DNA from: Fibrobacter succinogenes
Lineage (GTDB): Bacteria > Fibrobacterota > Fibrobacteria > Fibrobacterales > Fibrobacteraceae
Direction: 5' to 3'
DNA length: 64,000 nt
NCBI RefSeq assembly: GCF_902779965.1
Contig: NZ_CACZDK010000002.1
Span: 124,001-188,000, forward strand
How positions within the stretch are numbered: the first letter of the stretch is position 1; the number at the start of each line of letters is the position of its first letter. Positions 1 through 64,000 of the stretch are shown here, piece after piece. Made by a program: the position numbers and the translations under genes. The notes under the pieces are model-generated. The model saw only the letters and a list, made by a program, of their open reading frames with translations, had not been told where the DNA came from and did not search any database.

Positions 1-139
<139 letters not shown>

Positions 140-186
140 AAACATTTTATTAAATTTGGACAAAACTTTTTCCCATGGAGAAAAAA

Positions 187-426
187 ATGAACGAAGAAAT
201 TTTCAAGAAGGTCACTGACGTGATCGTTGCTAAGTTGGAAGTCAAGGCTGAAGATGTCAAGCCCGAATCTGAATTCGGTAATGACCTCGGTGCAGACTCC
301 CTGGACCGTGTTGAACTCGTTATGGCTCTCGAAGACGAATTCGATGTCGAAATCCTCGATTCCGACGCTGAAAAGTTCCAGAAGGTTTCTGACGTTGTTG
401 CTTTCCTCGAAGCACACAAGAAGTAA
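187..426 (+). CDS. acpP: Acyl carrier protein
   Basis: This 79-residue acidic protein carries growing acyl chains on a 4'-phosphopantetheine arm in fatty acid synthesis. The attachment site is plain: GADSLDRVE with Ser38, followed by the acidic helix that docks FAS enzymes (ELVMALEDEFDVEI). An upstream in-frame ATG at 175 exists, but its GGAG (177-180) is the ribosome binding site for the ATG at 187, and a start at 187 gives the normal ACP length, so I prefer 187. It follows fabG by 47 bases and ends at a strong terminator. In many bacteria fabF lies next; here it does not. Confidence 0.96.
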   Translation: MNEEIFKKVTDVIVAKLEVKAEDVKPESEFGNDLGADSLDRVELVMALEDEFDVEILDSDAEKFQKVSDVVAFLEAHKK

Positions 427-475
427 TCTAGTTTTACTTTAGCCCGCAACAGTTGGGCAAAGATTGAGCTTTGGG

Positions 476-504
476 TCCCCGGTTCCGCCGGGGATTCTTT
501 TTTT
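476..504 (+). terminator. Rho-independent terminator after acpP
   Basis: A GC stem (CCCCGG at 477-482, CCGGGG at 488-493, 5-base loop) is followed by a T-rich run at 497-504. It lies 50 bases after the acpP stop and would end the fab transcript before rnc. Confidence 0.85.
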
Positions 505-846
505 ACCGTCATCCTCGGAGCCTGTCATCCTAGAACTGTCATCCTCGGAGCGAAGCGTAGGGACAACTTCAAAAGGCGAGCGTTGCAGCTATGCTTGCAT
601 AGATATAACCGAGCCTAAGAGGTTGGGGCTTGCCCCCATCCATTATTTCTTGAACTCGCTTTTATTCCGGCATCGCCTTCTCGTTTATGAAAAGGAGGTG
701 CTCGTTCTATGACGGATCGATTGGTGACTGTTGGCAAAAGACCTTGACCACAGACCAAAATCAGTTTATCTAGTAACTCAGAACTGGTAATTAGGAACTA
801 GATTTTTTAATTTATGTCTGCATTTTAACCATATAAGGAGAATCTG
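505..846. other. Intergenic region with degenerate dispersed repeats
   Basis: No convincing gene is seen between acpP and rnc. Three copies of a GTCATCCT unit, two of them continuing as CGGAG, lie at about 509-560. A short palindrome (CTATGCTTGCATAG) lies at about 592-605. A segment at about 681-711 resembles, in reverse complement, the GTCAT...CATCTCC repeat seen at 1743-1770. The rnc promoter is presumably in the AT-rich last 100 bases. Confidence 0.6.
509..560. repeat. Dispersed intergenic repeat, GTCATCCTCGGAG type
   Basis: GTCATCCT occurs three times within about 50 bases, twice followed by CGGAG, and the last copy continues into GCGAAGCG. Related GTCATTCTGAGCGA segments lie in other gene gaps of this window (14772 and 26464). 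The spacing in non-coding gaps suggests a degenerate palindromic intergenic repeat family rather than a gene. Confidence 0.55.
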
Positions 847-1659
847 TTGGAAGATCAAAATCTGCTCCACAAAATCCTAAAACTCTGGTTTCGCCAGAAG
901 TCCGGTGACGGGCTTGAGGCTAAGCTTGGGTATAGGTTCCGCGATCCTGAACTGCTGGCTCATGCTCTTGTGCACCGCTCGTTTCTTGTCGGCAAGGATG
1001 TGCCTTACGCAAGCAATAACGAACGTTTGGAATTTTTAGGTGATTCTGTGCTCAACATGCTCACGACGGAATACTTGTACAAGACATATCCGTTGGATCC
1101 GGAAGGCGAGCTTTCAAAGCGCAAGAGCGCGATTGTTTCTGGACATGCCTGTGCTCAGTCATCCAAGGAATGGAATCTCAGCGAGTATGTGAAAATCGGA
1201 AAGTCCGAAGCCAAGATGGGCGGTCGCGGTAAGGAAAGCATTCTTGCAGATGCCTACGAAGCTGTGCTTGGCGCCGTGTATCTCGATGGTGGCCTCGAAG
1301 AAGTCCGTGCTATTTTGAACAAGTTTCATTTTCCGCGCGTACAAGAAATCATCAGCGCGACCGATTTTGTGAATTACAAGAGCGAACTTCTGGAATTTTG
1401 CCAGGGCAAGCTGCGCTGTTCTCCGGAGTACGTGATTGTCGGCGAAGAAGGCCCGGAACACCAAAAAGTGTTTACGGTCGAAGTGGTCGTGAACGGCAAG
1501 ACTTATGCTCGCGGTCAAGGCCCGAACAAGAAGAAGGCCGAACAAGAAGCGTCTCGCTTATCGCTCGAAACGCTCAAGGCTGAAGCCGCCGAAGCAGAAC
1601 AGAAAAAAGCCGAAACCCCGAAAATCAAGCAGCCCGCACACCACGTTGGATTGCCGTGA
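847..1659 (+). CDS. rnc: Ribonuclease III
   Basis: This 270-residue double-strand-specific endoribonuclease processes rRNA precursors and structured mRNAs. The RNase III signature NERLEFLGDS is at 58-67, with the metal-binding residues Glu59, Glu62 and Asp66, and the second catalytic pair Asp135/Glu138 lies in ILADAYEAVLG. A double-stranded-RNA-binding domain occupies about residues 175-245. The last 25 residues are a Lys/Glu/Ala-rich tail beyond the usual end. The start is a TTG at 847, chosen because AAGGAG (836-841) is correctly spaced before it and no ATG fits. It lies downstream of fabG-acpP, as in many genomes, but is separated from them by a terminator. Confidence 0.96.
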   Translation: MEDQNLLHKILKLWFRQKSGDGLEAKLGYRFRDPELLAHALVHRSFLVGKDVPYASNNERLEFLGDSVLNMLTTEYLYKTYPLDPEGELSKRKSAIVSGHACAQSSKEWNLSEYVKIGKSEAKMGGRGKESILADAYEAVLGAVYLDGGLEEVRAILNKFHFPRVQEIISATDFVNYKSELLEFCQGKLRCSPEYVIVGEEGPEHQKVFTVEVVVNGKTYARGQGPNKKKAEQEASRLSLETLKAEAAEAEQKKAETPKIKQPAHHVGLP

Positions 1660-1661
1660 TT

Positions 1662-1700
1662 TTAGTAGACTGTAGGAAGTAGACCGTAGGAAGTGGTTCG
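1662..1700. repeat. Low-complexity GTAGGAAGT-type intergenic repeat
   Basis: Units of the kind TAGACTGTAGGAAG and TAGACCGTAGGAAG are repeated in tandem just after the rnc stop. Similar units recur at about 3700-3722, 14868-14895 (opposite orientation) and 18875-18900. They lie only in gaps and look like a degenerate short tandem-repeat family. Confidence 0.5.
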
Positions 1701-1744
1701 TATGTAGAGCCTGCGTTGTCACCCCGGCTAGAGCCTATGTTGTC

Positions 1745-1778
1745 ATGCCCGCCTCCGAGCGGGCATCTCCTTTTTATT
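1745..1778 (+). terminator. Probable terminator after rnc
   Basis: An 8-bp stem (ATGCCCGC at 1745-1752, GCGGGCAT at 1759-1766) is followed by CTCC and a T-rich stretch. It is also a copy of a dispersed motif: a diverged version (CATTCCCGCCTCCGAGCAGG) is at about 26810. It ends 13 bases before the next start codon. Confidence 0.55.
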
Positions 1779-1790
1779 ATCTTATCCTGC

Positions 1791-3611
1791 ATGAAAACTT
1801 TCTCCCTCCGTACTTTACTTGCACTGCCGATGGCGGCGGCTCTCGCTTTTGCTCTTTCCGCCTGCAATGAATCCGGCGATTCTAAATCCGGCCAATCTTC
1901 GAAAAAAGGTACCGCCGTTTCCGAAGCGGATTGCCCGATTCTCCCGCTCGATTCTACTGCGACTGGCGAATTCGACCCGATTGCTTCCAAGGATGCCCGT
2001 GCTTGCGGCTCCATTACGCTTTGGGGCTCCGCCATGCCGAAGTCCTTCAATATGTGGGAAGACTACAACAGCTTTTCTGCCGAACTCATGAACATGATGT
2101 TCGAACCGCTCGTGAGCTTGCACAGTACCGAAGATAAGGAAGTCGGGATTCTCGCCGACAAGTGGGAAGTCTCTGAAGACGGCAAGACGTTCACGTTCCA
2201 TGTCGATCCGCGCGCCAAATGGAGTGACGGCAAAGCTATTACCGCTGAAGACGTGCAGTTCTATTACGACGTCATCATGGACGAGAAAAACCTCACGCCG
2301 ATTTTCAAGGTGGGCCTCAGCCGCTTTGACCGCCCCGAAGTCGTCGATAGCTTGACCGTCAAGATGACTGCGAAGGAATCGCACTGGGGTAACTTCTGGG
2401 AAGCGGCCGGCATGCTCGCATTCCCGAAGCACGTTTGGGGAGGCAAGGACTTCAACAAGATCCGCTACGAATTCCCGGTTGTGTCTGGCCCGTATATCAT
2501 CAAGACGTTCCGCGAAGACCGCTTTGTTGAACTCCAGCGCCGTAGCGATTGGTGGGGCTTCAAGAAGAACTGGAACCACGGCAAGTACAATTTCCAGAAA
2601 ATCCGCTACCGCTTTATGAACGACCAGACGAAGGCGCTCGAAGCGTTCAAGAAGCAGGACTTTAACGCCTATGCCATCTATACGAGCAGCATCTGGATGA
2701 AACAGACAGACTTTGATGCTGTCAAAAAAGGCTGGGCAGTCAAGCAGCGCATTTACAACAAGGAACCGATTGGTTTCCAGGGCATGGCCATCAACCTCCG
2801 TAAGCCGCAGTTCCAGGATGTACGCGTCCGCCGTGCACTCTCGTACCTCTTGAATCGCGAAGCGATGAATGAAAAGTACATGTACGGTCAATACTTCCTT
2901 TTGAATAGCTACTATCCGGACCTTTGGGCCAATAACCAGAACCCGACGGCGCCTGTCTATAGCTACAATCCTGAAAAGGCTCGTGCGCTTTTTGCCGAAG
3001 CGGGTTACAAGGTGAACGCTCAGGGCGTGCTCGAAAAAGACGGCAAACCATTTGCCATCAACTTCATCACGAGTCAGGAAGATTTGCGACACCTCACGCT
3101 GTTCCAGGAAGACCTCAAGAAGGTGGGCGTTGTGGCGACCATCGAACAGATGTCGCAGAGCACACTCCGTAAGCGCTTGGACGATGCGGACTTTGACCTT
3201 TACTGGGTGAACTGGGGCGCAGGCCGCCTCCGCGACCCCGAAGCAAGCTGGATTTCTACAACCGCATTGCAAAAGGGAACGAACAATCTCGCTGGTGTTC
3301 AGGACGCGATTGTCGATAGCCTCATCAATTTGCAGAAGACGGAATTCGACCTCGCGAAGCGCAATGAAATCCTTAAGGCGCTCGATAACCGTCTTGCAGA
3401 AATCGTTCCGTATGTGCTGATGTGGCAATGCGACCACCACCGCATCCTCTACTGGAATCGCTACGGCATGCCCGAAAAGGTGCTCGACCAGTTCAACCGC
3501 GAAGACGCAATTCCGGTTTACTGGTGGGTCGATCCGGTCAAGTCTGCCGCTCTCGATGCTGCGATGAAATCCGGCGAAAGCCTCCCCATCCCGCCGTTCG
3601 ATATTAGATAG
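1791..3611 (+). CDS. Peptide-type ABC transporter substrate-binding lipoprotein
   Basis: This 606-residue family 5 solute-binding protein (SBP_bac_5/OppA-like) should be a lipid-anchored periplasmic receptor for oligopeptides or a similar ligand. The N-terminus is a lipoprotein signal with lipobox LSAC and Cys25. The family segment is clear near residues 105-155, where a dozen residues after FEPLVSL run into ILADKWEVSEDGKTFTFHVD. The ATG at 1791 is chosen because the longer reading from 1716 would run through the upstream hairpin and bury the signal peptide. No permease or ATPase gene is adjacent, so it must work with a transporter encoded elsewhere. The exact ligand cannot be told. Confidence 0.9.
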   Translation: MKTFSLRTLLALPMAAALAFALSACNESGDSKSGQSSKKGTAVSEADCPILPLDSTATGEFDPIASKDARACGSITLWGSAMPKSFNMWEDYNSFSAELMNMMFEPLVSLHSTEDKEVGILADKWEVSEDGKTFTFHVDPRAKWSDGKAITAEDVQFYYDVIMDEKNLTPIFKVGLSRFDRPEVVDSLTVKMTAKESHWGNFWEAAGMLAFPKHVWGGKDFNKIRYEFPVVSGPYIIKTFREDRFVELQRRSDWWGFKKNWNHGKYNFQKIRYRFMNDQTKALEAFKKQDFNAYAIYTSSIWMKQTDFDAVKKGWAVKQRIYNKEPIGFQGMAINLRKPQFQDVRVRRALSYLLNREAMNEKYMYGQYFLLNSYYPDLWANNQNPTAPVYSYNPEKARALFAEAGYKVNAQGVLEKDGKPFAINFITSQEDLRHLTLFQEDLKKVGVVATIEQMSQSTLRKRLDDADFDLYWVNWGAGRLRDPEASWISTTALQKGTNNLAGVQDAIVDSLINLQKTEFDLAKRNEILKALDNRLAEIVPYVLMWQCDHHRILYWNRYGMPEKVLDQFNREDAIPVYWWVDPVKSAALDAAMKSGESLPIPPFDIR

Positions 3612-3763
3612 TAGGACAAATGCATAAGGTGAGCGCCGCGGTCAAGCTTGCTTGGACATGGTCGAACCGAGCATTTGGTACTTGAGCGAAGTGAAAGTGC
3701 AAGTAGACAGTAGGCAGTAGGATGTTGCGCTTCGCGCGCAGTTCTCAAATCTTGAAATGCAAA

Positions 3764-3792
3764 AGTCCCGGCTTGGCCGGGACTCTTTGTGT
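3764..3792. terminator. Bidirectional terminator
   Basis: A 9-bp perfect stem AGTCCCGGC/GCCGGGACT (3764-3772, 3776-3784) with a 3-base loop has T-rich flanks on both strands. It serves the minus-strand gene ending at 3815 and possibly the plus-strand lipoprotein gene. Confidence 0.8.
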
Positions 3793-3814
3793 TTAAGAAA
3801 CAATTTTAATCAGA

Positions 3815-4606
3815 TTAGAAACTTGCCGCGATTGTTGCTTCAAGCGTAACCGGTATTTTGTCGTTGCCGTTGAAATATGCTAGGTAGTCTTTGCCAAAAC
3901 CCAAAGAAACGTTCAAATCGAGTGAAAGTATATTGTTAATGGCGTAGGTTGCACCGATGTACGGGAAAATACCTATGTCACCGCTTGTCTTTGACGTTTC
4001 TATTTCTATGTCTGTGTTTTCATCTACTTTTACATTATTTTTCGGGTTACCCAAAGCAACCTTGAGCGAAAAGCCAACGTAAGGAGCTATTATTTCAGAT
4101 ACATTCGGGTCTAATTCTGCAATGAATTTCATTTGCATAGGAGGTCTAATCTTGTCTTTACCCTCAGTTGACATAGAAAGACCAAGTTCTGTTCCGAGAG
4201 CTACTTTCCCGAAATCTTGGGAGTACTGACCACCGAAATAGAACTCAAAACCGTCATTGTCCGAATATTTACCCGTTGGGAAGCTGACATCGAGGAATGC
4301 TGCGACGGTCGGAATAATTTGGTAACGTGCGCCATACGTCAAGTTCATCATGCGTTCTTGGTCTGCATCTTTGCCGTCCAAACGAGTCACGACGGCGAAT
4401 GGGAGGTCTAGCCAAAGTTCCAAGTTCTGAATAGGAACATAACGACCTCTAACGGATACGTCTAGCTCTTTCCATTTGTCCTGAATCGTGAAGTCGTGGA
4501 CTAGCTTGGCTTCGCCGCTATTTGCTTTCGGAACCGGGAATTGGCTGAATGTCGCAAAACTGGATGTGGCGAGCATGGCTGCGCCCAGCAAGATTTGTTT
4601 TAACAT
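3815..4606 (-). CDS. Secreted outer-membrane beta-barrel-like protein
   Basis: This 263-residue protein has a Sec signal peptide (about residues 1-19, ending SSFA). Alternating hydrophobic and polar strands follow, and it ends in a phenylalanine (AASF), as expected of an outer-membrane barrel recognised by the BAM complex. AGGAGA is well placed before the start. No enzymatic motif is visible. The next gene on the same strand (4760-5581) has the same architecture: signal peptide ending SSFAT, similar length, a VGAR/YGAR-type strand and terminal Phe. The two are therefore probably diverged paralogues. Function is unknown; an MtrB/porin-like or structural role is only a guess. Confidence 0.75.
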   Translation of the reverse strand: MLKQILLGAAMLATSSFATFSQFPVPKANSGEAKLVHDFTIQDKWKELDVSVRGRYVPIQNLELWLDLPFAVVTRLDGKDADQERMMNLTYGARYQIIPTVAAFLDVSFPTGKYSDNDGFEFYFGGQYSQDFGKVALGTELGLSMSTEGKDKIRPPMQMKFIAELDPNVSEIIAPYVGFSLKVALGNPKNNVKVDENTDIEIETSKTSGDIGIFPYIGATYAINNILSLDLNVSLGFGKDYLAYFNGNDKIPVTLEATIAASF

Positions 4607-4685
4607 ATTGACTCTCCTTGTTTCATTTGATTTTAATATAACAAAATATTACAAAAAGATTACGAAAATGTTTGATGGAATTTTT

Positions 4686-4722
4686 CGAAAAAAATAAAGC
4701 TAGCCCTTGATGTGGGCTAGCT
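4686..4722 (-). terminator. Terminator of the upstream outer-membrane protein gene
   Basis: On the minus strand, AGCTAGCCC (4722-4714) pairs with GGGCTAGCT (4706-4698) across a 7-base loop, followed by TTTATTTTTTTC. It separates the two related barrel genes into different transcripts. Confidence 0.8.
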
Positions 4723-4759
4723 CACAGAATTTTTTCAGCCGATTGCGGCAAAGTCTCTG

Positions 4760-5581
4760 TTAGAATTTGAATTCAAAATCCATGGTAAATCCGATGGCAT
4801 CGCCTTCCATTGCAATTGAGGGGAGTTTGAGTTCTTCGCTGTTTTTCCGATGATTTAAATCTTGGGAGCGGACGATAACACTGCCATTAACAGAAATGTT
4901 TTGGGTGATGGCAAAGTTTGCTCCAACCCAAAATTTCCATTGATCCGACCAGTCATCGCGTAGGTCTTTGTCGTTATATTCGGATTCAAAAAGGCGTAAC
5001 CAGAATTGTGTGCCGACTAAAAGAGTTAATGGAGCGGATGGTAACTTGTAGTCGAATTCGCCACCCAAGCGGAGTTCAAGGCCTCTTTCTAGATCGTCGT
5101 GTTCAAAACCCCAAAATAAGCCTGCTTCAGCACCGTATGAAGCGCCATTGATGGCTTGGATTTCTTTATGGTGTTGGGCGCCAAAGTAAAGAGATATTTC
5201 TCCTCTGCTGGGGGGCGTTCCCTTGCCTTTTTCACGTCCGATAGGTAGATTGAAGTCCAAGAAGAAGTACAGTTCCGGATCCAATGCGTAGCGTGCACCG
5301 ATGACCAAGTCTCGAAGACCGTAACCGCCTTCCTCGCAGCTGTCGCATTCCCATTCTCCCCAGAACTGGAATCCGAAACTCTGTAGAGATAACTCAAATT
5401 TAGGTGCTACAGTCATTCGTGCGCCGACCTTGAGGCCCATTTGGGACCAATCATCGTCCCAGTCGTAATAAAGCCCTGCTTTGGCAGAACCCCGCCCCTC
5501 TTCCAGAAGTCCAAAATAATCCCAAGTGGCAAAGCTGGATGTAACAATCGCAGCGGCGAGAAGAATAACCTTTTTTATCAT
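4760..5581 (-). CDS. Secreted outer-membrane beta-barrel-like protein (paralogue)
   Basis: This 273-residue protein has a signal peptide (about residues 1-18, ending SSFA), barrel-like alternating strands and a C-terminal FEFKF. A pair of cysteines (CDSC) near residue 79 may form a disulfide in a surface loop. GGAG precedes the start. It is probably a paralogue of the gene at 3815-4606, judging from the shared signal-peptide end and strand motifs, though sequence identity looks low. It is transcribed away from the giant secreted protein gene at 5774. I do not recognise a specific function. Confidence 0.72.
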   Translation of the reverse strand: MIKKVILLAAAIVTSSFATWDYFGLLEEGRGSAKAGLYYDWDDDWSQMGLKVGARMTVAPKFELSLQSFGFQFWGEWECDSCEEGGYGLRDLVIGARYALDPELYFFLDFNLPIGREKGKGTPPSRGEISLYFGAQHHKEIQAINGASYGAEAGLFWGFEHDDLERGLELRLGGEFDYKLPSAPLTLLVGTQFWLRLFESEYNDKDLRDDWSDQWKFWVGANFAITQNISVNGSVIVRSQDLNHRKNSEELKLPSIAMEGDAIGFTMDFEFKF

Positions 5582-5773
5582 TATAACTCCTATGAAATGC
5601 CCAGAAGGCTATTATCAATTTAGTAAACCTATAGCCTTGGAGCAATTAAATATTTGTAAGCAAATCAACATAACCGTGTTCGGGCTCACAAATGTTATTT
5701 TTTTATTGCGTCACGGTTGCGAATTTCGCCACAAAAATTATTTTTACCATAGAAAATTTTCTAGAAGGTCGAT

Positions 5774-8700
5774 ATGGAGAATCTAAAACGTTTGCTAGTT
5801 CTCGCTGCTATGTTTCTTCCGATGTCCGCTTGGGCAGCGCCGTTTGATTCTGGTTCTGAAAAAAAACATATAAATCTTTACTATAAAAGTGAGGCCCTTT
5901 ATATTGCTCAGGAAGATAAAGCTTGCACTGTCGGAAGTTCTACAGTCGACGACGGTACTTGTGTCAAAACCGCTGAAATAAAATCAATGCTTCCTGTTCG
6001 TGGTGCATTTAATAATGTGGTTTCCGGGAAATGGGTGTTGGGGACAGCGAACACAGACCAATACCAATCGAATGAGCTCAATCTTAAGACAGACATTGAC
6101 TTTGGTCAGACTCTTGATGCGGATGGAAAATGTTCGGAAAACCATAATTTTTTGTCTTTTGGGGGCCTTACCTTTAATGGACGGAACCACACGATTTCGA
6201 ACCTTTGCCGTGTTGATAATGGGGCCATGGACCAGTATGTTGGATTATTTGGGGAAATAAATGGAAAAACTGTAAAAAATCTAAAAATCTCAAATGTCCA
6301 TTTTGTCAATACAAGCGAGGATCCTAAAAAAACGGAAAAAGGTGAATATCTGGCTTCTGGCGCTCTCGCTTATAAAATTTCCAATAATAGTACTGTGACC
6401 AATGTAGAATTAGAAAATGTAGATATTCAAGCACCGCTTGCTGGTGGTTTAGCTGGGTATATTGAAGGCTCTACGATTAAAGGGGTTAAGACTGGTAGCC
6501 CGTTTATTAAAGCAACTCAAGCGGCTGGCGCTCTCGCTTATAAAATTTCCAATGGTACTGTGACCGATGTAGAATTAGAAAATGTAGATGTTCAAGCACC
6601 ACTTGCTGGTGGTTTAGCTGGGTATATTGAAGGCTCGACTATTTCGAGTATAAAAATGGTGGATGAAGGTTCTGTTATCAAGGTAACGAATGTACGTCAA
6701 ATTGAAACCGGTTATGTCGGAAGTTCAGTTAATGGCAGTGATATAAGAGTATTTAGTCCATACAAGGTGCTGTTGGGCGGCCTTGCGGGTGCAGCCTTTT
6801 TTACAAATTTCAAGAATATCGATATTGCAGTCCAAGTGGAAAATAAAGCTGTTGTAGATTTGTCTGCTTTGGGTGGCCTTGTTGGTAATTATGTTTATGC
6901 GCCTTTAAACAATCAATTTTCTCAGGTTTCTGATAGGAATTCGGCGATTACTAATGTGAATATTCACGGATACGCCAATGGTGATGATTATATCAAGCCT
7001 GTGGTTTCTGGTGGTATCATTATGGGCGGTATATTGGGAGCTACCAAAAGACTTGATGAAAATAATTCCCCGATTGTAGAATTAGCTGTTAGTAAATCCT
7101 CTGTGACGAACTTGGATATCACGCAAAGTAAGATTAAAATCAATGATGCTGATGTATCGCAACAACTTTATTTTGGCGGCATTGTCGGGAATGCCAATCT
7201 TTGTAGTGGTGGTATTTTGCTGGTTAAGGAATCGAATGTTAAGAATGTAAACATTGAAGAATCGATACAGGGTAATGCTCCATTCCAATATTATATGGGT
7301 GGAATTGCTGGTTATGCATCTTGTTATCATATAAGTAATTCCGTTGACCAAGATGACTTGTATTTGACGCTTCAGAAAGATACAGCTTCGGGTAACATTA
7401 AGTTGTCTGGGGGCTATAGTAAAACTGGAAAAACCGTCTCGAAAGTTCGTGCTTCTGCTGCTATTGGTGGCCTTGTTGGTAATGCCATTCTTTCTCTTAA
7501 AGAAAATGGAATATCAGAAAACGAGTCCAAGGTTTCGATTGCTTATGATGCCAAAAGAACTGCAAATGAGAACTTGGATTCGGTGCTTGTAGGGGGCATT
7601 TTTGGTGTTGCCTCAATTTCTGAAGGTTCTACGGTCCGTTTGTCTAAACTATCTTATCAAGGCTCGATTGATATTGATGATGATGGTATTTCGGCTCGTG
7701 TGGGCGGCATTGTGGGTAAATTCCCGTTGCTTCAGTCTGGTATTCCTAAGATTGATTTCCACGATGTTCATGTGGAGGGCGCTTCTGGGAAAGCGGTTGT
7801 GGCGTATAGTGGTGAAAGTACAGCTTCTAGTATAAACTCATCGTCGGTTGGTGGTATTTGTGGTGCATGTCAATCGCCCAGAGAAATAAGCAAGAGCTCT
7901 GTCAACGGGGATTTTGTGGGTACTTCTGGAAATCAGGCACCGCCTAAAAAAGCTTTCCATATTGGTGGCTTGATTGGTTCAGCTTTTGTTAATGAACCTT
8001 TAATCGTGAAAAATAATTACTTTATGGGTTCTATTGAAAATAAATTCAATAAGAGCGGAGGCGAGGGTAAGGTCGGTTATCTTTTTGGTTATCTGACCGG
8101 TGATGGCTTGGGCGTCAAACCTCAAGTAACTTCGAATTTCCATTATGGTGATGATAATGTTGGCGCCATTGGTTATTTTGAAAATTATGGTGAATTTGCC
8201 AATTCCGTGTATTTGGATGAATTGGAAAAATTCGAAGCAAAAAGCAATGTTCGCAATGGTAATAAAGTTGATTTGAACGATGATGGAAATGGTTATGTTA
8301 CAGAAGCTTATATGAAGTCCAAAAATTTGGCTATTCTTTTGAATAGCCCTTGGTCAGATGAAGAAGATCAAGTTTGGACGTTTGGAACTACAAATGATTT
8401 CCCGTTTTGGGGAACTCCTGCCATGTCGACTTATACCGTTCGCTTCTTGGATGCTGATGGGAATCAGATCGGGGAGTCGCAAGAGGTGCATTTTGGCGCT
8501 GCCGCTGTAGCTCCGGAAGCCCCGAAAATTGTCGGTAAATGCTTTGATGGCTGGAGTACGTCATTCAATAAGGTGATGGCGTCGATGGATGTTGTGGCTA
8601 CATATAAAAATGGAGCTTGCAAGTATCCTGTTGCGTTCTATGACTTGGAGGGGAACCTCTTGGAAGTGAAGGCCGAAGACGGAACTACATTGTCTAATCC

Positions 8701-11035
8701 TCAGGAAGTGGAAGAAGGTAAGTCCGCTATTGTTCCGACGAATAATCCTAAACCGACGGCTGATGGTAAATGCTTTGATGGTTGGAAACAAGATTTTAGC
8801 AATATTACCGGTGAATTGAACGTTTATCCGGAATTTAAGACTTGCGAATATACCGTAAAGTTTACCTATTTTAAAGTGGATGGGTCTGGAGAGAAAATAA
8901 CACAAACTGTTAAGTACAATGAGAGCGCAACGCCTCCGAGTTCCGATGATTTCCCGCAAAAAACAAACAATGGTAGATGCTTTACTGAATGGGATCCTAC
9001 AGTAGACTTTACTCATGTGAAAGACAATTTGACTGTTACTGCCCAATATGAAATTTGCAAATATACAGTCAAGTTTATGTACACTGATAATCATGGCGTA
9101 TCCCAGATTCTAAAGACGGAAACCGTTGAACATGGTAGTAGTGCCGCCGCACCTAAAGATGACGAATTCCCGCAGAAAATCGATGACCAATGCTTTGCAG
9201 GATGGAAACCTGATTTTAGTCATGTGACTAATCCGCTGAATGTTACGGCTCAATATAAGACTTGCGAGTCTTCTAGCAGCTCTAGCCAGCAACCGTCTGG
9301 TTCCAGCTCTAGTAGCGCCACGAGCAGTTCTTCTTCCGATCAGAAGAGTAGCAGTTCAGGCACTCCTACGCCGAATTCTAGCTCTAGCGTAAGCTATATC
9401 GCTACAATAACAAAGCCTTCGGCAACGCAACAAGACAATGCTCTCCGCATGACGTTCAATGATTTGCAGGCTGACAAGCATACCAAGGTGGACTATCACA
9501 TCGTTGTTGAATCGAAAACGGGTACATATCTTGATACGGTTGTTAGTGGTAAGGATATCGAAAGCATAAAGAACGGCACCTGGCGACTTTCTCCGGCTCC
9601 AGCTGGCGAATATACGGTTATTGTTGTTCTTACGGATGGTCGCGATTCTGTCCGCTATGACGACTTCCTCTTCGAAGGTGAAGACGAATTTCATGTGGAT
9701 TTGCTTCCGAACACTTGGCAGACTTATTCGCTGAGCGCCTTCTGCCAAGATAAAGGTGACGATTGCAAGAACAAATTGAAGGAACACTTTGCTCGTAAGG
9801 CCGAATTTGAGGATAGCGAAGAATGCCGTCACAAGAGGGAAGAGCTCGCGCAAACTCCGGATGACGAAGATTTCCGTGAATATGTAGAAGAAAATTGTCC
9901 AGAAGCAATGGAATCGCAAGACGATGCTACAACCACTGCGTTCTGGTGGGATGAATCGAGCCCTGTTGGCGATTACTGGCAATATCGCAAGTTTAATGTA
10001 GATCAAGACTTTGATTCTACACGTGGTTATTGGTACGGACCCATTGTCAGGGAACCGCTCAAGCTCAGCTTGCAGACGCCAAACATGAAAGATGAAATCG
10101 TCTGGAAATTGGAAAACAAGTATTCTGGCTGGAACTTGGTGGCTAACCCCTATGGTTGGTATGTCAAGCTCCCACAAGAAGAAGGCGTGACTTTTGCGAA
10201 GTGGTATCCGGATGTGAGCGGATACGATACGATCAGTGTGCTTGGTCCTTACGAAGCTGTTTGGGTCAAGACCGAAAAATCTAGGGAATTGCGCATTCCT
10301 TTGAAGGCTGCGATTGTCTTCGAAGATGAATGGAAGTCTCCGCCGCTCCTCAAAAGTGCAACGTCTGAAAGCTGGAATTTCCGTGTAGAGCTTACGGATA
10401 AGAATGGCAAGCGCGATGCTTGGAACGAACTGGCTGCGGGTGATGTGGCTTCTTCCTTGAGCGAACCGCCTGCAGGCATGGGCGACCACGTGAATCTCTC
10501 CATTGTCGAGGGCAAGCAGCGCTTGGCCAAGAGCGTCAAGAAGAATGGCGAAGATTTCGAATGGAATCTCGAAGTTAGCGCTACGACAACTCGTGATGGT
10601 AAATTGAACTTTGTCGGGCTCGAAAAAGTTTGGGCAAAGGGCTTGCATGTTTATGCAACGATTGACGATGAAACTGTCGAAGTCGTAAAAGATAGCCCGG
10701 TGAATGTTAAACTTTCGTCGAAGGCGAAGAGTGTTTCTGTTCGAGTAACCAAGAGTGCAGTAGCTGCGCAAGTGGCTAAGAATCAAATTTCGGGCTTCCG
10801 CGTGAACCAGATGCAAAATGCCTTGAACGTGGGCTTTGATGCTGTTTCGAAACTTGCTGGTGCTAAAGTCAAGGTAAGTGTCGTGGGTGTTGATGGCCGT
10901 GTGGTCGCAACGAGTGGACTTGTTGCTCATGAGGGCACGAACTCTATTTCGATGAAAAAGCCGAAACAGGGCCTTTATTTCGTCCGCCTCAAGGTCGGAA
11001 GTCAGAGTGCCGTCTCGAGAATCATGGTGCGATGA
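5774..11035 (+). CDS. Giant secreted GLUG/InlB-repeat protein with T9SS sorting domain
   Basis: This 1753-residue surface or secreted protein has these parts in order. A signal peptide (about 1-22, ending AWAA). A long region (about 90-850) with many GLUG-like units of the type GGLAGYIEGSTI and GGLVGN, likely a right-handed beta structure. Four InlB/Flg_new-type repeats (about 885-1161), each starting YxVxF and ending GWxxxFxxVxxxxxVxAxYK. A polyserine linker (about 1165-1208). A globular region, and a C-terminal T9SS type A sorting domain (about 1672-1753) with VVGVDGRVV and GLYFVRLKVG. AAGG lies before the ATG. Such proteins act as adhesins or in binding to plant material, but no catalytic motif is seen. 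Two GLUG units are near-identical at DNA level. Confidence 0.85.
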   Translation: MENLKRLLVLAAMFLPMSAWAAPFDSGSEKKHINLYYKSEALYIAQEDKACTVGSSTVDDGTCVKTAEIKSMLPVRGAFNNVVSGKWVLGTANTDQYQSNELNLKTDIDFGQTLDADGKCSENHNFLSFGGLTFNGRNHTISNLCRVDNGAMDQYVGLFGEINGKTVKNLKISNVHFVNTSEDPKKTEKGEYLASGALAYKISNNSTVTNVELENVDIQAPLAGGLAGYIEGSTIKGVKTGSPFIKATQAAGALAYKISNGTVTDVELENVDVQAPLAGGLAGYIEGSTISSIKMVDEGSVIKVTNVRQIETGYVGSSVNGSDIRVFSPYKVLLGGLAGAAFFTNFKNIDIAVQVENKAVVDLSALGGLVGNYVYAPLNNQFSQVSDRNSAITNVNIHGYANGDDYIKPVVSGGIIMGGILGATKRLDENNSPIVELAVSKSSVTNLDITQSKIKINDADVSQQLYFGGIVGNANLCSGGILLVKESNVKNVNIEESIQGNAPFQYYMGGIAGYASCYHISNSVDQDDLYLTLQKDTASGNIKLSGGYSKTGKTVSKVRASAAIGGLVGNAILSLKENGISENESKVSIAYDAKRTANENLDSVLVGGIFGVASISEGSTVRLSKLSYQGSIDIDDDGISARVGGIVGKFPLLQSGIPKIDFHDVHVEGASGKAVVAYSGESTASSINSSSVGGICGACQSPREISKSSVNGDFVGTSGNQAPPKKAFHIGGLIGSAFVNEPLIVKNNYFMGSIENKFNKSGGEGKVGYLFGYLTGDGLGVKPQVTSNFHYGDDNVGAIGYFENYGEFANSVYLDELEKFEAKSNVRNGNKVDLNDDGNGYVTEAYMKSKNLAILLNSPWSDEEDQVWTFGTTNDFPFWGTPAMSTYTVRFLDADGNQIGESQEVHFGAAAVAPEAPKIVGKCFDGWSTSFNKVMASMDVVATYKNGACKYPVAFYDLEGNLLEVKAEDGTTLSNPQEVEEGKSAIVPTNNPKPTADGKCFDGWKQDFSNITGELNVYPEFKTCEYTVKFTYFKVDGSGEKITQTVKYNESATPPSSDDFPQKTNNGRCFTEWDPTVDFTHVKDNLTVTAQYEICKYTVKFMYTDNHGVSQILKTETVEHGSSAAAPKDDEFPQKIDDQCFAGWKPDFSHVTNPLNVTAQYKTCESSSSSSQQPSGSSSSSATSSSSSDQKSSSSGTPTPNSSSSVSYIATITKPSATQQDNALRMTFNDLQADKHTKVDYHIVVESKTGTYLDTVVSGKDIESIKNGTWRLSPAPAGEYTVIVVLTDGRDSVRYDDFLFEGEDEFHVDLLPNTWQTYSLSAFCQDKGDDCKNKLKEHFARKAEFEDSEECRHKREELAQTPDDEDFREYVEENCPEAMESQDDATTTAFWWDESSPVGDYWQYRKFNVDQDFDSTRGYWYGPIVREPLKLSLQTPNMKDEIVWKLENKYSGWNLVANPYGWYVKLPQEEGVTFAKWYPDVSGYDTISVLGPYEAVWVKTEKSRELRIPLKAAIVFEDEWKSPPLLKSATSESWNFRVELTDKNGKRDAWNELAAGDVASSLSEPPAGMGDHVNLSIVEGKQRLAKSVKKNGEDFEWNLEVSATTTRDGKLNFVGLEKVWAKGLHVYATIDDETVEVVKDSPVNVKLSSKAKSVSVRVTKSAVAAQVAKNQISGFRVNQMQNALNVGFDAVSKLAGAKVKVSVVGVDGRVVATSGLVAHEGTNSISMKKPKQGLYFVRLKVGSQSAVSRIMVR
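6359..6643 (+). repeat. Intragenic tandem duplication in the GLUG protein
   Basis: A 120-base segment at 6359-6478 recurs almost unchanged at 6527-6643, 168 bases (56 codons) later. Both begin GGCGCTCTCGCTTATAAAAT. The second copy lacks one codon and has a handful of substitutions. The near-identity at silent positions indicates recent duplication or gene conversion of one GLUG unit. Confidence 0.85.
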
Positions 11036-11048
11036 TTCAGTCTAGCCG

Positions 11049-11080
11049 AACGGCGCGATAATTACTAAATTTGCGCCGTT
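11049..11080 (+). promoter_or_regulatory. Inverted repeat abutting the carrier gene start codon
   Basis: AACGGCGC (11049-11056) and GCGCCGTT (11073-11080) form a perfect 8-bp inverted repeat with a 16-base AT-rich loop, and the second arm touches the ATG at 11081. No Shine-Dalgarno sequence is visible between them. As RNA it would form a hairpin at the initiation site; as DNA it could be an operator. There is no T-run, so it is unlikely to be a simple terminator of the upstream gene. Confidence 0.45.
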
Positions 11081-12673
11081 ATGACAAAAGCAAAACTCAT
11101 CAAACTCATTATTGCATCGGTGCTCGCCATCGCTGCCCTCTTCGTCCCGTACGAAGCCCTTGGCTTCGTGGGTGACCACGCGTTGAACCCTCTCGAAATC
11201 CGCGTCATCGCAATCTTTGTGATGGCTGCTCTTTTCTGGATCCTTCAACCGTTCCCAATCTGGTCCACCTCCATGTTCGTCATCGTGCTGATGATCCTCA
11301 CGCTTTCTAACTCGGCTCTTATCCCGTTCCGCGTGGAAGGTGTTGAACCGCTCAAGTTCAAGGCAATCATGGCTACGTTTGCCGACCCGATCATCATGCT
11401 CTTCTTGGGTGGCTTCTTCCTTGCTTCTGCCGCTTGCAAGTACAACATGGACAAGAACCTTGCCCGTGTGCTCCTCAAGCCGTTCGGAAAGGATCCGAAG
11501 TGGGTGCTCCTTGGCCTCATGATCATCACTGCCGTGTTCTCCATGTTCATGAGCAACACCGCAACTGCTGCCATGATGCTTGCTATCCTTGGCCCGGTGC
11601 TCAAGTTGTTCGATGCCAATGACCGTGGTAAAGCCGCTTTTGCCCTTGCCATCCCGCTCGGTGCAAACATCGGTGGTATGGGTACTCCGATTGGAACGCC
11701 TCCTAACGCTATTGCCCTTGGCGCTCTCCAGTCCAGCGGCTTCAACATCTCGTTTGGCCAGTGGATGGAATTTGGCGTTCCGTATGTGATTGTCATGATG
11801 GTTATTGCTTGGATTTTGCTCCTCAAGCTTTATCCGATCAAGATGAAGGAAATGAACCTCGATATTGAAGGTGCCAATGGCTTTGACAAGAGCCCGCGTG
11901 CTATTATCGTTTACGTTACCTTCGCAGTGTGCGTACTTTTGTGGGTGACCGGTAAGAATGTCCATGGTCTTAACGACAACGTGATTGCTATGATCCCGAT
12001 GGCTGTGTTTGCATTGACGGGCGTGATTACCAAGAAAGACCTCAACGAAATGAGCTGGGACGTTCTTTGGCTCGTGGCTGGTGGCTTTGCTCTTGGCCTC
12101 GGCTTGCAGCAGACTGGCCTTGCAAAGGATCTCATCAACGCTATTCCGTTCAACACTTGGTCTCCGTTCGTCCTCATGGTCGGTTGTGGATTCATTTGCC
12201 TCTTCATGGCTAACTTCATGAGCCACACTTCTACCGCAAGCTTGCTCGTGCCGATTTTCATCGTCGTTGCCATGAGCTGCAAGGAAAACCTCGCTCCGCT
12301 CGGTGGCGTAACTTCCTTGATGGTTGCTGTCGCTTTTGCAAGCTCCCTCGGTATGTGCCTCCCGATTTCTACGCCTCCTAACGCTCTTGCCCATGCAACC
12401 GGTTACACGGATACGCATGGTATGGCTATTACGGGTATCGTAATGGGTGTCGGTGGTCTTGTGCTTTCTTGGATCATGATGTTCGGTCTTTCCAAGATCA
12501 ACTTCTTCGAAGATCCGGCTGAAGTTGCCGCTGCTCCGGCTGCTGTTGCCGCCCCGGCTCCTGCCGCACCTGTTTATGCAAAGCCGGCTGAAACAATCGC
12601 TGAACCGGCCACTGTCGCCATCCCGGCTGACTCCGCCGCTAAGGTTGTTGTTGATAGCGCTGCCGCTAAGTAA
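11081..12673 (+). CDS. DASS/SLC13-family sodium:dicarboxylate-type symporter
   Basis: This 530-residue polytopic inner-membrane carrier belongs to the divalent anion:Na+ symporter family. Two inverted substrate/sodium sites are visible. The first is SNTATAAMM (about 157) with GTPIGTPPNA (about 202); the second is SHTSTASLL (about 384) with STPPNALAH (about 430). Likely substrates are C4 dicarboxylates such as succinate, sulfate or related anions; export of succinate would fit a succinate-producing fermenter but is inference. The last roughly 48 residues form an Ala/Pro/Val-rich tail that is unusual for this family. A hairpin lies directly before the start and a strong terminator follows. Confidence 0.9.
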   Translation: MTKAKLIKLIIASVLAIAALFVPYEALGFVGDHALNPLEIRVIAIFVMAALFWILQPFPIWSTSMFVIVLMILTLSNSALIPFRVEGVEPLKFKAIMATFADPIIMLFLGGFFLASAACKYNMDKNLARVLLKPFGKDPKWVLLGLMIITAVFSMFMSNTATAAMMLAILGPVLKLFDANDRGKAAFALAIPLGANIGGMGTPIGTPPNAIALGALQSSGFNISFGQWMEFGVPYVIVMMVIAWILLLKLYPIKMKEMNLDIEGANGFDKSPRAIIVYVTFAVCVLLWVTGKNVHGLNDNVIAMIPMAVFALTGVITKKDLNEMSWDVLWLVAGGFALGLGLQQTGLAKDLINAIPFNTWSPFVLMVGCGFICLFMANFMSHTSTASLLVPIFIVVAMSCKENLAPLGGVTSLMVAVAFASSLGMCLPISTPPNALAHATGYTDTHGMAITGIVMGVGGLVLSWIMMFGLSKINFFEDPAEVAAAPAAVAAPAPAAPVYAKPAETIAEPATVAIPADSAAKVVVDSAAAK

Positions 12674-12766
12674 TTGAAATGTCGCTCCGGCTTTCAGGTC
12701 GCTAAGTCGGTATCTGAAGCCTGTCGAAGCTCTGCTGAAACGCCGTGGTTGACATTAACGAAAATC

Positions 12767-12793
12767 GCTCGGGTTCATCCCCGGGCTTTTTTT
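12767..12793 (+). terminator. Terminator after the DASS carrier gene
   Basis: GCTCGGG (12767-12773) pairs with CCCGGGC (12780-12786, one G-U pair) across a 6-base loop, followed by seven Ts. Confidence 0.8.
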
Positions 12794-12948
12794 GTATTCA
12801 CAACATCTGTTTGTAAAAAGTCTTTCACAAATTTCGCCATTTTGAATAAGATGTTATCTTCATTCCTGTCAAAATAACCCAAATGGGTTATTGTAATGTA
12901 AGGTTGCTGTAAGTAAATTCTAAACAACCTAAACAAAGGAAAAATAAA

Positions 12949-13989
12949 ATGGCTAAAAAACTGAAAAAAAGTGGAAAAATTTCTGTAGAAGACTTGCTCC
13001 CGGGCGATATTTTGGCGTTTAAGGGTGACCCTAATGATACTATTAGTAGCCTTATCATGGATTTTACGAAATCCGATGTTTCGCATGGTGCAATCTTTGT
13101 TCAGAAGCAGGATAATGTTCTTGCTGAAGCTGGTGGCGATGGCATCCATGCTCGCCGAATGAAAGACAATGCTGACGCTCGTGAAGCATATGTGATGCGT
13201 CATAATAAGGCTGGCAAATATGGTGTTGAACCTGTTGTACCGATTGCTAAGGACTATGTACTCCAAAACCTTCCGTATCCGTATTCTGACTTGATTCTTT
13301 TGGGCTTAATTCTTATCTTCAAGCATCCGATCACAAATCAGTTTCTCTCTCGCGTTGTTGTAGAATTCTTGTGCTTGGTTGCCGCAGAACTTAAGACAAT
13401 TATTGAAAAAGAGAAAACGCCTGGCAAGCATACCATGGTGTGCTCTTCCTATGTTTACCAGTGCTATTTGGATGCATCCAAGAAGCATCCGGCTCTCAAG
13501 CTCAAACTCAAGGACGCTGACGTTGGCTTTAATGATCATCCCCTTATCGGTCGCAAGTCTAAGTCCAAGTCGGTCACGCTCTTCGATATGTATGCCAATT
13601 ACGTCGAATCGCATGAAGAAGAATGCAAGAAGAATTTCAAGCTTAAAAAGTCTGTGGCTCCGAAGAAGCTTCGTTCTAAAGACGAAATCTTGGCCGATTT
13701 GAAGAAGCTTATTGCGAAGAAAATCTCCGACAAGATTCCGACACTAACTCCAGAACAATTTTCCACGATTGTTGACATCATTGAAGCCATTAAGGATGTT
13801 ATCAGTGCATTGGCAACATTCTTCAAGGGCGACCGTGTTTCGTTCTCGGAAATGATGAAGATTGCAAGAGAACAGCAGGCCATGTTTGTAACGCCTAATG
13901 ATTTGGCCAATCACATTTCAAATGCTACATGCATTGGCACGGTGAAAGTCGAGCGTTACGGCAAAGACTACGATGAAAACTGGAAGTAA
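12949..13989 (+). CDS. Permuted papain-fold (YiiX/NlpC-P60-like) hydrolase
   Basis: This 346-residue protein shows the layout of the circularly permuted papain-like families. LLPGDILAF is at 16-24, then DVSHGAIFV with the candidate catalytic His46, and later MVCSSYVYQCY with the candidate nucleophile Cys165; the His comes before the Cys, as in YiiX/YaeF proteins. Such enzymes cleave amide, ester or peptide bonds in peptidoglycan or lipids. No signal peptide is seen, but residues about 113-147 are hydrophobic. The C-terminal 150 residues are Lys-rich and helical with no recognised domain. AAAGGA precedes the ATG. A terminator follows. Confidence 0.7.
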   Translation: MAKKLKKSGKISVEDLLPGDILAFKGDPNDTISSLIMDFTKSDVSHGAIFVQKQDNVLAEAGGDGIHARRMKDNADAREAYVMRHNKAGKYGVEPVVPIAKDYVLQNLPYPYSDLILLGLILIFKHPITNQFLSRVVVEFLCLVAAELKTIIEKEKTPGKHTMVCSSYVYQCYLDASKKHPALKLKLKDADVGFNDHPLIGRKSKSKSVTLFDMYANYVESHEEECKKNFKLKKSVAPKKLRSKDEILADLKKLIAKKISDKIPTLTPEQFSTIVDIIEAIKDVISALATFFKGDRVSFSEMMKIAREQQAMFVTPNDLANHISNATCIGTVKVERYGKDYDENWK

Positions 13990-13999
13990 TTAAGGAATA

Positions 14000-14030
14000 G
14001 CCCGCTCTGCGGGCATTTCTTTGTATTTTT
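14000..14030 (+). terminator. Terminator after the papain-fold gene
   Basis: GCCCGC/GCGGGC stem (14000-14005, 14009-14014) with a 3-base loop, followed by a T-rich tract, 10 bases after the stop codon. Confidence 0.7.
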
Positions 14031-14045
14031 TGTAGCCAACAAAAA

Positions 14046-14072
14046 AAGCCTCGCATTTTTGCGAGGCTTTTT
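14046..14072. terminator. Bidirectional terminator next to tRNA-Val
   Basis: AGCCTCGC (14047-14054) pairs with GCGAGGCT (14061-14068), with A-runs and T-runs on either side, so it works on both strands. On the minus strand it lies immediately 3' of the tRNA gene. Confidence 0.85.
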
Positions 14073-14075
14073 CAG

Positions 14076-14149
<74 letters not shown>

Positions 14150-14163
14150 ATTAAGGTAGCCCA

Positions 14164-14192
14164 ATATTAGAAAAAGATTGGGCGCTTGTCAA
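14164..14192 (-). promoter_or_regulatory. Sigma-70-type promoter of tRNA-Val
   Basis: On the minus strand TTGACA (14192-14187) and TAATAT (14169-14164) are separated by exactly 17 bases. Transcription would start near 14157, eight bases before the mature tRNA 5' end. Confidence 0.85.
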
Positions 14193-14237
14193 GGGTTCTT
14201 GCGTTAAAATTCAAAAAAAATCCGCAAACGTTTCCTA

Positions 14238-14741
14238 TTATCGGTCGTCCTCTGCTATCCAGTATTGCAGTCTCCCTTTGAACGTTATTGGGGGGAGGCT
14301 GTCGTTGCATACTCCTTGCCTACAGTCCTTGAACTGCAAATTGAACGTCGCCGTCCACTTGGTATCGTCTTTTTGGTCTATTGTGGCGTAATTGTTGTTG
14401 CCGATAAGGGTCGCTTTGGGGGTTGCCTGGATCTGGAGCCAGGTGTAACTTGCCACGATTGCGTTTTTACCGAGCTTGGGTTCGTTGACCATGATGTTCA
14501 TCTGGTCCTTGCGTTCGCTGCGATCCATTGGAACTTTAATGAATAAATAATGGTGATTGTTCCTGATATAGGGGATTTCGACGTCGTTTCGCTCCAATTC
14601 CTGCGAGATTTCCTCACCGCCATTGATGCTGTACTTGAGGTAACCGCCGCCCTTGACTTCCCAGCTGTCGTTGATGCCGCTGCAAGCGGTCAGGCCTGCA
14701 ACGATGAATGGGGCGAAAATTTTAAAAGAACTAGAGTGCAT
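14238..14741 (-). CDS. Hypothetical lipoprotein
   Basis: This protein of 167 residues has a lipoprotein signal with lipobox LTAC (Cys20). I start at 14741 because it puts a short basic N-terminus before the hydrophobic core; the ATG at 14768 would add nine residues, and neither has a clear ribosome binding site. The mature part is beta-rich with two cysteines (CRQGVC) near the C-terminus that could form a disulfide. No known domain is recognised. It lies alone between tRNA-Val and a repeat-containing gap. Confidence 0.65.
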   Translation of the reverse strand: MHSSSFKIFAPFIVAGLTACSGINDSWEVKGGGYLKYSINGGEEISQELERNDVEIPYIRNNHHYLFIKVPMDRSERKDQMNIMVNEPKLGKNAIVASYTWLQIQATPKATLIGNNNYATIDQKDDTKWTATFNLQFKDCRQGVCNDSLPPITFKGRLQYWIAEDDR

Positions 14742-14771
14742 TTTATTAAGATAAAAATGATTGTTCAAAAT

Positions 14772-14800
14772 GTCATTCTGAGCGAATGCGAAGAACCCAG
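14772..14800. repeat. Dispersed intergenic repeat, GTCATTCTGAGCGA type
   Basis: GTCATTCTGAGCGAATGCGAAGAACCCA closely matches the copy at 26464-26495 (GTCATTCTGAGCGA, then GCGAAGAATCCA). It lies in a gene gap. Function unknown. Confidence 0.55.
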
Positions 14801-14813
14801 TTAAGGTATAAAA

Positions 14814-14844
14814 TAGAAAAACGCCGGGCGCTAGGTCCCGGCGA
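14814..14844 (-). terminator. Terminator of the DUF6941-like gene
   Basis: On the minus strand CGCCGGG pairs with CCCGGCG (14843-14837, 14828-14822), followed by TTTTTCTATTTT. The hairpin is about 60 bases beyond the stop at 14907. Confidence 0.7.
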
Positions 14845-14906
14845 CAGTTAGTTTTTAATAGTCCTTATCACTAACCACTTCTTACTGCCTACTGCGGCTT
14901 TGCCGC

Positions 14907-15365
14907 TTAAGCTCTTCCGTCAACGGAATTGTCTTCGGCCTGAGGCGGTTTGTTCTGCTGAGCAAGGCGCGGATCTTCGAGAATGTATAGCGGAAGTGCG
15001 GCAAGTTCTTCATTATCGGCGATAAGGCGTACAATGTACTTGTCTGGACGGGTAAACTGCAAACGCTGCATGTTCAAGATCATGTTGACTGCGGCGGTGT
15101 CGAAGCCCGGAGCGACCGGCTGGAGCTCGATTTCGGACTGCATCGGTGGCACAACCGTGTGGCCTACGACATCTTCAATCGAAAGGCTCAATTGGTGCGT
15201 TCCTGCTTCGGAGCGCTGGTAGCGCAAACGGAATGCAGCAGAGCATTGCGGAATCACAAGCGGAAACTTTGAGAAAATGCGGTCAAATGCACCAAGGATG
15301 TTCATGCGGCCTCCAATATCGTTTGCGGTGGCGGCGTCACAGATAGCGGCAATTTCAATATTCAT
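14907..15365 (-). CDS. DUF6941-like protein
   Basis: This 152-residue soluble protein has an N-terminus, IEIAAICDAATANDIGGRMN, and a following ILGAFDRI that resemble the DUF6941 family, in which a short beta-sandwich protein starts with a cytosolic strand and a GKLNxLG-type turn. No signal peptide or catalytic motif is seen. GGGAG is placed before the start. The last 20 residues are polar and probably disordered. Function of the family is unknown; my recognition rests on the N-terminal pattern only. Confidence 0.6.
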   Translation of the reverse strand: MNIEIAAICDAATANDIGGRMNILGAFDRIFSKFPLVIPQCSAAFRLRYQRSEAGTHQLSLSIEDVVGHTVVPPMQSEIELQPVAPGFDTAAVNMILNMQRLQFTRPDKYIVRLIADNEELAALPLYILEDPRLAQQNKPPQAEDNSVDGRA

Positions 15366-15436
15366 TAAGGGGTCTCCCAGTATTAGATAAATGTTTAACT
15401 AAATTATAATTATATTCGAAAAAAGACGAGGATTTT

Positions 15437-16333
15437 ATGCAAGAAATTCCACTTTGGTACTGGTTAATTGTGTTTTTTGGCCTTGGAGCCTGTGTCGGGA
15501 GCTTCTATAACGTCATCGTGTATCGTATGCCGCGCGGAATTTCGCTGATAAACCCGCCTTCGCACTGCCCGCTTTGCAAAAAAAGAATTCCTATCTACTA
15601 TAATTTGCCGATTGTGGGGTGGCTTTGGCTGCGTGGCAAGACCGCTTGCTGTCATAAGCCGCTTAATGTGATTTATCCGATTGGCGAAAGCCTTTGCGGG
15701 CTCCTCGGTGCGCTTGCACTTTATTCGGCATCGGGCTTTGGGACAGACTTGTCGCGGCCTGTTTTATCGCCAGAGACTTGGGCGAATGCCGCTGCTATGT
15801 TTTGGCTTTTGCTTGGAGCGTATCCGGTGTGCGCGGTGGATTACAAGTACAAACTCATTCCTGATTCCATCTCGGTGGGCGGTATTGTCGCGGGCCTTTT
15901 GATTTCGATCGTGCCGGGCGGCATTACGCCATTCCAGAGCTTGCTCGGGGCTGTTCTTGCTGGCGGTGGACTTTATCTGCTCGGCTGGATAGCTACTAAG
16001 GTTTTGAAAAAAGACGCTATGGGTTTTGGCGATGTCAAGCTATTGGCTGGCTATGGCGCCTTGATGGGCGTGACCGGCGCTGTGGAAACTCTTTTGGTGG
16101 CTGCAATGCTTGGCGTTTTGGTGATGGTTCCATATGGAATGATTAAGAATAAAGCGGCAAGAGGTAAGGCAAATAGTGCCGTTAATAGCGTTGCAAAAAA
16201 TGAAAATGAGCCTGAAAACGAAGAGAACGGGCAAATTCCGTTTGGCCCGTTCCTTGCAATCGCTGCCCCCGTCATGTACCTCTGGGGCGATGCCCTGCTT
16301 GATGTTTATCTGAAATTTGTTCTTGGGGAGTAG
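15437..16333 (+). CDS. Type IV prepilin peptidase (A24 family)
   Basis: This 298-residue integral membrane aspartate protease cleaves, and typically N-methylates, type IV prepilins and pseudopilins. The catalytic aspartates are Asp135 (AVDYKYKLIPD) and Asp199 in GFGDVKL. The N-terminal half has the methyltransferase-type segment GACVGSFYNVIVYRMPRG and a first zinc pair CPLC (44-47). The second pair is only CC (71-72) in a cluster CCHK instead of CxxC. A long Asn/Glu-rich cytoplasmic loop (about 235-260) sits before the last helix. The pilin at 39155 in this window, with a perfect cleavage site, is a likely substrate. Confidence 0.92.
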   Translation: MQEIPLWYWLIVFFGLGACVGSFYNVIVYRMPRGISLINPPSHCPLCKKRIPIYYNLPIVGWLWLRGKTACCHKPLNVIYPIGESLCGLLGALALYSASGFGTDLSRPVLSPETWANAAAMFWLLLGAYPVCAVDYKYKLIPDSISVGGIVAGLLISIVPGGITPFQSLLGAVLAGGGLYLLGWIATKVLKKDAMGFGDVKLLAGYGALMGVTGAVETLLVAAMLGVLVMVPYGMIKNKAARGKANSAVNSVAKNENEPENEENGQIPFGPFLAIAAPVMYLWGDALLDVYLKFVLGE

Positions 16334-16340
16334 CCATTAC

Positions 16341-16450
16341 GCGTCATTCCCCTAGCGGGGGCTTGACGAGTTCGCCTCGGATATAGAAACATGCAAGCAT
16401 GTTTCTATATCTCTCGGCTCCAGCGTCATTCTCCGCAGGAGAATCCATAA
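16341..16450. repeat. Intergenic repeat block with a perfect 32-base palindrome
   Basis: Two GTCATTC units (16343 and about 16425) flank a perfect palindrome at 16380-16411 whose 15-bp arms read GATATAGAAACATGC and its complement around AA. The block lies downstream of the prepilin peptidase. A shorter palindrome of the same sort follows the GTCAT repeats at about 592-605. It could act as a processed hairpin in mRNA or as a mobile palindromic repeat. Confidence 0.6.
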
Positions 16451-16501
16451 AGTTGTTTTTGGCACAGTCGCCCCGAACTCGGTCCGGGGCGGCTTTTCAT
16501 A

Positions 16502-16534
16502 TAAAAAGAGCCCTCGATTATAAAATCGAGGGCC
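16502..16534 (-). terminator. Terminator of the MacA-like gene
   Basis: GCCCTCGAT/ATCGAGGGC (16510-16518, 16525-16533) forms a 9-bp stem, followed on the minus strand by CTCTTTTTATA. It lies 24 bases past the stop at 16558. Confidence 0.8.
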
Positions 16535-16557
16535 TACTACCAACTAAGTTCTGCCAA

Positions 16558-17859
16558 CTATTTCTTCTTTTTCCCTGGTCTCTGTGGCATGAACGGGCTT
16601 TTAGCGCTTGTTTCGCTTACACCCTTTTCCGAAATCGTTTCTTGGCTTGTAACAACGGAATCGCCAACGTTTAGCCCGCGTAAAATCTGGACGTTCACGC
16701 CGTCACTTAAACCTATCTTCACGCGGCGCGGTGCTGCCTTTCCGTTGATGTTGATCCACACGTGGTCGCCTTCAAGTCTAGGCTTCTTGTGCTTTTTCTT
16801 GGCTCCGGCATTCGGACCGGCCATGCCTGGTCCCATGCCTGGTGGCGGTGGCGGAAAATTGTCTCCAGCTTCGGCTGTCTTCGGGCGCTGTGGGCGCGGC
16901 ATGTCTTTTGGATCCATCATCGGGGTTCCTGCAGCTGGCGTAAACTTGAGTGCCTTGACCGGAATCGTTACGGCGTCCGTAATTTCTTGCGTGACAATAG
17001 TGCAGGTGGCGGTCATGCCCGGCAAAAGCTTTTGTTCCGGGTTCTCAGCCGTGATGACGACCGTATAAGTTACCACATTGCTGGTCGTAGTCGGGTTCAG
17101 GCGAACTTCTTGCACGGTGCCGTTGAACGTATCGTTCTGGAATGCATCGACGGTAAACGTGACTCGCTGGCCTGTCTTAACTTGTCCGATGTCGGCTTCG
17201 TCAACGGCGGCCATGACTTTCATCTGGCTCAAATCCTTAGCGATTACAAATAATGTCGGGGTGCTCATGGAGGCTGCAACCGTCTGGCCTACATCAACGG
17301 CTCGCTTTAAGACAATGCCGTCAATCGGGCTTTTGATGGTGGCGTAGCTCAAGTTCAGTTTTGCCTGAGCGACTTCGTTCTTGCGTTGTTCAACGGAAAG
17401 CTTGGCCGCATTTAAGTTGTATTCTGCCTGCTCCAGTTCGACGGCGCTAGCGCTCTTGCTCTCGGCGAGCCTCTTGATGCGGTTGTACGTGCTTTGTTTG
17501 TAGTTCAAGTCGTTTTCGGCACTCTTGTACGAAATCGTCGTCTGCTTTAAAGTCGATTGCAACTTGGACTTGTCGAGTTCCGCAATGATTTGGCCTTTCT
17601 TGACCTTGGAATTGAAATCCACGTTAATTTTAGCGATGTCGCCAGAAACCTGCGTACCGACTTCCACCTGGTCGACCGGTTCCAACGTACCCGTTGCCGA
17701 AATGGTCGTCTTGATAGTGTCCGTGACTACCTTGGTGCTTATGAGTGCACCTGCTTGGCTTGTTGCATCTGTGTTAAAGAAGAATGATTTGACGCCAAAG
17801 GCGACTGCCGCGAGCACGGCAATAACGATGATGGTTTTCAAGAGTTTTTTCATAAGCAT
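16558..17859 (-). CDS. MacA/HlyD-type periplasmic adaptor protein
   Basis: This 433-residue membrane-fusion protein of an efflux pump has an N-terminal membrane anchor (about 5-27). A barrel-sandwich lipoyl half follows (GTLEPVDQVEVGTQVSG), then a coiled-coil hairpin (about 95-170), the second lipoyl half (ATIKSPIDGIVLKRAVDVGQ) and beta-barrel domains. A Pro/Met/Gly-rich insert (about 325-370) followed by KKKHKK interrupts the membrane-proximal domain and is unusual. In a typical pump it would bridge an inner-membrane ABC (MacB) or RND transporter to an outer-membrane TolC; neither is adjacent here. Confidence 0.88.
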   Translation of the reverse strand: MLMKKLLKTIIVIAVLAAVAFGVKSFFFNTDATSQAGALISTKVVTDTIKTTISATGTLEPVDQVEVGTQVSGDIAKINVDFNSKVKKGQIIAELDKSKLQSTLKQTTISYKSAENDLNYKQSTYNRIKRLAESKSASAVELEQAEYNLNAAKLSVEQRKNEVAQAKLNLSYATIKSPIDGIVLKRAVDVGQTVAASMSTPTLFVIAKDLSQMKVMAAVDEADIGQVKTGQRVTFTVDAFQNDTFNGTVQEVRLNPTTTSNVVTYTVVITAENPEQKLLPGMTATCTIVTQEITDAVTIPVKALKFTPAAGTPMMDPKDMPRPQRPKTAEAGDNFPPPPPGMGPGMAGPNAGAKKKHKKPRLEGDHVWININGKAAPRRVKIGLSDGVNVQILRGLNVGDSVVTSQETISEKGVSETSAKSPFMPQRPGKKKK

Positions 17860-17946
17860 TAAAAAAATAGAAACATTGATTTTTTATTACAGCAATTTTG
17901 ATGAATTGGGTGCGCATAAGGTTGCAATTTTTCTAGCTTAAAGGGT

Positions 17947-18876
17947 ATGACTCGCGTACGCAAAAAAGACGACAGTGCAGAAGTCCGCAAGGTAACTTGG
18001 GTAGGACTTGGCTGGAACGCTGCACTTTCTGTTGCTAAATTAGTCGTTGGCGTTGTTGGAAATTCCCAAGCGCTTGTTGCAGATGCTATACACAGTGCAT
18101 CTGATTTTGCGACTGATGTTGCCGTTATCGTTGGGAGCCATTTTTGGAACTCCCCGCCCGATGCTGAGCATCCCTATGGGCATAGGCGATTCGAAACGCT
18201 TGTCACTATTGGCATAGGGCTTGCGGTTGCCGCTGTAGGTGTAGGTATTGGGTATAAATCCGTTCTAGCGCTTTTGGCGGGCGAAGTGTCGCATCCGGAA
18301 ATGTCGGTTGCGATTATGGCGCTCGCGTCCATCCTTGTGAAAGAGGGGCTATTCCGTTACACGCGCAATGCGGGCCGAAAAATCCGTAGCCAGGCGCTAG
18401 AAGCGAATGCTTGGCACCACCGTAGCGATTCCTTTAGTTCGATTCCGGTGCTAGTGGCGGTTATTTTTGCCATTTTGCTCCCGGAGATGTGGTTTGCGGA
18501 TTCCGTTGGTGCGTTGATTGTGGCATTTTTTATTATGCATTCGGCGATTGAAATTGCGGCTCCGGGGCTCCATCAGCTAGTAGATCGCGGCGCGAACCCA
18601 GAGATTCTTGAAAATTTACGAAATTTGGCACTTTCACACCCGAAAGTCATTAGTTTGCATGGACTCCGTTCTCGTTACGTTGGAAGTGACCTGCATGTAG
18701 ATGTTCATATTGTCGTGGATGACCAAATGACTTTGAAAGATGCTCATGACGTGGCCGAAGAAGTGGAACAACGATTGATTGATTCCGACGAAAACGTTGT
18801 GGATGCGCTGGTCCATATCGACCCCTATAACGCCAAACGCTATACCCAAGACGAAATTAAGACGATAGATAAGTAG
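17947..18876 (+). CDS. Cation diffusion facilitator (CDF) metal exporter
   Basis: This 309-residue proton-coupled divalent-metal antiporter has six predicted helices in the first 200 residues and a C-terminal cytosolic ferredoxin-like domain (about 210-300, with DLHVDVHIVVD). The transport site is visible as HxxxD in helix 2 (His49-Asp53, in DAIHSASD) and HxxxD in helix 5 (His156-Asp160, in AWHHRSD). That combination is typical of zinc-transporting CDFs rather than the DxxxD types. HPYGHRRFE (75-83) is the family loop. It is transcribed divergently from the MacA-like gene, 87 bases apart. Confidence 0.93.
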   Translation: MTRVRKKDDSAEVRKVTWVGLGWNAALSVAKLVVGVVGNSQALVADAIHSASDFATDVAVIVGSHFWNSPPDAEHPYGHRRFETLVTIGIGLAVAAVGVGIGYKSVLALLAGEVSHPEMSVAIMALASILVKEGLFRYTRNAGRKIRSQALEANAWHHRSDSFSSIPVLVAVIFAILLPEMWFADSVGALIVAFFIMHSAIEIAAPGLHQLVDRGANPEILENLRNLALSHPKVISLHGLRSRYVGSDLHVDVHIVVDDQMTLKDAHDVAEEVEQRLIDSDENVVDALVHIDPYNAKRYTQDEIKTIDK

Positions 18877-19170
18877 GCGGTAGGAAGTGGTTAGTGATTA
18901 GGTGTCAAGGATCAAGCATCAGTTAGGGTTTAAATTAAAAATGAATAATTAAGAATTAAAAATCGAATTACCATTTTTAATTTTTCATCTTTAATTTTTC
19001 ATTTTATTATCCTGTTTACTTAACCACTGTTTACTAATCACTGTTTACTGTGCCGAAGGCACGTCTTTCACACCTGTAAATATTCCAATGTGGTATTAGG
19101 TCATTGACAAAATCATCGCGCGACTTTGTTGTTTGTATTTATATTAGTTTAGTACAAGTTTGGAGGCGAT
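18877..19170. other. AT-rich intergenic region with low-complexity repeats
   Basis: This gap holds GTAGGAAGTGG-type units at its start. Next comes a roughly 70-base segment in which AAAAATGAATAATTAAGAAT-like sequence is mirrored by TTTTTAATTTTTCAT-like sequence (about 18940-19005). Then two units ending CACTGTTTACT follow at 19015-19050. No gene is seen. The promoter of the aldo/keto reductase gene should lie in the last 80 bases. Confidence 0.5.
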
Positions 19171-20004
19171 ATGGTACTTGAAGAATTTTACAAGCTGAAT
19201 AATGGTCAGCGAATCCCGAAAATTGCGTTAGGAACGTGGCAAACGCCAAATGATGTTGTTGCAACGGCTGTTGCAGCTGCTATTGAGGCTGGCTATCGCC
19301 ATATTGATACTGCAATTGCATACGAAAACGAAGCTGGAGTTGGGGTTGGACTCAAGGCTGCGTTAAAGTCTACTGGAATCCATCGTGAAAGTATTTTTGT
19401 CACGACGAAGATTCCGGCCGAAGTGAAAAATTATGATGATGCCGTGCGCTGTATCCAGGAATCGATGGATCGTCTAGACGCATTCCATATCGATATGATG
19501 CTCATCCATGCACCACGCCCGTGGAGCGAAATGGATTCGACTTCAGGGAACCGCTATTATAAAGAAAATCTCGAAGTTTGGAAAGCTCTCGAAGAGGCGT
19601 ACGAGGCTGGAAAACTCCGTGCGATTGGCGTATCGAATTTTGAAATTAGTGACTTGAACAACTTGCTTGCTGGAGCGCGTGTGGTTCCGGCGGTGAATCA
19701 GATTCGTGTGCACATTGGGCATGTTCCGAAAGATTTGATTGATTTTTGTGAACAGTGCGGAATTTTGGTTGAAGCGTATTCTCCGAATGCGACTGGGCGC
19801 CTTTTGAAAGTGCCTAAAATTTGTGCCATTGCTGAAAAGTATCATGTTTCGGTGCCGCAACTTGCAAGTCGCTTTGTGTTACAGCTTGGACTGCTTCCTC
19901 TTCCTAAATCTGTTCACGATGATCGCATTCGCCAAAATGCCCAATTAGACTTCGAAATTAATTCGAATGATATGGCAAAATTGCTTAAGCTAGATGGACT
20001 ATAA
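19171..20004 (+). CDS. Aldo/keto reductase
   Basis: This 277-residue NADPH-dependent oxidoreductase has the AKR TIM-barrel fold. The catalytic tetrad is complete: Asp46 and Tyr51 in GYRHIDTAIAYENE, Lys80 in VTTKIP, and His113 in MLIHAP. GVSNF (about 155) and PAVNQIRVH (about 174) are the second family signature. Length and order match bacterial 2,5-diketo-gluconate-reductase-like AKRs; the substrate cannot be predicted. GGAGG is 6 bases before the ATG. It stands alone, ended by a clear terminator. Confidence 0.93.
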   Translation: MVLEEFYKLNNGQRIPKIALGTWQTPNDVVATAVAAAIEAGYRHIDTAIAYENEAGVGVGLKAALKSTGIHRESIFVTTKIPAEVKNYDDAVRCIQESMDRLDAFHIDMMLIHAPRPWSEMDSTSGNRYYKENLEVWKALEEAYEAGKLRAIGVSNFEISDLNNLLAGARVVPAVNQIRVHIGHVPKDLIDFCEQCGILVEAYSPNATGRLLKVPKICAIAEKYHVSVPQLASRFVLQLGLLPLPKSVHDDRIRQNAQLDFEINSNDMAKLLKLDGL

Positions 20005-20062
20005 TAGCCTGTTTTGTTGTATGAAATATTAAAGCGTATTATTATTTATCGTATAAATTCAC

Positions 20063-20098
20063 AAAGCGTATTGTTATTATACGCTTTTTCTTTTTTTT
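20063..20098 (+). terminator. Terminator after the aldo/keto reductase gene
   Basis: AAAGCGTAT (20063-20071) pairs with ATACGCTTT (20079-20087) across 7 bases, followed by a long T-run. Confidence 0.85.
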
Positions 20099-20133
20099 AA
20101 TAAAATTTGTTTAAAATGTTTTGACTGTTGTTC

Positions 20134-20162
20134 TTGCAAGTTAAAATTATCTTGGTTATATT
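20134..20162 (+). promoter_or_regulatory. Promoter of the T9SS cargo gene at 20196
   Basis: TTGCAA (20134-20139), a 17-base spacer and TATATT (20157-20162) predict a start near 20169. That gives a 27-base leader containing AAGGAG before the ATG. Confidence 0.65.
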
Positions 20163-20195
20163 ATTTCATACAACATTAACTATTAAGGAGAAAAA

Positions 20196-21662
20196 ATGAA
20201 AAAAATATATCTTTCAATGATGTTGGCTGCGTCCATGTGCTTTGCTGAATTTCAAGCGGGGCATGTTTACTCAGGAGGGGCTGGTGGCCGTTTCCATTTG
20301 AGCAATGATACCAAAAAAGCGGTATCAGGATTTAAATTTTACTATTACTTTAATGGTGCTCCAGGTGCGGAATTTAGTGCTGATATTAAACGTTATGAGG
20401 CTGTAAATCAATGGTCTGGTAATTATATAGCGGATAATGCTGTGCTGCCAAGATCTGTCACTTTTGAAAGACTTTCAGGAATTCAATATAGAGCGGTGCT
20501 GGATTATAGTAATGTTCGAATTCCTGCTGGTGGTGGGTTCCCACAAAATGGATCGTTCTCTCTTCGAATTTATGATCCTAATGATGAATATGGCGTCGAT
20601 GATTGGAGTGAATATGGTCATGTACTATTGGGATATGTTATTGAATCCTTGTCTGGACAAGTCCTTTTTAGCATGGATCGCACAATTCCTGGACATGAAC
20701 ATTTGCAAATTGATAATCAAAGAAGAGTTGGTCTTTTGACGGATGAATCGACTTGCTCAGATTATGCGTCTCATAACCCGAGGTCGATAGTCTCGACTAT
20801 AAAAATTGATGTAGAAAATTCGGGTAATCAAACTAAAATAGCGAGCGGTAATACGCATCCTCTGGGTGTTGAAATACGCGATGGTTATATCAAGTTTAAG
20901 TATTGCTCTGTCGCGTATGAAAGGCTTCCGCGTGTTCCTTTTGACTATATAGTTTTGAAGCTTGATTCAGAATGCCCGCAGGGATCGTATCCGTTCACCC
21001 GTTATCATGATGCTGAAGATAATAATAACATGAATGAATCGTCGGGGTATATATGGCCTAATATTGTTGATGCTGATGCGGAATTGCAATATTGCTTTGT
21101 TCCTAAGGATGTTAATGCTACTCGCAAATATCCGTTCGATAAGAAATATGGCGTTTTCGCTTATCACTCTGGTACAAATATTGCCAGAAGCCAAATTTAT
21201 ATTGATGATGAGGATAGTGGCAATAGTAACTATTGGAACTTCCCTACGGAAACGTATGGTTATCAAACAGACATTGGGCGAATTATGTATGGAACCGCGA
21301 ATACAAACTATTTTGCAATTAAGTGGACTGGCTCGAACAACGCTATGCTTGCAAAGAGTTCGGGGGTTGCTAGTGCTGATAATATTGCTGTTGAAAATAC
21401 GCTTGTTGCCGCAGCTCCGCTTGCTCCGGCTGTTAAGGGCATGAACCGTAGTGTTGTTGCTGTAGACCTTAAGTCTGCAGGCGATGTGAAGGTCTCCATT
21501 GTCGGTGTCAACGGTGCTGTTGTTGCCAATATTGCAGAAAAAAATCTCCAGGCGGGCTCTCATCAGATCAAGTGGAATGCTGGAATGGTTCCGAGTGGCC
21601 GCTATATCGTGAAGGTTGAACAAAACGGTATGGTAAACGCAAAGAATGTGATTCTGAAGTAA
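20196..21662 (+). CDS. Secreted protein with T9SS type A sorting domain
   Basis: This 488-residue protein has a signal peptide (about 1-17, ending CFA). The N-terminal about 165 residues (YSGGAGGRFHLSNDT onward) form a beta-rich module resembling carbohydrate-binding or cellulosomal scaffoldin-type sandwiches, but no specific CBM is proven. A second module (about 185-390) is shared with the next gene: both contain CPxGSYPF, a run of DxEDxNN, YCxVPKD and RKYPF. The C-terminal about 80 residues are the T9SS sorting domain (VSIVGVNGAVV, GRYIVKVEQNGM). AAGGAG precedes the ATG. A cell-surface or plant-fibre-binding role is inference. Confidence 0.75.
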   Translation: MKKIYLSMMLAASMCFAEFQAGHVYSGGAGGRFHLSNDTKKAVSGFKFYYYFNGAPGAEFSADIKRYEAVNQWSGNYIADNAVLPRSVTFERLSGIQYRAVLDYSNVRIPAGGGFPQNGSFSLRIYDPNDEYGVDDWSEYGHVLLGYVIESLSGQVLFSMDRTIPGHEHLQIDNQRRVGLLTDESTCSDYASHNPRSIVSTIKIDVENSGNQTKIASGNTHPLGVEIRDGYIKFKYCSVAYERLPRVPFDYIVLKLDSECPQGSYPFTRYHDAEDNNNMNESSGYIWPNIVDADAELQYCFVPKDVNATRKYPFDKKYGVFAYHSGTNIARSQIYIDDEDSGNSNYWNFPTETYGYQTDIGRIMYGTANTNYFAIKWTGSNNAMLAKSSGVASADNIAVENTLVAAAPLAPAVKGMNRSVVAVDLKSAGDVKVSIVGVNGAVVANIAEKNLQAGSHQIKWNAGMVPSGRYIVKVEQNGMVNAKNVILK

Positions 21663-21890
21663 GCTCGTAAAAATTTCTTTTTGAATTGAAATGCTTCTCT
21701 ACATTGTAGGGAAACATTTTTGTATTATACGTTTGTTTACAATAAAAAGACTAAAAAAGTCTATTTTGTACTATAAATGTTGCATTTAGTGTGCTATAAA
21801 TGTTATTTGTAAAATAAAATGATTTTGTATTAAAAATGAATAATGTTTTTCTATATTTTATTTGCTTATTTAAAATAAAGGAATATAAGT

Positions 21891-22958
21891 ATGAAAAGTA
21901 AATATTTAATGGTTGCTTTAGCGCTTTCTGTTAATAGTAGCTTTGCTGCGAAAATAGGTGTTTTGAAAAATGGCGTTAATGTCAAGTGCAATGGACAATT
22001 TACCATAGACCTTGATGTGGAAGACGATAATAACCGTACTGGCGTTGTTGAAGGTAAGTATGCTGACCTTCCCAACAGCGGAGTCGTTCTTAGTAGTGGT
22101 CACGCGAAGTTTACCTATTGCGTCAAGAATGTCTCTTCTGCTCCAAAAGTCCGTTATGATTATGTTGTGTTGAGACTGGATGCGTCTTGCCCTTCTGGCT
22201 CGTATCCGTTTGCTCGTCATCATGATACGGAAGATGATAATAATGCCAATTCTCCTAAGAAATCAAGTGTAGTCAGACCGAGCGTTGTCGATGACAACGC
22301 TACATTGGAATACTGCTATGTTCCGAAAGATAGTAAGGCGAGTCGTAAGTATCCTTTTGAAAGGGAGTATGGCGTTTTTTCTAATTATAATAGCGACAAA
22401 AACAACATAGCGCATGTCAAAATCAAGATTGATGACGAAGATAACCATCTTAAAGGAGATATGTTCTGCTATCAGACTCAGTTCGGTACGCAATGCGACC
22501 AAAGGCGTATGAACAACAATGCAAATTTGATGATTTGGTATGATTCGTTCTATCCGTCGAATATTGATGTAAAGAAAAATGCGAAGAAAATTGTGGAAGA
22601 CGGAGATAATACTTATTACCATGTGATTAAGTGGAAAGGCGGAGCTTTGGCTAAGTCTGCTGGCGCTTCTGAATCTTTAGACTATTCTCAAATGCAGTAT
22701 GTTACAGCAGCTCCGTTTGCTCCGGCAATTAAGGGGCTGAACCGCAATGCCGTTGCAGTTGAACTCAAGTCTGTTGGCGATGTGAAGGTCTCCATTGTTG
22801 GTGTCGATGGTGCCGTTATCGCCAATGTTTCTGAAAAGAATCTCCAGGCAGGCTCTCATCAGATCAATTGGAATGCTGGAATGGTTCCCAGCGGTCGCTA
22901 TATCGTGAAGGTTGAACAAAACGGTATGGTAAACGCAAAGAGCGTGATTCTGAAGTAG
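21891..22958 (+). CDS. Secreted protein with T9SS type A sorting domain (paralogue)
   Basis: This 355-residue protein has a signal peptide (about 1-19, ending SFA). It corresponds to the second module and sorting domain of the gene at 20196 and lacks that gene's N-terminal module. Shared features are CPSGSYPF, the Asp/Asn-rich EDDNNAN, YCYVPKD and SRKYPF. The DNA of the last about 250 bases is nearly the same as the end of its neighbour, so the pair arose by duplication or has undergone gene conversion. AAAGGA is before the ATG. The gap of 230 bases between the two genes lets each have its own promoter. Confidence 0.75.
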   Translation: MKSKYLMVALALSVNSSFAAKIGVLKNGVNVKCNGQFTIDLDVEDDNNRTGVVEGKYADLPNSGVVLSSGHAKFTYCVKNVSSAPKVRYDYVVLRLDASCPSGSYPFARHHDTEDDNNANSPKKSSVVRPSVVDDNATLEYCYVPKDSKASRKYPFEREYGVFSNYNSDKNNIAHVKIKIDDEDNHLKGDMFCYQTQFGTQCDQRRMNNNANLMIWYDSFYPSNIDVKKNAKKIVEDGDNTYYHVIKWKGGALAKSAGASESLDYSQMQYVTAAPFAPAIKGLNRNAVAVELKSVGDVKVSIVGVDGAVIANVSEKNLQAGSHQINWNAGMVPSGRYIVKVEQNGMVNAKSVILK

Positions 22959-22986
22959 TTGAATTTATTCTTTATTCATTATACTA

Positions 22987-23016
22987 AAGAGCTCTCGGTT
23001 TTGCCGAGAGCTCTTT
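22987..23016. terminator. Bidirectional terminator between convergent genes
   Basis: GAGCTCTCGG/CCGAGAGCTC (22989-22998, 23004-23013) forms a 10-bp stem with TTTT on the plus-strand side. It serves the convergent genes ending at 22958 and 23038. Confidence 0.85.
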
Positions 23017-23037
23017 TCCGCTTAATAAGATTGCTGC

Positions 23038-25266
23038 TTATTTTATGTTCACGCGCTTGTAACTTTTTTCGACTTTTACAATGTAGTGGCCTGTGGTTGG
23101 AACTTTTACGCGAGTTGCGTTGCTGTTTAACGATCCGACGGAAATGACTTGCCCCTTCATATCCATGATGGCGTATTGCTTTGCTCTGTTAGATTTGTCT
23201 GTAGTAATTGTGATTTCTAGAGCGCCTGATTTCATGACATGGAATGTTTTGCTGTTTGCTTTGGTGCTACGCTCTGCGATGGCGGCTTTGCCTTTTACTG
23301 TGAATGTTGATAAAATTGTTTGGTTAGAGTCTATTTTGACGATGATGTAATACGAACCTTCGGTTAAACTGTTTAATATTTTGTTTTGGTCTATTACAGG
23401 GTGGATTGGGTCGGAAACGTTGATGGCTCCGTCTAGCTGAATGGGTTTTGTTGCAAATTCTGCTTCGCTAATAATGGTCTTAGTGGGGTCGGAACCCGTT
23501 GGGTCTGTGGTGAACAAGTATGTGATTGTTCTATCGTGGAATTGATTTTCCGGATTATCGCAAACGAAATCTATGGGCTTTCCGCACTTGTCTTTTGTGA
23601 TGACTCTGCATTTTTTGAAGAACCTTTCTTCTTTTTTAATTTTAAATACATCTATTTGATAAATATACAAGTTTGTGTTGATGTTTAAGTTGCTTGTTGT
23701 CGTGCGGCGGTCGCATGTGAAAATGTCAATGTCGTATTCATTGCCTTCTGTAGCTTTGGGTAAGAATTTATTCAAGTCAACGTAAGCGGGGGCGGCAAGA
23801 TGTGTTCCGCCAAGATCGACTGCGAGTTTGTTGTCGATGAATACCCAAATGTCATCGTTTCCGCTGATGCTGAATGTCGCGTTCTTTCTGAATTTGAATC
23901 GTGCATGAGTTTCAGAGCAAAAATGGTGATTTCTTCCGCCGTTTCCGTCCCCATCGACTTCGGATGTCCAACGGTATGATGCGGCTGCGCCTTGCGCTGG
24001 TGAACTTGGTTTTTCTGTACCTGTGACGTAAATGGGTGTTCCTTCGGGCGCTGCATCTTGGAAATCGCAACTCCATCCGAAAATACAATCGTGTTGGCCG
24101 AGCTTCAAGCTGTCTCGTATGGCGAGTTCTGTTTCGTAGCCGTCGTCAAAAAGTCCATTGCAATTGTAACCTTTGTCCCAACCGGGACCGCTGCAGAACA
24201 GATTGAAAATAGGTGTGTGTTCTGTGGAATCGATTTTGCGGAGCTCTGGACCGTAGAAAATCGGCCCTTCTGCTTTTCGTTTGGTTCGTGCTTCTGGAAG
24301 TTGTTTTTGGTTCGGGTCGAAAGTTAGGACGTTTTCGTCGGAATTTTCTACAGGGAAGAAACCTCCTGCAACAGGATTTTTGAGCCCGTTTACGTAGGTG
24401 TAATCAGAGTAGAAAGCCCATTTGTTGTCTGAAGATTTGGAAACAAGCATTTCGTAACAGCTCGCTTCGTTTACTCCGTCAGTTTGATTGAACATGGCGG
24501 CGAAAGCTTCGTCTGCTTGTGCTCCGAAACATTTTCGTCCGATATCAGTGAGTTCCATCTTTTTCGAAACAGAGTCGAGTGTTGACTTGACCATGCCTTG
24601 GGTTACGCCCATGCAGGGCATCTCAGCGGAATCTGAGGTAATAACGGGATATTTGACGTTGGGGTAGAAGCAGGCGTTGGTGTGAGATTGGGCTTTAGTT
24701 AGTGCTCCGTTCCAGTTTGGGCCGCAACTGAATGCGCCGTGCAAAGAAGCGTCGGTGTCGTAGATGACGGACGTCAAAATGTATTGGCAGTCTCCGATAA
24801 TTCCCGGGTCTGTTGTATACCAGCCAAAGTCGATTCCTTGGAGTGAGGAGGCGGTATTCTCGTCGGCGATGAAATACAGTTTTTTTTCATCAGTACCTAA
24901 CTGTTTGTCATAAATTTTAAATATCGCATCTAGGTTTATTGCTTCAGGTACTTTGCCTGCATTGGCGTCTTTTTCGCCTCCGAATCCGATTGCGTGTGCC
25001 ATAGTCTCGTCGTTATCGGCGTGAATGAAAACTTTTGAGGGTAGTTTTTCATTGACGTAGCGTCTGTAATACCATCCGCAATTTTCTGGGTCTATTTCGA
25101 GTACGCGGTCTTTGCCGTCTTCGTTGATTATAGGGGTGGCTTGAACCCAATATTGGTTTTGCGGTAAGAGTACGTAGAAATCTAGAGTGGTGTCGGACTT
25201 GCTTTCAGCGCAGATGGCTGCTGTAAACGCAGAAATTGCGATAATTGTTGCCTTCAGTAATTTCAT
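23038..25266 (-). CDS. Fibro-slime domain protein with T9SS sorting domain
   Basis: This 742-residue secreted protein has a signal peptide (about 1-20, ending ICA) and a large N-terminal region with many cysteines. The fibro-slime/PA14-like domain (about 395-555) has its hallmark NDDIWVFIDNKLAVDLGGTH near 470-490. The C-terminal sorting domain (about 665-742) has YAIMDMKGQVIS and GHYIVKVEK. Fibro-slime domains were named from Fibrobacter and slime-mould proteins, and the PA14-like fold often binds sugars. AAGGAGG lies before the start. It probably acts outside the cell in adhesion to plant material. Confidence 0.88.
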   Translation of the reverse strand: MKLLKATIIAISAFTAAICAESKSDTTLDFYVLLPQNQYWVQATPIINEDGKDRVLEIDPENCGWYYRRYVNEKLPSKVFIHADNDETMAHAIGFGGEKDANAGKVPEAINLDAIFKIYDKQLGTDEKKLYFIADENTASSLQGIDFGWYTTDPGIIGDCQYILTSVIYDTDASLHGAFSCGPNWNGALTKAQSHTNACFYPNVKYPVITSDSAEMPCMGVTQGMVKSTLDSVSKKMELTDIGRKCFGAQADEAFAAMFNQTDGVNEASCYEMLVSKSSDNKWAFYSDYTYVNGLKNPVAGGFFPVENSDENVLTFDPNQKQLPEARTKRKAEGPIFYGPELRKIDSTEHTPIFNLFCSGPGWDKGYNCNGLFDDGYETELAIRDSLKLGQHDCIFGWSCDFQDAAPEGTPIYVTGTEKPSSPAQGAAASYRWTSEVDGDGNGGRNHHFCSETHARFKFRKNATFSISGNDDIWVFIDNKLAVDLGGTHLAAPAYVDLNKFLPKATEGNEYDIDIFTCDRRTTTSNLNINTNLYIYQIDVFKIKKEERFFKKCRVITKDKCGKPIDFVCDNPENQFHDRTITYLFTTDPTGSDPTKTIISEAEFATKPIQLDGAINVSDPIHPVIDQNKILNSLTEGSYYIIVKIDSNQTILSTFTVKGKAAIAERSTKANSKTFHVMKSGALEITITTDKSNRAKQYAIMDMKGQVISVGSLNSNATRVKVPTTGHYIVKVEKSYKRVNIK

Positions 25267-25344
25267 ATTTCCTCCTTGCTTTACAAAAAACTAATCTTGT
25301 ACAAAATAAATCTATAAAAAACGAATGACGTTGCAAATAGGATA

Positions 25345-25374
25345 AATAAAAAAAAGTGCGCAGGTGCGCACTTT
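25345..25374 (-). terminator. Terminator of the aldolase gene
   Basis: A near-perfect palindrome AAAGTGCGC/GCGCACTTT (25353-25374, 4-base loop) is followed on the minus strand by TTTTTATTTATCC. It lies between the aldolase stop (25442) and the fibro-slime gene. Confidence 0.8.
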
Positions 25375-25441
25375 GTAATGTGGTTAGTATTCGCTTTGCG
25401 GCGCTAGGTTCTTGGTGGCCTACTTCGCATCCCCATTTGTA

Positions 25442-26383
25442 CTAGTCGTTAATCATGTGTTCGTAGAACTTGCGGTATTTGTCCTTGTCTTCGGTCTTGC
25501 GGACGGCGATAGCGTCTTGCGGATGGCGGTTGAGCATGCCCGTGATCATCTGCGGGATGATGTAACCCCATTCGTACTTGCTCTGCAACGGCAAGAAGAG
25601 TTCCTGAATAGCGTCGAGAACCGGGCGCAAATCGTACTTCGGATTCTTGAGGAAGCCGAGGAGGAGCTCGGTGGTGCAGTTGCCAGCGCCGCGGCCCATG
25701 CCGGACACGGAACCGTCGAGGTAGTCCACATGGTTGATGATTGCCTGAATCGTGTTGGAGAAGGCGAGCTGCTGGTTGTTGTGACCGTGGAAACCGAACT
25801 TCTTGTTCTTCACGATGCCCTTGTAGCGTGCGAGTTCCTTATCGATATCTTCCTGGTAGAAGGCTCCGAAACTGTCGACGAGGTAAAGCACGTCGGCCTT
25901 GCATTCTTCGTTGACCTGGTGGAGGGCTTCGTCAAGTTCCGGACCGCGGTCGCGGCTCACGGCCATGATGTTGAGCGTGGTTTCGTAGCCCATGTCGTGG
26001 AATGCGTTCACCATGCTGATGCCTTTGTCGATGTTCTTCACGTAGCTTGCCACGCGGAACATCTGGTATGGGCTTTCGGCGGCGGGCTTCACGGCGTCCA
26101 TGTTGACGCGACCCACGTCGGCCATCACTGCCATCTTCATGTTGGATTCGATGCCGTCCTTGACCTTCCAAAGCAGGTCGTCATCGCAGAACTTCCACGG
26201 GCCATATTCCTTCGGGTCGAAGAGTTCCGGGGAGTTCTTGTAGCCCATTTCCATGTAGTCTACGCCGGCTGCGGTAAGAAGGGTGTACAATCTACGCACG
26301 AATTCAAGAGAAAAATCGTGCTTGTTGACGAGGCCGCCATCGCGGATCGTGCAGTCGAGAACTTTAATTGTTTCGTAGTACAT
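25442..26383 (-). CDS. DRE-TIM metallolyase-like aldolase
   Basis: This 313-residue TIM-barrel protein belongs to the HMG-CoA lyase / 4-hydroxy-2-oxovalerate aldolase superfamily. It has the metal and catalytic motif DCTIRDGG (10-17, Asp15) and the metal ligands His199 and His201 in GFHGHNN. The glycine loop is GSVSGMGRGAGNC. These enzymes make or break C-C bonds next to a carbonyl using a divalent metal. The substrate is unknown; similar stand-alone aldolases occur in amino-acid or polysaccharide gene clusters. The opposite strand is also open over this stretch, but only this frame has the motifs. Confidence 0.85.
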   Translation of the reverse strand: MYYETIKVLDCTIRDGGLVNKHDFSLEFVRRLYTLLTAAGVDYMEMGYKNSPELFDPKEYGPWKFCDDDLLWKVKDGIESNMKMAVMADVGRVNMDAVKPAAESPYQMFRVASYVKNIDKGISMVNAFHDMGYETTLNIMAVSRDRGPELDEALHQVNEECKADVLYLVDSFGAFYQEDIDKELARYKGIVKNKKFGFHGHNNQQLAFSNTIQAIINHVDYLDGSVSGMGRGAGNCTTELLLGFLKNPKYDLRPVLDAIQELFLPLQSKYEWGYIIPQMITGMLNRHPQDAIAVRKTEDKDKYRKFYEHMIND

Positions 26384-26894
26384 AGTGGCTGTGGGGTCGC
26401 TTCGCTTTGAGGTTTGGGATCGCCGCGAGCGGCTTTGGGGTTGAGGTTAATGTAGCGTTAGACGTCATTCTGAGCGATAAAATCGCGAAGAATCCAATCA
26501 TATTTCAATTACATCGCAAACATAGGTTTTGATATTGGAATGGTCAATAAATTTTTTGAGGCAATTGAAAAATATTTAATAATTAACGTAAAATTTGCGT
26601 TGAATCGCGTGAAATCGTGCTGTTTTTTAGTATTTTTAGGTTGCGAAAGCATCGGGGTGCATTCTTGTCTTGAATCAGTTGCTGTAAAATATCCCAAATA
26701 AATTGCAATTTTAGATCGTTTTGGAACGCCTTTGGGTTGAATTAAAAGTGGTTAATTTTATAATCTACGCTAATTATGCGTTGAATGTTTGCTGTTTCCA
26801 TCTTTTCCTCATTCCCGCCTCCGAGCAGGAATCTCCTTCTCGTATGAGGTTTATTTTACTTTTTTCCAAAGCTTCGTGAATCTATATTTAGCGC
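26384..26894. other. Long intergenic region before the GH9 gene
   Basis: No gene is seen in these 511 bases. They hold a dispersed repeat GTCATTCTGAGCGA (26464), a diverged copy of the CATTCCCGCCTCCGAGC motif (about 26810) and much AT-rich sequence. No CRISPR, tRNA or recognisable riboswitch is visible. The GH9 promoter is expected here, but I cannot single out a convincing -35/-10 pair. Confidence 0.5.
26464..26495. repeat. Dispersed intergenic repeat, GTCATTCTGAGCGA type
   Basis: GTCATTCTGAGCGATAAAAT continues into CGCGAAGAATCCA. The internal pair GCGATaaaATCGC forms a small hairpin. It is the same family as the copy at 14772. Confidence 0.55.
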
Positions 26895-29042
26895 ATGTAT
26901 ATATATAAGCTTTCCCCGATTTTTTCTGCCGCGGTTTTTTTGGGCGCGAGTGCAGCTTCTGCTGATACCAAGTTTTATTACAACCAGGTGGGTTACGATG
27001 TTGACCAACCGATTTCTGTAATTGTCAAGAGCGATAACCTCTCGGATGGCGCTGAATTTAGCGTGATGTCGAATGGTGCTGCCGTGCAGACGGGCAAGCT
27101 TTCGGCAGGCTCGAATCCGGACAATTGGCTCAATAACGGTAAGTTCTATGTCGCTGATTTGAAGGGGCTTGCTGCTGGTAAGTACACTTTGCAAGTTTCC
27201 GAGAACGGACAACCGCAAAATTCCAGTGAATTTACGGTGGGCGAAAATGCTTTGGCAAAAAATACGCTTGCAACGGTTCTCGATTACTTTTACAATGACC
27301 GTGCGGATGACCCAACTGTTGAAGGTTGGGACAAGAGCATGGGTGTTTATAATTCCAGCAAAAAGGTGGATGTTCATGGCGGCTGGTACGATGCCAGTGG
27401 TGACGTGAGCAAATATTTCAGCCACCTTTCTTATGCGAACTACTTGAACCCGCAGCAAATTCCGCTAACGGTCTGGTCGCTTGCGTTTGCTTCGGAACGC
27501 ATCCCGAAATTGCTTGGCTCGACTGCGACAAAGGCAAAAACGACTGATGAAGCGGCTTACGGTGCAGATTTCTTGGTGCGCATGCTCTCGGAAGAAGGCT
27601 TCTTCTACATGACTGTTTTTGACAACTGGGGATCGCCCATGGGTAAACGTGAAATTTGTGCGTTTTCCGGTTCCGATGGTATCAAGAGTGCTGATTACCA
27701 GACGGCTTTCCGCGAAGGTGGTGGCATGGCGATTGCGGGACTTGCGAGTGCGGCAAGGCTTAAGTTGAAGGGCGATTTTACGAGCGAACAGTATTTGGCT
27801 GCCGCAGAAAAAGCGTATAAGCATTTGTCCGAAAAACAGAGCATTGGCGGCGATTGCGCTTACTGCGATGACCACAAAGAAAATATCATCGACGATTACA
27901 CGGCGCTTTTGGCGGCAACGGAACTTTACGCGGCTACAAAAGACAGCGTGTATTTGAAGGATGCGCGCAAACGTGCAAAGCATCTTGAAGGTCGTTTGAG
28001 TGAAGATGGCTATTTCTGGAGCGATGATGCAAAGACCCGCCCGTTCTGGCATGCCAGTGATGCGGGGCTCCCGCTAATTGCGCTTATCCGCTATGCCGAA
28101 ATTGAAGCATCTATTGGTTATTTAAAAGAAAATAAATTTGATGAAGTCGATGTGTGGTTTTGCCCAACTTGCATTGGGTGCGAATGCAGCAACAGGCTTT
28201 TGTCGGCTGCCCATGACGCTATTGCGAAACATTATAGCTGGCTTGTTTCTATTACGAATAAGGTTGAAAACCCGTTCGGTTATGCTCGCCAGACTTACAA
28301 GACTCAAGGAGCTGTTAAGGATGGCTTCTTTATTCCGCATGACAATGAAAGCAATTATTGGTGGCAGGGCGAAGACGCTCGCATTGCAAGCCTTTCTGCT
28401 GCGGCAATGTATGCAGCTCGTGCTTTGAATGGGAGTATTGCTGATAGTGTGCAGAAATATGCGACGGATCAGCTCGACTGGATTTTGGGCAAGAATCCGT
28501 ATGCCACTTGCATGATGTACGGCAAGGGAACCAAGAATCCGAAGAAGTATGATGGCCAGTCGGAATATGACGCAACGCTTGAGGGGGGTATTGCAAATGG
28601 CATTACCGGTAAGAATCAGGATGGCTCGGGCATTGCCTGGACTGACGATGGCGTTGCTGCCGTGGGCTTTGATGCGATGAAGGAATCTTGGCAGGTGTGG
28701 CGCTGGGACGAACAGTGGCTTCCGCACAGCACTTGGTATTTGATGGCGCTCGTGGAACGCTATGACGAAGTCTCGAAGAAAGTGGAACAGCAGAAATCTG
28801 CGCTGCCGAAGAGTGTCGCTGCGGCAAGCTTTGGCGTATCGCTTGTCGGCAAGACTCTTTCGATGAACTTGCCGAAATCGGCTATCGGTAGCACTGTCAA
28901 AATTTTAGATGTGCGTGGTCAAGTGCAAATGAAAAAAGTTGCGCAATCGCGCAACGAGATAATGAACGTAAGCTCGCTCAATAGCGGAGTTTATTTTGTA
29001 CAAGTTGGCGGCATGTCTGCCAAAAAGTTCATCGTAAAGTAA
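26895..29042 (+). CDS. Glycoside hydrolase family 9 endoglucanase with T9SS sorting domain
   Basis: This 715-residue secreted cellulase has a signal peptide (about 1-23, ending ASA). An N-terminal immunoglobulin-like CelD_N domain (about 25-117) begins YYNQVGYD. The GH9 (alpha/alpha)6 catalytic domain runs about 120-620. HGGWYDASGDVSKY (161-174) carries the catalytic-base aspartates Asp166 and Asp170. LDWILGKNPYATCMMYGKG (about 530) is another GH9 hallmark. The C-terminal about 75 residues are a T9SS sorting domain (KILDVRGQVQM, SGVYFVQVGG). It should hydrolyse beta-1,4-glucan outside or at the surface of the cell, fitting a fibre-degrading bacterium. Confidence 0.92.
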   Translation: MYIYKLSPIFSAAVFLGASAASADTKFYYNQVGYDVDQPISVIVKSDNLSDGAEFSVMSNGAAVQTGKLSAGSNPDNWLNNGKFYVADLKGLAAGKYTLQVSENGQPQNSSEFTVGENALAKNTLATVLDYFYNDRADDPTVEGWDKSMGVYNSSKKVDVHGGWYDASGDVSKYFSHLSYANYLNPQQIPLTVWSLAFASERIPKLLGSTATKAKTTDEAAYGADFLVRMLSEEGFFYMTVFDNWGSPMGKREICAFSGSDGIKSADYQTAFREGGGMAIAGLASAARLKLKGDFTSEQYLAAAEKAYKHLSEKQSIGGDCAYCDDHKENIIDDYTALLAATELYAATKDSVYLKDARKRAKHLEGRLSEDGYFWSDDAKTRPFWHASDAGLPLIALIRYAEIEASIGYLKENKFDEVDVWFCPTCIGCECSNRLLSAAHDAIAKHYSWLVSITNKVENPFGYARQTYKTQGAVKDGFFIPHDNESNYWWQGEDARIASLSAAAMYAARALNGSIADSVQKYATDQLDWILGKNPYATCMMYGKGTKNPKKYDGQSEYDATLEGGIANGITGKNQDGSGIAWTDDGVAAVGFDAMKESWQVWRWDEQWLPHSTWYLMALVERYDEVSKKVEQQKSALPKSVAAASFGVSLVGKTLSMNLPKSAIGSTVKILDVRGQVQMKKVAQSRNEIMNVSSLNSGVYFVQVGGMSAKKFIVK

Positions 29043-29145
29043 GAATGTTTTGACGTTTCCTGAGTCCCGCAAGGACGATGGATTCAGTTAATTCTTGGTA
29101 AAATCACTTGTCTTCACCCGCTTACGCGGGCTCCGTCTGAACATT

Positions 29146-30633
29146 CTAGTTTGTCACCTTGAACTTTTTGGTTCCGGCGTAAGCTTGTTGTACGAGAATG
29201 TTCCTGCCTTCTTCCATGAGCTTTTTCGCTTGTTCGGCAAGTTTGTCGTCATCTTTTTCTTTGAGGACCTTTTCCAAGTGTTCCATAGCAACATTAATGT
29301 CGAGCTTTGTTTTTATGCGAAGTTCCCCAATATCCAAATGCGCACGGCGTATGAGCATCGCGTCCTTTTCTTTGGCGATTCCTTTTTCGAGTAATACGAT
29401 GGCTGCTTCGGGAATGTTCTTTTGCTTTGCGGTTGCGCCCCATTCAAGCCATTGCAGGCTTGGGAATTCGGCGTAGCTGCCCGCAATTTTGTTTGCGGCG
29501 TCCTTTACGTCTTGGAACTTGACAGGTTCTTCTCGCAAAAGCGCTGTTAGCCCGTATTGGAGTATTCGCGCTGCGTTTTCGGTTTCGCCATTGTTGGCTG
29601 CTTCGAGACCCTTAGTAATCATATTGCGAATGCGTTCGCCCGGCGATACGGTTTCTTCGGCTCTTTGTGCGTTGTCTGTTGTTTGGGTAGAATCGTTTTC
29701 TGAGCGGTGAGGCATAAAGTAACCTGCGACTCCGCCCAAAGCAAAGAATATGGGGGATTCTACGGCGACTGCATTGAAAATGCCTGGGTTTAAGAACCAG
29801 TCGATTGCCATGCTGATGGCAAGGCCGAATTCTGAAATCTTGCAGACATAAGAGGGAATAGCGTCTTTTTCTTTGTCGAATGTGTTTGCTCCCAGCAAGA
29901 AGCAGAGCATCAGGCTTACGCCAATGTAGCGTTGCGATGCAAAATGTTCAAAGAACGATGTGTTCACCAGAATATCTACAAAGAACCCGCTTATGATTGT
30001 GATTACAATCGCGTATGCATAAACGAATAATGTATTCCAACGTTTTTCAAGTTGAATCAGCGCGAACATGAAGCAGACTGCAAAGAAAATAAAGGACCAA
30101 AGGCTAGGAAGGAGCAAACCGCATGTGAAGAAGCTTTCGGAGTTTCCTCGGCTTGGAATATAAGCCCAACGGTAACGGATGAATTTGTCCGTGTAATTGT
30201 TAATCCATTTCTTGAGTTCGGCTTCGTATTGCTTGTCGGTCGGGAAGTTGCCGTGTTCTGCAGCATATTGTTCCTTTCCGCCTTGGTTCTCCCACCAATC
30301 GAGAAATTCGCCTTTCATTTCTTCAATGCGGTCTTCGATAATCGGTGTGGGATTCTCGACTTTGTAGCGCTCCTTGTAGAGTTCGAACTCTTGCGCCTTG
30401 ATGGTGTCGTTTGGGGTGAGCCCTACGTTTTTAAATTCTTGGGCGCGTTCCTCGTTCCACCACTTTTCAAATGATTCGTGGATTTCTTTTTTTTGCCTGA
30501 ATTCTTGGATTTGGGGATCGAGTGTGGTTTCGAAGTTGAATACCCCAATGCCAAAAATTACCAAAAGCGTCAGGTAATGGTGGATCTTGAAAAAACGGAA
30601 CGGTTTTAGGAGTGTTTTCAATTTTATCTTCAT
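29146..30633 (-). CDS. Rhomboid-like polytopic membrane protein lacking catalytic residues
   Basis: This protein is 495 residues long from the ATG at 30633; an ATG 18 bases further up is possible. An N-terminal helix is followed by a Trp/Glu-rich extracytoplasmic segment (about 35-160) and about six helices (170-307). A helical TPR-like cytoplasmic part (about 330-495) ends the protein. The membrane part has rhomboid layout: LEKRWNTLFVYAYA (matching lEerwG..rfl), YIGVSLMLCFLLGA where active rhomboids have GASGA, and FALGGVAGYF where they have AHLGGfvaGy. The serine environment and the histidine are altered, so it should not be an active protease. It lies 48 bases downstream of a kinase gene. 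Confidence 0.6.
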   Translation of the reverse strand: MKIKLKTLLKPFRFFKIHHYLTLLVIFGIGVFNFETTLDPQIQEFRQKKEIHESFEKWWNEERAQEFKNVGLTPNDTIKAQEFELYKERYKVENPTPIIEDRIEEMKGEFLDWWENQGGKEQYAAEHGNFPTDKQYEAELKKWINNYTDKFIRYRWAYIPSRGNSESFFTCGLLLPSLWSFIFFAVCFMFALIQLEKRWNTLFVYAYAIVITIISGFFVDILVNTSFFEHFASQRYIGVSLMLCFLLGANTFDKEKDAIPSYVCKISEFGLAISMAIDWFLNPGIFNAVAVESPIFFALGGVAGYFMPHRSENDSTQTTDNAQRAEETVSPGERIRNMITKGLEAANNGETENAARILQYGLTALLREEPVKFQDVKDAANKIAGSYAEFPSLQWLEWGATAKQKNIPEAAIVLLEKGIAKEKDAMLIRRAHLDIGELRIKTKLDINVAMEHLEKVLKEKDDDKLAEQAKKLMEEGRNILVQQAYAGTKKFKVTN

Positions 30634-30681
30634 GCTAATGAATATAAACAAATCATTAGTAGATAGTAAGAAGATTAATTG

Positions 30682-31788
30682 TTAAAAAGCGCGTTTGCTG
30701 TACTCGTTTAACTGATTCCACAAAAAATCGGTGTTCACGTCGCGAAATCCGACGGCATTGACCTCTTCACGGAGCTTGTGGGCCATGGTAAACAGGTTCG
30801 GGCTTTTATTCATGCGTTCGGTGCTGTCGAATGTGGTGAGCGCGTCAATCCAGTCGTGAATTTCCGGGAAGCGTTCGTCGTTAAACACGTTTTCGCGGCC
30901 GTTTTCGATATATTCCATGTAGCGCTTGGTGATAAGTCGGCCTTCTTCTGTGTAGATTTCTTTTGCCTTGGGGTAGAGCTTTACACCGGTCAAGTATTCG
31001 TGCATCACTGCGCCAAAGCTAAAGTAGTCTACTGCGCAGGTGATGTTTTCGCTAGATTGGGCGAGTTCGGGAGCGCTGTAGCTAGGCGATGAAAGTCCAC
31101 CGCCTTCGGTGACTGTCTCGCGCATCTTTGCCTGGGCGTAACCAAAGTCGCAAAGCAAAATCTTGTGGTTGTTCTTGTGCGCTGGGTTCTGGCACAAGAG
31201 CAAGTTCCTGGGCTTAATGTCCTTGTGGACGATTTGATAATAATGGAGCTGGCTAATGGTGTTTGCGAGGTAGGCCATTTGGGCGACTCGCTTCACGATT
31301 TCTTCGTCCGTAAGCTTGGGCTTGATGACTCTGTCGAGTGAACACCCTTTGATGAACTCCAACTTGAGGTAAGGGTGGCGACCTGCGATGCCGCCGCCAT
31401 AAGATTGCACCACTCCTTCGATATTTGTTGCGCGGATGAGGTTGTTGATGCGGATTTCATCCTGGAATGCGCTCAGGAGCATGTTCAAACGGTGCAGACG
31501 GTTTTTACCAGGTGGTGCCCAGTACTTGCAAATCTTTACGACGATTTCTTTTTCGTCATAGCGCTTTTCGTCGCGCGGGTGTTGGATCCAGAGTTTGGCT
31601 CGGTATAGCTGGTTTGTGCCTTCGAGCGAAAGAGGCTCGATGAGCTCGATGCGTTCGGCGTTACCATTGTGCTTGAAGTCCGGGTTATGGTCAAACCACC
31701 GCTGGTATTCCGCCATGGTGTAGTTCGGGCGTAGCGCCAAGTTGCGCGAAACCCTGTCTATCGTTTCTGCCAAATTGTTCCAGAACAT
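30682..31788 (-). CDS. Serine/threonine protein kinase
   Basis: This 368-residue cytosolic kinase of the Hanks type shows the ATP-anchoring Lys85 (IVVKICK) and the catalytic loop HKDIKPRNLL (188-197, Asp190, Asn195). DFG is at 214-216, and SPSYSAPELAQ (APE, about 239-241) ends the activation segment. The glycine-rich loop is degenerate (SLEGTNQLYRA). No membrane helix or sensor domain is seen. The longer open frame to 31884 runs through the terminator of the upstream LOG gene, so I start at the ATG at 31788. It is probably co-transcribed with the rhomboid-like gene after it. Confidence 0.85.
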   Translation of the reverse strand: MFWNNLAETIDRVSRNLALRPNYTMAEYQRWFDHNPDFKHNGNAERIELIEPLSLEGTNQLYRAKLWIQHPRDEKRYDEKEIVVKICKYWAPPGKNRLHRLNMLLSAFQDEIRINNLIRATNIEGVVQSYGGGIAGRHPYLKLEFIKGCSLDRVIKPKLTDEEIVKRVAQMAYLANTISQLHYYQIVHKDIKPRNLLLCQNPAHKNNHKILLCDFGYAQAKMRETVTEGGGLSSPSYSAPELAQSSENITCAVDYFSFGAVMHEYLTGVKLYPKAKEIYTEEGRLITKRYMEYIENGRENVFNDERFPEIHDWIDALTTFDSTERMNKSPNLFTMAHKLREEVNAVGFRDVNTDFLWNQLNEYSKRAF

Positions 31789-31853
31789 ATATAGAATGTA
31801 GAAAAGGAGATTCCCTGTCGGCTTTGGGAATGGCAAAAACGGTGCGGGAAACA

Positions 31854-31878
31854 GCAAAAACCCGCCTTTAGGCGGGCT
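31854..31878 (-). terminator. Terminator of the LOG gene
   Basis: On the minus strand CCCGCC/GGCGGG with a 4-base loop (31876-31861) is followed by TTTTTGCTGTTT. It separates the LOG gene from the kinase gene. Confidence 0.8.
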
Positions 31879-31908
31879 TGACAAGGTTATAATAGGCTAA
31901 AAAAGCCT

Positions 31909-32742
31909 TTACATCTCGTCGCTAGCGGGGGAATGGGTGAACGTGACCTGCCCTTCGCTTTGTTCTTCGAGCTTCGATGTGATGAAGTCGTAGGCTTCAT
32001 CGACCGTATCGCAGAACTTGAACAGCTTGAGGTCTTCGGGGTTGATCATGCCTGCTTCGGCGAAGAATTCCCAGTTGAGCGCCTTCTTCCAGAACTTGGA
32101 ATCGAAGATAACGACCGGCATCTGCTGGGCGTACTTGTCGGTCTGGATAAGCGTGAGCATTTCGAAGGCTTCGTCGAGAGTGCCGAATCCGCCGGGGAAA
32201 ATCACCAGTGCACGAGCCATGCGCAAGAACCAGTATTTACGAATAAAGAAATAACGGAATTGCAGATTGAGCTCGTCGTCGATGTAAGGATTGCAATGTT
32301 GTTCGAAAGGAAGCTTGATGTTCAGGCCGATAGACGGCGTTCCGACGTCGGTCGCACCTCGGTTGCCGGCTTCCATGATGCCCGGACCGCCACCCGTCAT
32401 GATGGCGTAACCTTGATGGCGCTTGTTGATCCACTTGCCGAGCTTTGCGGCAAGATCGCGTGCGGCATTGTAGGAATCGGCAACTTTAGACAGGCGGTCT
32501 AAGCGGGCCAGTTCCTTCTTATCCTTGCAGCCCTTGCGACGCTTTTTGATTTCGTCGGGCGGGAGTGTACGTGCAGAACCGAAGAACACGATAGAATTCT
32601 TGATTTCTTCTTGAGCAAAAACTTGTGCGGGGGAAAAAAATTCAGAAAGAATTCGAATGGGACGTGCTGCGTCGCTTTCCATAAATTCGGCATTGTGGTA
32701 TGCCATTTGACCCGGTTTTGGGCGGAATTTCTTTGGCGCCAT
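31909..32742 (-). CDS. LOG-family protein (nucleotide 5'-monophosphate phosphoribohydrolase type)
   Basis: This 277-residue cytosolic protein of the lysine-decarboxylase-like/LOG family has a Rossmann fold with two clear signatures: MTGGGPGIMEAGNRGA (about 115-130) and FPGGFGTLDEAFE (about 182-194). Members release a base from nucleoside monophosphates (cytokinin activation, or PpnN-type nucleotide recycling). It carries about 75 extra N-terminal residues including a Lys/Arg-rich stretch (KKRRKGCKDKK). AGAGGT precedes the start. The substrate in this organism is not known. Confidence 0.88.
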   Translation of the reverse strand: MAPKKFRPKPGQMAYHNAEFMESDAARPIRILSEFFSPAQVFAQEEIKNSIVFFGSARTLPPDEIKKRRKGCKDKKELARLDRLSKVADSYNAARDLAAKLGKWINKRHQGYAIMTGGGPGIMEAGNRGATDVGTPSIGLNIKLPFEQHCNPYIDDELNLQFRYFFIRKYWFLRMARALVIFPGGFGTLDEAFEMLTLIQTDKYAQQMPVVIFDSKFWKKALNWEFFAEAGMINPEDLKLFKFCDTVDEAYDFITSKLEEQSEGQVTFTHSPASDEM

Positions 32743-32860
32743 AATACTTAACCTCTTTTTTTATTTGATTTTTAGTAATAATATACGTTAAATCGCTTTT
32801 GTGGACCAAAAAGTAAAGTTTTTTTCATCTTACATGGAGTAACTTTTATATATTAATGGT

Positions 32861-33073
32861 ATGCTAGTAAAAATGTGGACAGATAATTTTGTCATAACAG
32901 GCGAAATCGACACGTTACGTGACGAGCGCCTCACGGACTATATCCGTGAAAACAAGGACTTTATCGCGGTGACTCAGGTGCGCGTTTGTGACAGGAACGA
33001 AAAGGACCTGTTCCGTACGCACTTCCTGAACGTCAGCACGAACCACATCGAGATTATTCTCCCTGCGGAATAG
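32861..33073 (+). CDS. Small conserved-type protein of unknown function
   Basis: This 70-residue protein contains TDNFVITGEIDTLRDERLTD, a pattern of a beta strand, a GEI turn and RLTDYI that I associate with short bacterial proteins of the DUF6812 kind, although I cannot verify this. No signal or membrane segment is present. TATATT at 32849-32854 lies exactly seven bases before the ATG and no Shine-Dalgarno is present, so it may be leaderless, or it may begin at the ATG at 32873. It sits divergently to the LOG gene and is followed by a strong terminator, which supports it being real. Confidence 0.6.
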   Translation: MLVKMWTDNFVITGEIDTLRDERLTDYIRENKDFIAVTQVRVCDRNEKDLFRTHFLNVSTNHIEIILPAE

Positions 33074-33133
33074 CAGATGCTTTCACTAAGGATTTAGTCA
33101 AGGAGCTAAACATGCTCCGTTTTTGTTTATGAA

Positions 33134-33160
33134 AAGACCGCTCGGAGAGCGGTCTCTTTT
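33134..33160. terminator. Bidirectional terminator
   Basis: GACCGCTC/GAGCGGTC (33136-33143, 33147-33154) with a 3-base loop is followed by TCTTTT. It lies between the convergent ends at 33073 and 33177. Confidence 0.85.
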
Positions 33161-33176
33161 GAAAAATGCGATTTAG

Positions 33177-33770
33177 TTATAACGCGAACCAGGTCACATA
33201 GATTCTATAAGCCATAGCGAAGTCAAGACGGCTAGATTTAGAATATTTGCTTTCGCTGAAGTTGTTCATAAATGCAGGTCCAAACTTTCCTGAGAGGATT
33301 ACATTTGGGGCGATTTCACCGTGAAGTCCGGCCATAATCCCAAAGTCAATTCTAGAAACATCGTCATCCAAGTTATTGTACACGAACTCGCCTCCCAAAG
33401 AGAATGGAACGGTTTTCTTGACGAGGATTAAGTCTAATGCCGTACCGATAGAAAAGATTGTTTTAGCACTACCTCCTTTCGTTTCATATCCATCGGTTTT
33501 GGTTGTTGTTTCACCACGGTGTATGAATCCAAAGATTAGGCTCCACAATATATTGTTCGTTGGACGGATTGTCAAAGAGACGCCTGCCAAGTCGGCTCCT
33601 TGCATCATAAGAAGAAGGCCTGTCAGGTTAAGACCTATACCAAGAGATCTGTTTTCACCAGAAGATTCTTTGGCTGTGTTCTTTGAGACGGGAGTATAAT
33701 TGTTGTCCTGAGCAAAACTGTAGCTACAGAGGACGAACGCCGTCAGCGCGGCAAGAATCAATTTTTTCAT
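33177..33770 (-). CDS. Secreted outer-membrane-like protein of unknown function
   Basis: This protein has 197 residues from the ATG at 33770, which is preceded by GGGGA and gives a clean signal peptide (about 1-21, ending SYSFA). The open frame continues upstream to 33836 but without a signal-compatible start. The mature part is rich in alternating strands and glycine, suggesting a small beta-barrel. No named family is recognised. It stands alone, with a terminator behind it. Confidence 0.65.
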   Translation of the reverse strand: MKKLILAALTAFVLCSYSFAQDNNYTPVSKNTAKESSGENRSLGIGLNLTGLLLMMQGADLAGVSLTIRPTNNILWSLIFGFIHRGETTTKTDGYETKGGSAKTIFSIGTALDLILVKKTVPFSLGGEFVYNNLDDDVSRIDFGIMAGLHGEIAPNVILSGKFGPAFMNNFSESKYSKSSRLDFAMAYRIYVTWFAL

Positions 33771-33893
33771 GATGATTTCCCCTTCTAAAACATTTGTGTA
33801 ATTTAAATATAAGTAAAATGAAAGAAATGGAGGCACGGACGGATAAAATGATTATTCCAATCTCGAATAGAACTTTTTATTTGTGTTATCAGC

Positions 33894-36467
33894 TCACCAT
33901 TCTATGGCAATCTTTGCAACGAGGATTCGGCGGGCGGCTTCGTCGAGCTTTGTCGGGTCGTTCTCGACGCCGAGTAATCCTGCAAAGATGATGAATGGGC
34001 TTGCCGTTGCTCCTTGGTTATTGCACTTGACGCGGATATAGATTGTCCCATCCTTGATTTCAAGTCCTGCTACCAATTCGTTTAAATCCATCTGCTGGCC
34101 TCGGTGGTTTGTAACCACCGGGAATTTTTTCTGTTCGAACTTTTCCATGAGGTCGGCGGGGATGCTTTTTGGCGTGTGGCGGTAGATAATTGCTGTAGGG
34201 AAATGCTTGGAAAGCTTTTCCTTGAGCGGTTCTATGTCTACGATCTCCATGCCATGCGGGAATGGAGCGCTAAGTTTTTCAATGGTCTTTTGCTTGCCTT
34301 CGGGCGAGATGTCGAGCGGTTGCAGCAAATCGACGCTGATGATTTCGCAGTATGTTTCGAGCCCGAGCGGTAAGGCGCCCATGTTCACAATGCGCGGCTT
34401 GGGGCTGAAGCCTTCGCTGAACTTGATAGGGATGCCCGCACAGATGAATGTGCGCTCGAAGAAACTGAGCATGTTCTGGTGCGGGAGAAACCTGCTGATG
34501 CCAGTCTTTTTGAACGTAATCTTGTAGCTGTAGCTTACCTTCTGGCTCGGGCGGCGGTCTGCAACGAGCTTCTTGATTTCTTCGGGAGTGCGGCTGGGCG
34601 CCTTGTGGCGCACAGGATCGTCCGCGAGGACGATTTCCTGGCCAAAGCCAGGAATGCCGCACTTTTGGCAGTCGCCCCACTTGCAGTTCGGCACTGGTGC
34701 CGAAGTCGGGTCAAATGCTTTTTCCCATTCGCGGCGCAAGTATTGCTTGGACGTGCCTGCGTGGATAAAGTCCCAAGGGAACACTTCGTCCTTGTCGCGT
34801 TCGCGATAAACCCAGCTTGTGTCATATCCACATTCGTCCCAAACTTGCAGCCACTTGTCAAAATCAAAGCGGTAACTGTCGCTTTCGAAGATAATGCCTT
34901 TCTTGTAAGCGGCGTAAATAACAGGCCCGAGCGAACGGTCTCCGCGGCTGTAAACGGCTTCGAGGAAACTCGTTTCCCAGGCGGCCCAGTTGATTTTCAC
35001 GTTCGGGTGCTTGTAGAACTTTTCGCGCACGTAGCGGATGTGGTTGAGTGCCGTTTCTTTGTCCATAAACGGCGCCCATTGCAGGCTCGTAAACGATTTC
35101 GGAATCAATATGCCTATGCTCACTGCAATTTGGATGCCGCGGTTGTACTTGCGGCCGATTTTCACGAGGTTGAAAATGAGCTCGCAGAAAGCCTGCATGT
35201 CATCCAGGTTCTCCGTCGGGAACCCGATCATCGTGTAGAGCTTGATTTTGTTGAACCCGCTAGAGAAAGCATGTTCTGCCGCATCGTACATGTCCTGGTC
35301 GCTGATGGTCTTGTTGATCATCTTGCGGATGCGTTCGGAACCTGTTTCGGGGGCGAACGTGGCGCTGCGACCGCCCTTGAGCGCGGCAACCTTTTCGGCG
35401 AGACTTTGTCCAAAACTGTTGACGCGAATACTCGGGAGGCTTACATCTACGTTGTCGTAAAATGGATCATCAATGATGGAGTCTGTAAGCGATTCGACCG
35501 GCTTGTAGTCTGCGGTCGAGAGCGACAAAAGCCCAAGCTCGCGTTCGCCTGTTGCTTGAATGCCGGCCTTTGCAATATCTAAAACATCGTCCGGGTTGAG
35601 CTCGCGGCATGGCCTGTACCAAATGCCTGCCTGGCAGAAACGGCAACCCTGTGCGCAACCGCGCATCACTTCCACGCTAAAGCGGTTGTGGACAAGTTGC
35701 ATGTTCGCAATCAAGTTCTTGATGGGGTAGTCTTTCGGGTCGAGATACGGAATAAATTGACGGCGTACACCGTTAGTTTTTTCGTAGGAACCTTTAGCGG
35801 GTTCTTTCGGAACGATAACGCCGTATTCGTTCTTGACTACTTCGCGGAGGCTCGGTACATACACCCCATCTATTTTAGATAAATTCTCTAGAATTTGAGC
35901 GCGTTTGAGACCTGCTTTGCGCCCTTCGCCAACGCAACGTACAAATTCAACAATCAGCTTTTCGCCATCGCCAATCATGAACGCGTCAAAGAAATCGGCG
36001 ACTGGTTCCGGGTTCCCCATGGCGGGGCCGCCAGAGACTACAATCGGGTCTGTCTCAGCGCGGTCTTTTTGCCATGCCGGGATTCCCGCGAGTTCAAGCA
36101 CGTAAGGTACGTTCGTAAAATTCAATTCGGTCTGGAGCGTAAGCCCCACGACTTCGAAATCCTTGACTGCAGTATAGCTCCCGTGCGTGTATAGCGGAAT
36201 GTCGTATTTTTTCATCTCTTTAGCCATGTCGTCCCACGGTGCAAAACCCACTTCGCAAAGCAGGTCCGGTTCGCGGTTGAGCACATGGTACAGAATGCGC
36301 AGCCCGTTATTGCTCATGCCGATTTCGTAAGTGTCCGGAAACACAAACGCCATACGTGCAAGCATTTTGCTATGGTCTTTGATGACGCTGTTCGCTTCGC
36401 CGCCCATGTAGCGGGCGGGACTTTCTACAGCGGGGAGTGCAAGAGCAAGTTTTTCAAGGATAGTCAT
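33894..36467 (-). CDS. TIGR03960-type radical SAM protein fused to a DUF2344 domain
   Basis: This 857-residue enzyme has an N-terminal cobalamin-binding-like Rossmann region (about 35-175, with FPDTYEIGMSNNGLRILYHV). A radical SAM barrel contains the iron-sulfur motif RGCAQGCRFCQ with Cys271, Cys275 and Cys278, followed by GGRSATFAPETGSERIRKM. A C-terminal DUF2344 domain (about 640-857) starts YSYKITFKKTGISRFLPHQ. In many bacteria the two halves are neighbouring genes, often close to rRNA or ribosomal-protein genes, and a role in RNA or ribosome modification has been suspected. Function remains unproven. An antisense frame is a shadow. Confidence 0.88.
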   Translation of the reverse strand: MTILEKLALALPAVESPARYMGGEANSVIKDHSKMLARMAFVFPDTYEIGMSNNGLRILYHVLNREPDLLCEVGFAPWDDMAKEMKKYDIPLYTHGSYTAVKDFEVVGLTLQTELNFTNVPYVLELAGIPAWQKDRAETDPIVVSGGPAMGNPEPVADFFDAFMIGDGEKLIVEFVRCVGEGRKAGLKRAQILENLSKIDGVYVPSLREVVKNEYGVIVPKEPAKGSYEKTNGVRRQFIPYLDPKDYPIKNLIANMQLVHNRFSVEVMRGCAQGCRFCQAGIWYRPCRELNPDDVLDIAKAGIQATGERELGLLSLSTADYKPVESLTDSIIDDPFYDNVDVSLPSIRVNSFGQSLAEKVAALKGGRSATFAPETGSERIRKMINKTISDQDMYDAAEHAFSSGFNKIKLYTMIGFPTENLDDMQAFCELIFNLVKIGRKYNRGIQIAVSIGILIPKSFTSLQWAPFMDKETALNHIRYVREKFYKHPNVKINWAAWETSFLEAVYSRGDRSLGPVIYAAYKKGIIFESDSYRFDFDKWLQVWDECGYDTSWVYRERDKDEVFPWDFIHAGTSKQYLRREWEKAFDPTSAPVPNCKWGDCQKCGIPGFGQEIVLADDPVRHKAPSRTPEEIKKLVADRRPSQKVSYSYKITFKKTGISRFLPHQNMLSFFERTFICAGIPIKFSEGFSPKPRIVNMGALPLGLETYCEIISVDLLQPLDISPEGKQKTIEKLSAPFPHGMEIVDIEPLKEKLSKHFPTAIIYRHTPKSIPADLMEKFEQKKFPVVTNHRGQQMDLNELVAGLEIKDGTIYIRVKCNNQGATASPFIIFAGLLGVENDPTKLDEAARRILVAKIAIEW

Positions 36468-36511
36468 GTGGATAAATATAGAATAGAATGGGGGAGATGA
36501 AACTGGCTCTA

Positions 36512-36540
36512 TTGACTTGCATTTGGGTTTAATGTATATT
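36512..36540 (+). promoter_or_regulatory. Promoter of the PIN toxin-antitoxin pair
   Basis: TTGACT (36512-36517), a 17-base spacer and TATATT (36535-36540) predict a start near 36547. That leaves a 12-base leader with AGAGAGG before the ATG at 36559. Confidence 0.75.
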
Positions 36541-36558
36541 GGATAGAGAGGTATTGGT

Positions 36559-36792
36559 ATGGCCTTAGATATGACATTGACTGAGATAAACCCAGCTCAG
36601 ATGTTGGTTTTGAAGTCTTTCGCAAATGTATCTAGCGAAGAAGAATTAAGCGCTTTGATGAAAACGCTTAAGAAATTCTATGCCCAAAGATTAGAAAAGG
36701 AGCTTGACCGTTTGTGGGCTGATGGAACGTTAGATCAAAAGAAGTTGGACGAGTTGCAGTCTGAACATCTACGGACTCCATATCGTGGATAA
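36559..36792 (+). CDS. Putative antitoxin partner of PIN toxin
   Basis: This 77-residue acidic and basic helical protein has no recognised DNA-binding motif. Its stop overlaps the start of the PIN-domain gene by eight bases, the tight coupling expected of an antitoxin-toxin pair. Similar short proteins with an ARxxEKELDxLW-like C-terminal helix accompany COG1569 PIN toxins (here RLEKELDRLWADG). It has its own near-consensus promoter. Antitoxin function is inferred from position. Confidence 0.75.
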   Translation: MALDMTLTEINPAQMLVLKSFANVSSEEELSALMKTLKKFYAQRLEKELDRLWADGTLDQKKLDELQSEHLRTPYRG

Positions 36793-37201
36793 GAAGCTAA
36801 AAGTTGTTGTGGATACGAATGCCCTTTTGCAAATGTTAGGGCGTCATAGCAAGTACCATTTTCTTTATGAAAAATTTTTGAATGAAGAATATTGGCTATG
36901 TGTATCTAATGAAATTGTGCATGAATATGAAGAAATCTTGGAAATGCTTGCATCACCTGTGGCTGCAAATTTATTCATGAAAGTTTTGGAGTTTTCAGAG
37001 AATGTAGTTCGTAAAGATCCGTTCTTTAAACTTAACCTGATTAAGAAGGATCCTGATGATAATAAATTTGTTGATTGTGCGTTTGCTAGTCAAGCTGATT
37101 ACATCGTGACAAATGATGCTCATTTTTTGGAGCTTAAGCAGGTCAATTTTCCGACTATACAGGTGAAATCTTTAGACGATTTTGCTTTAGATATGGGATA
37201 A
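36785..37201 (+). CDS. PIN-domain toxin of a toxin-antitoxin system
   Basis: This 138-residue putative ribonuclease (PIN family, COG1569 type) starts at a GTG within the end of the antitoxin gene. Acidic metal-binding residues are visible: Asp10 in VVVDTNALL, Glu43/Glu47 in SNEIVHEYEE, and Asp97 and Asp111 in KFVDCAFASQADYIVTNDAHF. VapC-like PIN toxins cut tRNA or mRNA with magnesium. It is translationally coupled to the upstream antitoxin. The target is unknown. Confidence 0.88.
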   Translation: MDKKLKVVVDTNALLQMLGRHSKYHFLYEKFLNEEYWLCVSNEIVHEYEEILEMLASPVAANLFMKVLEFSENVVRKDPFFKLNLIKKDPDDNKFVDCAFASQADYIVTNDAHFLELKQVNFPTIQVKSLDDFALDMG

Positions 37202-37302
37202 TCTCTGAAAAAATTTCTTTTGAGATAAATCGTACTTTTTTAAGGGGCTGTTTTAATAATTCTTTATTGCCATACCCCATAATATTTTAATATTTTTATA
37301 AT

Positions 37303-38658
37303 ATGAGTATCGTTAAATATATTTTCTGGTTGGTCGCCTTCTTAATGGGCGTTATTGCAGCTTACGTCGTCCCCGAAGAAACCATGTCTTTTGGGGCGAA
37401 ATTTGTATTTGTCGGCGCCTGGGGTGCCGTGCTCGGTTTCGTTTTCTATACCGTCTGCCGCAGGCAGATAGAAGCAATCGAAAACGATTTTAACGAGGTG
37501 CTGAACAAGCCGCAGCCGAAGGACACTCAGTATGTGTCTGTCCGCTTGCAAGAAGAAAAGAAAAATCCGCTCCCGCCGGGGGCGATTCCTGCTTCCGAAG
37601 CGCTTAAAAATCAGCCTGTGCCAGTCTCAATCAAAAAACTCGATGCGGCTGCCGTCAAGGTCGGGTTCCCGCTTGAAGCTTGGAACGCCTTTAAGCTTGG
37701 AGTCTTGCGCAACCGTCCGTTCACCGAAGTTGTCGATGCCATGCAGAAGCTTTTACCGGAACTTTTCCCGGGGGCTTCCGGTGTGCTTTATATGTACGGT
37801 GGCGTGCAGACCGAACTCTCGCAGATTTTCCGCTTTGGCCCGAACGTGATTAGCGATGAGACCATGACGCCTGCCGAATGCGCAAGCTTTAACACCGGCG
37901 ATATCGTTGTGACCGATTACAACTCGCCCGATGTTTCGAGCGGCTGCACGCACTTGCACCATCGCCCGAAGGGCATTGCCATTTGCTCCCCGATTGAAGG
38001 CCTCGAAGAACACTTTGGCATTCTGACTCTCCAGGTCGATAAGCTCCCCGAAACCGAAACTAAGGAATACTGGCAGGCGAAGGTGAGCATCGTTACGGCT
38101 GCGTTTGGGCTCTATGTGGCGAACCAGGACCTGAACATGCGCTTTGAACAGCACAGTATCCGTGACATGCTGACGGGTCTTTTTAACAAACGTTATATGG
38201 AAGAATCGCTTAACCGCGAAATCACTGCAGCCGTGCGCCACAAGTCGCCGATTGGCATTGCTATGCTTTACCCAGATGCAATACCTGCCGTGCAGAGCAA
38301 ACAAGGGCGCCATGCTGTGGAACAGCTTTTCTGGGAACTCGGACAGCGCTTGCCGAACTACATTCGCGGTGAAGACATTCCGTGCCGCTACTCCGATGAC
38401 GTGTTCTGCGTGATTATGCCGGGTGCCGACCTCAATATTACGAGGAACCGCGCCGAACGCATTCGCAACGAAATCTCGCAGCTCCAGATCGCTTATGGCG
38501 ACGGAATCCTTGCGACGACACTCAGTATGGGCGTTGCCGTGATGCCGACACATGCTAACGATGCCGGTTCTTTAATCTATACCGCAGAAGCCTCCTTGCA
38601 TATGGCTATGCAGGCGGGCGGCAACAAGGTCGTTATCGCAGATTCCATAATAAAGTAA
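37303..38658 (+). CDS. Membrane GAF-GGDEF protein with degenerate active site
   Basis: This 451-residue protein has two N-terminal transmembrane helices (about 7-22 and 33-51), a GAF-like sensor domain (about 128-275) and a C-terminal GGDEF-fold domain (about 285-445) beginning DMLTGLFNKRYMEE. The active-site GGDEF is replaced by SDDVF (364-368), and the usual DxDxFK metal motif is YPDAIPAV, so cyclase activity is doubtful. The inhibitory-site RxxD is kept as RGED (355-358), exactly five residues before it, so the protein may bind cyclic-di-GMP as a receptor. It precedes the pilin gene but is separated from it by a terminator and 500 bases. Confidence 0.85.
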   Translation: MSIVKYIFWLVAFLMGVIAAYVVPEETMSFGAKFVFVGAWGAVLGFVFYTVCRRQIEAIENDFNEVLNKPQPKDTQYVSVRLQEEKKNPLPPGAIPASEALKNQPVPVSIKKLDAAAVKVGFPLEAWNAFKLGVLRNRPFTEVVDAMQKLLPELFPGASGVLYMYGGVQTELSQIFRFGPNVISDETMTPAECASFNTGDIVVTDYNSPDVSSGCTHLHHRPKGIAICSPIEGLEEHFGILTLQVDKLPETETKEYWQAKVSIVTAAFGLYVANQDLNMRFEQHSIRDMLTGLFNKRYMEESLNREITAAVRHKSPIGIAMLYPDAIPAVQSKQGRHAVEQLFWELGQRLPNYIRGEDIPCRYSDDVFCVIMPGADLNITRNRAERIRNEISQLQIAYGDGILATTLSMGVAVMPTHANDAGSLIYTAEASLHMAMQAGGNKVVIADSIIK

Positions 38659-38721
38659 TTTGCAGCCTTTATAAATATTCTGCCTATATTATATATAGTA
38701 TGACTCTGGTTCTTTCAGGGA

Positions 38722-38748
38722 AAGCCTCCTACGGGAGGCATTTTTTTT
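38722..38748 (+). terminator. Terminator after the GGDEF-like gene
   Basis: GCCTCC/GGAGGC (38724-38729, 38734-38739) with loop TACG and a run of eight Ts. Confidence 0.88.
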
Positions 38749-39154
38749 GTCAAGGATATTTTAGCCCTTCAAAAAGGTAAACACTATTTGCTGTATGTTA
38801 CTTATGACGAGTATTGTTGTTTGTTTTATTAATGATGTAAAGATTTTATTACGGCGAAAAACGCTAAAATGGGGCTTTTGGGGCCATAATTATTCCAACT
38901 TGGAGTAAAAAAACGTAGCGAAAGACTCTTTTTCGTAAAAAAATATCTATATATAGAGCATCGAAATTTGGTAAATAAATCCAATTTTTTGATGGAAATG
39001 TGCAATCAGTCACAAAAAAGACCCAGTCATGACACAAACGTGACAAAAGTTTGACAAAAGTATTGCTTTTCTCGAAAAATTAGGTATATTATCCAATGTA
39101 AACGAGCGGTAACGCTCACAACAAGAATGTGTAACTAAAACAAGGAGATACACT
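38749..39154. other. Long non-coding region upstream of the pilin gene
   Basis: About 400 bases without a gene, AT-rich. A near-promoter TTGCTT (39063-39068), 16 bases, TATATT (39085-39090) would start transcription near 39097, giving a 58-base leader before the pilin ATG. ACAAACGTGACAAAAGTTTGACAAAAG-like direct repeats (TGACAAAAG twice, 39040-39060) lie just upstream and could bind an activator. I see no recognisable cyclic-di-GMP riboswitch. Confidence 0.45.
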
Positions 39155-39643
39155 ATGAAGAAGCAAGGTTTTACCCTTATTGAATTGATGGTCGTGATTG
39201 TTATCATGGGCATCCTCGCAGCAGTCGCAGTTCCGAAACTCTTCGGTATGATTGCTAAGTCCAAGGCATCTGAAGTCGGCCCGGCAGCTGGTACTTACGT
39301 AAAGCTCCAGCAGGCTTACTTCTCTGAAGCAAACAAGGCTGGTGGCTGGCAGTTGATTGGCTACCTTGCTCCGAGCGGTGAAAAGGCTAGCCAGACTGTA
39401 AACTTCAAGTATGATGTAGGTGGTATTGAAGCCGCAGCTCAAGATGAGTTGAAGTCTGAAAAAATTGGCTGGACTGCAGAAAACGTTGCTAACTTGAATG
39501 AATGCCAGGCTGGTGTTAACTGGAGCGTCACACTTTCTAAGTCAAGTGATGCAACTAAGGGTGCTGATGTTAAATTTAAGTCTGAAGCCAAGGGCGCTGG
39601 TTGTGTTGCTCTTACCCCGACTTTCGCTAACATCGGTAAGTAA
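39155..39643 (+). CDS. Type IV pilin (PilA-like)
   Basis: This 162-residue prepilin has leader MKKQG followed by the mature N-terminus FTLIELMVVIVIMGILAAVA. This is a textbook class III signal cleaved between Gly5 and Phe6, with Glu at mature position 5 and the hydrophobic alpha-1 helix that builds the pilus core. Two cysteines near the C-terminus (in NECQAGV and AGCVAL) would form the D-loop disulfide. AAGGAG lies before the ATG and a terminator follows, with a long upstream control region, consistent with a highly expressed major pilin. The A24 peptidase at 15437 is a likely processing enzyme. Confidence 0.93.
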   Translation: MKKQGFTLIELMVVIVIMGILAAVAVPKLFGMIAKSKASEVGPAAGTYVKLQQAYFSEANKAGGWQLIGYLAPSGEKASQTVNFKYDVGGIEAAAQDELKSEKIGWTAENVANLNECQAGVNWSVTLSKSSDATKGADVKFKSEAKGAGCVALTPTFANIGK

Positions 39644-39669
39644 GGTTTAACCAATAAATCTTTATAAAA

Positions 39670-39699
39670 GAGATCTCCGATTGGGAGGTCTCTTTTTTT
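39670..39699 (+). terminator. Terminator after the pilin gene
   Basis: GAGATCTCC pairs with GGAGGTCTC (39670-39678, 39684-39692, one G-U pair), followed by seven Ts. Confidence 0.85.
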
Positions 39700-39749
39700 A
39701 TTAGATTTCAGGTTGAATTAAAACGCTTTAAGAAATACTTTTTGCCAAT

Positions 39750-41546
39750 ATGTACAATTATACGTTTCATTTTTTATTGTCCTTAATTTTGGCGGCTTTA
39801 TTTTCGGTTCTTTTTTGCCATGGCTTTAAAAAGAGGCTTTTGGCTTTTTTTACTATACCTGTTATATTTTACATTTTATTCTACAATTACGATTATGTGC
39901 TTTATCTGGGAGGGGCGGCTCCTATTGCAATTTCATATTTTGGTGCGGTTTATGCTTGCCTATTATTTCTTTTTTTGGCGTCATATAAAAATTTTCCCCT
40001 TATAAGTGATGGTTTTCACGACCAATTCCGTATATCCGAAATAAAAACAACGGGTTTTTTCTTTTTTAATTTTGTCCTTCAAGTATTTTTGGTTTTATAT
40101 ATTCAGGTTATTCCTTGGGCAATTGACACATTCCCGCTATCTAACATAGAAGCTGTACTTTTTACGCTTTTTGCAGGAACTAATGAGGGCGCAGAAGAAT
40201 TTGTTCTTTCGTCTTTTTGGAGTAAGGCTTGCAATCCCGCCATAAAGTTCCTTTCTATAATTCTTGTTTGTGAATTGGTAATTTCAATTATCTTAAAACG
40301 ACAAAAAATAGCTTTACGTTTTACACTTTGGAAAATCAAAGCGATAATTATGGGTCCAACCATAAAAGAATATTTTAACCAAATACTGAAAATCTCAACC
40401 ATATTTTTATTGGTTTATTGCGCAATTCTCTCTTTTGTTTTGCCGGGAATTGTAATGAGTACTCCTTTCAAAGCTTTATTCCAACAACCTGTTGATTCCG
40501 AGCTCTACAGAAATCACTATATCCATCCTGATTCTATTCAAATTTCGTCGGAGAACCCTAAAAATCTGATTGTTATTTTACTAGAATCCATGGAAACAAA
40601 TTTTGCTCAATACACACCGGAAATTAATTCATTGGAAAAAGAGCATACGAATTTTGCACCCGGTGGAGAAAGCGTATCTGGAACTAGTTGGACTATTGCT
40701 GGAATTACAGGGAAACTTTGCGGAATACCTTTGAACATGCCTATGGGGATAGGCGAATATTTAGGCAAATTACCCACGTATTTGCCGGGGGCGAAATGTT
40801 TAATGAATGTGCTTGCCGACAAAAACTATAATCAAGTTTATATGCAGGGATCTAGTGGCGATTTTACACAAAAGAGGACTTTTTGGACTGTGCACGGGAA
40901 CGTGGCTGTTCATGATATTGAATATTATAAAGGTGTTGGAAAAATTCCAAATGATTACCATGTTTTTTGGGGATTTGAGGATAGAAAACTTTATCAATTT
41001 GCGAGAGAAGAACTGGATAGCTTATATAAGCAAGGAAAACCTTTTGCTTTGTATATGCTTACGATAGACACTCATCAACCTGAAGGCTACGTGGATGGTG
41101 CTTGTGAAAAAGAATTCAAGAATGTTGATGGAAAATTGCCAAAGGCCATTCGGTGTTCTTCTAAGCAACTTTATGATTTTATATCATGGGCTAAAGATCA
41201 GCCTTGGTATGAAAATACGGTGATTTCTGTTATGGGTGATCATACGATGTCCGTCTTATCAGTAAAAGCAAATGTTCCGCCACAGGATTCTCTTTATTGG
41301 ACTAATTTTATAATTAATTCTAGCGTTCGAAAGTCGATGAAGCCGCGTCAATATTCTTCTTTAGACATGTTCCCCACGTTGTTAGAGGCGATGGGTTTTG
41401 AACTTAAAAGTCGTGGTATTGCTTTGGGGCGTTCGCTTTTTTCGGATAGTCTTACCATGCTGGAACTTTATGGCCGTCAGACTTTAGACAGTTTACTTCG
41501 TGAACGAAGTGTTCAGTACGATAAATTCTTGTTTGGGGAAAAATGA
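39750..41546 (+). CDS. LTA synthase/MdoB-like sulfatase-fold membrane enzyme
   Basis: This 598-residue protein has about five N-terminal transmembrane helices (to residue about 235) and a periplasmic alkaline-phosphatase-superfamily domain. Active-site elements are the metal-binding LLESMETNF (Glu279), SVSGTSWTIAG with candidate nucleophile Thr312, LTIDTHQPEGY (Asp440, His442) and MGDHTMS (Asp497, His498). Relatives transfer phosphoglycerol or phosphoethanolamine from lipids to glycans or lipid A. The following gene overlaps by four bases (ATGA), indicating translational coupling, so this is the first gene of a three-gene envelope operon. The donor and acceptor are unknown. Confidence 0.88.
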   Translation: MYNYTFHFLLSLILAALFSVLFCHGFKKRLLAFFTIPVIFYILFYNYDYVLYLGGAAPIAISYFGAVYACLLFLFLASYKNFPLISDGFHDQFRISEIKTTGFFFFNFVLQVFLVLYIQVIPWAIDTFPLSNIEAVLFTLFAGTNEGAEEFVLSSFWSKACNPAIKFLSIILVCELVISIILKRQKIALRFTLWKIKAIIMGPTIKEYFNQILKISTIFLLVYCAILSFVLPGIVMSTPFKALFQQPVDSELYRNHYIHPDSIQISSENPKNLIVILLESMETNFAQYTPEINSLEKEHTNFAPGGESVSGTSWTIAGITGKLCGIPLNMPMGIGEYLGKLPTYLPGAKCLMNVLADKNYNQVYMQGSSGDFTQKRTFWTVHGNVAVHDIEYYKGVGKIPNDYHVFWGFEDRKLYQFAREELDSLYKQGKPFALYMLTIDTHQPEGYVDGACEKEFKNVDGKLPKAIRCSSKQLYDFISWAKDQPWYENTVISVMGDHTMSVLSVKANVPPQDSLYWTNFIINSSVRKSMKPRQYSSLDMFPTLLEAMGFELKSRGIALGRSLFSDSLTMLELYGRQTLDSLLRERSVQYDKFLFGEK

Positions 41547-43222
41547 AGTATTCTAAAATAATTGCTGCTTTAGGCCTAAATTTTGTTTTATTTGCTGTTT
41601 TCGCCGTTTTAGGGGTTTTCCGCTATGGCGCTCTTGACGATTATTTTATGGCTACCGTTTTGACGGGGGCGTATGGTTCTGAGTTCGATCCGCATTTGGT
41701 ATTTGTCAATGGTGCGCTTGCCTATTGCTTGATGCCGCTCTATTATTTGTTCCCGAGTGTTGGCTGGTTTTATATTTTTCAGATGGCGACCATTTTTGGA
41801 GCGTTTACCCTATTTTCTTATTGCTTGATTCGGCAGTTGGGATTTCGCTTGGGAGTGCCTTTGGCAATGTTGCTGAGTGCTGTTGCCATAGAATTTTACG
41901 CATCGGTTTCCTTTACGATTTGCGCGCCATTGCTTGCGGCGAGTGGGGCGATTCTGTTTATTAAAGGAAGCATTCGTGAAAAAACGTTGTGGTTAGCTGC
42001 TGGCTGTATTTTGTTGATTTTGGGCGCCATGTTGCGTTTTCAGATGTTTCTATTGGTGATTCCGTTTCTGGGAACTTTGCTTTTGTGGGCGCATTTCCCG
42101 TTCAAGGCTGTACCGAAAAAAACGTTGATCGCTCTCGCTTTTTGCGGACTTGCTATTTATGGCGTAAATACATTCGATGAAAATTTGTACAACGATCCAG
42201 AATATAAGTATTATAAGGCATATCAATATAAGCGGTCTTTTTTTGGTGATGGCGCTCATTATGATAAAGAAGCTATATCTGATGAACTTGAAGAACGGGG
42301 AATGATTCCGCTTGATTTTAAATTGTTGTGTGCTTGGAATTTTTATGACACACAAGTTTTTAGCGCCGATAGCTTGGATGCTATTATCAAGATTGCAAAT
42401 AGAAATGTTTATGTTGAAAACAAGCAACGTTTACCCGCAGCGGTTGCTATGGGAATTTCCAATGCTTTTACGCGGAATATGGCGTGGTGCTGGTGTTTTA
42501 TTTGCATATTGATTCTTTTGTTTACGGGAAAAAAGTCTAGGATGTACCCTTGGGGCTCACTTGTGTTGGTTGTGGCTTCGTATATGTATTTGCTGCAATT
42601 GAATCGCTTGGTATCGCATGTAGAAATGGGAATCTGGCTTTATGCCGCGGTTATGGGAATCCCGCTTTTACAAAAGGACAATACTGTTGCGGGTGTTTCT
42701 AGTAAAATTTCCAGCCGTTTGCCGATAATTGTATCGTTGTTTGCGTTAGTGTTTTTAGCGGGTACGATTCTTTCGTTGCCGAAAGAAGATCGGAATCGCG
42801 CCGTTTTTGCTGTGCCCGAAATGTCCAAGGACTGGCGTGAATTTTTGGAGTATGCAAATAAAAATATAGGCGATGTTTATTTGCTTTCTTTTTATCAATA
42901 TAAGGATCTTGGTCTTGTCAAGAATGCTCCGTATGAGGCTGCAAAGCCTAGTAGCTGGCAGAATATAATCCCGATTGGATATTGGAATATTAACCTGCCG
43001 GGGATGAAACGTGAACTTGAAAAACGGGGCGTTGAAAATCCGTTACGTGATATTGTCAAAGACAATGTTTATACAATCGAAATGGGAAATTCTCCTATTT
43101 ACCAGTTGTTCTACAAAATCCATTACCATAAGAATTTGAGCGTTGATACGGTACAGACGTTTGGTGATTTGATGATTTTGAAATATCGCGAGGTGTCTGA
43201 TGAAAAAAATGCAGAAGATTAA
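41543..43222 (+). CDS. Polytopic membrane protein, GT-C glycosyltransferase-like
   Basis: This 559-residue protein has about ten or more hydrophobic helices and a soluble C-terminal segment (about 420-559). An acidic pair after the first helix (LDDYFMA, Asp32-Asp33) resembles the extracytoplasmic DD/DE motif of GT-C fold sugar transferases that use polyprenyl-phosphate sugars, but overall identity is not recognised. It is coupled by a 4-base overlap to the sulfatase-fold enzyme upstream and overlaps the next gene by 23 bases. A role in decorating an envelope glycan is inference from context. Confidence 0.65.
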   Translation: MKYSKIIAALGLNFVLFAVFAVLGVFRYGALDDYFMATVLTGAYGSEFDPHLVFVNGALAYCLMPLYYLFPSVGWFYIFQMATIFGAFTLFSYCLIRQLGFRLGVPLAMLLSAVAIEFYASVSFTICAPLLAASGAILFIKGSIREKTLWLAAGCILLILGAMLRFQMFLLVIPFLGTLLLWAHFPFKAVPKKTLIALAFCGLAIYGVNTFDENLYNDPEYKYYKAYQYKRSFFGDGAHYDKEAISDELEERGMIPLDFKLLCAWNFYDTQVFSADSLDAIIKIANRNVYVENKQRLPAAVAMGISNAFTRNMAWCWCFICILILLFTGKKSRMYPWGSLVLVVASYMYLLQLNRLVSHVEMGIWLYAAVMGIPLLQKDNTVAGVSSKISSRLPIIVSLFALVFLAGTILSLPKEDRNRAVFAVPEMSKDWREFLEYANKNIGDVYLLSFYQYKDLGLVKNAPYEAAKPSSWQNIIPIGYWNINLPGMKRELEKRGVENPLRDIVKDNVYTIEMGNSPIYQLFYKIHYHKNLSVDTVQTFGDLMILKYREVSDEKNAED

Positions 43223-43856
43223 TTTAGCGGTATTTCTAGCGTTCATTGTGTTTGTTATTCCGCTTTCTTATGTTATGGGTTCTGATTTCATGGGGAAACA
43301 GGAAAAACCTTGGCACATGCAGGGCGCCATTCACGAAGATTCTCTTTCGCAAGAATATCTCAGTAAATACAAGATCTTAGATAAAGTACCTGTAACGTTG
43401 CAAATAGAACGCCACAAAGAGAAACGTGTTTTGATTTTGATCGATGCTTGGGGCGTTCCGTTTGACGAAAAAAAACTGGCAAAAGAATTTGCCGTATTTA
43501 AGGATGTTCCGCATGAATACGCGATTCATAAGAGGCTGAAAAATGTAACAGCCCATGCGGAAAAAGTTGAATTTCGGGCGGATTCTCTAGACTCGCTCGT
43601 TGTAGTCGATATGCTTGATAGAATTGAACCGTTGTTGATGATACCTGATTATAGAACCATGGCTTTGACGATTCACGGTTCGAAATATGGTTCTGAAGAA
43701 ATTTTGCAAAATATCTTAAAAGAAATTGCGAAGTTAATAAAAAAATTTCCTGACGTACAATTTATAGTGCAAGGGGCGCATCGACCAATTTTGGGGACTC
43801 CCGAAACACGCCGGAAATATTATGCCCACTGGGTTCCGGTGGTGATATTAAATTGA
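43200..43856 (+). CDS. Hypothetical membrane-anchored protein of the envelope operon
   Basis: This 218-residue protein has one N-terminal hydrophobic segment (about 9-26) that would anchor or export it, and an extracytoplasmic domain. VLILIDAWGVPFDEKKLA (about 77-94) and the final VQFIVQGAHRPILG have the look of a truncated alkaline-phosphatase-like or sulfatase-related fold, but metal ligands are not evident. The start lies 23 bases inside the preceding gene. It ends the three-gene block. No named family is recognised. Confidence 0.6.
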   Translation: MKKMQKINLAVFLAFIVFVIPLSYVMGSDFMGKQEKPWHMQGAIHEDSLSQEYLSKYKILDKVPVTLQIERHKEKRVLILIDAWGVPFDEKKLAKEFAVFKDVPHEYAIHKRLKNVTAHAEKVEFRADSLDSLVVVDMLDRIEPLLMIPDYRTMALTIHGSKYGSEEILQNILKEIAKLIKKFPDVQFIVQGAHRPILGTPETRRKYYAHWVPVVILN

Positions 43857-43973
43857 TTGTATTGTAAAAATTACAATATTTTTTAGTCCAAAATCTTCAT
43901 AAAAGCGTGTTAATTATATGGATGGAGAGCGTTTTTCCATTCAAAAAAAATGGAGATTTTAGAGTGAATATAG

Positions 43974-44962
43974 ATGAATAATGCCTGTTTGAAACTTTCG
44001 AACAACGAAATGATATTGAAAGTGCCAGAAAACAGTTTGAGGGGCAAAAATATCTTGACCCGAAATGCGACCCGGCGTTTAGGGCTTTGTTTGATAGCGA
44101 GGATGCGCTTGTGAATTTTTTAAATGCAATTTTGCACCTAGATGGGGAGAATACAATTCAGTCTCTGACTTACACGGTTCAACAAGAAGAAATATTTCGT
44201 TTGCCCGAACCATATCGCGTCAAGTTTGATATCGGAGCTCGAACCAAGGCCGGAAAGCGTATTGATGTTGAAATGCAGCAACTTAAACTGAACGACTATG
44301 TTGACCGCATGATGATATATAATGCATTTTTGCTGCTGCGTTCAAAAAACGACTACAACAAGGAAATTGATTTTCGGAATCTTCCTGATGCCCAAAAGAA
44401 AAAATACCGTTATAAATTACCCGAAATCTATTCCATTTGGATTTTAGATTATCCTGTTCAGTTTATGGAGAATGTTTATCGTGATGAAGTCTGTCTTTAT
44501 AATCTGTCTAGCGTTGGCAAAGAAGGTTGTGTTCCAATTTCCACGAAAAATAAGTATATTATTGTAGACCTAACCAAATTTAATAAGCCGAAAGACAAAC
44601 TCGAAAACGATGAGGATCGTTGGCTTTACATTTTGAAGAATGCCGGTTCTTCAAGTTCACTGCCTGAATTCGATAATCCGACTTTCGAGGACGCCCTAAG
44701 GCGAATTGAATGTGACTCGGCAAACGACGAACTCTTAATCAGGCAGGCGAATATGAAAGATTTTCTCTACGCATATAGTGACGCTATTGATGAAAGTTAT
44801 GAGAAAGGCGTTGTGAAAGGTGTTGAAAAAGGACGTGCCGATAGAGAAAAGGAAAGGGTTGAAGCTATAAAATCTTTACTTGTTCAAAAAGTTGCACCAG
44901 ATGTTATTGCTAAGGCTTATGGAATTCCTGTTGAAACTGTTCTTAGTCTAAAAGAAAAGTAA
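43974..44962 (+). pseudogene. Rpn-family (PD-(D/E)XK) nuclease/transposase-like gene, probable 5' frameshift
   Basis: The frame ending at 44962 encodes a protein of the recombination-promoting-nuclease/PDDEXK transposase type. Its expected N-terminal motif, YLDPKCDPAFRALFDSEDAL, is present but reaches back past 44050 with no ATG in frame; the frame opens at 43982, just after a stop. An ATG at 43974 in another frame reads MNNAC and would join this frame if one base were restored near 43984. The C-terminus has the family's KGxxKG(R) basic helix (VVKGVEKGRADREKERVEA). The alternative is initiation from a rare codon such as CTG at 43985 or TTG at 44087, the latter removing the motif. Confidence 0.65.
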
Positions 44963-45030
44963 TCTGATAAAGAATGTGCAATGTGAGAGAATTTTGGGCT
45001 TTGACTCAAAGTGAAAAATCTGAAATTTTT

Positions 45031-46179
45031 ATGCTTAATTCTCAAAATATTCGCGTTTGTCAGGTGCTGCACGGAATTGTGGGTGGCGGTTCTGAACAAG
45101 TTGTTTTGAACTACTGTTCGCGAATGCGCGACATTCATTTTGATTTGCTGTACCAGTACGAACCGAATCCGCAAATTTTGGAACGTTTCAACGAGGCTGG
45201 AATCAATTGCATTCAGATTCCAGACAAGGTGCATCATCCGCTAAAGCATCTATGGATGATGTATAAACTTTTTAAGCGTGGGCATTACGACGTTATTCAT
45301 TGCCATTTAGATTGGTTTTTGAACAGCTATGTGTGCTTTATTGCAATGCTTGCCGGCGTGAAAAAACGCATTGCCCACCATCACCAGGCATATAGTGTAA
45401 GGTCCTTGAGTCAAGCCGAAGGGCCTAGAATAAGGTTGGTGAGCCTGCCGAACCACCTTATAAAGAAACTTCTTTGTTTTTTATTGCGTGTCCCTTGCAA
45501 ACTTTTCGCGACGCATTGGCTAGCCTGTGGCGAGGCTGCTGCAATTAACGGATGGGGTAAAAATGCCGTAAAGAAAGGTAAGGTAACGATTCTCCCAAAT
45601 GCGATTGACCCGGAACGATTTAAGTTTAGTGAATGCGCACGCCGTGAGATCCGCAAACAGTACGGAATAAAGGATGATGATTTTGTAATTGGACATGTGG
45701 GGCGATTCTATCCGCAAAAGAATCACAATTTTTTGATAGATGTATTTAGTGAGGTCCATAAGCAGAAACCGAATGCAAAATTGTTGCTACTCGGTGACGG
45801 ACCTTTGCAAGATAATATTCGACAGAAAGTAGGATCTTTAGGTCTTGCAGAAGCTGTTGTATTTGCTGGACTCCAGAAAGATCCTGCTCCGTTCTATAGT
45901 GCTATGGATGTATTTGTTTTTCCGTCGTTATGGGAAGGGTTGCCGCTTACGCTCGTGGAAGCTCAATATTCGGGACTGCCGTGCGTGGTAAGTGAAAATG
46001 TGACGAAGGAAGTTTTTGTAACCAATTTTTATGACCAATTGAATTGTTTTAAATCGAAAATATGGAAGTCTTCTATAGTCTGTTTTGACTCTGTTAATAG
46101 ATGCTGCGAAATTCAATCTTCTAAATATGATATAAATGTTCGTTATTGTGAACTGAAAAAAATATATGGGAAAAACTAA
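45031..46179 (+). CDS. Glycosyltransferase family 4-type (GT-B)
   Basis: This protein has 382 residues from the ATG at 45031, where homology begins (IRVCQVLHGIVGGGSEQVVL). An ATG at 44974 would add 19 residues, and no clear ribosome site separates the two. The C-terminal nucleotide-sugar domain has IGHVGRFYPQKNH, LLGDGPLQ and the retaining ExxxxxxxE motif EGLPLTLVE. Such enzymes add hexoses in polysaccharide assembly at the cytoplasmic face. The following GT2 gene starts one base after its stop, so they form an operon. This is the start of the glycosyltransferase-rich, AT-rich region. Confidence 0.88.
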   Translation: MLNSQNIRVCQVLHGIVGGGSEQVVLNYCSRMRDIHFDLLYQYEPNPQILERFNEAGINCIQIPDKVHHPLKHLWMMYKLFKRGHYDVIHCHLDWFLNSYVCFIAMLAGVKKRIAHHHQAYSVRSLSQAEGPRIRLVSLPNHLIKKLLCFLLRVPCKLFATHWLACGEAAAINGWGKNAVKKGKVTILPNAIDPERFKFSECARREIRKQYGIKDDDFVIGHVGRFYPQKNHNFLIDVFSEVHKQKPNAKLLLLGDGPLQDNIRQKVGSLGLAEAVVFAGLQKDPAPFYSAMDVFVFPSLWEGLPLTLVEAQYSGLPCVVSENVTKEVFVTNFYDQLNCFKSKIWKSSIVCFDSVNRCCEIQSSKYDINVRYCELKKIYGKN

Positions 46180-47046
46180 ATGCAGTCTTTGAAGATTTCT
46201 TGCATTATACTGAATTACAATGATGCACTCACAACAATAAATTTGTTGGAGTGTATAAAAGATTATAGTATTTTAGATTTTATTGTTGTTGTTGACAATT
46301 GCTCTACAGATGATTCTTGGGAAAAGTTGTTAAGGTATAAGAACGAAAAAATTCACGTAATTAAGGCCCCTCAAAATGGAGGGTATGGAGCGGGAAATAA
46401 TGTAGGTTTGCGTTATTCATCTGAAATCTTGAATGTGGACTATTCGATTATTGCCAATCCTGATGTTTTATTTAGCGAAGAGTGTATCCGCAAATTCCTT
46501 CAATCTTTTCTAGAGGATTTAACTGTTGCTGTTGTTTCTGCTAAACAGTCGAATTCTCCTGATTGCGCATGGAAAAATTGCAGTACAATGCAATATATAC
46601 TGGCGACGAGTTTATTTTTTGAAGTATGGTTAAAGATTCGTTCTTATCCAAAGAGCTTTTTTGAAGGACAAAATTCAGTTTTTGTGTTTGCTGTTCCCGG
46701 CTCGTTATTGATGGTAGATTTGAAAAAAATGCTTAAATATGGCATGTATGACGAAGAATTTTTTCTCTATTATGAAGAACCTGTTTTGGCGCAAAAATTT
46801 GATAATGCCGGATTGAAAACGGTGTTGCGATTAGATTGTTCCTATGTGCATAATCATCATGTTAGTATCTCAAAAACATATCGTCGCTGGTCGCAACAAC
46901 ATGCGGTGCTTTTAAAAAGTGCAGAACTGTTTTTAAGAAAATATAAAAAGGCGAGTGCTTTGCAGATGGCGTTCGCTAAGTTGTGGTTTGCATATACAAA
47001 ATTTGAATTCCTGTTATACGATTTATTGCATAATTCCAAACATTAA
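46180..47046 (+). CDS. Glycosyltransferase family 2 (rhamnosyltransferase-like)
   Basis: This 288-residue GT-A enzyme has IVVVDNCSTDDSWE, then NGGYGAGNNVG and IIANPDVLF (the NPD replaces the usual DxD). This pattern is typical of rhamnosyl- or related deoxyhexose transferases in O-antigen and capsule clusters. It directly follows the GT4 gene. Its 3' end overlaps the convergent minus-strand GT2 gene by 24 bases, so no terminator can lie between them. Confidence 0.88.
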   Translation: MQSLKISCIILNYNDALTTINLLECIKDYSILDFIVVVDNCSTDDSWEKLLRYKNEKIHVIKAPQNGGYGAGNNVGLRYSSEILNVDYSIIANPDVLFSEECIRKFLQSFLEDLTVAVVSAKQSNSPDCAWKNCSTMQYILATSLFFEVWLKIRSYPKSFFEGQNSVFVFAVPGSLLMVDLKKMLKYGMYDEEFFLYYEEPVLAQKFDNAGLKTVLRLDCSYVHNHHVSISKTYRRWSQQHAVLLKSAELFLRKYKKASALQMAFAKLWFAYTKFEFLLYDLLHNSKH

Positions 47047-47973
47047 AATGCAGAAGACTCTATAAAAAAATAGTTTCCATTTTCGTCTAGGACAAAGTGT
47101 TATAGATTCGTAATTTTTTATGTAGAAAAATGCAGTAGCAAATTTATGTTGGTTTTTGGAAAGATTTGAAAAGAACTTAATTGCTTTTTGAACGATTTCT
47201 TTTTTTTGTATGTCGTTTGTGGTTGGAAGAATTGCTTGTAGCATGGCTAAATTGTGAGCGTAGATCGTTTTGCGATATTTAGCGGAATGCTTTATGGTTT
47301 GTAGTGCATGAAAAAAATTGAATTTTTGATATCCAGTTATGTTTTGTGAATGACAGCGATATTGGAGAATTGTTTCAGGAATGTATTTACAACCACCTCG
47401 AATGCAAGCGTTTAATGCAATCCAATGATCATGAAATTTTATGCCTTGAGGAAAGGGTAATATGTATTGTAAAAGATTGTTTGAAAATAGGCTTGCTGTA
47501 CCTTGGATTAAATTATGGTAGCATTCTCTTTGGAATAGCATGTTGTCTGAATATGGTTTTATATAGATATCCATTGATTGAGATAATGTTTTGTTTAAGG
47601 AAATTAGCTTTTCATCAACTAGTTCTGCATTAGCTCCAATGCAGTCGTTTTTGTCAATATTGCTGATTAGTGTTTCTAAATGGTTTTTGTTCCATATGTC
47701 ATCTTGATCACAGCAAGCGATGTAATCCCCTTTGCAAAACGATAATATTTTTTCGAAGTTTTTTAAAAAACCTATATTTATTTCGTTTTGATATAAAGAA
47801 ATACGAGAGTCTTTCTCTAAATAAGATTTGATGATATCTATGGTTGAATCGGTGGAATGATCATCACAAATGATTAATTCAAAATTTGTATATGATTGTA
47901 ATAAAATCGAGTCGAGCTGCTCGCGAATATATTTTTCACCGTTGTATGTTGCTAGTGCAATTGAAATGAGCAT
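47023..47973 (-). CDS. Glycosyltransferase family 2
   Basis: This 316-residue GT-A enzyme has ISIALATYNGEKYI at the N-terminus, then IICDDHSTDST and the metal-binding CDQDDIW (the DxD equivalent). It is similar to capsule and O-antigen glycosyltransferases. It is the last gene of the minus-strand polysaccharide block, two bases downstream of the GT4 gene, and converges on the plus-strand GT2. The gene is strongly AT-rich compared with the flanking chromosome. Confidence 0.88.
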   Translation of the reverse strand: MLISIALATYNGEKYIREQLDSILLQSYTNFELIICDDHSTDSTIDIIKSYLEKDSRISLYQNEINIGFLKNFEKILSFCKGDYIACCDQDDIWNKNHLETLISNIDKNDCIGANAELVDEKLISLNKTLSQSMDIYIKPYSDNMLFQRECYHNLIQGTASLFSNNLLQYILPFPQGIKFHDHWIALNACIRGGCKYIPETILQYRCHSQNITGYQKFNFFHALQTIKHSAKYRKTIYAHNLAMLQAILPTTNDIQKKEIVQKAIKFFSNLSKNQHKFATAFFYIKNYESITLCPRRKWKLFFYRVFCILMFGIMQ

Positions 47974-47975
47974 GG

Positions 47976-49118
47976 TTAATGTATTGTTAGATTATATTCT
48001 TTTATAATGTTGTAAAAATTTTTACCGATGTCATATTTGTTAATGGCATCAAGTTGCGCTTGATTTCCCATTTCTGCCATTTTTTCCCTGTTTTGATAGC
48101 AAAAAACAATTTGATTGGCAAGAGATTGTGGGGCATTATCTTCGTATAGCAATCCTGTTTTTTGATTGCTGATTTGTTCTTGAATTGTTGTGTTTCCGTT
48201 TCCTATAATACATAGGCCTGCAAACATATATTCTATTGTGACTCGAGAAAAACCTTCTGTGTGGGAGGGATGAATTCCGATATCGTAATTAGGAAGGATT
48301 TTAGATATGTCGTTGTGAAATCCTTTAAAATGAATGGGCAATGTAATGGAAAAATCTTTGATGATTTTCTGCAAATCATTTTTAAAATCACCTACGAAAG
48401 AACCATAAAAATCGACAGAAATGTTTTTTGAAATATCATTGGGAAGAAGAGCCAACGCTTTTAATAAAAAATCCTGTCCTTTTAATGGTGCTAAATTTCC
48501 TACACAAACTAATTTTAGTATTCCTTCATTTGGATTTTTTTGTTCTAGTTTAATTGGTTTATGTACTCCGTCATAGATCGTTTTTACATTTGCATATGTA
48601 TTATTTTTTTTGATAAAAGTTTCTAGTTGCTTAGAAACGGTAATTATTGATGTTGAATTATTAATTATGTATTGAGGTAATTTGTATATAATTGGTTTCC
48701 AATAATGTTTGAATACTAGAAATTCACGAATTTGCCAAATGTGAGGAATTTTAAGTTTCTTGTGTAAATAGGCTCCAAAGTCAATGGATGACGAATTAGA
48801 ATGAATTAGTGAAATTTTTTCAAAATGGATGTGTTTTTTTAATTTATGATATGAAAAATAATTTAGAAACGGTCGACAACAGAATGCAATGAGCCATCCT
48901 AGCCATCCCATGCCAAAACTGCATGTTCTTGCATAATGTACATAATAGTTTTTTACATTTAATGTGTTGCAGGCGTCATTAAGATTATTGTGAAATTGTG
49001 TTATAACTATAGGTTCAAAGTCCGTTTTGCTTTTGAGTAATTTTATTAACTCAAAAGCGCATTTTCCTGAACCGGAACTTAAATCAGCTTCAATGATATA
49101 AAGAAAAAAAAGTTTCAT
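47976..49118 (-). CDS. Glycosyltransferase family 4-type (GT-B)
   Basis: This 380-residue retaining glycosyltransferase has a C-terminal nucleotide-sugar domain with LVCVGNLAPLKGQDFLLKAL and the motif HPSHTEGFSRVTIEYM (E-x7-E). The N-terminal half contains the acceptor domain with LIHSNSSS and IWQIREF. It is packed two bases from both neighbours in the minus-strand operon. The sugar is unknown. Confidence 0.87.
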   Translation of the reverse strand: MKLFFLYIIEADLSSGSGKCAFELIKLLKSKTDFEPIVITQFHNNLNDACNTLNVKNYYVHYARTCSFGMGWLGWLIAFCCRPFLNYFSYHKLKKHIHFEKISLIHSNSSSIDFGAYLHKKLKIPHIWQIREFLVFKHYWKPIIYKLPQYIINNSTSIITVSKQLETFIKKNNTYANVKTIYDGVHKPIKLEQKNPNEGILKLVCVGNLAPLKGQDFLLKALALLPNDISKNISVDFYGSFVGDFKNDLQKIIKDFSITLPIHFKGFHNDISKILPNYDIGIHPSHTEGFSRVTIEYMFAGLCIIGNGNTTIQEQISNQKTGLLYEDNAPQSLANQIVFCYQNREKMAEMGNQAQLDAINKYDIGKNFYNIIKEYNLTIH

Positions 49119-49120
49119 AG

Positions 49121-50137
49121 TTATGCTCCAAATAATCTTTTAAGTCCATGAATATATATCCAAAATGTAATTTTGTGTTGCAAAAGCATAGTTTCTAATT
49201 TAAATAATAATGAACATCCTTTTGTATCGACATTTATTATTAATGATTGAAATCTTTGGGATTTTGCGTCTCGTGTTAATTCTTTCATGCGCAAAAAGAG
49301 ATCTTTTTTATTTTGTGGATTCATGTAATCTCTATCCCAAGATTGGTAAAAGAGAGTTAGTACTTCTCTACCGATAAAAGAATTAAATTTTCCCTCTGAA
49401 AGATTTGCTAGTTCTTCTACATAATTAAGTCCGGTTGGCAGGTAGTTTGGTCGGAATCGCTGTGTCGCGGATTCTTCGTTGATTATGTATTTGTAGAAAA
49501 TTAAGCTAATATACGAAATTTTATTTGTTGAAGATATTGCTTTGTAGTTGAAAACTCTATCTTGTCCAATGGTACATTTGTCGCTAAAAAAAATATTGTT
49601 TTTTAATATAAAATCTCGACTAAAAAATTTTGCCCAAGGGGCACCCGAAAAGGCTGGATTTTGAATATGTATGCATTGTTTTAAATAGTAGTCACGATCT
49701 TTTGTGGATATTATGCTTGTATCTTTGCTCATCAATTTTTTTTCAGCTTTTTCTCCAATACACCAATCGAATAAAATGATATCGCTATTAAATAGTTGAA
49801 CTTTTTGGTAGCTTGTTTCAAGAGTGTTTTTTGAATATAATAAATCATCAGCATCAACGAATGTTATGTATTCTCCTTTTGCCTGTTTTATACCGAAATT
49901 TCGAGTGGCCGAAACACCTAGATGAGGTTGAATAAATATTTTAAAACGGTCATCTTTTTCTTTATATGTGTTGCTTATAGAAAAAAGGTCTTTGTTTTCT
50001 CCGTCAAAAACGAGAATGAATTCAGCATCTTGCAAAGTTTGATTATAGAGAGAGTCTAGGCACTCTTTGAAATAGTTCAAGGGTGTTTTGTAAACAGGAA
50101 CAATGACTGATATTTGCGGTGAAGAATGTGTTGCCAA
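49121..50137 (-). CDS. Glycosyltransferase family 2
   Basis: This 338-residue GT-A enzyme has ISVIVPVYKTPLNYFKECLDSL, AEFILVFDGE, then GVSATRNFGIKQAKGEYITF with VDADDLLY supplying the DxD. It is an inverting transferase of the type that extends capsule or O-antigen units. It is followed after two bases by the GT4 gene. The 84-base gap upstream contains no obvious promoter. Confidence 0.87.
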   Translation of the reverse strand: MATHSSPQISVIVPVYKTPLNYFKECLDSLYNQTLQDAEFILVFDGENKDLFSISNTYKEKDDRFKIFIQPHLGVSATRNFGIKQAKGEYITFVDADDLLYSKNTLETSYQKVQLFNSDIILFDWCIGEKAEKKLMSKDTSIISTKDRDYYLKQCIHIQNPAFSGAPWAKFFSRDFILKNNIFFSDKCTIGQDRVFNYKAISSTNKISYISLIFYKYIINEESATQRFRPNYLPTGLNYVEELANLSEGKFNSFIGREVLTLFYQSWDRDYMNPQNKKDLFLRMKELTRDAKSQRFQSLIINVDTKGCSLLFKLETMLLQHKITFWIYIHGLKRLFGA

Positions 50138-50221
50138 ATTTTATTCCCTCTTACAAATGAAATGTTCTTATGGTTAAAAGTAGTTGACTTGTTTATAGTG
50201 TTGAAATTATTATTAAGGTTT

Positions 50222-51193
50222 TTATGGGATTTTTTCTAGAATAAACCATAAAATGAATCCTGATCCGTGTCCTTTTAAAATATTAAAGAATCTCCAGTGA
50301 AAAAAAACAGATAATGCTAAAAAAGGATGCTTGTTTTGTTTTGCGCATTTAATGACGCTTGTCCAGACCTTTTTAAATTGTTTTTTTTGTTGATTTGTTA
50401 TGTGAGAATAAATATTGTTGAGCTGCCGTAGATTCTTAAGAAATTGTTTTTTGAAGAAGAGAGAATCTATTCTGTTGAATATTTCTGTTAGTATAATACT
50501 CCATGATTCATTTCTTTTCTCATTAGAAGATGCTGTCATAATTGAACCTGGATTGAGATGCCTTATGTATGTATCTTGGTTTATGCATACGATGTATTTT
50601 ACTTTTTGAATTACAAGAAACATCCATAGTTCATCTTCGTGAATTATCCCTTTTTTGAAGAAAAGGTTGTTTTTTAATAAGAATTTTTTGGATATGAGTT
50701 TGTTGCAGGCGTTTACAGGAAGGCGATTTTCTTGGCTAAAAAAATGAGCTCGAATATCTTTGTTGTTTTCAAATATGCGAGTAGAGTTAAAGAGTTGTTC
50801 GCTATATAAGGCCTCGTTTTGTGGACAATACATTTTCCCAATAATTGTTTCTGCTTTTGGGTGTTCCTTCAGAGAGGTAACCATTGTTTCTATGGTGTCT
50901 GAAGGAAGTTCGTCATCTGAATCTAGATAATAAAGATATTCTCCGGTAGCCTTTAGTGTTCCGACATTTCTTGCGTCTGACAGTCCGCCATTTTCTTTAT
51001 GGAGGACTACGATACGTTTATCTTTGATTGCATATTCGTCGCAAATTTGCGGGCAAGCGTCGGGCGATCCATCGTCAACTAGAATAATCTCCAAATTGGT
51101 ATAAGTCTGACTAACGATGCTGTCTAGGCACCTCCGTAAATACGGTTCAACTTTGTAGATGGGAACTATGATGGAAATAAGTGGATTTGGCAT
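50222..51193 (-). CDS. Glycosyltransferase family 2
   Basis: This 323-residue GT-A enzyme has ISIIVPIYKVEPYLRRCLDS, VDDGSPDACPQICDEY, ENGGLSDARN and YLDSDDELP (DxD). It is a common capsule-type GT2. Its start is only six bases after the hipA stop, so it must be transcribed together with hipBA or by read-through from the export operon upstream. Confidence 0.88.
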   Translation of the reverse strand: MPNPLISIIVPIYKVEPYLRRCLDSIVSQTYTNLEIILVDDGSPDACPQICDEYAIKDKRIVVLHKENGGLSDARNVGTLKATGEYLYYLDSDDELPSDTIETMVTSLKEHPKAETIIGKMYCPQNEALYSEQLFNSTRIFENNKDIRAHFFSQENRLPVNACNKLISKKFLLKNNLFFKKGIIHEDELWMFLVIQKVKYIVCINQDTYIRHLNPGSIMTASSNEKRNESWSIILTEIFNRIDSLFFKKQFLKNLRQLNNIYSHITNQQKKQFKKVWTSVIKCAKQNKHPFLALSVFFHWRFFNILKGHGSGFILWFILEKIP

Positions 51194-51199
51194 AGTTAT

Positions 51200-52438
51200 T
51201 TAGTGCAAGTTCCTTTTGGTAATGTTTTGTTCGATAATCTCGATTGTTCTGCTGTGATTACTCAAGGATATATCCGTTTTAATAATTTCGAAAGCCTTGC
51301 AAACCTTGTCAAATAGTTCAAAATATATGTTGTTGACTGTTTTTGCTTTTAAACCAAGTTGTTCTGCAAGAATGCTTAAATCGTCCTTGTTTACTTTTTT
51401 GATTTCACTATGTTTACCGATTTTCATAGAAAGCTTATTTGTTAAATTAGGATAAGCTAATGTACATACGGTGTCATATAAAGGCGTGAGCTTTATGGAA
51501 TTATTCTTGTACATTATGGAATAATTTTTTCCGTGTGCATCGCAGTTCCCGATAATCAAATTAAATAGAACGTATTGCAAGAAGGATTGCATTTCCAAAA
51601 GTGGAATGCTTGTTTTTGCTTTGAGCAAGTTGTATATGTCGGCAATGCTGGGACCGCCGTCATTTTGATATTTATAATCGCTTAGAATGCCAAGTGCCTG
51701 ACATGTATCTTCTTGATGGATTCGGGATACTTTACCATCTTGAAAAAATCGGTCGTAACGTTCAACTAATAGAAATTCAGTGCCGTCTATTTGTCTAAAT
51801 TCTGCATGCGGAACAGGTAAATTAGAATTTTCTGCCAGTTTCATACAGATATATTCATTTGCGGAAAGCGAGGACAGCTCTCCATTGCCGGTCGGCTTAA
51901 TGATGTGTGTGGATGGGGCCCCCTTCCGTGGAAGGTAGAAATTGTCATCTTTGTATAGAAGGGGTAGCTTTTCCTGGGCGCCGGCGAGTGAAAGACGAAG
52001 TTCTTCTTTGACCTTGAGAAGAGGACGGGTGTTTGTGTTCTGTATATAATCTGATATTTTTTGAAGCGGAATTTGCTCGTAGTTATCCGAATTGAATTTG
52101 TAGATGTTTTTTGTCTTGTTCGGTTCGCCTTCGGGTAATATTGAAATCATCCCGGCACATTCGCCTCCGAGTTCGTTTAGCAACTTGAGCGTACTAGTTT
52201 CGGAAATGTGGAGATAGCCAGAAATTCTCCTTTTAACATCGCCTTCGGGCAGTAGCCCCTCAAAAAATGGCAGACATTGTTTTTGCGAATACTCGGCAGG
52301 ACTTAAAGGGAGCGAAAGGGATATCTGAGGCAATTCTGCTTCAAGGTATGAAGCGTCGTAAGAAAAGACGATTCCTTTCTCAGCTGTGGAGGAAAGATAC
52401 CCTGCTAAAGATTCGCCAAAGTAAACAGAGAGTCTCAT
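51200..52438 (-). CDS. hipA: HipA-family kinase toxin
   Basis: This 412-residue Ser/Thr kinase toxin resembles HipA, which phosphorylates glutamyl-tRNA synthetase in E. coli and induces dormancy. It has an N-terminal HipA_1 region with CLPFFEGLLPEGDVKRRIS (55-73). The loop LRLSLAGAQEKLPLL has its serine at 150, the same place as the autophosphorylated Ser150 of E. coli HipA. Lys181 binds ATP, the catalytic loop is IIGNCDAHGKNYS (Asp300), and LYDTVC (Asp322) is the DFG equivalent. All key residues are present, so it should be active. Its ATG overlaps the hipB stop by four bases. Confidence 0.93.
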   Translation of the reverse strand: MRLSVYFGESLAGYLSSTAEKGIVFSYDASYLEAELPQISLSLPLSPAEYSQKQCLPFFEGLLPEGDVKRRISGYLHISETSTLKLLNELGGECAGMISILPEGEPNKTKNIYKFNSDNYEQIPLQKISDYIQNTNTRPLLKVKEELRLSLAGAQEKLPLLYKDDNFYLPRKGAPSTHIIKPTGNGELSSLSANEYICMKLAENSNLPVPHAEFRQIDGTEFLLVERYDRFFQDGKVSRIHQEDTCQALGILSDYKYQNDGGPSIADIYNLLKAKTSIPLLEMQSFLQYVLFNLIIGNCDAHGKNYSIMYKNNSIKLTPLYDTVCTLAYPNLTNKLSMKIGKHSEIKKVNKDDLSILAEQLGLKAKTVNNIYFELFDKVCKAFEIIKTDISLSNHSRTIEIIEQNITKRNLH

Positions 52439-52656
52439 TTGTCAGACCCATTTTCGTTGATGTGAAGCTTTAGCCCGAGCGTTTGCAAAACTTGTAGAAC
52501 TTTACCTAGATGCAAAGATTGTTTACCGTTTTCTAGCTCAGAAAAAAAACGGATTCCAACCCCACAAAATGCAGCACAGTTTGCTTGTGTTAAATTAAGG
52601 CTTTTGCGCCTTTTTTTTATTAAGGATGAAATATCCCCAGTTTTAAATATTTCCAT
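52435..52656 (-). CDS. hipB: HipB-type antitoxin / helix-turn-helix repressor
   Basis: This 73-residue XRE-family DNA-binding protein has a helix-turn-helix at about 12-50 (IKKRRKSLNLTQANCAAFCG, then FFSELENGKQSLHLGK). HipB neutralises HipA and represses the operon by binding palindromes. The promoter upstream has TTGATT and TATATT 17 bases apart with the palindrome TTCCCGTTCGGGAA filling the spacer. The predicted transcription start coincides with the A of this ATG, so the mRNA is probably leaderless; no Shine-Dalgarno is present. Translation is coupled to hipA through ATGA. Confidence 0.92.
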   Translation of the reverse strand: MEIFKTGDISSLIKKRRKSLNLTQANCAAFCGVGIRFFSELENGKQSLHLGKVLQVLQTLGLKLHINENGSDK

Positions 52657-52662
52657 ATCCTA

Positions 52663-52691
52663 AATATAATATTCCCGAACGGGAAAATCAA
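52663..52691 (-). promoter_or_regulatory. hipBA promoter with operator in the spacer
   Basis: On the minus strand TTGATT (52691-52686), a 17-base spacer and TATATT (52668-52663). The spacer contains the palindrome TTCCCG-TT-CGGGAA (52685-52672), so a bound repressor would exclude RNA polymerase. The +1 base falls on 52656. Confidence 0.8.
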
Positions 52692-52718
52692 CGGACGGAT
52701 TTCAGTAAATGACAAAAA

Positions 52719-52736
52719 TATTCCCGAACGGGAATA
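52719..52736. promoter_or_regulatory. Second HipB-type operator upstream of hipBA
   Basis: TATTCCCGAACGGGAATA is a second copy of the palindrome, centred 49 bases upstream of the one in the promoter spacer. The spacing, about five helical turns, suits cooperative or looped binding. Confidence 0.75.
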
Positions 52737-52805
52737 TGCGGTTGGCTAGGTTGGTAAAAAAAACATTAGATATTTTTAGAAATATACAAAAACTAGTGTT
52801 TGTTC

Positions 52806-53741
52806 CTAGAACTTCAAGTAGACATTGTCTATATCATATAACCATGTTTCATATAGTTTTCGTATTTTCCCGTAGTTGTTGTCTAAAAAGACTGTTTCTT
52901 TGCCCATCATCATGGCTAGTATGCCGGCATGCATTCTTGTTGCGTATACTTTTGAAAAAGGGGCTAGAAAGTTGACGCCTTGCTTGATTATGTATGTGCT
53001 GTATATATGCTTTATGAATGCGTCGTATAGCCTGTAAAGCTTATGGACGGAAAGATTCTGTTTGAATTTTTCAATTTTGCCAAACACATTGAATGTAGGC
53101 CAATCCGAAAAGGTAATGTCTTTTTCATTTAAAAGATTGTCTATTAGAGCGCTTGGCTTATGTTCTTTGTCTTCTCGTTTCACTAGCAGGGTTTTGCGTG
53201 GATTGTTGCCATGAGGGGGGCTTGGGAATTTGATATTCATGTAGAAAGCCATGTCCGGAACTAGGTAAGAATCGCAATTAAAAAATTTTTGTGCGATGTC
53301 AAAGGATTCCTTGTCTCTTACACATAGGGTGATTTTTTTGTGCTTGTTGATAAGATCGGCTATTTCAACAAGTTTGCTTTCATCATCGAAGTGTATTGTT
53401 TGTGGCATAAATAGAATGGGATTTTTTGGATAGTTCTTCATCACAAACTTCCAAAAATTTGGAGCCGTAGGCCATATATCCCCGAAACTGCCGGAACCTC
53501 TCATTATAAGTAAATCGTCTTTGGGAATTGCTGGGTGTCGGTTTTCAAATGACCACATTGTTGTGTATTCTTTGCACCTTGCGCTCTTTATTGTTGAAAG
53601 GAAATCAAATTCCCCCTTCATAATCAATGTGTCGCCGACATTTTGGTGGTCGCACATCATTAAGTACCGATAATCATGTGTGATTAGTGGCGTGAGTCGG
53701 TCTTGAATAATCGACCTCAGTTGTAGTATCTTGTCTTGCAT
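52806..53741 (-). CDS. Polysaccharide pyruvyl transferase family protein
   Basis: This 311-residue protein resembles the WcaK/CsaB-type family that adds pyruvyl ketals from phosphoenolpyruvate to sugars, or related capsule enzymes. Visible features are MMCDHQNVGDTLIMKGE near the N-terminus, LLIMRGSGSFGDIWP, ILFMPQTIHF, CVRDKESFDIAQ and the C-terminal KVYATRMHAGILAMMMGKETVFLDNNYGK. This is the typical His-containing RxHxxILA motif. It follows the radical SAM gene by five bases and precedes hipBA by 150 bases. Confidence 0.85.
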   Translation of the reverse strand: MQDKILQLRSIIQDRLTPLITHDYRYLMMCDHQNVGDTLIMKGEFDFLSTIKSARCKEYTTMWSFENRHPAIPKDDLLIMRGSGSFGDIWPTAPNFWKFVMKNYPKNPILFMPQTIHFDDESKLVEIADLINKHKKITLCVRDKESFDIAQKFFNCDSYLVPDMAFYMNIKFPSPPHGNNPRKTLLVKREDKEHKPSALIDNLLNEKDITFSDWPTFNVFGKIEKFKQNLSVHKLYRLYDAFIKHIYSTYIIKQGVNFLAPFSKVYATRMHAGILAMMMGKETVFLDNNYGKIRKLYETWLYDIDNVYLKF

Positions 53742-53746
53742 GGCGA

Positions 53747-54844
53747 TTATTTTTTTATGTGTAGCTTTTGCAAGACTCTTATGGCGAGTTCTTTGACCTT
53801 AGATGTTTTTACATAGACTCGTTTATGGATATTTGACCACTCTTTATTGTTGTCAATGAGTTTTTCATCAAAAAAGGCTTTTAGCTCAGGCTGCAGCCAA
53901 TGACCGCCGCCTTCTTTTACACGATCTCTTATTTGCCCGTAGCAAACTTCATAGGTGTGCGGAATTAGGCCCTGGGTCATTAAAGCATGCCCATTATAAC
54001 AATGGGCGATAGGGCATTTCCCTACGGGAATTTCTGGAAATGGCGCATCAGGATTTTCAAAAACGTTGCCTAATGATGGCTTACAATAGCATGCCGTAGC
54101 CTCTCCTGTTGCAAGATTGATGTAGGCAGACCATGCTCCGGCATAACAAAAGTTGTTTTGTTTTTTCCCGAATATAGATGTTTTAAACTCCCAAAATTCC
54201 GAGCCGAATTGACTCCAAGTCTTATTGTATTCGTCTAGAGGTAATTTTGTTAAACGCTCTATTTGATTAGTATTGTCATTTCTTGCTATTGTCAAGTGGG
54301 GAAGGGCGCCAAAATGTTTTATTGAAAATTCCTTTACTTCCTCGATATAAGGGATTAATTCATCAGAAGGGGTTATTTCTATATTCGCTGAGGCTCCTGC
54401 ATTCCAAATTTTATTGACATTCTCCGCAAATTTATCTAATAAATTTTTCTTTTTTAATTCTAGATAATGGAATGAGCATTTGAATTCTAGATGTTTCAAT
54501 AAGTCCTTGTCCCATGACAAGAATTCATCTAGGGCCTTTGATACAGATAGATTTGTTACAACTTCTACAAAATGCCCTTCTTTACATAGTGCCTTTACGT
54601 ATTTTGCTAGATTGTTTGTTAGAAGAGTTTCACCTGCTGCGCACATGTTGATAAAACAAGGGCCTCCCAACCGTTCTGGTCTTAATGCGTAAGCGACTTG
54701 CTCTGGTGTATAGTCTATTTGGGGTTGAATGCCTTGAAAATGAACCGCTCGTTGTGCAATATAGCAGTAATGGCAGCGAAAATTACATATAGATAACGGT
54801 ATATGTATAAGTAAAACTTTTTTCTTTTTTTGATTCATTTCCAT
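53747..54844 (-). CDS. Radical SAM enzyme of the polysaccharide cluster
   Basis: This 365-residue enzyme has an N-terminal [4Fe-4S] motif SICNFRCHYCY (Cys20, Cys24, Cys27), which should generate a 5'-deoxyadenosyl radical from SAM. Its central part shows the barrel pattern CFINMCAAGETLL. The C-terminal part holds further cysteines (CYAGAWSAYINLATGEATACYC and later CPIAHCYNGHAL and CYG), arranged like a SPASM/twitch auxiliary cluster region. It lies between wzt and the pyruvyltransferase with gaps of three and five bases, so it is an integral part of the glycan operon. It may modify a sugar or an attached group. The substrate is unknown. Confidence 0.82.
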   Translation of the reverse strand: MEMNQKKKKVLLIHIPLSICNFRCHYCYIAQRAVHFQGIQPQIDYTPEQVAYALRPERLGGPCFINMCAAGETLLTNNLAKYVKALCKEGHFVEVVTNLSVSKALDEFLSWDKDLLKHLEFKCSFHYLELKKKNLLDKFAENVNKIWNAGASANIEITPSDELIPYIEEVKEFSIKHFGALPHLTIARNDNTNQIERLTKLPLDEYNKTWSQFGSEFWEFKTSIFGKKQNNFCYAGAWSAYINLATGEATACYCKPSLGNVFENPDAPFPEIPVGKCPIAHCYNGHALMTQGLIPHTYEVCYGQIRDRVKEGGGHWLQPELKAFFDEKLIDNNKEWSNIHKRVYVKTSKVKELAIRVLQKLHIKK

Positions 54845-54847
54845 AGG

Positions 54848-56161
54848 TTACTTAACAATAGAGGTTTCTATACATTCTTGATTATGTACTATCACGCCCC
54901 AGGTCCTATCCCATGCGCTGTATTCCATTTTATTTTCAATATCTATGAATTTCACTTCGAATGATAGTAGATTCATTGCTACATCATAATTGATGTTGGC
55001 TTCTGCAAAATTTTTTCTTCCCACAGCGATATTTATGGTGTATTTTCCTTTGGGGAGCCCGTGCTCGGTTATCTTTATTTTGACTTTAAATACATCGGTA
55101 TCTTGTGGTATTTCTGTCAATTTGCTTACTATATTGAGAACTTTCAAATCAGAAATATCTGTTATTACGACTGAATACTGGCATTCTTTTAAGCGCGATG
55201 TATTGCGTTTAATTAAAAGCTCTAATTCTAGGGGCTCATTTGTTGCTATGGCTGATGGATCTTTATTCAATATTGAAATTTCTTTCATTTCAATATCTTG
55301 TTTCACGCCCACGAATTGTTGAGTTCTGTTCTTTTGACCAATCAGTATGTGTGATTCGTGGTTGTCAAAACTTGATCCCATATAATGATCAATAGCATCG
55401 TTGGCTGTTCCTGTATATGCTATTTTGCCTTGGTTTAAAACTAACCCAGTTTTACATAGGTTTCTTACTGCGCCCATGTTATGGCTTACGAACAGCACTG
55501 TTCGGCCTTCGCCGCGGCTTACGTCTTGCATCTTGCCGATGGCCTTCTTTTGAAATTCGGCATCGCCCACGGCGAGCACTTCATCGACGACGAGAATTTC
55601 AGGCTCTAGGTGCGCTGCGATGGCGAATCCGAGACGGACTGTCATGCCGCTGCTGTAGCGCTTTACGGGGGTGTCGAGGTAACGTTCGCATCCGCTAAAG
55701 TCAACGATTTCGTCTAGCTTGCGGGTGATTTCGGCGCGGGTCATGCCCATGATGGCGCCGTTCATGTAGATGTTTTCGCGGCCGGTCATTTCGGGATGGA
55801 ATCCGGTGCCCACTTCGAGGAGGCTTGCGATGCGGCCCCTTGCGCAGATAGTGCCGGTGGTGGGGGCGGTCACGCGGCTCAGTAGCTTGAGGAGTGTGCT
55901 CTTGCCGGCGCCGTTCCTACCGATAATTCCCACGACGTCGCCCTGTTCCACTTTAAAATTGATGTCCTTCAGGGCCCACACGTATTCGCTGGAGCCTTTG
56001 TGTGCTCGATCGTTCGTTTCGCCTACTTTGAGATAGGGGTCCTCGCGGTGCAATATTTTTGTTTGCCAAAACCGATTCAGGTCGTGACTGAGCGTCCCAG
56101 TGCTCACTAGTCCCAGGCGGTATTGCTTGCTGATGTTTTCGAATTCGATCGCTGTTGACAT
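54848..56161 (-). CDS. wzt: ABC transporter ATPase for polysaccharide export (Wzt-like), mosaic gene
   Basis: This 437-residue protein has an N-terminal ATPase domain (about 1-245) and a C-terminal Wzt-type beta-sandwich (about 275-437) that in relatives recognises the glycan end. Walker A GRNGAGKST is at 81-89, signature YSSGM at 169-173, Walker B ILVVDE at 189-194 and the switch region LFVSHNM at about 221-227. With the Wzm permease it exports undecaprenyl-linked polysaccharide. Base composition changes sharply near 55,450-55,500: the ATPase part is GC-rich like the rest of the chromosome, the C-terminal part is AT-rich like the glycosyltransferase genes. The permease gene is not adjacent; an acyltransferase and rhuM lie between them. 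Confidence 0.92.
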   Translation of the reverse strand: MSTAIEFENISKQYRLGLVSTGTLSHDLNRFWQTKILHREDPYLKVGETNDRAHKGSSEYVWALKDINFKVEQGDVVGIIGRNGAGKSTLLKLLSRVTAPTTGTICARGRIASLLEVGTGFHPEMTGRENIYMNGAIMGMTRAEITRKLDEIVDFSGCERYLDTPVKRYSSGMTVRLGFAIAAHLEPEILVVDEVLAVGDAEFQKKAIGKMQDVSRGEGRTVLFVSHNMGAVRNLCKTGLVLNQGKIAYTGTANDAIDHYMGSSFDNHESHILIGQKNRTQQFVGVKQDIEMKEISILNKDPSAIATNEPLELELLIKRNTSRLKECQYSVVITDISDLKVLNIVSKLTEIPQDTDVFKVKIKITEHGLPKGKYTINIAVGRKNFAEANINYDVAMNLLSFEVKFIDIENKMEYSAWDRTWGVIVHNQECIETSIVK

Positions 56162-56304
56162 ATCAAAAAAATAATATAGATAAAAAATACATGAATAGCG
56201 CCGAATAAAACTCGCTAAAATGCTAAATTAAACATCAGAAAGACGTCTTATTTAGTACATTTTATTGTAGCTTTTATAATGATTCCGCAGAACTAAAGAC
56301 TTTG

Positions 56305-57330
56305 TCAATTCCTACATTTTTTTATTTGAAATACATATTCGCGAACAGGACGAATTTTAAGAAGCAGAAGTGTCAAAAGGAAAACAAAGCTCATTCGAGC
56401 AAAAATAGATAGAAGAGTTAGATTGTCTAACGGAATATTTAGGTGAGGGACGATAGTTTTCCATAGGGCTGCAGAATGTTCTACGGAATGAACACAATAA
56501 ATAATTAGACTATAACGTCCCCAAAAATGAATGCTTCGCCATAAAAAAGAATTTCTATTGTAACATTGCTTGACTAGTATGTACAAAGTGACAAAAGCGC
56601 CTAAAGCCCCAATCAGGTCAAAGATATATCCTGAACTAAAGAGACAACAGTACATATCTACACCACCGGCACTCCAGTTGTAAGCCCAAATTATTAGTAA
56701 AAAAGGGAATGTCTGAATTAAATAGCTACTTTCAAGAAACTTGTATTTTTTTATCAGATACCCTACGAATAAGAAGCCCGCTGCGCACATTCCCTGCGGA
56801 ATACAAAAAGGGACAAATACTTTCTTGTTCAGGAAAATCCCAATTAGGGCGAGCAAAAAAAAGATAATGCTCAAGATGTAATCCGATTTGACACTTTTGA
56901 CTAAAACGGATGTAATAATCCTGGCCCAAAACATTGCCAAAATAAACCAAAGAAGCCCAACATGTGCGTCAATCCAATTGGGAATGTATTGGGCTCTGAA
57001 GCCTAATAGGCTGGCAAGTGCTATACTTTTTAAACGAGTTGGGTTAATACATGTTGTTGCGACACAAAGCCAAAATGCCGTAAAAATGTATGGAACAAGG
57101 AGTCTCTTTGTGCTTAAAAAGAGTTCCTTTCGTAACGGACGTTCTTTTAGAAAATACCCCGCAACAAAAAAGAATAGTGGCATATGAAACGAGTAAATAA
57201 ACGTACGAAACGGGCTGAAATCGCAATGCCCGATAATCATTAAAATAATGGCGATTCCCTTTAGAACGTCGAAAGTTTCGTCGCGTTTTTCGTCTTGTGG
57301 TGTATATGATGTTGTGGTGCTTGGGGGCAT
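56305..57330 (-). CDS. Membrane acyltransferase (acyltransferase_3 family)
   Basis: This protein of 341 residues from the ATG at 57330 has about ten transmembrane helices. The family motif is at the start: RDETFDVLKGIAIILMIIGH, with the catalytic-type His at the end of helix 1, and then SFHMPLFFFVAGYF. OAC-type enzymes O-acetylate or succinylate sugars of O-antigen and capsule. The frame extends upstream to 57486 but crosses a remnant of the wzt 5' end in another frame, so the later start is preferred. It lies between wzt and its permease in the same orientation and is low in GC. Confidence 0.82.
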   Translation of the reverse strand: MPPSTTTSYTPQDEKRDETFDVLKGIAIILMIIGHCDFSPFRTFIYSFHMPLFFFVAGYFLKERPLRKELFLSTKRLLVPYIFTAFWLCVATTCINPTRLKSIALASLLGFRAQYIPNWIDAHVGLLWFILAMFWARIITSVLVKSVKSDYILSIIFFLLALIGIFLNKKVFVPFCIPQGMCAAGFLFVGYLIKKYKFLESSYLIQTFPFLLIIWAYNWSAGGVDMYCCLFSSGYIFDLIGALGAFVTLYILVKQCYNRNSFLWRSIHFWGRYSLIIYCVHSVEHSAALWKTIVPHLNIPLDNLTLLSIFARMSFVFLLTLLLLKIRPVREYVFQIKKCRN

Positions 57331-57338
57331 AGGGCTTG

Positions 57339-57380
57339 ACGGTACTGCTTGCTTATGTTTTCGAATTCGATCGCGGTCAT
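57339..57380 (-). pseudogene. Remnant of a wzt 5' end
   Basis: Reading minus from the ATG at 57380, the first 14 codons give MTAIEFENISKQYR, almost the same as the start of intact wzt (MSTAIEFENISKQYR at 56161), with high DNA identity. ATCTATATTA also lies at a matching distance upstream of both. The similarity then stops and the frame drifts. This is a truncated duplicate, forming a direct repeat that brackets the acyltransferase gene. Confidence 0.8.
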
Positions 57381-57448
57381 CTTGTTGAGTAATATAGATT
57401 AAAAGGGGTTGCCGGGAGATTGATTCAGGAAAAATGTTAAGAAAGAGG

Positions 57449-57485
57449 TTGACAAAAAGACTGGAGTGGTGTACATTTGTGTACA
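57449..57485 (+). promoter_or_regulatory. Promoter and palindromic operator of rhuM
   Basis: TTGACA (57449-57454), a 17-base spacer and TACATT (57472-57477) predict transcription to start at 57484-57485, at the ATG. An inverted repeat TGTACA-TTTG-TGTACA (57470-57485) covers the -10 element and the start codon and could be an autoregulatory operator. Confidence 0.65.
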
Positions 57486-58477
57486 TGCGCGAGATTTTGC
57501 TTTATAAAACCGATAATGCTGAGGTGAAGGTTGAAATCCTTCTGCAAAACGAGAATCTTTGGCTGACTCAGGCGAAAATGGCGGAGCTGTTTGATGTGCA
57601 AAAAGCCGCCATTTCAAAGCACCTGAAGAACATTTTTGCCGAGGGCGAACTCCAAGAAAATTCAGTTGTTTCCAAAATGGAAACAACTGCCGCCGATGGC
57701 AAAAACTATAATACCAATATCTACAACCTCGATGCCATTATCGCGGTAGGGTATCGCATCAACTCAAAGAAAGCGACGATGTTCCGTATTTGGGCCACGC
57801 AGGTTCTCAAGGAATATATTATCAAGGGGTTCGCCATGAACGACGAACGCCTCAAAAATCCCGTAAATTTCTTCGGCAAGGATTACTTCGAGGAACAGCT
57901 CGAGCGTATTCGCGAAATCCGTGCTAGCGAGCGGCGTTTCTACCAGAAGATTACGGATATCTATGCCCGGTGCAGCGCAGACTACAGCCTGGATAGCCCA
58001 ATTACTAAGGATTTTTTCGCGACGGTCCAGAACAAGTTGCATTATGCAGTCACGCATCAGACTGCGGCAGAAATCATTTATTCAAGGGCCGATAGTAAAA
58101 AACTCAATATGGGGCTTACGACTTGGAAAAACGCCTCCGATGGGGATATCCGTAAGCCGGATGTTTCTGTTGCCAAAAATTACCTTTCCCATGAAGAAAT
58201 TAGGAATCTGAACGAAATTGTTACAATGTACCTGGATTATGCGGAACGTCAGGCGAAGCGTGGACAGGTGATGTACATGAAGGACTGGGTTGAAAAACTG
58301 AACGCATTCCTCCAGTTCAACGAAGAGGATGTTTTACAGGACAAGGGCAAAGTTACCCACGAAATCGCAACGGCGTTTGCCGAGGGCGAATATGATAAGT
58401 TCCGAGTGATTCGCGATGCGACTTATAAGAGCGACTTTGACAAGCTCATGGAAGCTACCGCGAAATATAATGCGTAA
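57485..58477 (+). CDS. RhuM-family (virulence protein) gene
   Basis: This protein has 330 residues from the ATG at 57485. It matches the RhuM pattern: an N-terminal wHTH-like DNA-binding segment (NLWLTQAKMAELFDVQKAAI, then SKHLKNIF) and YNLDAIIAVGYRINSKKAT. A central FRIWATQVLKEYIIKGFAMNDERL and a C-terminal Bro/KilA-like helical part follow. Such genes are mobile, occur in islands, and their function is unclear. The earlier open reading to 57434 lies upstream of the promoter, so it is not used. It is inserted in opposite orientation between the wzm and wzt parts of the export operon. Confidence 0.85.
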   Translation: MREILLYKTDNAEVKVEILLQNENLWLTQAKMAELFDVQKAAISKHLKNIFAEGELQENSVVSKMETTAADGKNYNTNIYNLDAIIAVGYRINSKKATMFRIWATQVLKEYIIKGFAMNDERLKNPVNFFGKDYFEEQLERIREIRASERRFYQKITDIYARCSADYSLDSPITKDFFATVQNKLHYAVTHQTAAEIIYSRADSKKLNMGLTTWKNASDGDIRKPDVSVAKNYLSHEEIRNLNEIVTMYLDYAERQAKRGQVMYMKDWVEKLNAFLQFNEEDVLQDKGKVTHEIATAFAEGEYDKFRVIRDATYKSDFDKLMEATAKYNA

Positions 58478-58491
58478 AATTGTGTTGCTCT

Positions 58492-59343
58492 TTACACCGT
58501 GTCCATGAAGGTTCGTTGTATCTTGTTGAAAATGATAATTCCGAGCGCTAGGATAAATACTGCGAAACCAGCGGTGTAGCCGAGTGCGGCCCAGCTGAAT
58601 TCTCCGACGCCGAGCATTCCGAATTTGAAGGTCTCAATAATGCTTGTGAGCGGATTTGCCTGCATGAGCGTTTTGAGGCGTGGGTCTTCGATGGTGCTGA
58701 GCGGGTAAATCACGGGTGTTGCGTACATCCAGAGTTGAACGATAAAGCTGAGCAAAAAGGTGAGGTCGCGATACTTTGTTGTAAGGCTGCTGAACAGTAC
58801 TCCGAATCCGAGGGCTAGTGCGGCTATTAGCGCGATGAGTACGGGGGTGAGCAGTAGGTAAATATTGGGGTGAATCGGCGCTTCGGTAAAGATAAGGTAA
58901 TAAGCGAAGACGATAAAGAATAATCCCATCTGGATGCTGAGTCGGACGAGGTTGCTCGTGACTGTTGCGAGCGGCACGACGAGGCGCGGAAAATACACTT
59001 TGCCGAACATGTTCGCGTTTTCGATGAATGTCTTGCTTGTTTGATTCAGACATTCCGAAAAGTATGTCCAAAGGCAGATGCCGGCGAGGTAAAAGAGCGG
59101 TTGCGGGAGCCCGTCGGTGCTGATTTTGGCGATTCCGCCGAACACGACCATGAACATGATGGTGGTCATGATTGGCTGGATAAAGAACCACAGCGGTCCG
59201 AGAATGGTTTGCTTGTACCAGGTTACGATATCGCGCTTTACAAACATGCGGTAAAGATCGCGGTACTGCCAAAGCTCTCTGAAGTCAATCGAGAGCAGGC
59301 TGGTCTTGGGCTTGATGATGGTTGTCCATTCGCTTGACTGCAT
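58492..59343 (-). CDS. wzm: ABC transporter permease for polysaccharide export (Wzm-like)
   Basis: This 283-residue ABC-2-type permease has six helices, starting after the amphipathic RDLYRMFVKRDIVTWYKQTI and LGPLWFFIQPI signature of polysaccharide exporters. With the Wzt ATPase it forms the channel that moves lipid-linked glycan across the inner membrane. AGGA precedes the start. It is the first gene of the minus-strand polysaccharide block, separated from wzt by rhuM and the acyltransferase. Its upstream region carries a pair of HipB-type palindromes. Confidence 0.92.
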   Translation of the reverse strand: MQSSEWTTIIKPKTSLLSIDFRELWQYRDLYRMFVKRDIVTWYKQTILGPLWFFIQPIMTTIMFMVVFGGIAKISTDGLPQPLFYLAGICLWTYFSECLNQTSKTFIENANMFGKVYFPRLVVPLATVTSNLVRLSIQMGLFFIVFAYYLIFTEAPIHPNIYLLLTPVLIALIAALALGFGVLFSSLTTKYRDLTFLLSFIVQLWMYATPVIYPLSTIEDPRLKTLMQANPLTSIIETFKFGMLGVGEFSWAALGYTAGFAVFILALGIIIFNKIQRTFMDTV

Positions 59344-59390
59344 GGTGCTTCCTGTATAGTCGATTCTTCGAATTCTTGAATTAAATGTAA

Positions 59391-59514
59391 TATTCTTGAA
59401 CGGGTAGGGGGTATGAATTTACGCTGTTTTTATGTTTTATAAGGTTGATATTCCCGAACGGGAATATCCGCTTGTTTTACGGCTGGTAATAATTGAAATA
59501 TTCCCGAACGGGAA
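59391..59514. promoter_or_regulatory. HipB-type operator cluster upstream of wzm
   Basis: TATTCCCGAACGGGAATA at 59449-59466 is base-for-base the hipBA operator. A second TATTCCCGAACGGGAAT at 59499-59515 is centred 50 bases away, as in the hipBA pair (49 bases). A decayed relative, TTCTTGAACGGGTA, lies at 59393-59406. On the minus strand TTCCCG of the 59451 site is 17 bases before TATAAA, a possible promoter for wzm overlapped by the palindrome. Confidence 0.7.
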
Positions 59515-59587
59515 TGTAATGATGCGAGGGCTTTTTGTCAAGCCTCCGTTTGTCGGAATGGAACTTGTTGATTTTACAATGCACCTA

Positions 59588-59616
59588 TTGCTACTATTAA
59601 AATTTTGATTTATATT
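59588..59616 (+). promoter_or_regulatory. Promoter of higBA
   Basis: TTGCTA (59588-59593), 17 bases and TATATT (59611-59616) predict a start near 59623, leaving a 22-base leader with GAGG before the higB ATG. Confidence 0.65.
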
Positions 59617-59644
59617 ATAGGTATATTGAAATTTTGAGGCAGAG

Positions 59645-59968
59645 ATGGATATTCTTTTTGAAGATAAGGACTTGCTGAAATGCGCTACTGATAGGGCGTA
59701 TGCACTCAAAAGGCTTGGACAGCGTCGTGCACAACGTTATGTTGACCGCTTGGCTCAAATTAGTGAAGCTGCCAATTTTGAAGCCCTGCGGAGATTGCCT
59801 GGACATTATCACGATTTGGTTGGCGATCGCGCGGGGCAGTGGGCTTGCGATTTGGATCAACCGTATAGGTTGATTTTCAAGAGTACAAATGAGAGGCCGG
59901 TTGCGCAAATTGTGTGGGCTAATGAACGCATTGCAAAAATGCTTGAAATTGTAAATTATCATGGATAG
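59645..59968 (+). CDS. higB: HigB/RelE-type toxin
   Basis: This 107-residue ribosome-dependent mRNA interferase of the plasmid-maintenance killer type has the characteristic GHYHDLVGDRAGQWACDLDQ followed by PYRLIF. The N-terminal helices (AQRYVDRLAQI) and the final helix are as in the family. Toxin precedes antitoxin, the order typical of higBA. It starts after its own promoter and is followed by the antitoxin gene after eight bases. Confidence 0.9.
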   Translation: MDILFEDKDLLKCATDRAYALKRLGQRRAQRYVDRLAQISEAANFEALRRLPGHYHDLVGDRAGQWACDLDQPYRLIFKSTNERPVAQIVWANERIAKMLEIVNYHG

Positions 59969-59976
59969 GCCGAAAT

Positions 59977-60972
59977 ATGAACGAAAAAAAGATTGAATTG
60001 TGGCATGTTCCTTCACCTGGAATGGAATTGGCTGAAAAGCTTGAAGAAATGGGCCTCGATGCCAACGATCTCGCGGCACGCATGGGTTATACGCCCAAGG
60101 CGGTGAACGATATTTTGCAGGCTAATTGCCGTATAACGCCGGATTCGGCTATTGCGTTGGAAATGGTTACGGAAATACCTGCTATTTACTGGTTGCGTCG
60201 CCAAATGTCGTATGATGAATTTATTTCGCGCGAACGTATCAAGGCTTCGCTTTCGGATCAATCACTTTGGAAAAAGTCTTTCCCTTCGGAAGTTGTCGTA
60301 CGCGAATGGGTGCTGTATGACAAGGGTGACGAAAAATCCTTGATACCTCTCCTCAAATTTTTTGCGGTGGCTTCTCCGCAGGCTTGGGACCGCTATTACA
60401 AAGATGCCCGTCTTAAGGTGGCGTTCCGTATTTCTCTTGCCGAGGTTAAAGATCCGTATGCGGCATCTGCGTGGATTCGTCGTGGCGAAATTCTTGCGGA
60501 TCGTGACCCGATGGAAAAACAGGAGCAGATTCCTGTTCGCAAGCGCTTGAAGGCGGCGCTCCCTGAAATTATCGCATTCGCAGCTGCCAACAAGGCTTTG
60601 CCGAAGCGAGCCAAGAAAATTACTTACACGACTCCTGAGGCCGATGTTGTTGACGATTGCATGACGGGCTTGCAGGAACTTTGCCGCAAAATTGGGATAC
60701 GCGTTTTGTTCGTGCAAAATTTCAAGTGCGCACCGATTCACGGGATGTATCGTTGGTACAAGGATGTTCCGCTAATCCAGTTGCATGACCGTTTTGAAAA
60801 ACGTGCGACGATGTGGTTTACTTTCTTCCATGAGTTGGCGCATGTGCTGTATCACGGCAAAAAAGGAATTTGTTTACAGAATATCGAAATTACGCACAAT
60901 CATCCTGAAAAAGAAGATGAGGCGAACTGCTTCGCGCAAAAGTGCATGCTCGAAGCGGGTTTCGAGGTGTAG
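59977..60972 (+). CDS. HigA-type antitoxin fused to an ImmA/IrrE-like metalloprotease domain
   Basis: This 331-residue protein has an N-terminal helix-turn-helix (about 18-62, LAARMGYTPKAVNDILQ) like HigA antitoxins. A linker follows, then a C-terminal zinc-peptidase domain with HELAH (His285, Glu286, His289) and a downstream EDEANCFA providing the third metal ligand. Stand-alone HigA is about 100 residues. The fused ImmA-type domain could cleave a repressor or the protein itself under stress. It pairs with HigB, the order and spacing indicating one operon. Confidence 0.88.
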   Translation: MNEKKIELWHVPSPGMELAEKLEEMGLDANDLAARMGYTPKAVNDILQANCRITPDSAIALEMVTEIPAIYWLRRQMSYDEFISRERIKASLSDQSLWKKSFPSEVVVREWVLYDKGDEKSLIPLLKFFAVASPQAWDRYYKDARLKVAFRISLAEVKDPYAASAWIRRGEILADRDPMEKQEQIPVRKRLKAALPEIIAFAAANKALPKRAKKITYTTPEADVVDDCMTGLQELCRKIGIRVLFVQNFKCAPIHGMYRWYKDVPLIQLHDRFEKRATMWFTFFHELAHVLYHGKKGICLQNIEITHNHPEKEDEANCFAQKCMLEAGFEV

Positions 60973-61044
60973 AATGTAGTCTTGGAAATTCGCAGTTTAT
61001 GAATGCTGCGAATCTTGACGATGGCGTTTCTGATAAAGTTGTCC

Positions 61045-61965
61045 TTAAAACGTTCTTTCCCTTACAACGTATTGAGGCGATTGATTGATGCTGATGTAGA
61101 TTCGACCGACGTATTCGCCGATGAGGCCGAGCAAAAGCATAATCATGCCGCCGATAAAGAGTATAGTGGCGAGCATACTCGTGTATCCAATCGGAACTGC
61201 AGGGAACATCAGTTTTTTGTAAATGACAAAGAGGCCTGCGGCAAAGCCGATAGCAGCGCAGATTAAACCGATGAAGGTTGCTGCGCGGAGTGGCTTTACA
61301 GAGAATGCGGTAAAACCATTAATCCAGAGCCCGAGAAGCCCTGCGATGGTGTAGCCGGATTCCCCTTCGAGGCGTCGGCGATGATGGACTTCGACGTTGC
61401 CGAGATTTTTGGTAGCGCGGAATACAAGGCCGCTGATGTAGGCAAACGGGTGGGGGTAGCGCACGATTTCATCGACGATGAACTTGCGCATGATGAAAAA
61501 GCTTGTGGTGCGCAGCGTTTTGGGTTGTCCGATGATGGCTTCGGCCATTTTCTTGTTGACCCATGTTCCGAAGCGGCGGAATAGGTGTTGTGCGGCGTGC
61601 TTGTAGTAACCGTACACAACGTCGTAACCTTCTTCTAGCTTGTCTACAAGTTTGAAGGATTCGCTGGCGGGTGTTTGGCCGTCGTCGTCGAGGCTGATGA
61701 TGTAATCGCCTGTAGTTTGGGCGTAGCCTGCCATGAGGGCTGAATGTTGCCCGAAGTTTTTGGCGAGGCTGATTCCCTTGATGTGTGGGTCTGCGGCGGC
61801 GAGGCTTTCGATGACGTTCCAGACGTTGTCCGGACTGCAATCGTTTACGAGGACGATTTCGTAGTCGGTTTCTGGACGCGTTGCTATGGTTTCGCGAATT
61901 TCATTTACCACCGTTTCGATGGTGTTTTGGCTGCGGTAGCAGGGGATGACGAATGATAGTTTCAT
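61045..61965 (-). CDS. Family 2 glycosyltransferase with C-terminal membrane helices (GtrB/DPM1-like)
   Basis: This protein has 306 residues from the ATG at 61965; a longer frame to 62052 lacks a plausible start and overlaps the previous gene. It has LSFVIPCYRSQNTIE, VLVNDCSPDNVW, GQHSALMAGY and the metal motif SLDDDGQTP. Two transmembrane helices lie at about 225-250 and 262-290. Such enzymes load a sugar onto polyprenyl phosphate for use by membrane transferases. Its start overlaps the stop of the oxidoreductase gene by one base (TAATG), so they are coupled. Confidence 0.88.
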   Translation of the reverse strand: MKLSFVIPCYRSQNTIETVVNEIRETIATRPETDYEIVLVNDCSPDNVWNVIESLAAADPHIKGISLAKNFGQHSALMAGYAQTTGDYIISLDDDGQTPASESFKLVDKLEEGYDVVYGYYKHAAQHLFRRFGTWVNKKMAEAIIGQPKTLRTTSFFIMRKFIVDEIVRYPHPFAYISGLVFRATKNLGNVEVHHRRRLEGESGYTIAGLLGLWINGFTAFSVKPLRAATFIGLICAAIGFAAGLFVIYKKLMFPAVPIGYTSMLATILFIGGMIMLLLGLIGEYVGRIYISINQSPQYVVRERTF

Positions 61966-63092
61966 TATAAATCTTCCCACTTGTTGCTTTTTGCAGAACG
62001 TGTTGCGGCTTGCATCATGGCGAGCCCTTCGAGGGATGTCTTGATGCCGCAAACATATTGACTGTTAAAGGAACCTGTTGCAAAGTATTGTGCAAGGCAA
62101 TCGGCGATATCTTCGTAATAGTTGGCGAACGCTTCGATGAATCCTGCGGGGTGGCCAGCCTTGAATCGGTTGTAACGTGGCTGGTTTGCTATTTTCACGC
62201 CTCCGGTGCGGTCGCGTAAACTTACGTTCCCATACCGGTCGCATGTTTTGAGCGTTTCGGGTTCCAGCTGAAACCACTCGGCGCTGCCTTTGCTTCCATA
62301 GACGCGGATGCGGAGCCCGTTGCGGTTTCCGAGTGCTGTTTTGCTGAACCAGATTTGAGCACGCATATTGTTTGTGTATTGAACGAGTGCCCCTACGTTA
62401 TCGACAATTTGCGAAAATAGCCCGAATGTAGCTTGGTCTGCGACGATACGCTTTGGGCGTTCGCCTGTCAAAAAGTAAATCATGTTGTGCAAGTGGCTGC
62501 CGAGGTCCAGGGAAATTTTGGGAATCACGGTGTCCTTGAGTCGCCAGCTTTGCGGCTTGGGCGGTTCGCCCGATGCTCCCAGGCGCATAAAACCTTCTTG
62601 TGGCATTTCGACTTGCACTTGCTGGATTGTACCGAGCTTGCCTTCGGCGATGTACTGTTTGAGTTCGCGGACCATCGGGTAGCCGGTGTAGTTATACGTG
62701 GTGCAGAAGAAACCTTTGGTTTCATCGACTTTTTGGGCTATGTCTTTGCCTTCTTCAAAGCTTGTGGCAAGCGACTTTTCGCAAATGACGGGGAAGCCCG
62801 CATCGAGTGCTTCGATGACAATGTCTTTGTGTAAATCTGTTGGTGCGAGTACGATTACGGCATCGAGCTTGCCTTGTTCGGCTTTGAGCAGTTCATGGTA
62901 GTTGCTGTAGGTGCGCTCTGGCGATACTCCCCAGGTTTTGGCTGTTTTCTGGTTTGTTTCTTCGTGAGTGCTGAATGCGCCTGCGACAAGTTCAAAATGG
63001 CCGTCCATTTGGCATGCTGCTTTGTGGACTTCGCCAATGGCAGAATTGACTCCGCCTCCGATAAATGCGATTTGGTAAGGTTCCTTCTTCAT
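61965..63092 (-). CDS. Gfo/Idh/MocA-family oxidoreductase
   Basis: This protein has 375 residues from the ATG at 63092 (a TTG nine bases earlier is possible). It is an NAD(P)-dependent sugar dehydrogenase-type protein. The Rossmann motif is IAFIGGGVNSAIGE and the substrate-side motif is VICEKSLAT (EKS where many have EKP). The C-terminal alpha/beta domain follows, with DLGSHLHNMIYF carrying a likely catalytic His. In polysaccharide clusters such enzymes make unusual nucleotide sugars. It lies between the ATP-grasp gene and a GT2, all on one strand. Confidence 0.88.
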   Translation of the reverse strand: MKKEPYQIAFIGGGVNSAIGEVHKAACQMDGHFELVAGAFSTHEETNQKTAKTWGVSPERTYSNYHELLKAEQGKLDAVIVLAPTDLHKDIVIEALDAGFPVICEKSLATSFEEGKDIAQKVDETKGFFCTTYNYTGYPMVRELKQYIAEGKLGTIQQVQVEMPQEGFMRLGASGEPPKPQSWRLKDTVIPKISLDLGSHLHNMIYFLTGERPKRIVADQATFGLFSQIVDNVGALVQYTNNMRAQIWFSKTALGNRNGLRIRVYGSKGSAEWFQLEPETLKTCDRYGNVSLRDRTGGVKIANQPRYNRFKAGHPAGFIEAFANYYEDIADCLAQYFATGSFNSQYVCGIKTSLEGLAMMQAATRSAKSNKWEDL

Positions 63093-63200
63093 ATTTTCCA
63101 ATATAGGATATTAGATGGCGGATTGGGTCCACCATGACGAATTTTTTTTTCGTCATTCCGGACGCCTGTCCTCGCTTGCCGGGGATGACTCGGAATCTGA

Positions 63201-64000
63201 CTATTCTGTGATTATTTGCGCAAGCTGTGGCATGCGAGCTGTTTTGTCCTGCATTTCGGCGAGCGTGTCGAATTTGAAAAATACAATGCCTGCTTTGTAG
63301 ATCAATTTGTCTGAGACTACTTCTCCTGGCTTGTACCACAAGAATTTTTCGACGATGTTCCCTTGAATCTCGGGGGCGAAGGTGACATCGCGGACTACAC
63401 TGCTATTTTCGATGTTGTTCCCGGCCATGACGCAGTGGCGTAACCAAAAACCTTGGGTAGGGACGTCTGTAATGCTGGATATGTCTTCTCCAGTTTCTGC
63501 CATGACGATGAATTTCGGATAGTCGATGCCGGTCGCGTATTTGACGAACTTGATGTAGAGATCGCCGGGCGAGCGGCGGCAGATTTCGATGATAATCGGT
63601 GTGCCATCGGCTCGTTCGATGTACTGGATGTGCAAAATGCCATCGACCAGGTTGAGCTCGTGGGCTATGCGCTCGCTGTAGTCACGCAGTTTCGCGAGGG
63701 TTGCGCTGCCAGAAGTACTGGGAGTGTTTGCTCCGCTGACCAGGTATTTGTTGATAAAGTATTGTTCGTTGTCGGCGAAAGCGAAGGCAACCTTACCCTT
63801 TACGAGCATGGCCGAAAATCCGTGATTTGAGCCTTCGACAAATTCTTCGACCACGACGTGGTCTTGCCGTGTGCGGCTGCAAGCGTCTTTGTAGGCGGTG
63901 CGTGCTTCTTCGATGGTCGCTGCGCGGTGGATGCCTTTGCCCCCTGTGAGATCGACTGGCTTTACTATGATGGGGTAGGTGAGTTGCGCAATGGCGGTTT
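63201..64000 (-). CDS. ATP-grasp protein (partial)
   Basis: The frame is open from the stop at 63201 to the window edge, giving about 266 residues of an ATP-grasp ligase whose N-terminus lies outside. The ATP-binding loop is visible as YPIIVKPVDLTGGKGI, followed by the VVVEEFVEGSNHGFSAMLV strand and a C-terminal IEICRRSPGDLYIKFV carrying the Mg-ligating Glu (usually ExNxRxxG). Such enzymes couple a carboxylate to an amine or thiol using ATP. A role in adding an amino acid to a sugar or glycan is inference from the neighbours. Confidence 0.85.
   Translation of the reverse strand, partial: TAIAQLTYPIIVKPVDLTGGKGIHRAATIEEARTAYKDACSRTRQDHVVVEEFVEGSNHGFSAMLVKGKVAFAFADNEQYFINKYLVSGANTPSTSGSATLAKLRDYSERIAHELNLVDGILHIQYIERADGTPIIIEICRRSPGDLYIKFVKYATGIDYPKFIVMAETGEDISSITDVPTQGFWLRHCVMAGNNIENSSVVRDVTFAPEIQGNIVEKFLWYKPGEVVSDKLIYKAGIVFFKFDTLAEMQDKTARMPQLAQIITE

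Follow-up and report, generated by a model that had tools for sequence, protein, structure and literature searches.

At the level of sequence, the membrane protein encoded at positions 29146-30633 on the minus strand of the window (the whole 64,000-nucleotide stretch of Fibrobacter succinogenes DNA that was analysed) is a rhomboid pseudoprotease. Its oxyanion and dyad residues are lost and its core is kept, and both core and tail are homologous to those of active rhomboid-TPR proteins in other classes of the phylum. We refer to this dead rhomboid-TPR protein as RH. The source genome comprises 4.09 Mb in 76 contigs, and the closest of the eight named matches listed was a Fibrobacter succinogenes MAG with 97% protein identity. 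The RH gene runs from the ATG at 30633 to the stop at 29146 and encodes 495 amino acids with six predicted transmembrane (TM) segments; the start, M1, was common to nine sequences. The gene order on the minus strand is a LOG-family gene (31909-32742), the gene of a soluble Hanks-type Ser/Thr kinase (30682-31788; 368 aa, Pfam Pkinase 2.8e-24) and then RH. The LOG-family gene, a constant neighbour of the kinase, is TIGR00730-like, with a score just under the TIGR00730 cut-off.

Rhomboid homology and the altered active site

Searches with RH gave no match above the cut-off in Pfam (best E 0.055); NCBIfam (E ≤ 1) and PADLOC (E ≤ 0.01) gave no match at these thresholds. When a profile was built from 27 family members and run on 167 genomes of the phylum, it retrieved in addition proteins from other classes, 470-517 aa in length. 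Seven of these are active relatives, L113 to L118 and, as a further one, L120 (489 aa). All seven passed PF01694 (Rhomboid) with values between 1.5e-22 and 6.9e-28, and they carried GASG in combination with AHV/IGGF or AHVAGF and a tail homologous to that of RH. Core and tail were then run as separate profiles against 2579 ORFs. The tail-only profile retrieved 7/7 active relatives at 5.6e-14 to 1e-5, with unrelated ORFs at 3.2 or worse. With the core-only profile, the best unrelated ORF scored 0.047. L116 (5.9e-6), L117 (1.9e-5), L119 (1.1e-4) and L113 (0.0094) ranked ahead of it and the other four of the seven active relatives behind it (L114, 0.058; L120, 0.1; L118, 0.59; L115, 1.1), so that just three of the seven were clearly retrieved.

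In the hhalign comparison with the active relatives, RH reached 95.5% in the core (TM2 to TM4/5) and 99.1% in the tail; none of 40 column-shuffled controls reached 50% (best 2.7%) and the reversed control gave 0.5%. The register of the alignment sets GVSL on GASG and LEKRW on MEKxW, the E-K-x-W motif. The core of the active relatives in turn matched 31 ordinary rhomboids at 99.9%. Compared directly with the same 31 rhomboids, the profile of the RH core scored 0.05%, which is not significant, yet GVSL was again aligned with GASG. The six hydrophobic segments and the homology of core and tail bear out the preliminary description of this DNA, which had recognized a rhomboid-type protein. It had also named homologues with an intact GxSG aligned at other positions as one result that would speak against it, and the opposite was observed, with the serine in the same position and the domains in the same order, the register of the TM6 histidine being less certain.

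AlphaFold2 models were uninformative for the core. In the full-length model, for which the alignment consisted of RH and eight homologues that were 72-97% identical, ten-residue block means lay between 27 and 51 over the core. The core alone reached a mean pLDDT of 41 with nine similar rows, and Foldseek returned nothing for this model at E ≤ 0.001. The alignment was probably not deep enough, which would account for the poor core models. The RH family profile, when searched against the PDB, retrieved GABA-receptor chains at 2.9e-5. We take this match to be a composition artefact, and weak TM matches can therefore mislead.

Active-site residues were counted in 58 aligned family sequences, the two most divergent, L056 and L125, being left out. 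In place of the rhomboid GxSG, RH carries GVSL (residues 238-241; 29911-29922, minus strand). GxSG occurred in 0/58 sequences, and the former catalytic serine at the S240 position is still Ser in 54 of them. The TM6 motif (residues 293-304, SPIFFALGGVAG; 29722-29757, minus strand) contains no histidine, and none was found anywhere in residues 285-305 in the 58 sequences. Four glycines, G238, G248, G300 and G304, were invariant (58/58); G301 was Gly in just 10/58. By the HxxGxxxG spacing of GlpG, the lost TM6 histidine would be F297, and the MAFFT register puts it at S293. Because G300 and G304 are invariant and G301 is variable, either of these residues is a more likely histidine equivalent than A298, with profile alignments that span TM2 to TM4/5 only. 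The preliminary description had called the rhomboid dead, with GASGA altered to GVSL and HLGG to ALGG (residues 298-301). Both motif losses were recovered across the family, but the histidine that it placed at A298 probably has to be shifted by one or a few residues.

The TM2 positions were altered as well. PMC2989971 describes a His and an Asn of TM2 as the oxyanion residues of rhomboids; in the RH family, S180 is Ser in 48/58 sequences, with no His, and F184 is Phe in 53/58, with no Asn. L056 and L125 carry GVGL and GLGP, respectively, and their TM6 stretch is likewise without His. A pocket that is altered yet conserved speaks for a retained structural role and against decay, and we infer that the active form is ancestral to dead RH.

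Architecture and comparison with known rhomboid-like proteins

Hydropathy placed the six segments of RH at residues 14-32, 175-193, 201-219, 231-249, 263-281 and 285-303. The positive-inside rule predicts an inside location for both termini and for the tail, and an outside location for the loop that connects TM1 with TM2. This loop (residues 40-152; 30178-30516, minus strand) is rich in Trp and Glu, with 6 Trp, 21 Glu and 0 Cys in residues 42-168, and its predicted extracytoplasmic side agrees with the earlier account of a Trp/Glu-rich extracytoplasmic loop. It is formed by a duplicated Trp-rich, cysteine-free unit of about 43 residues per copy. Unit 1 covers residues 52-93 (30355-30480, minus strand) and unit 2 residues 107-150 (30184-30315, minus strand), and hhalign matched the two at 97.4% (E 1.5e-11). 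The first part of the loop is missing in L056 and L125; the duplication is therefore probably a later event.

The rhomboid core, as delimited by homology alignments and hydropathy, extends from TM2 to TM6 (residues 170-308; 29710-30126, minus strand). The TPR-like tail (residues 335-478; 29200-29631, minus strand) is predicted to be cytoplasmic. It was modelled by AlphaFold2 with moderate confidence (block pLDDT 68-85), and the model of residues 326-486 resembles TPR-type solenoids, the TPR rows having Z values of ~9, a level common for helical repeats. Sequence matches of the tail to TPR proteins were weak (best 0.025). The tail had been called TPR-like from the outset, and the solenoid resemblance is compatible with that name. 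No rhomboid was present among the 50 matches listed in this structure comparison, which used the tail model only.

RH and the active relatives share their domain order, a rhomboid core and then a homologous C-terminal tail, with similar lengths. The active relatives differ from RH in their GASG, in a TM6 motif with His and in intact TM2 His and Asn residues, and they have no duplicated Trp-rich loop. No published name was found for these active rhomboid-TPR proteins.

The iRhoms (RHBDF1/2) are dead rhomboids of eukaryotes in which a large extracytoplasmic domain separates TM1 from TM2 (PMC6451368), and RH likewise combines a dead core with a large loop at this site. In contrast to the iRhoms, RH lacks the GPx signature (no Pro at position 239 in 58/58 sequences), its loop is large but contains no Cys in the window protein where iRhoms have the Cys-rich IRHD, and no long N-terminal cytoplasmic domain is present, TM1 starting near residue 14. 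RH also has a TPR-like tail. We infer that RH is of separate origin from the iRhoms.

The Derlins of eukaryotic ERAD are not known to have an RH-like loop or a TPR tail. They are likened to RH here by description, as non-proteolytic members of the rhomboid superfamily that bind membrane clients (PMC12615303). This review from 2025, in the part available, handles pseudoproteases through iRhoms and Derlins. YqgP (GluP) of Bacillus subtilis, also likened by description, is a bacterial rhomboid with a TPR tail and a reported non-cutting role as FtsH adaptor (PMC7231995), and is the nearest bacterial precedent found for non-cutting rhomboid work. The same source describes YqgP as catalytically intact, with a metal-binding cytosolic N-terminal domain and an extracellular TPR domain. 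RH has only ~14 residues before TM1 and thus no such N-terminal domain, and its tail is predicted on the inside. A survey of mycobacterial rhomboids (PMC2989971) describes, in the part available, a rhomboid pseudogene and no fixed dead subfamily. The open-licence literature yielded no paper that deals with a rhomboid of Fibrobacter and, judged by title and start of the abstract, none about a dead rhomboid of bacteria that forms a pair with a kinase, which is not proof of absence.

The kinase and its association with RH

Judged from 18 aligned rows, in which K85, H188-K189-D190, N195, D214-F215-G216 and A239-P240-E241 were invariant, the kinase keeps the catalytic Lys, HKD, DFG and APE motifs of active Hanks-type kinases. 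We take K85 to be the VAIK Lys, D190 the HRD Asp and D214 the DFG Asp. The glycine loop is reduced (LEGTN-LYRA). Unlike Hanks-type receptor kinases, the protein has no TM or sensor domain of its own: hydropathy gave no TM segment, and the Pfam search gave kinase-type matches only and no sensor domain. This is the anchorless, sensorless kinase of the preliminary description, which had also given its spacing to RH correctly, since the gap (30634-30681) measures exactly 48 bases. Matches of the kinase to defence systems were read as generic kinase matches, and the defence-system search gave none for RH or the LOG protein.

A terminator-like hairpin of 9 pairs, 6 of them G-C, lies between the LOG-family gene and the kinase (31858-31879, minus strand), and no minus-strand terminator-like site was found by the scan between kinase and RH. 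This arrangement suggests that kinase and RH form a two-gene operon; the terminator scan is weak, with 6 such sites against 4.6 expected, and the hairpin is a consensus match only.

With a profile cut-off of E ≤ 1e-60, which places more distant kinases outside the scope, the kinase was found in 89 of the 167 genomes of the phylum. The subfamily was confined to one family, f1, which from its members appears to be Fibrobacteraceae. All 89 kinase-bearing genomes contained the RH core, and in 83 of them the two genes were adjacent on one strand. Of the remaining six, G107 is undecidable (different contigs, with RH at a contig end). In G002 and G104, the two most divergent lineages, kinase and RH were located on the same contig 15-17 kb apart, RH behind a KsgA-like gene and the kinase beside the LOG gene. 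The distance was ~10 kb in G071, and in G019 and G056 the genes were on different contigs. The LOG gene was found beside the kinase in the five examined loci with RH elsewhere (L138, L139, L140, L141, L142). The Fisher p of 1.5e-12 for the co-occurrence ignores kinship and was not used as evidence.

The RH core was present in 97/111 genomes of the family, and its distribution is therefore not due to chance. In eight of these 97 genomes, all Fibrobacter (G029, G030, G038, G039, G069, G077, G078 and G095), the kinase family was not detected at E ≤ 1e-60. Seven of their loci were examined, and LOG was directly followed by RH in 6/6 with enough sequence. On the RH tree, one change suffices for the kinase-less state, weakly supported at 61. 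None of 33 otherwise near-invariant positions was changed in the seven kinase-less RH sequences, which thus appear to be without visible relaxation. Of the 14 family genomes without a detected core, 11 (genus g4 and G001) gave a tail match only and 3 no match. In the five of those eleven that were examined, the protein measured 237-345 aa; a KsgA-like gene preceded it in L122, L124, L126 and L129 and was not seen in L123, and none of the five genomes had a kinase of the family at E ≤ 1e-60. We read these short tail-only proteins as a probable loss of the rhomboid core. No kinase of this family was present in the stretches examined around the seven active relatives. A different kinase of 654 aa is located next to L115 in divergent orientation (profile E 7.8e-14).

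Coevolution was followed on proteins taken from stop to stop, with columns filled in <80% of rows removed. Rates were compared in 29 of 30 genomes, G109 being left out for want of a rhomboid control. Along the branch that leads to the F. succinogenes-like clade, the rate ratio relative to other Fibrobacter was 1.65x for the kinase and 1.25x for RH, compared to 1.08 for LOG, 0.98 for KsgA and 0.90 for the ordinary rhomboid as controls. The mirror-tree partial correlation between RH and kinase given LOG was 0.74 (43 loci). With more controls it was 0.60, no higher than the 0.64 of the unrelated pair KsgA-rhomboid, and therefore says little; the mirror-tree argument was demoted to weak support. 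When the parts of RH were compared with kinase distances (partial r), the tail (0.60) tracked them most among parts of more than 25 residues, followed by core (0.49) and loop (0.37), and the 22-residue linker (0.67) lay above the tail. These results are modest signs of coupling between RH and kinase. The link as such, proposed in the preliminary description together with a check of co-occurrence in other genomes, is supported by a layout kept in 83/89 genomes and by a kinase that never occurs without the RH core.

Possible functions of the pseudo-rhomboid

By a narrow preference, we regard RH as a pseudoprotease scaffold that would work without cutting, its core and loop binding a client and its tail docking partners, among them the kinase. 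An active rhomboid-TPR protein would have lost the oxyanion and dyad residues and kept its core. A client in the membrane or envelope may then be bound by the membrane core together with the duplicated periplasmic Trp-rich unit, and partners in the cytoplasm may dock on the TPR-like tail, which is itself cytoplasmic. For most members of the family, the soluble kinase would be such a docked partner, held at the membrane or gated via the tail. The kinase would be dispensable and the scaffold would also function alone, because RH persists in kinase-less genomes; a kinase-independent role of RH is thus likely.

A function of RH as membrane sensor of the kinase is plausible. In its strict form, a dedicated receptor in which a signal at the periplasmic loop is relayed by core and tail and so switches the kinase, we consider this model possible rather than probable. 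The placement of both genes behind the hairpin with 48 bases between them, the 83/89 adjacency, the absence of any kinase without an RH core, the missing TM anchor of the kinase and the predicted location of tail and kinase on the same side of the membrane are all consistent with it. However, RH is retained under constraint in genomes that lack the kinase, so that being its sensor is unlikely to be the only job of RH. In addition, 15-17 kb separate the two genes in the most divergent pair of lineages, and the kinase, with 64-75% identity, is far more conserved than the supposed receptor (22-43% outside the closest clade).

The direction of control may also be reversed, a suggestion that we hold as tentatively as the dedicated receptor: the kinase would phosphorylate the linker or tail of RH and so regulate a scaffold, for example an FtsH adaptor by analogy with YqgP. 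That RH is kept where the kinase is lost fits this model, as do the linker and tail, which track kinase distances best, and the adaptor function reported for YqgP (PMC7231995). The TPR tail of YqgP is outside the cell, however, and that of RH is predicted inside. A little less probable is an independent bacterial iRhom-like receptor, in which a once active rhomboid-TPR protease would have lost catalysis and gained a duplicated extracytoplasmic domain at the iRhom-domain site. It would now supply the membrane part of a split receptor kinase, with the soluble kinase docked on the TPR tail.

Slightly less probable again is the reading that the two genes are mere neighbours and that the kinase works with the LOG-family protein or alone. 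LOG stays by the kinase where RH is elsewhere, and by RH where the kinase is gone, as such a reading would have it; but the kinase was not found without the RH core even in the unlinked cases (89/89), kinase and RH are faster in one clade and LOG is not, and the terminator-like site in the window separates LOG from the kinase. Very improbable, finally, is a six-helix membrane protein similar to rhomboids by composition, for which the Pfam result, the direct comparison with ordinary rhomboids, the GABA-receptor match and the uninformative core models could be cited, since core and tail are colinear with those of clear rhomboids in the same GxSG and E-K-x-W register.

The RH family may be a bacterial counterpart of the inactive rhomboids known from animals. 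In the literature found, as far as its available parts go, rhomboid pseudoproteases are known through eukaryotic iRhoms and Derlins, and a non-cutting role of a bacterial rhomboid has been argued from YqgP, which itself still cuts. RH is a bacterial rhomboid whose dead state is kept throughout an entire family, and active relatives that share its build occur elsewhere in the phylum. The family would permit direct tests of rhomboid function without cutting and of whether a dead rhomboid steers a kinase, with the kinase-less genomes as a natural control for the partnership.

The kinase and the genes around the dead rhomboid

The soluble Hanks-type Ser/Thr kinase (window 30682-31788) shares 64-75% identity with its counterparts across the bacterial family, a conservation far higher than that of the dead rhomboid-TPR membrane protein (window 29146-30633, minus strand), and its glycine-rich loop is reduced, with one conserved Gly left. 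The gene at 26895-29042, convergent to that of the dead rhomboid, codes for a GH9 family member bearing a Por-type secretion tail; the window also encodes a PA14-domain protein at 23038-25266 (E-value 2.2e-7) and a PIN-domain protein at 36785-37201 (PIN_3, 3.8e-18).

In the Fibrobacter genomes that keep the dead rhomboid without a kinase of this family, a GGDEF-EAL protein (L131:5159-6841) is found upstream of the pair formed by the LOG-family gene and the rhomboid gene. Outside the window's class, a 654-residue kinase-like protein (L115:6480-8441) adjoins, in divergent orientation, the gene of an active rhomboid-TPR protein with intact GASG.

Tail-only relatives

In g4, a genus of the window's family, and in genome G001, a short membrane-like protein retains only the tail of the dead rhomboid (L122:7722-8585, L129:9352-10134, L123:8127-8837 and L124:2221-3255). 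It is preceded by a KsgA-like gene in most of the loci read and looks like a remnant of a rhomboid-TPR gene.

A second, apparently dead rhomboid

Genome G160, of the window's class and a different family, encodes a rhomboid-like protein (L119:5004-6434; PF01694, 1.3e-17). In the alignment GxSG is replaced by GPAG, which resembles the GPx signature of iRhoms, and the His of the TM6 motif is absent. Judged by sequence, this protein was apparently inactivated separately from the rhomboid of the window.

Follow-up and report, generated by a model that had tools for sequence, protein, structure and literature searches.

The hipBA locus and its promoter region

The window, a stretch of 64,000 nucleotides from Fibrobacter succinogenes, carries a hipBA toxin-antitoxin (TA) module on its minus strand. 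The toxin gene, hipA, encodes a full-length kinase with both the HipA_C and the Couple_hipA domain, which matches E. coli HipA with an E-value of 2.5e-42, the serine of the SLAGAQEK loop, the catalytic Asp motif and the LYD motif all being aligned; the closest named HipA, at 80% identity, is from the cultured F. intestinalis ATCC 43854 (L001), which also carries this hipBA. Directly upstream lies the small antitoxin gene hipB, whose product has a helix-turn-helix (HTH) domain and includes Legionella and Shewanella HipB among its PDB matches. The hipA ATG overlaps the hipB stop codon (ATGA), and translation of HipA is probably coupled to that of HipB through this overlap. Neighbouring genes on the same strand are polysaccharide genes, encoding a pyruvyl transferase, a radical SAM protein, Wzt, an acyltransferase and a glycosyl transferase. 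The features of the module and its promoter region are as follows.

51200..52438, minus strand: hipA, toxin kinase, 412 aa (HipA_C, E 2.6e-49; Couple_hipA, E 1.1e-23)
52435..52656, minus strand: hipB, antitoxin, 73 aa, HTH (HTH_3 above the cut-off, MqsA and HTH_37 just below)
52656-52654, minus strand: hipB ATG, with the predicted +1 on the A at 52656
52662-52657, minus strand: discriminator TAGGAT, 6 nt between -10 element and ATG, lacking a functional Shine-Dalgarno sequence (SD)
52668-52663, minus strand: -10 element TATATT, next base T, exact in 13 of 15 loci and equal to the genome-wide class consensus
52685-52669, minus strand: -35/-10 spacer, 17 bp, TTCCCGTTCGGGAATAT
52672..52685: proximal operator O1, perfect 14-bp palindrome TTCCCGTTCGGGAA, filling the spacer, its CCCGNNCGGG core in this place in all 15 loci
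52691-52686, minus strand: -35 element TTGATT
52718..52737: distal operator O2, perfect 20-bp palindrome ATATTCCCGTTCGGGAATAT, 49 bp (4.7 helical turns) from O1

Operator, promoter and start are packed in 36 bp. The first-pass annotation had described TTGATT and TATATT as 17 bases apart with the whole palindrome between them, and had counted seven bases past the -10 element to the A of the hipB ATG; both descriptions proved correct on the minus strand. Its statement that hipB lacks an SD holds in the sense that none is correctly placed, but an AGGA tetramer is present (52661-52658), which ends 1 base from the ATG, is too close to it for an SD role and is not kept among orthologs, several of which have TGAAAC instead. 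The sequence upstream of the hipB start has the layout expected of a leaderless gene, with TATATT at -12 to -7 and only this misplaced, unconserved tetramer. A downstream translation start, named in the same annotation as an observation that would speak against a leaderless mRNA, was looked for: an in-frame TAG lies two codons upstream of the hipB ATG, no in-frame ATG, GTG or TTG occurs within the 24 codons after it, and the hipB ATG is the sole usable start at the locus. Taken alone, the consensus -35/-10 match is at the level expected by chance (3 such sites within 2 kb, against 5.1 expected), and it rises above chance because of its conservation over 15 loci and the positional peak found genome-wide.

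Conservation and the genome-wide leaderless signature

Using HipA and the operator as queries, we obtained 15 distinct Fibrobacter hipB loci; L002 and L003 agree with the contigs of G055 and G018 in length and position and were counted only once with them. The CCCGNNCGGG operator core stands directly before the -10 element in all 15, and this element is TATATT in 13, with TATGTT and TGTATT in the other two. The position of the -10 element relative to the ATG, whose conservation among orthologs marks leaderless genes, is kept at 6-7 nt in 15/15 loci, the gap being 6 nt in 11 and 7 nt in four; in the latter, a 1-nt leader could be present. The last base before the ATG is a pyrimidine in every locus. 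The discriminators themselves vary (TAGGAT, TAGGGC, TGAAAC, TAGAGC, TAAGAC, TATAAT, TGCTGGT and others), which means that no SD is kept. The -35 element is TTGATT or TTGATA in 11/15 loci, with the variants TTATTT, TTGGTT, TAGATT and TCAATA. The predicted palindromic operator sites are conserved over the 15 loci, a second copy lies 49-50 bp upstream in nearly all of them and one genome (G005) has three operators. The stretch between O1 and O2 diverges, as does the discriminator, and no conserved -10-like element was found between the two operators among these loci.

In bacteria, leaderless genes are marked by a TANNNT element about 12 bp ahead of the start codon, according to a study (PMC3160421) whose text does not contain the word Fibrobacter. 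We analysed 464 kb of the present genome (G000) and 400 kb of a relative (G046), with gene starts from a simple codon-usage caller, counting ATG starts with an upstream gap of at least 50 nt. TANNNT peaks sharply at -13/-12 before the ATG in both G000 (46 versus 14.1 expected, P 1.4e-11) and G046 (34 versus 11.1 expected, P 2.5e-8), and is rare at this position in operon-internal genes (2/41 and 0/60, respectively). These two peak distances are the two seen among the hipB loci. Exact TATATT peaks likewise at the same distances, while TATAAT has no peak. Across 59 ortholog pairs between G000 and G046, the signal was kept in 13 of the 16 with it in G000 and occurred in 3 of the 43 without it, a contrast inflated by closely related upstream DNA. 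A pyrimidine at -1 is enriched in the TANNNT class (38/46 versus 99/159 in G000; 28/34 versus 62/128 in G046), which fits transcription initiating at the A of the ATG. Genes carrying the signal are of many kinds and, as excess over chance in G000, make up about 15% of genes with an upstream gap; roughly 30% of the boxes at -13/-12 (14/46) are expected by chance, so the peak alone proves no single gene leaderless.

Two further properties were considered as evidence for the class and set aside. SD scarcity was dropped, as TANNNT at nearby control offsets is equally SD-poor and the effect is partly mechanical, and -35 enrichment was too weak, with TTG plus a 17-bp spacer in 4/46 and 3/34 genes. 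As a separate observation, the genus seems to use TATATT(T) and not TATAAT as its -10 element, with a partial similarity to TAnnTTTG of the Bacteroidetes (G000 L017-L036, G046 L066-L085); TAnnTTTG is doubtful as the sole class consensus, its final G being found in only some genes. A search for 16S rRNA, from which the anti-SD would be read, found none in this assembly.

Other antitoxins of the genus were also surveyed. Most of the 30 PhdYeFM antitoxin loci examined have an SD at the right distance and several have TATATT about 25-40 nt upstream, a placement in SD-led genes implying that the element acts as a promoter element and not as a ribosome signal. Most of the other hipB families examined likewise have SDs, e.g. 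AGGAGG; in one case (L118), a leaderless start is also possible, five codons before the SD-led one. Leaderlessness as a general property of antitoxins was rejected on these two groups, and the trait accordingly belongs to this hipBA clade and not to antitoxins as such.

Predicted transcription start and alternative readings

Taken together, we consider it likely that this is an autorepressed hipBA operon with a promoter that fires at, or within one base of, the hipB start and yields a leaderless mRNA. Judged from the sequence, hipB very probably belongs to the leaderless genes, which make up roughly 15% of first genes. The simplest reason for such a start would be that the genus uses leaderless promoters for about one in seven first genes, together with the packing of operator, promoter and start into 36 bp. 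The leaderless transcript proposed in the first-pass annotation is, as a prediction, backed by the 15-locus conservation and the genome-wide TANNNT peak, and its proposal that the operator occludes the promoter spacer agrees with the position of the palindrome. In the mechanism we envisage, transcription from the TTGATT-17-TATATT promoter would begin on the hipB ATG or no more than a base away from it. HipB dimers, together with HipA, would occupy O1, cover the spacer and so keep RNA polymerase off the promoter; O2, which lies a further 49 bp upstream, may add cooperativity. Once repression lifts, the mRNA would begin with AUG and be translated via direct recognition of this 5' AUG, and hipA would follow by termination-reinitiation at the ATGA overlap.

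More broadly, it is probable, though less firmly so, that leaderless genes form a large class across the genus (about 15% of first genes, with the -10 element TATATT and not TATAAT) and that hipBA occurs in both forms, one clade being leaderless with the operator in the spacer and others SD-led. If this is true, the two forms are a natural pair for testing how a leaderless start affects a TA switch, with the SD-led hipBA paralogs as an internal control on leaderless antitoxin mRNAs under stress. It would also extend leaderless TA operons to hipBA and to Fibrobacter, and leaderless genes should be taken into account when start codons are annotated in Fibrobacter. No report of leaderless hipBA, or of a leaderless class in Fibrobacter, was found in the open-licence literature, judged by titles and abstracts.

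Two other readings place the transcription start elsewhere. A second promoter further upstream could give hipB an ordinary leader, with the TATATT before the ATG secondary or inactive, and the DNA upstream of O2 is indeed AT-rich; however, the interval between O2 and O1 holds no conserved -10-like element, a leader containing both operators would hold hairpins and still be without an SD, and the fixed spacing between -10 element and ATG would be needless, which makes this reading quite unlikely. Very unlikely, in our estimate, is that TATATTT, instead of being a -10 element, serves translation as an S1-type or Kozak-like signal of the kind seen in Bacteroidetes. Bacteroidetes do initiate largely without SDs, and either S1 binding or a low degree of structure has been invoked to explain their AT-rich upstream signals (PMC3160421, PMC5397173), but the Fibrobacteria, the class of the host, keep SD usage (37% of genes, PMC10783764). 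Moreover, the element has a sharply defined position at -13/-12, while SD-led genes have it about 25-40 nt upstream, and at hipB it lies 17 bp from TTGATT with the operator between.

A separate matter, compatible with the leaderless, autorepressed operon, is why such a start would be kept. The first-pass annotation had suggested that a distinct initiation route could sustain antitoxin production while stress impairs normal initiation. In M. tuberculosis, TA modules are enriched in leaderless mRNAs, such mRNAs increase during starvation (PMC3898074), and translation of a leaderless reporter is reported to be well sustained under stress (PMC8485053). We nevertheless regard selection for such a role as unlikely, and the idea found no support here: the leaderless class is broad and covers many gene kinds, most other antitoxins examined in the genus are SD-led, and the toxin is probably coupled to the antitoxin through the ATGA overlap. 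The codon content of hipB argues in the same direction, with four glutamate codons (at 2, 40, 42 and 68). The best-known HipA target, in E. coli, is GltX, and a block of GltX stops elongation at glutamate codons. If the Fibrobacter HipA shares this target, HipB would not escape the block, and another initiation route would not spare it.

Known systems and further operators and modules

The module resembles E. coli K-12 hipBA in gene order, in its HTH antitoxin and in the full-length HipA kinase with catalytic motifs, and also in having several palindromic operators, through which HipB represses the operon in E. coli (PMC3376134) and would do so in Fibrobacter. It differs in the operator sequence (TATCCN8GGATA in E. 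coli versus TTCCCGNNCGGGAA), in operator number (four versus two or three) and in HipB length (88 versus 73 aa); the predicted leaderless start may be a further difference. With the TA modules of M. tuberculosis, leaderless in 32 of 37 mapped pairs (PMC3898074), it would share transcription of a TA operon from the first start codon, although the phylum is different and the Fibrobacter case belongs to the hipBA family. A general bias of TA modules towards leaderless transcripts is seen in M. tuberculosis, whereas none was seen in Fibrobacter, where most other antitoxins examined are leadered. Also among the closest known systems are lambda cI and PaaR2, autoregulators with a transcription start at the start codon; for PaaR2 of the paaR2-paaA2-parE2 operon (E. 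coli O157), this was established by 5' RACE and expression (PMC8630535). PaaR2 is a separate third regulator in its TA operon, whereas in Fibrobacter hipBA the first gene is the antitoxin itself.

Elsewhere in the window, two perfect copies of the hipB operator (59451-59464 and 59501-59514) precede an ABC-2 permease gene (wzm, 58492-59343, minus strand), together with a degenerate third operator joined to a TACATT box at 59382-59407, identical to hipB O1 plus -10 at 21 of 26 positions (best of 20 shuffles, 18). Going by these sites, HipB may also repress a polysaccharide export gene, or the operators may be a relic of a lost hipBA. A conserved regulon was rejected, since no such operators precede any of the 29 further wzm orthologs examined across the genus. 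In several Fibrobacter genomes, wzm has a hipA gene beside it or close by, and these hipA genes seem to come from different families (for example G010:C1:165935-167555, G021:C30:19152-21994, G077:C1:528206-530692, G038:C1:7118-8779 and G011:C19:58255-59710), which suggests that the wzm vicinity is a recurrent site for hipBA modules.

On the plus strand, two genes at 59645-60972 form a candidate second TA pair. The first, preceded by an SD-like GAGG, encodes a 107-aa protein that looks HigB-like on inspection and has no match in Pfam; the product of the second has 331 aa and an IrrE-like peptidase domain (M78). A RhuM-family gene (57434-58477, plus strand; PF13310, E 1.4e-110) runs against the polysaccharide genes and has an internal ATG at about 57485 with a TANNNT box at leaderless distance. 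In another genome (L055, G043:C1, near 1501, minus strand), a single hipB-type operator with TTCCCGTTCGGGAATATTGCATTTTGAACATG shows the hipB layout before a different start.
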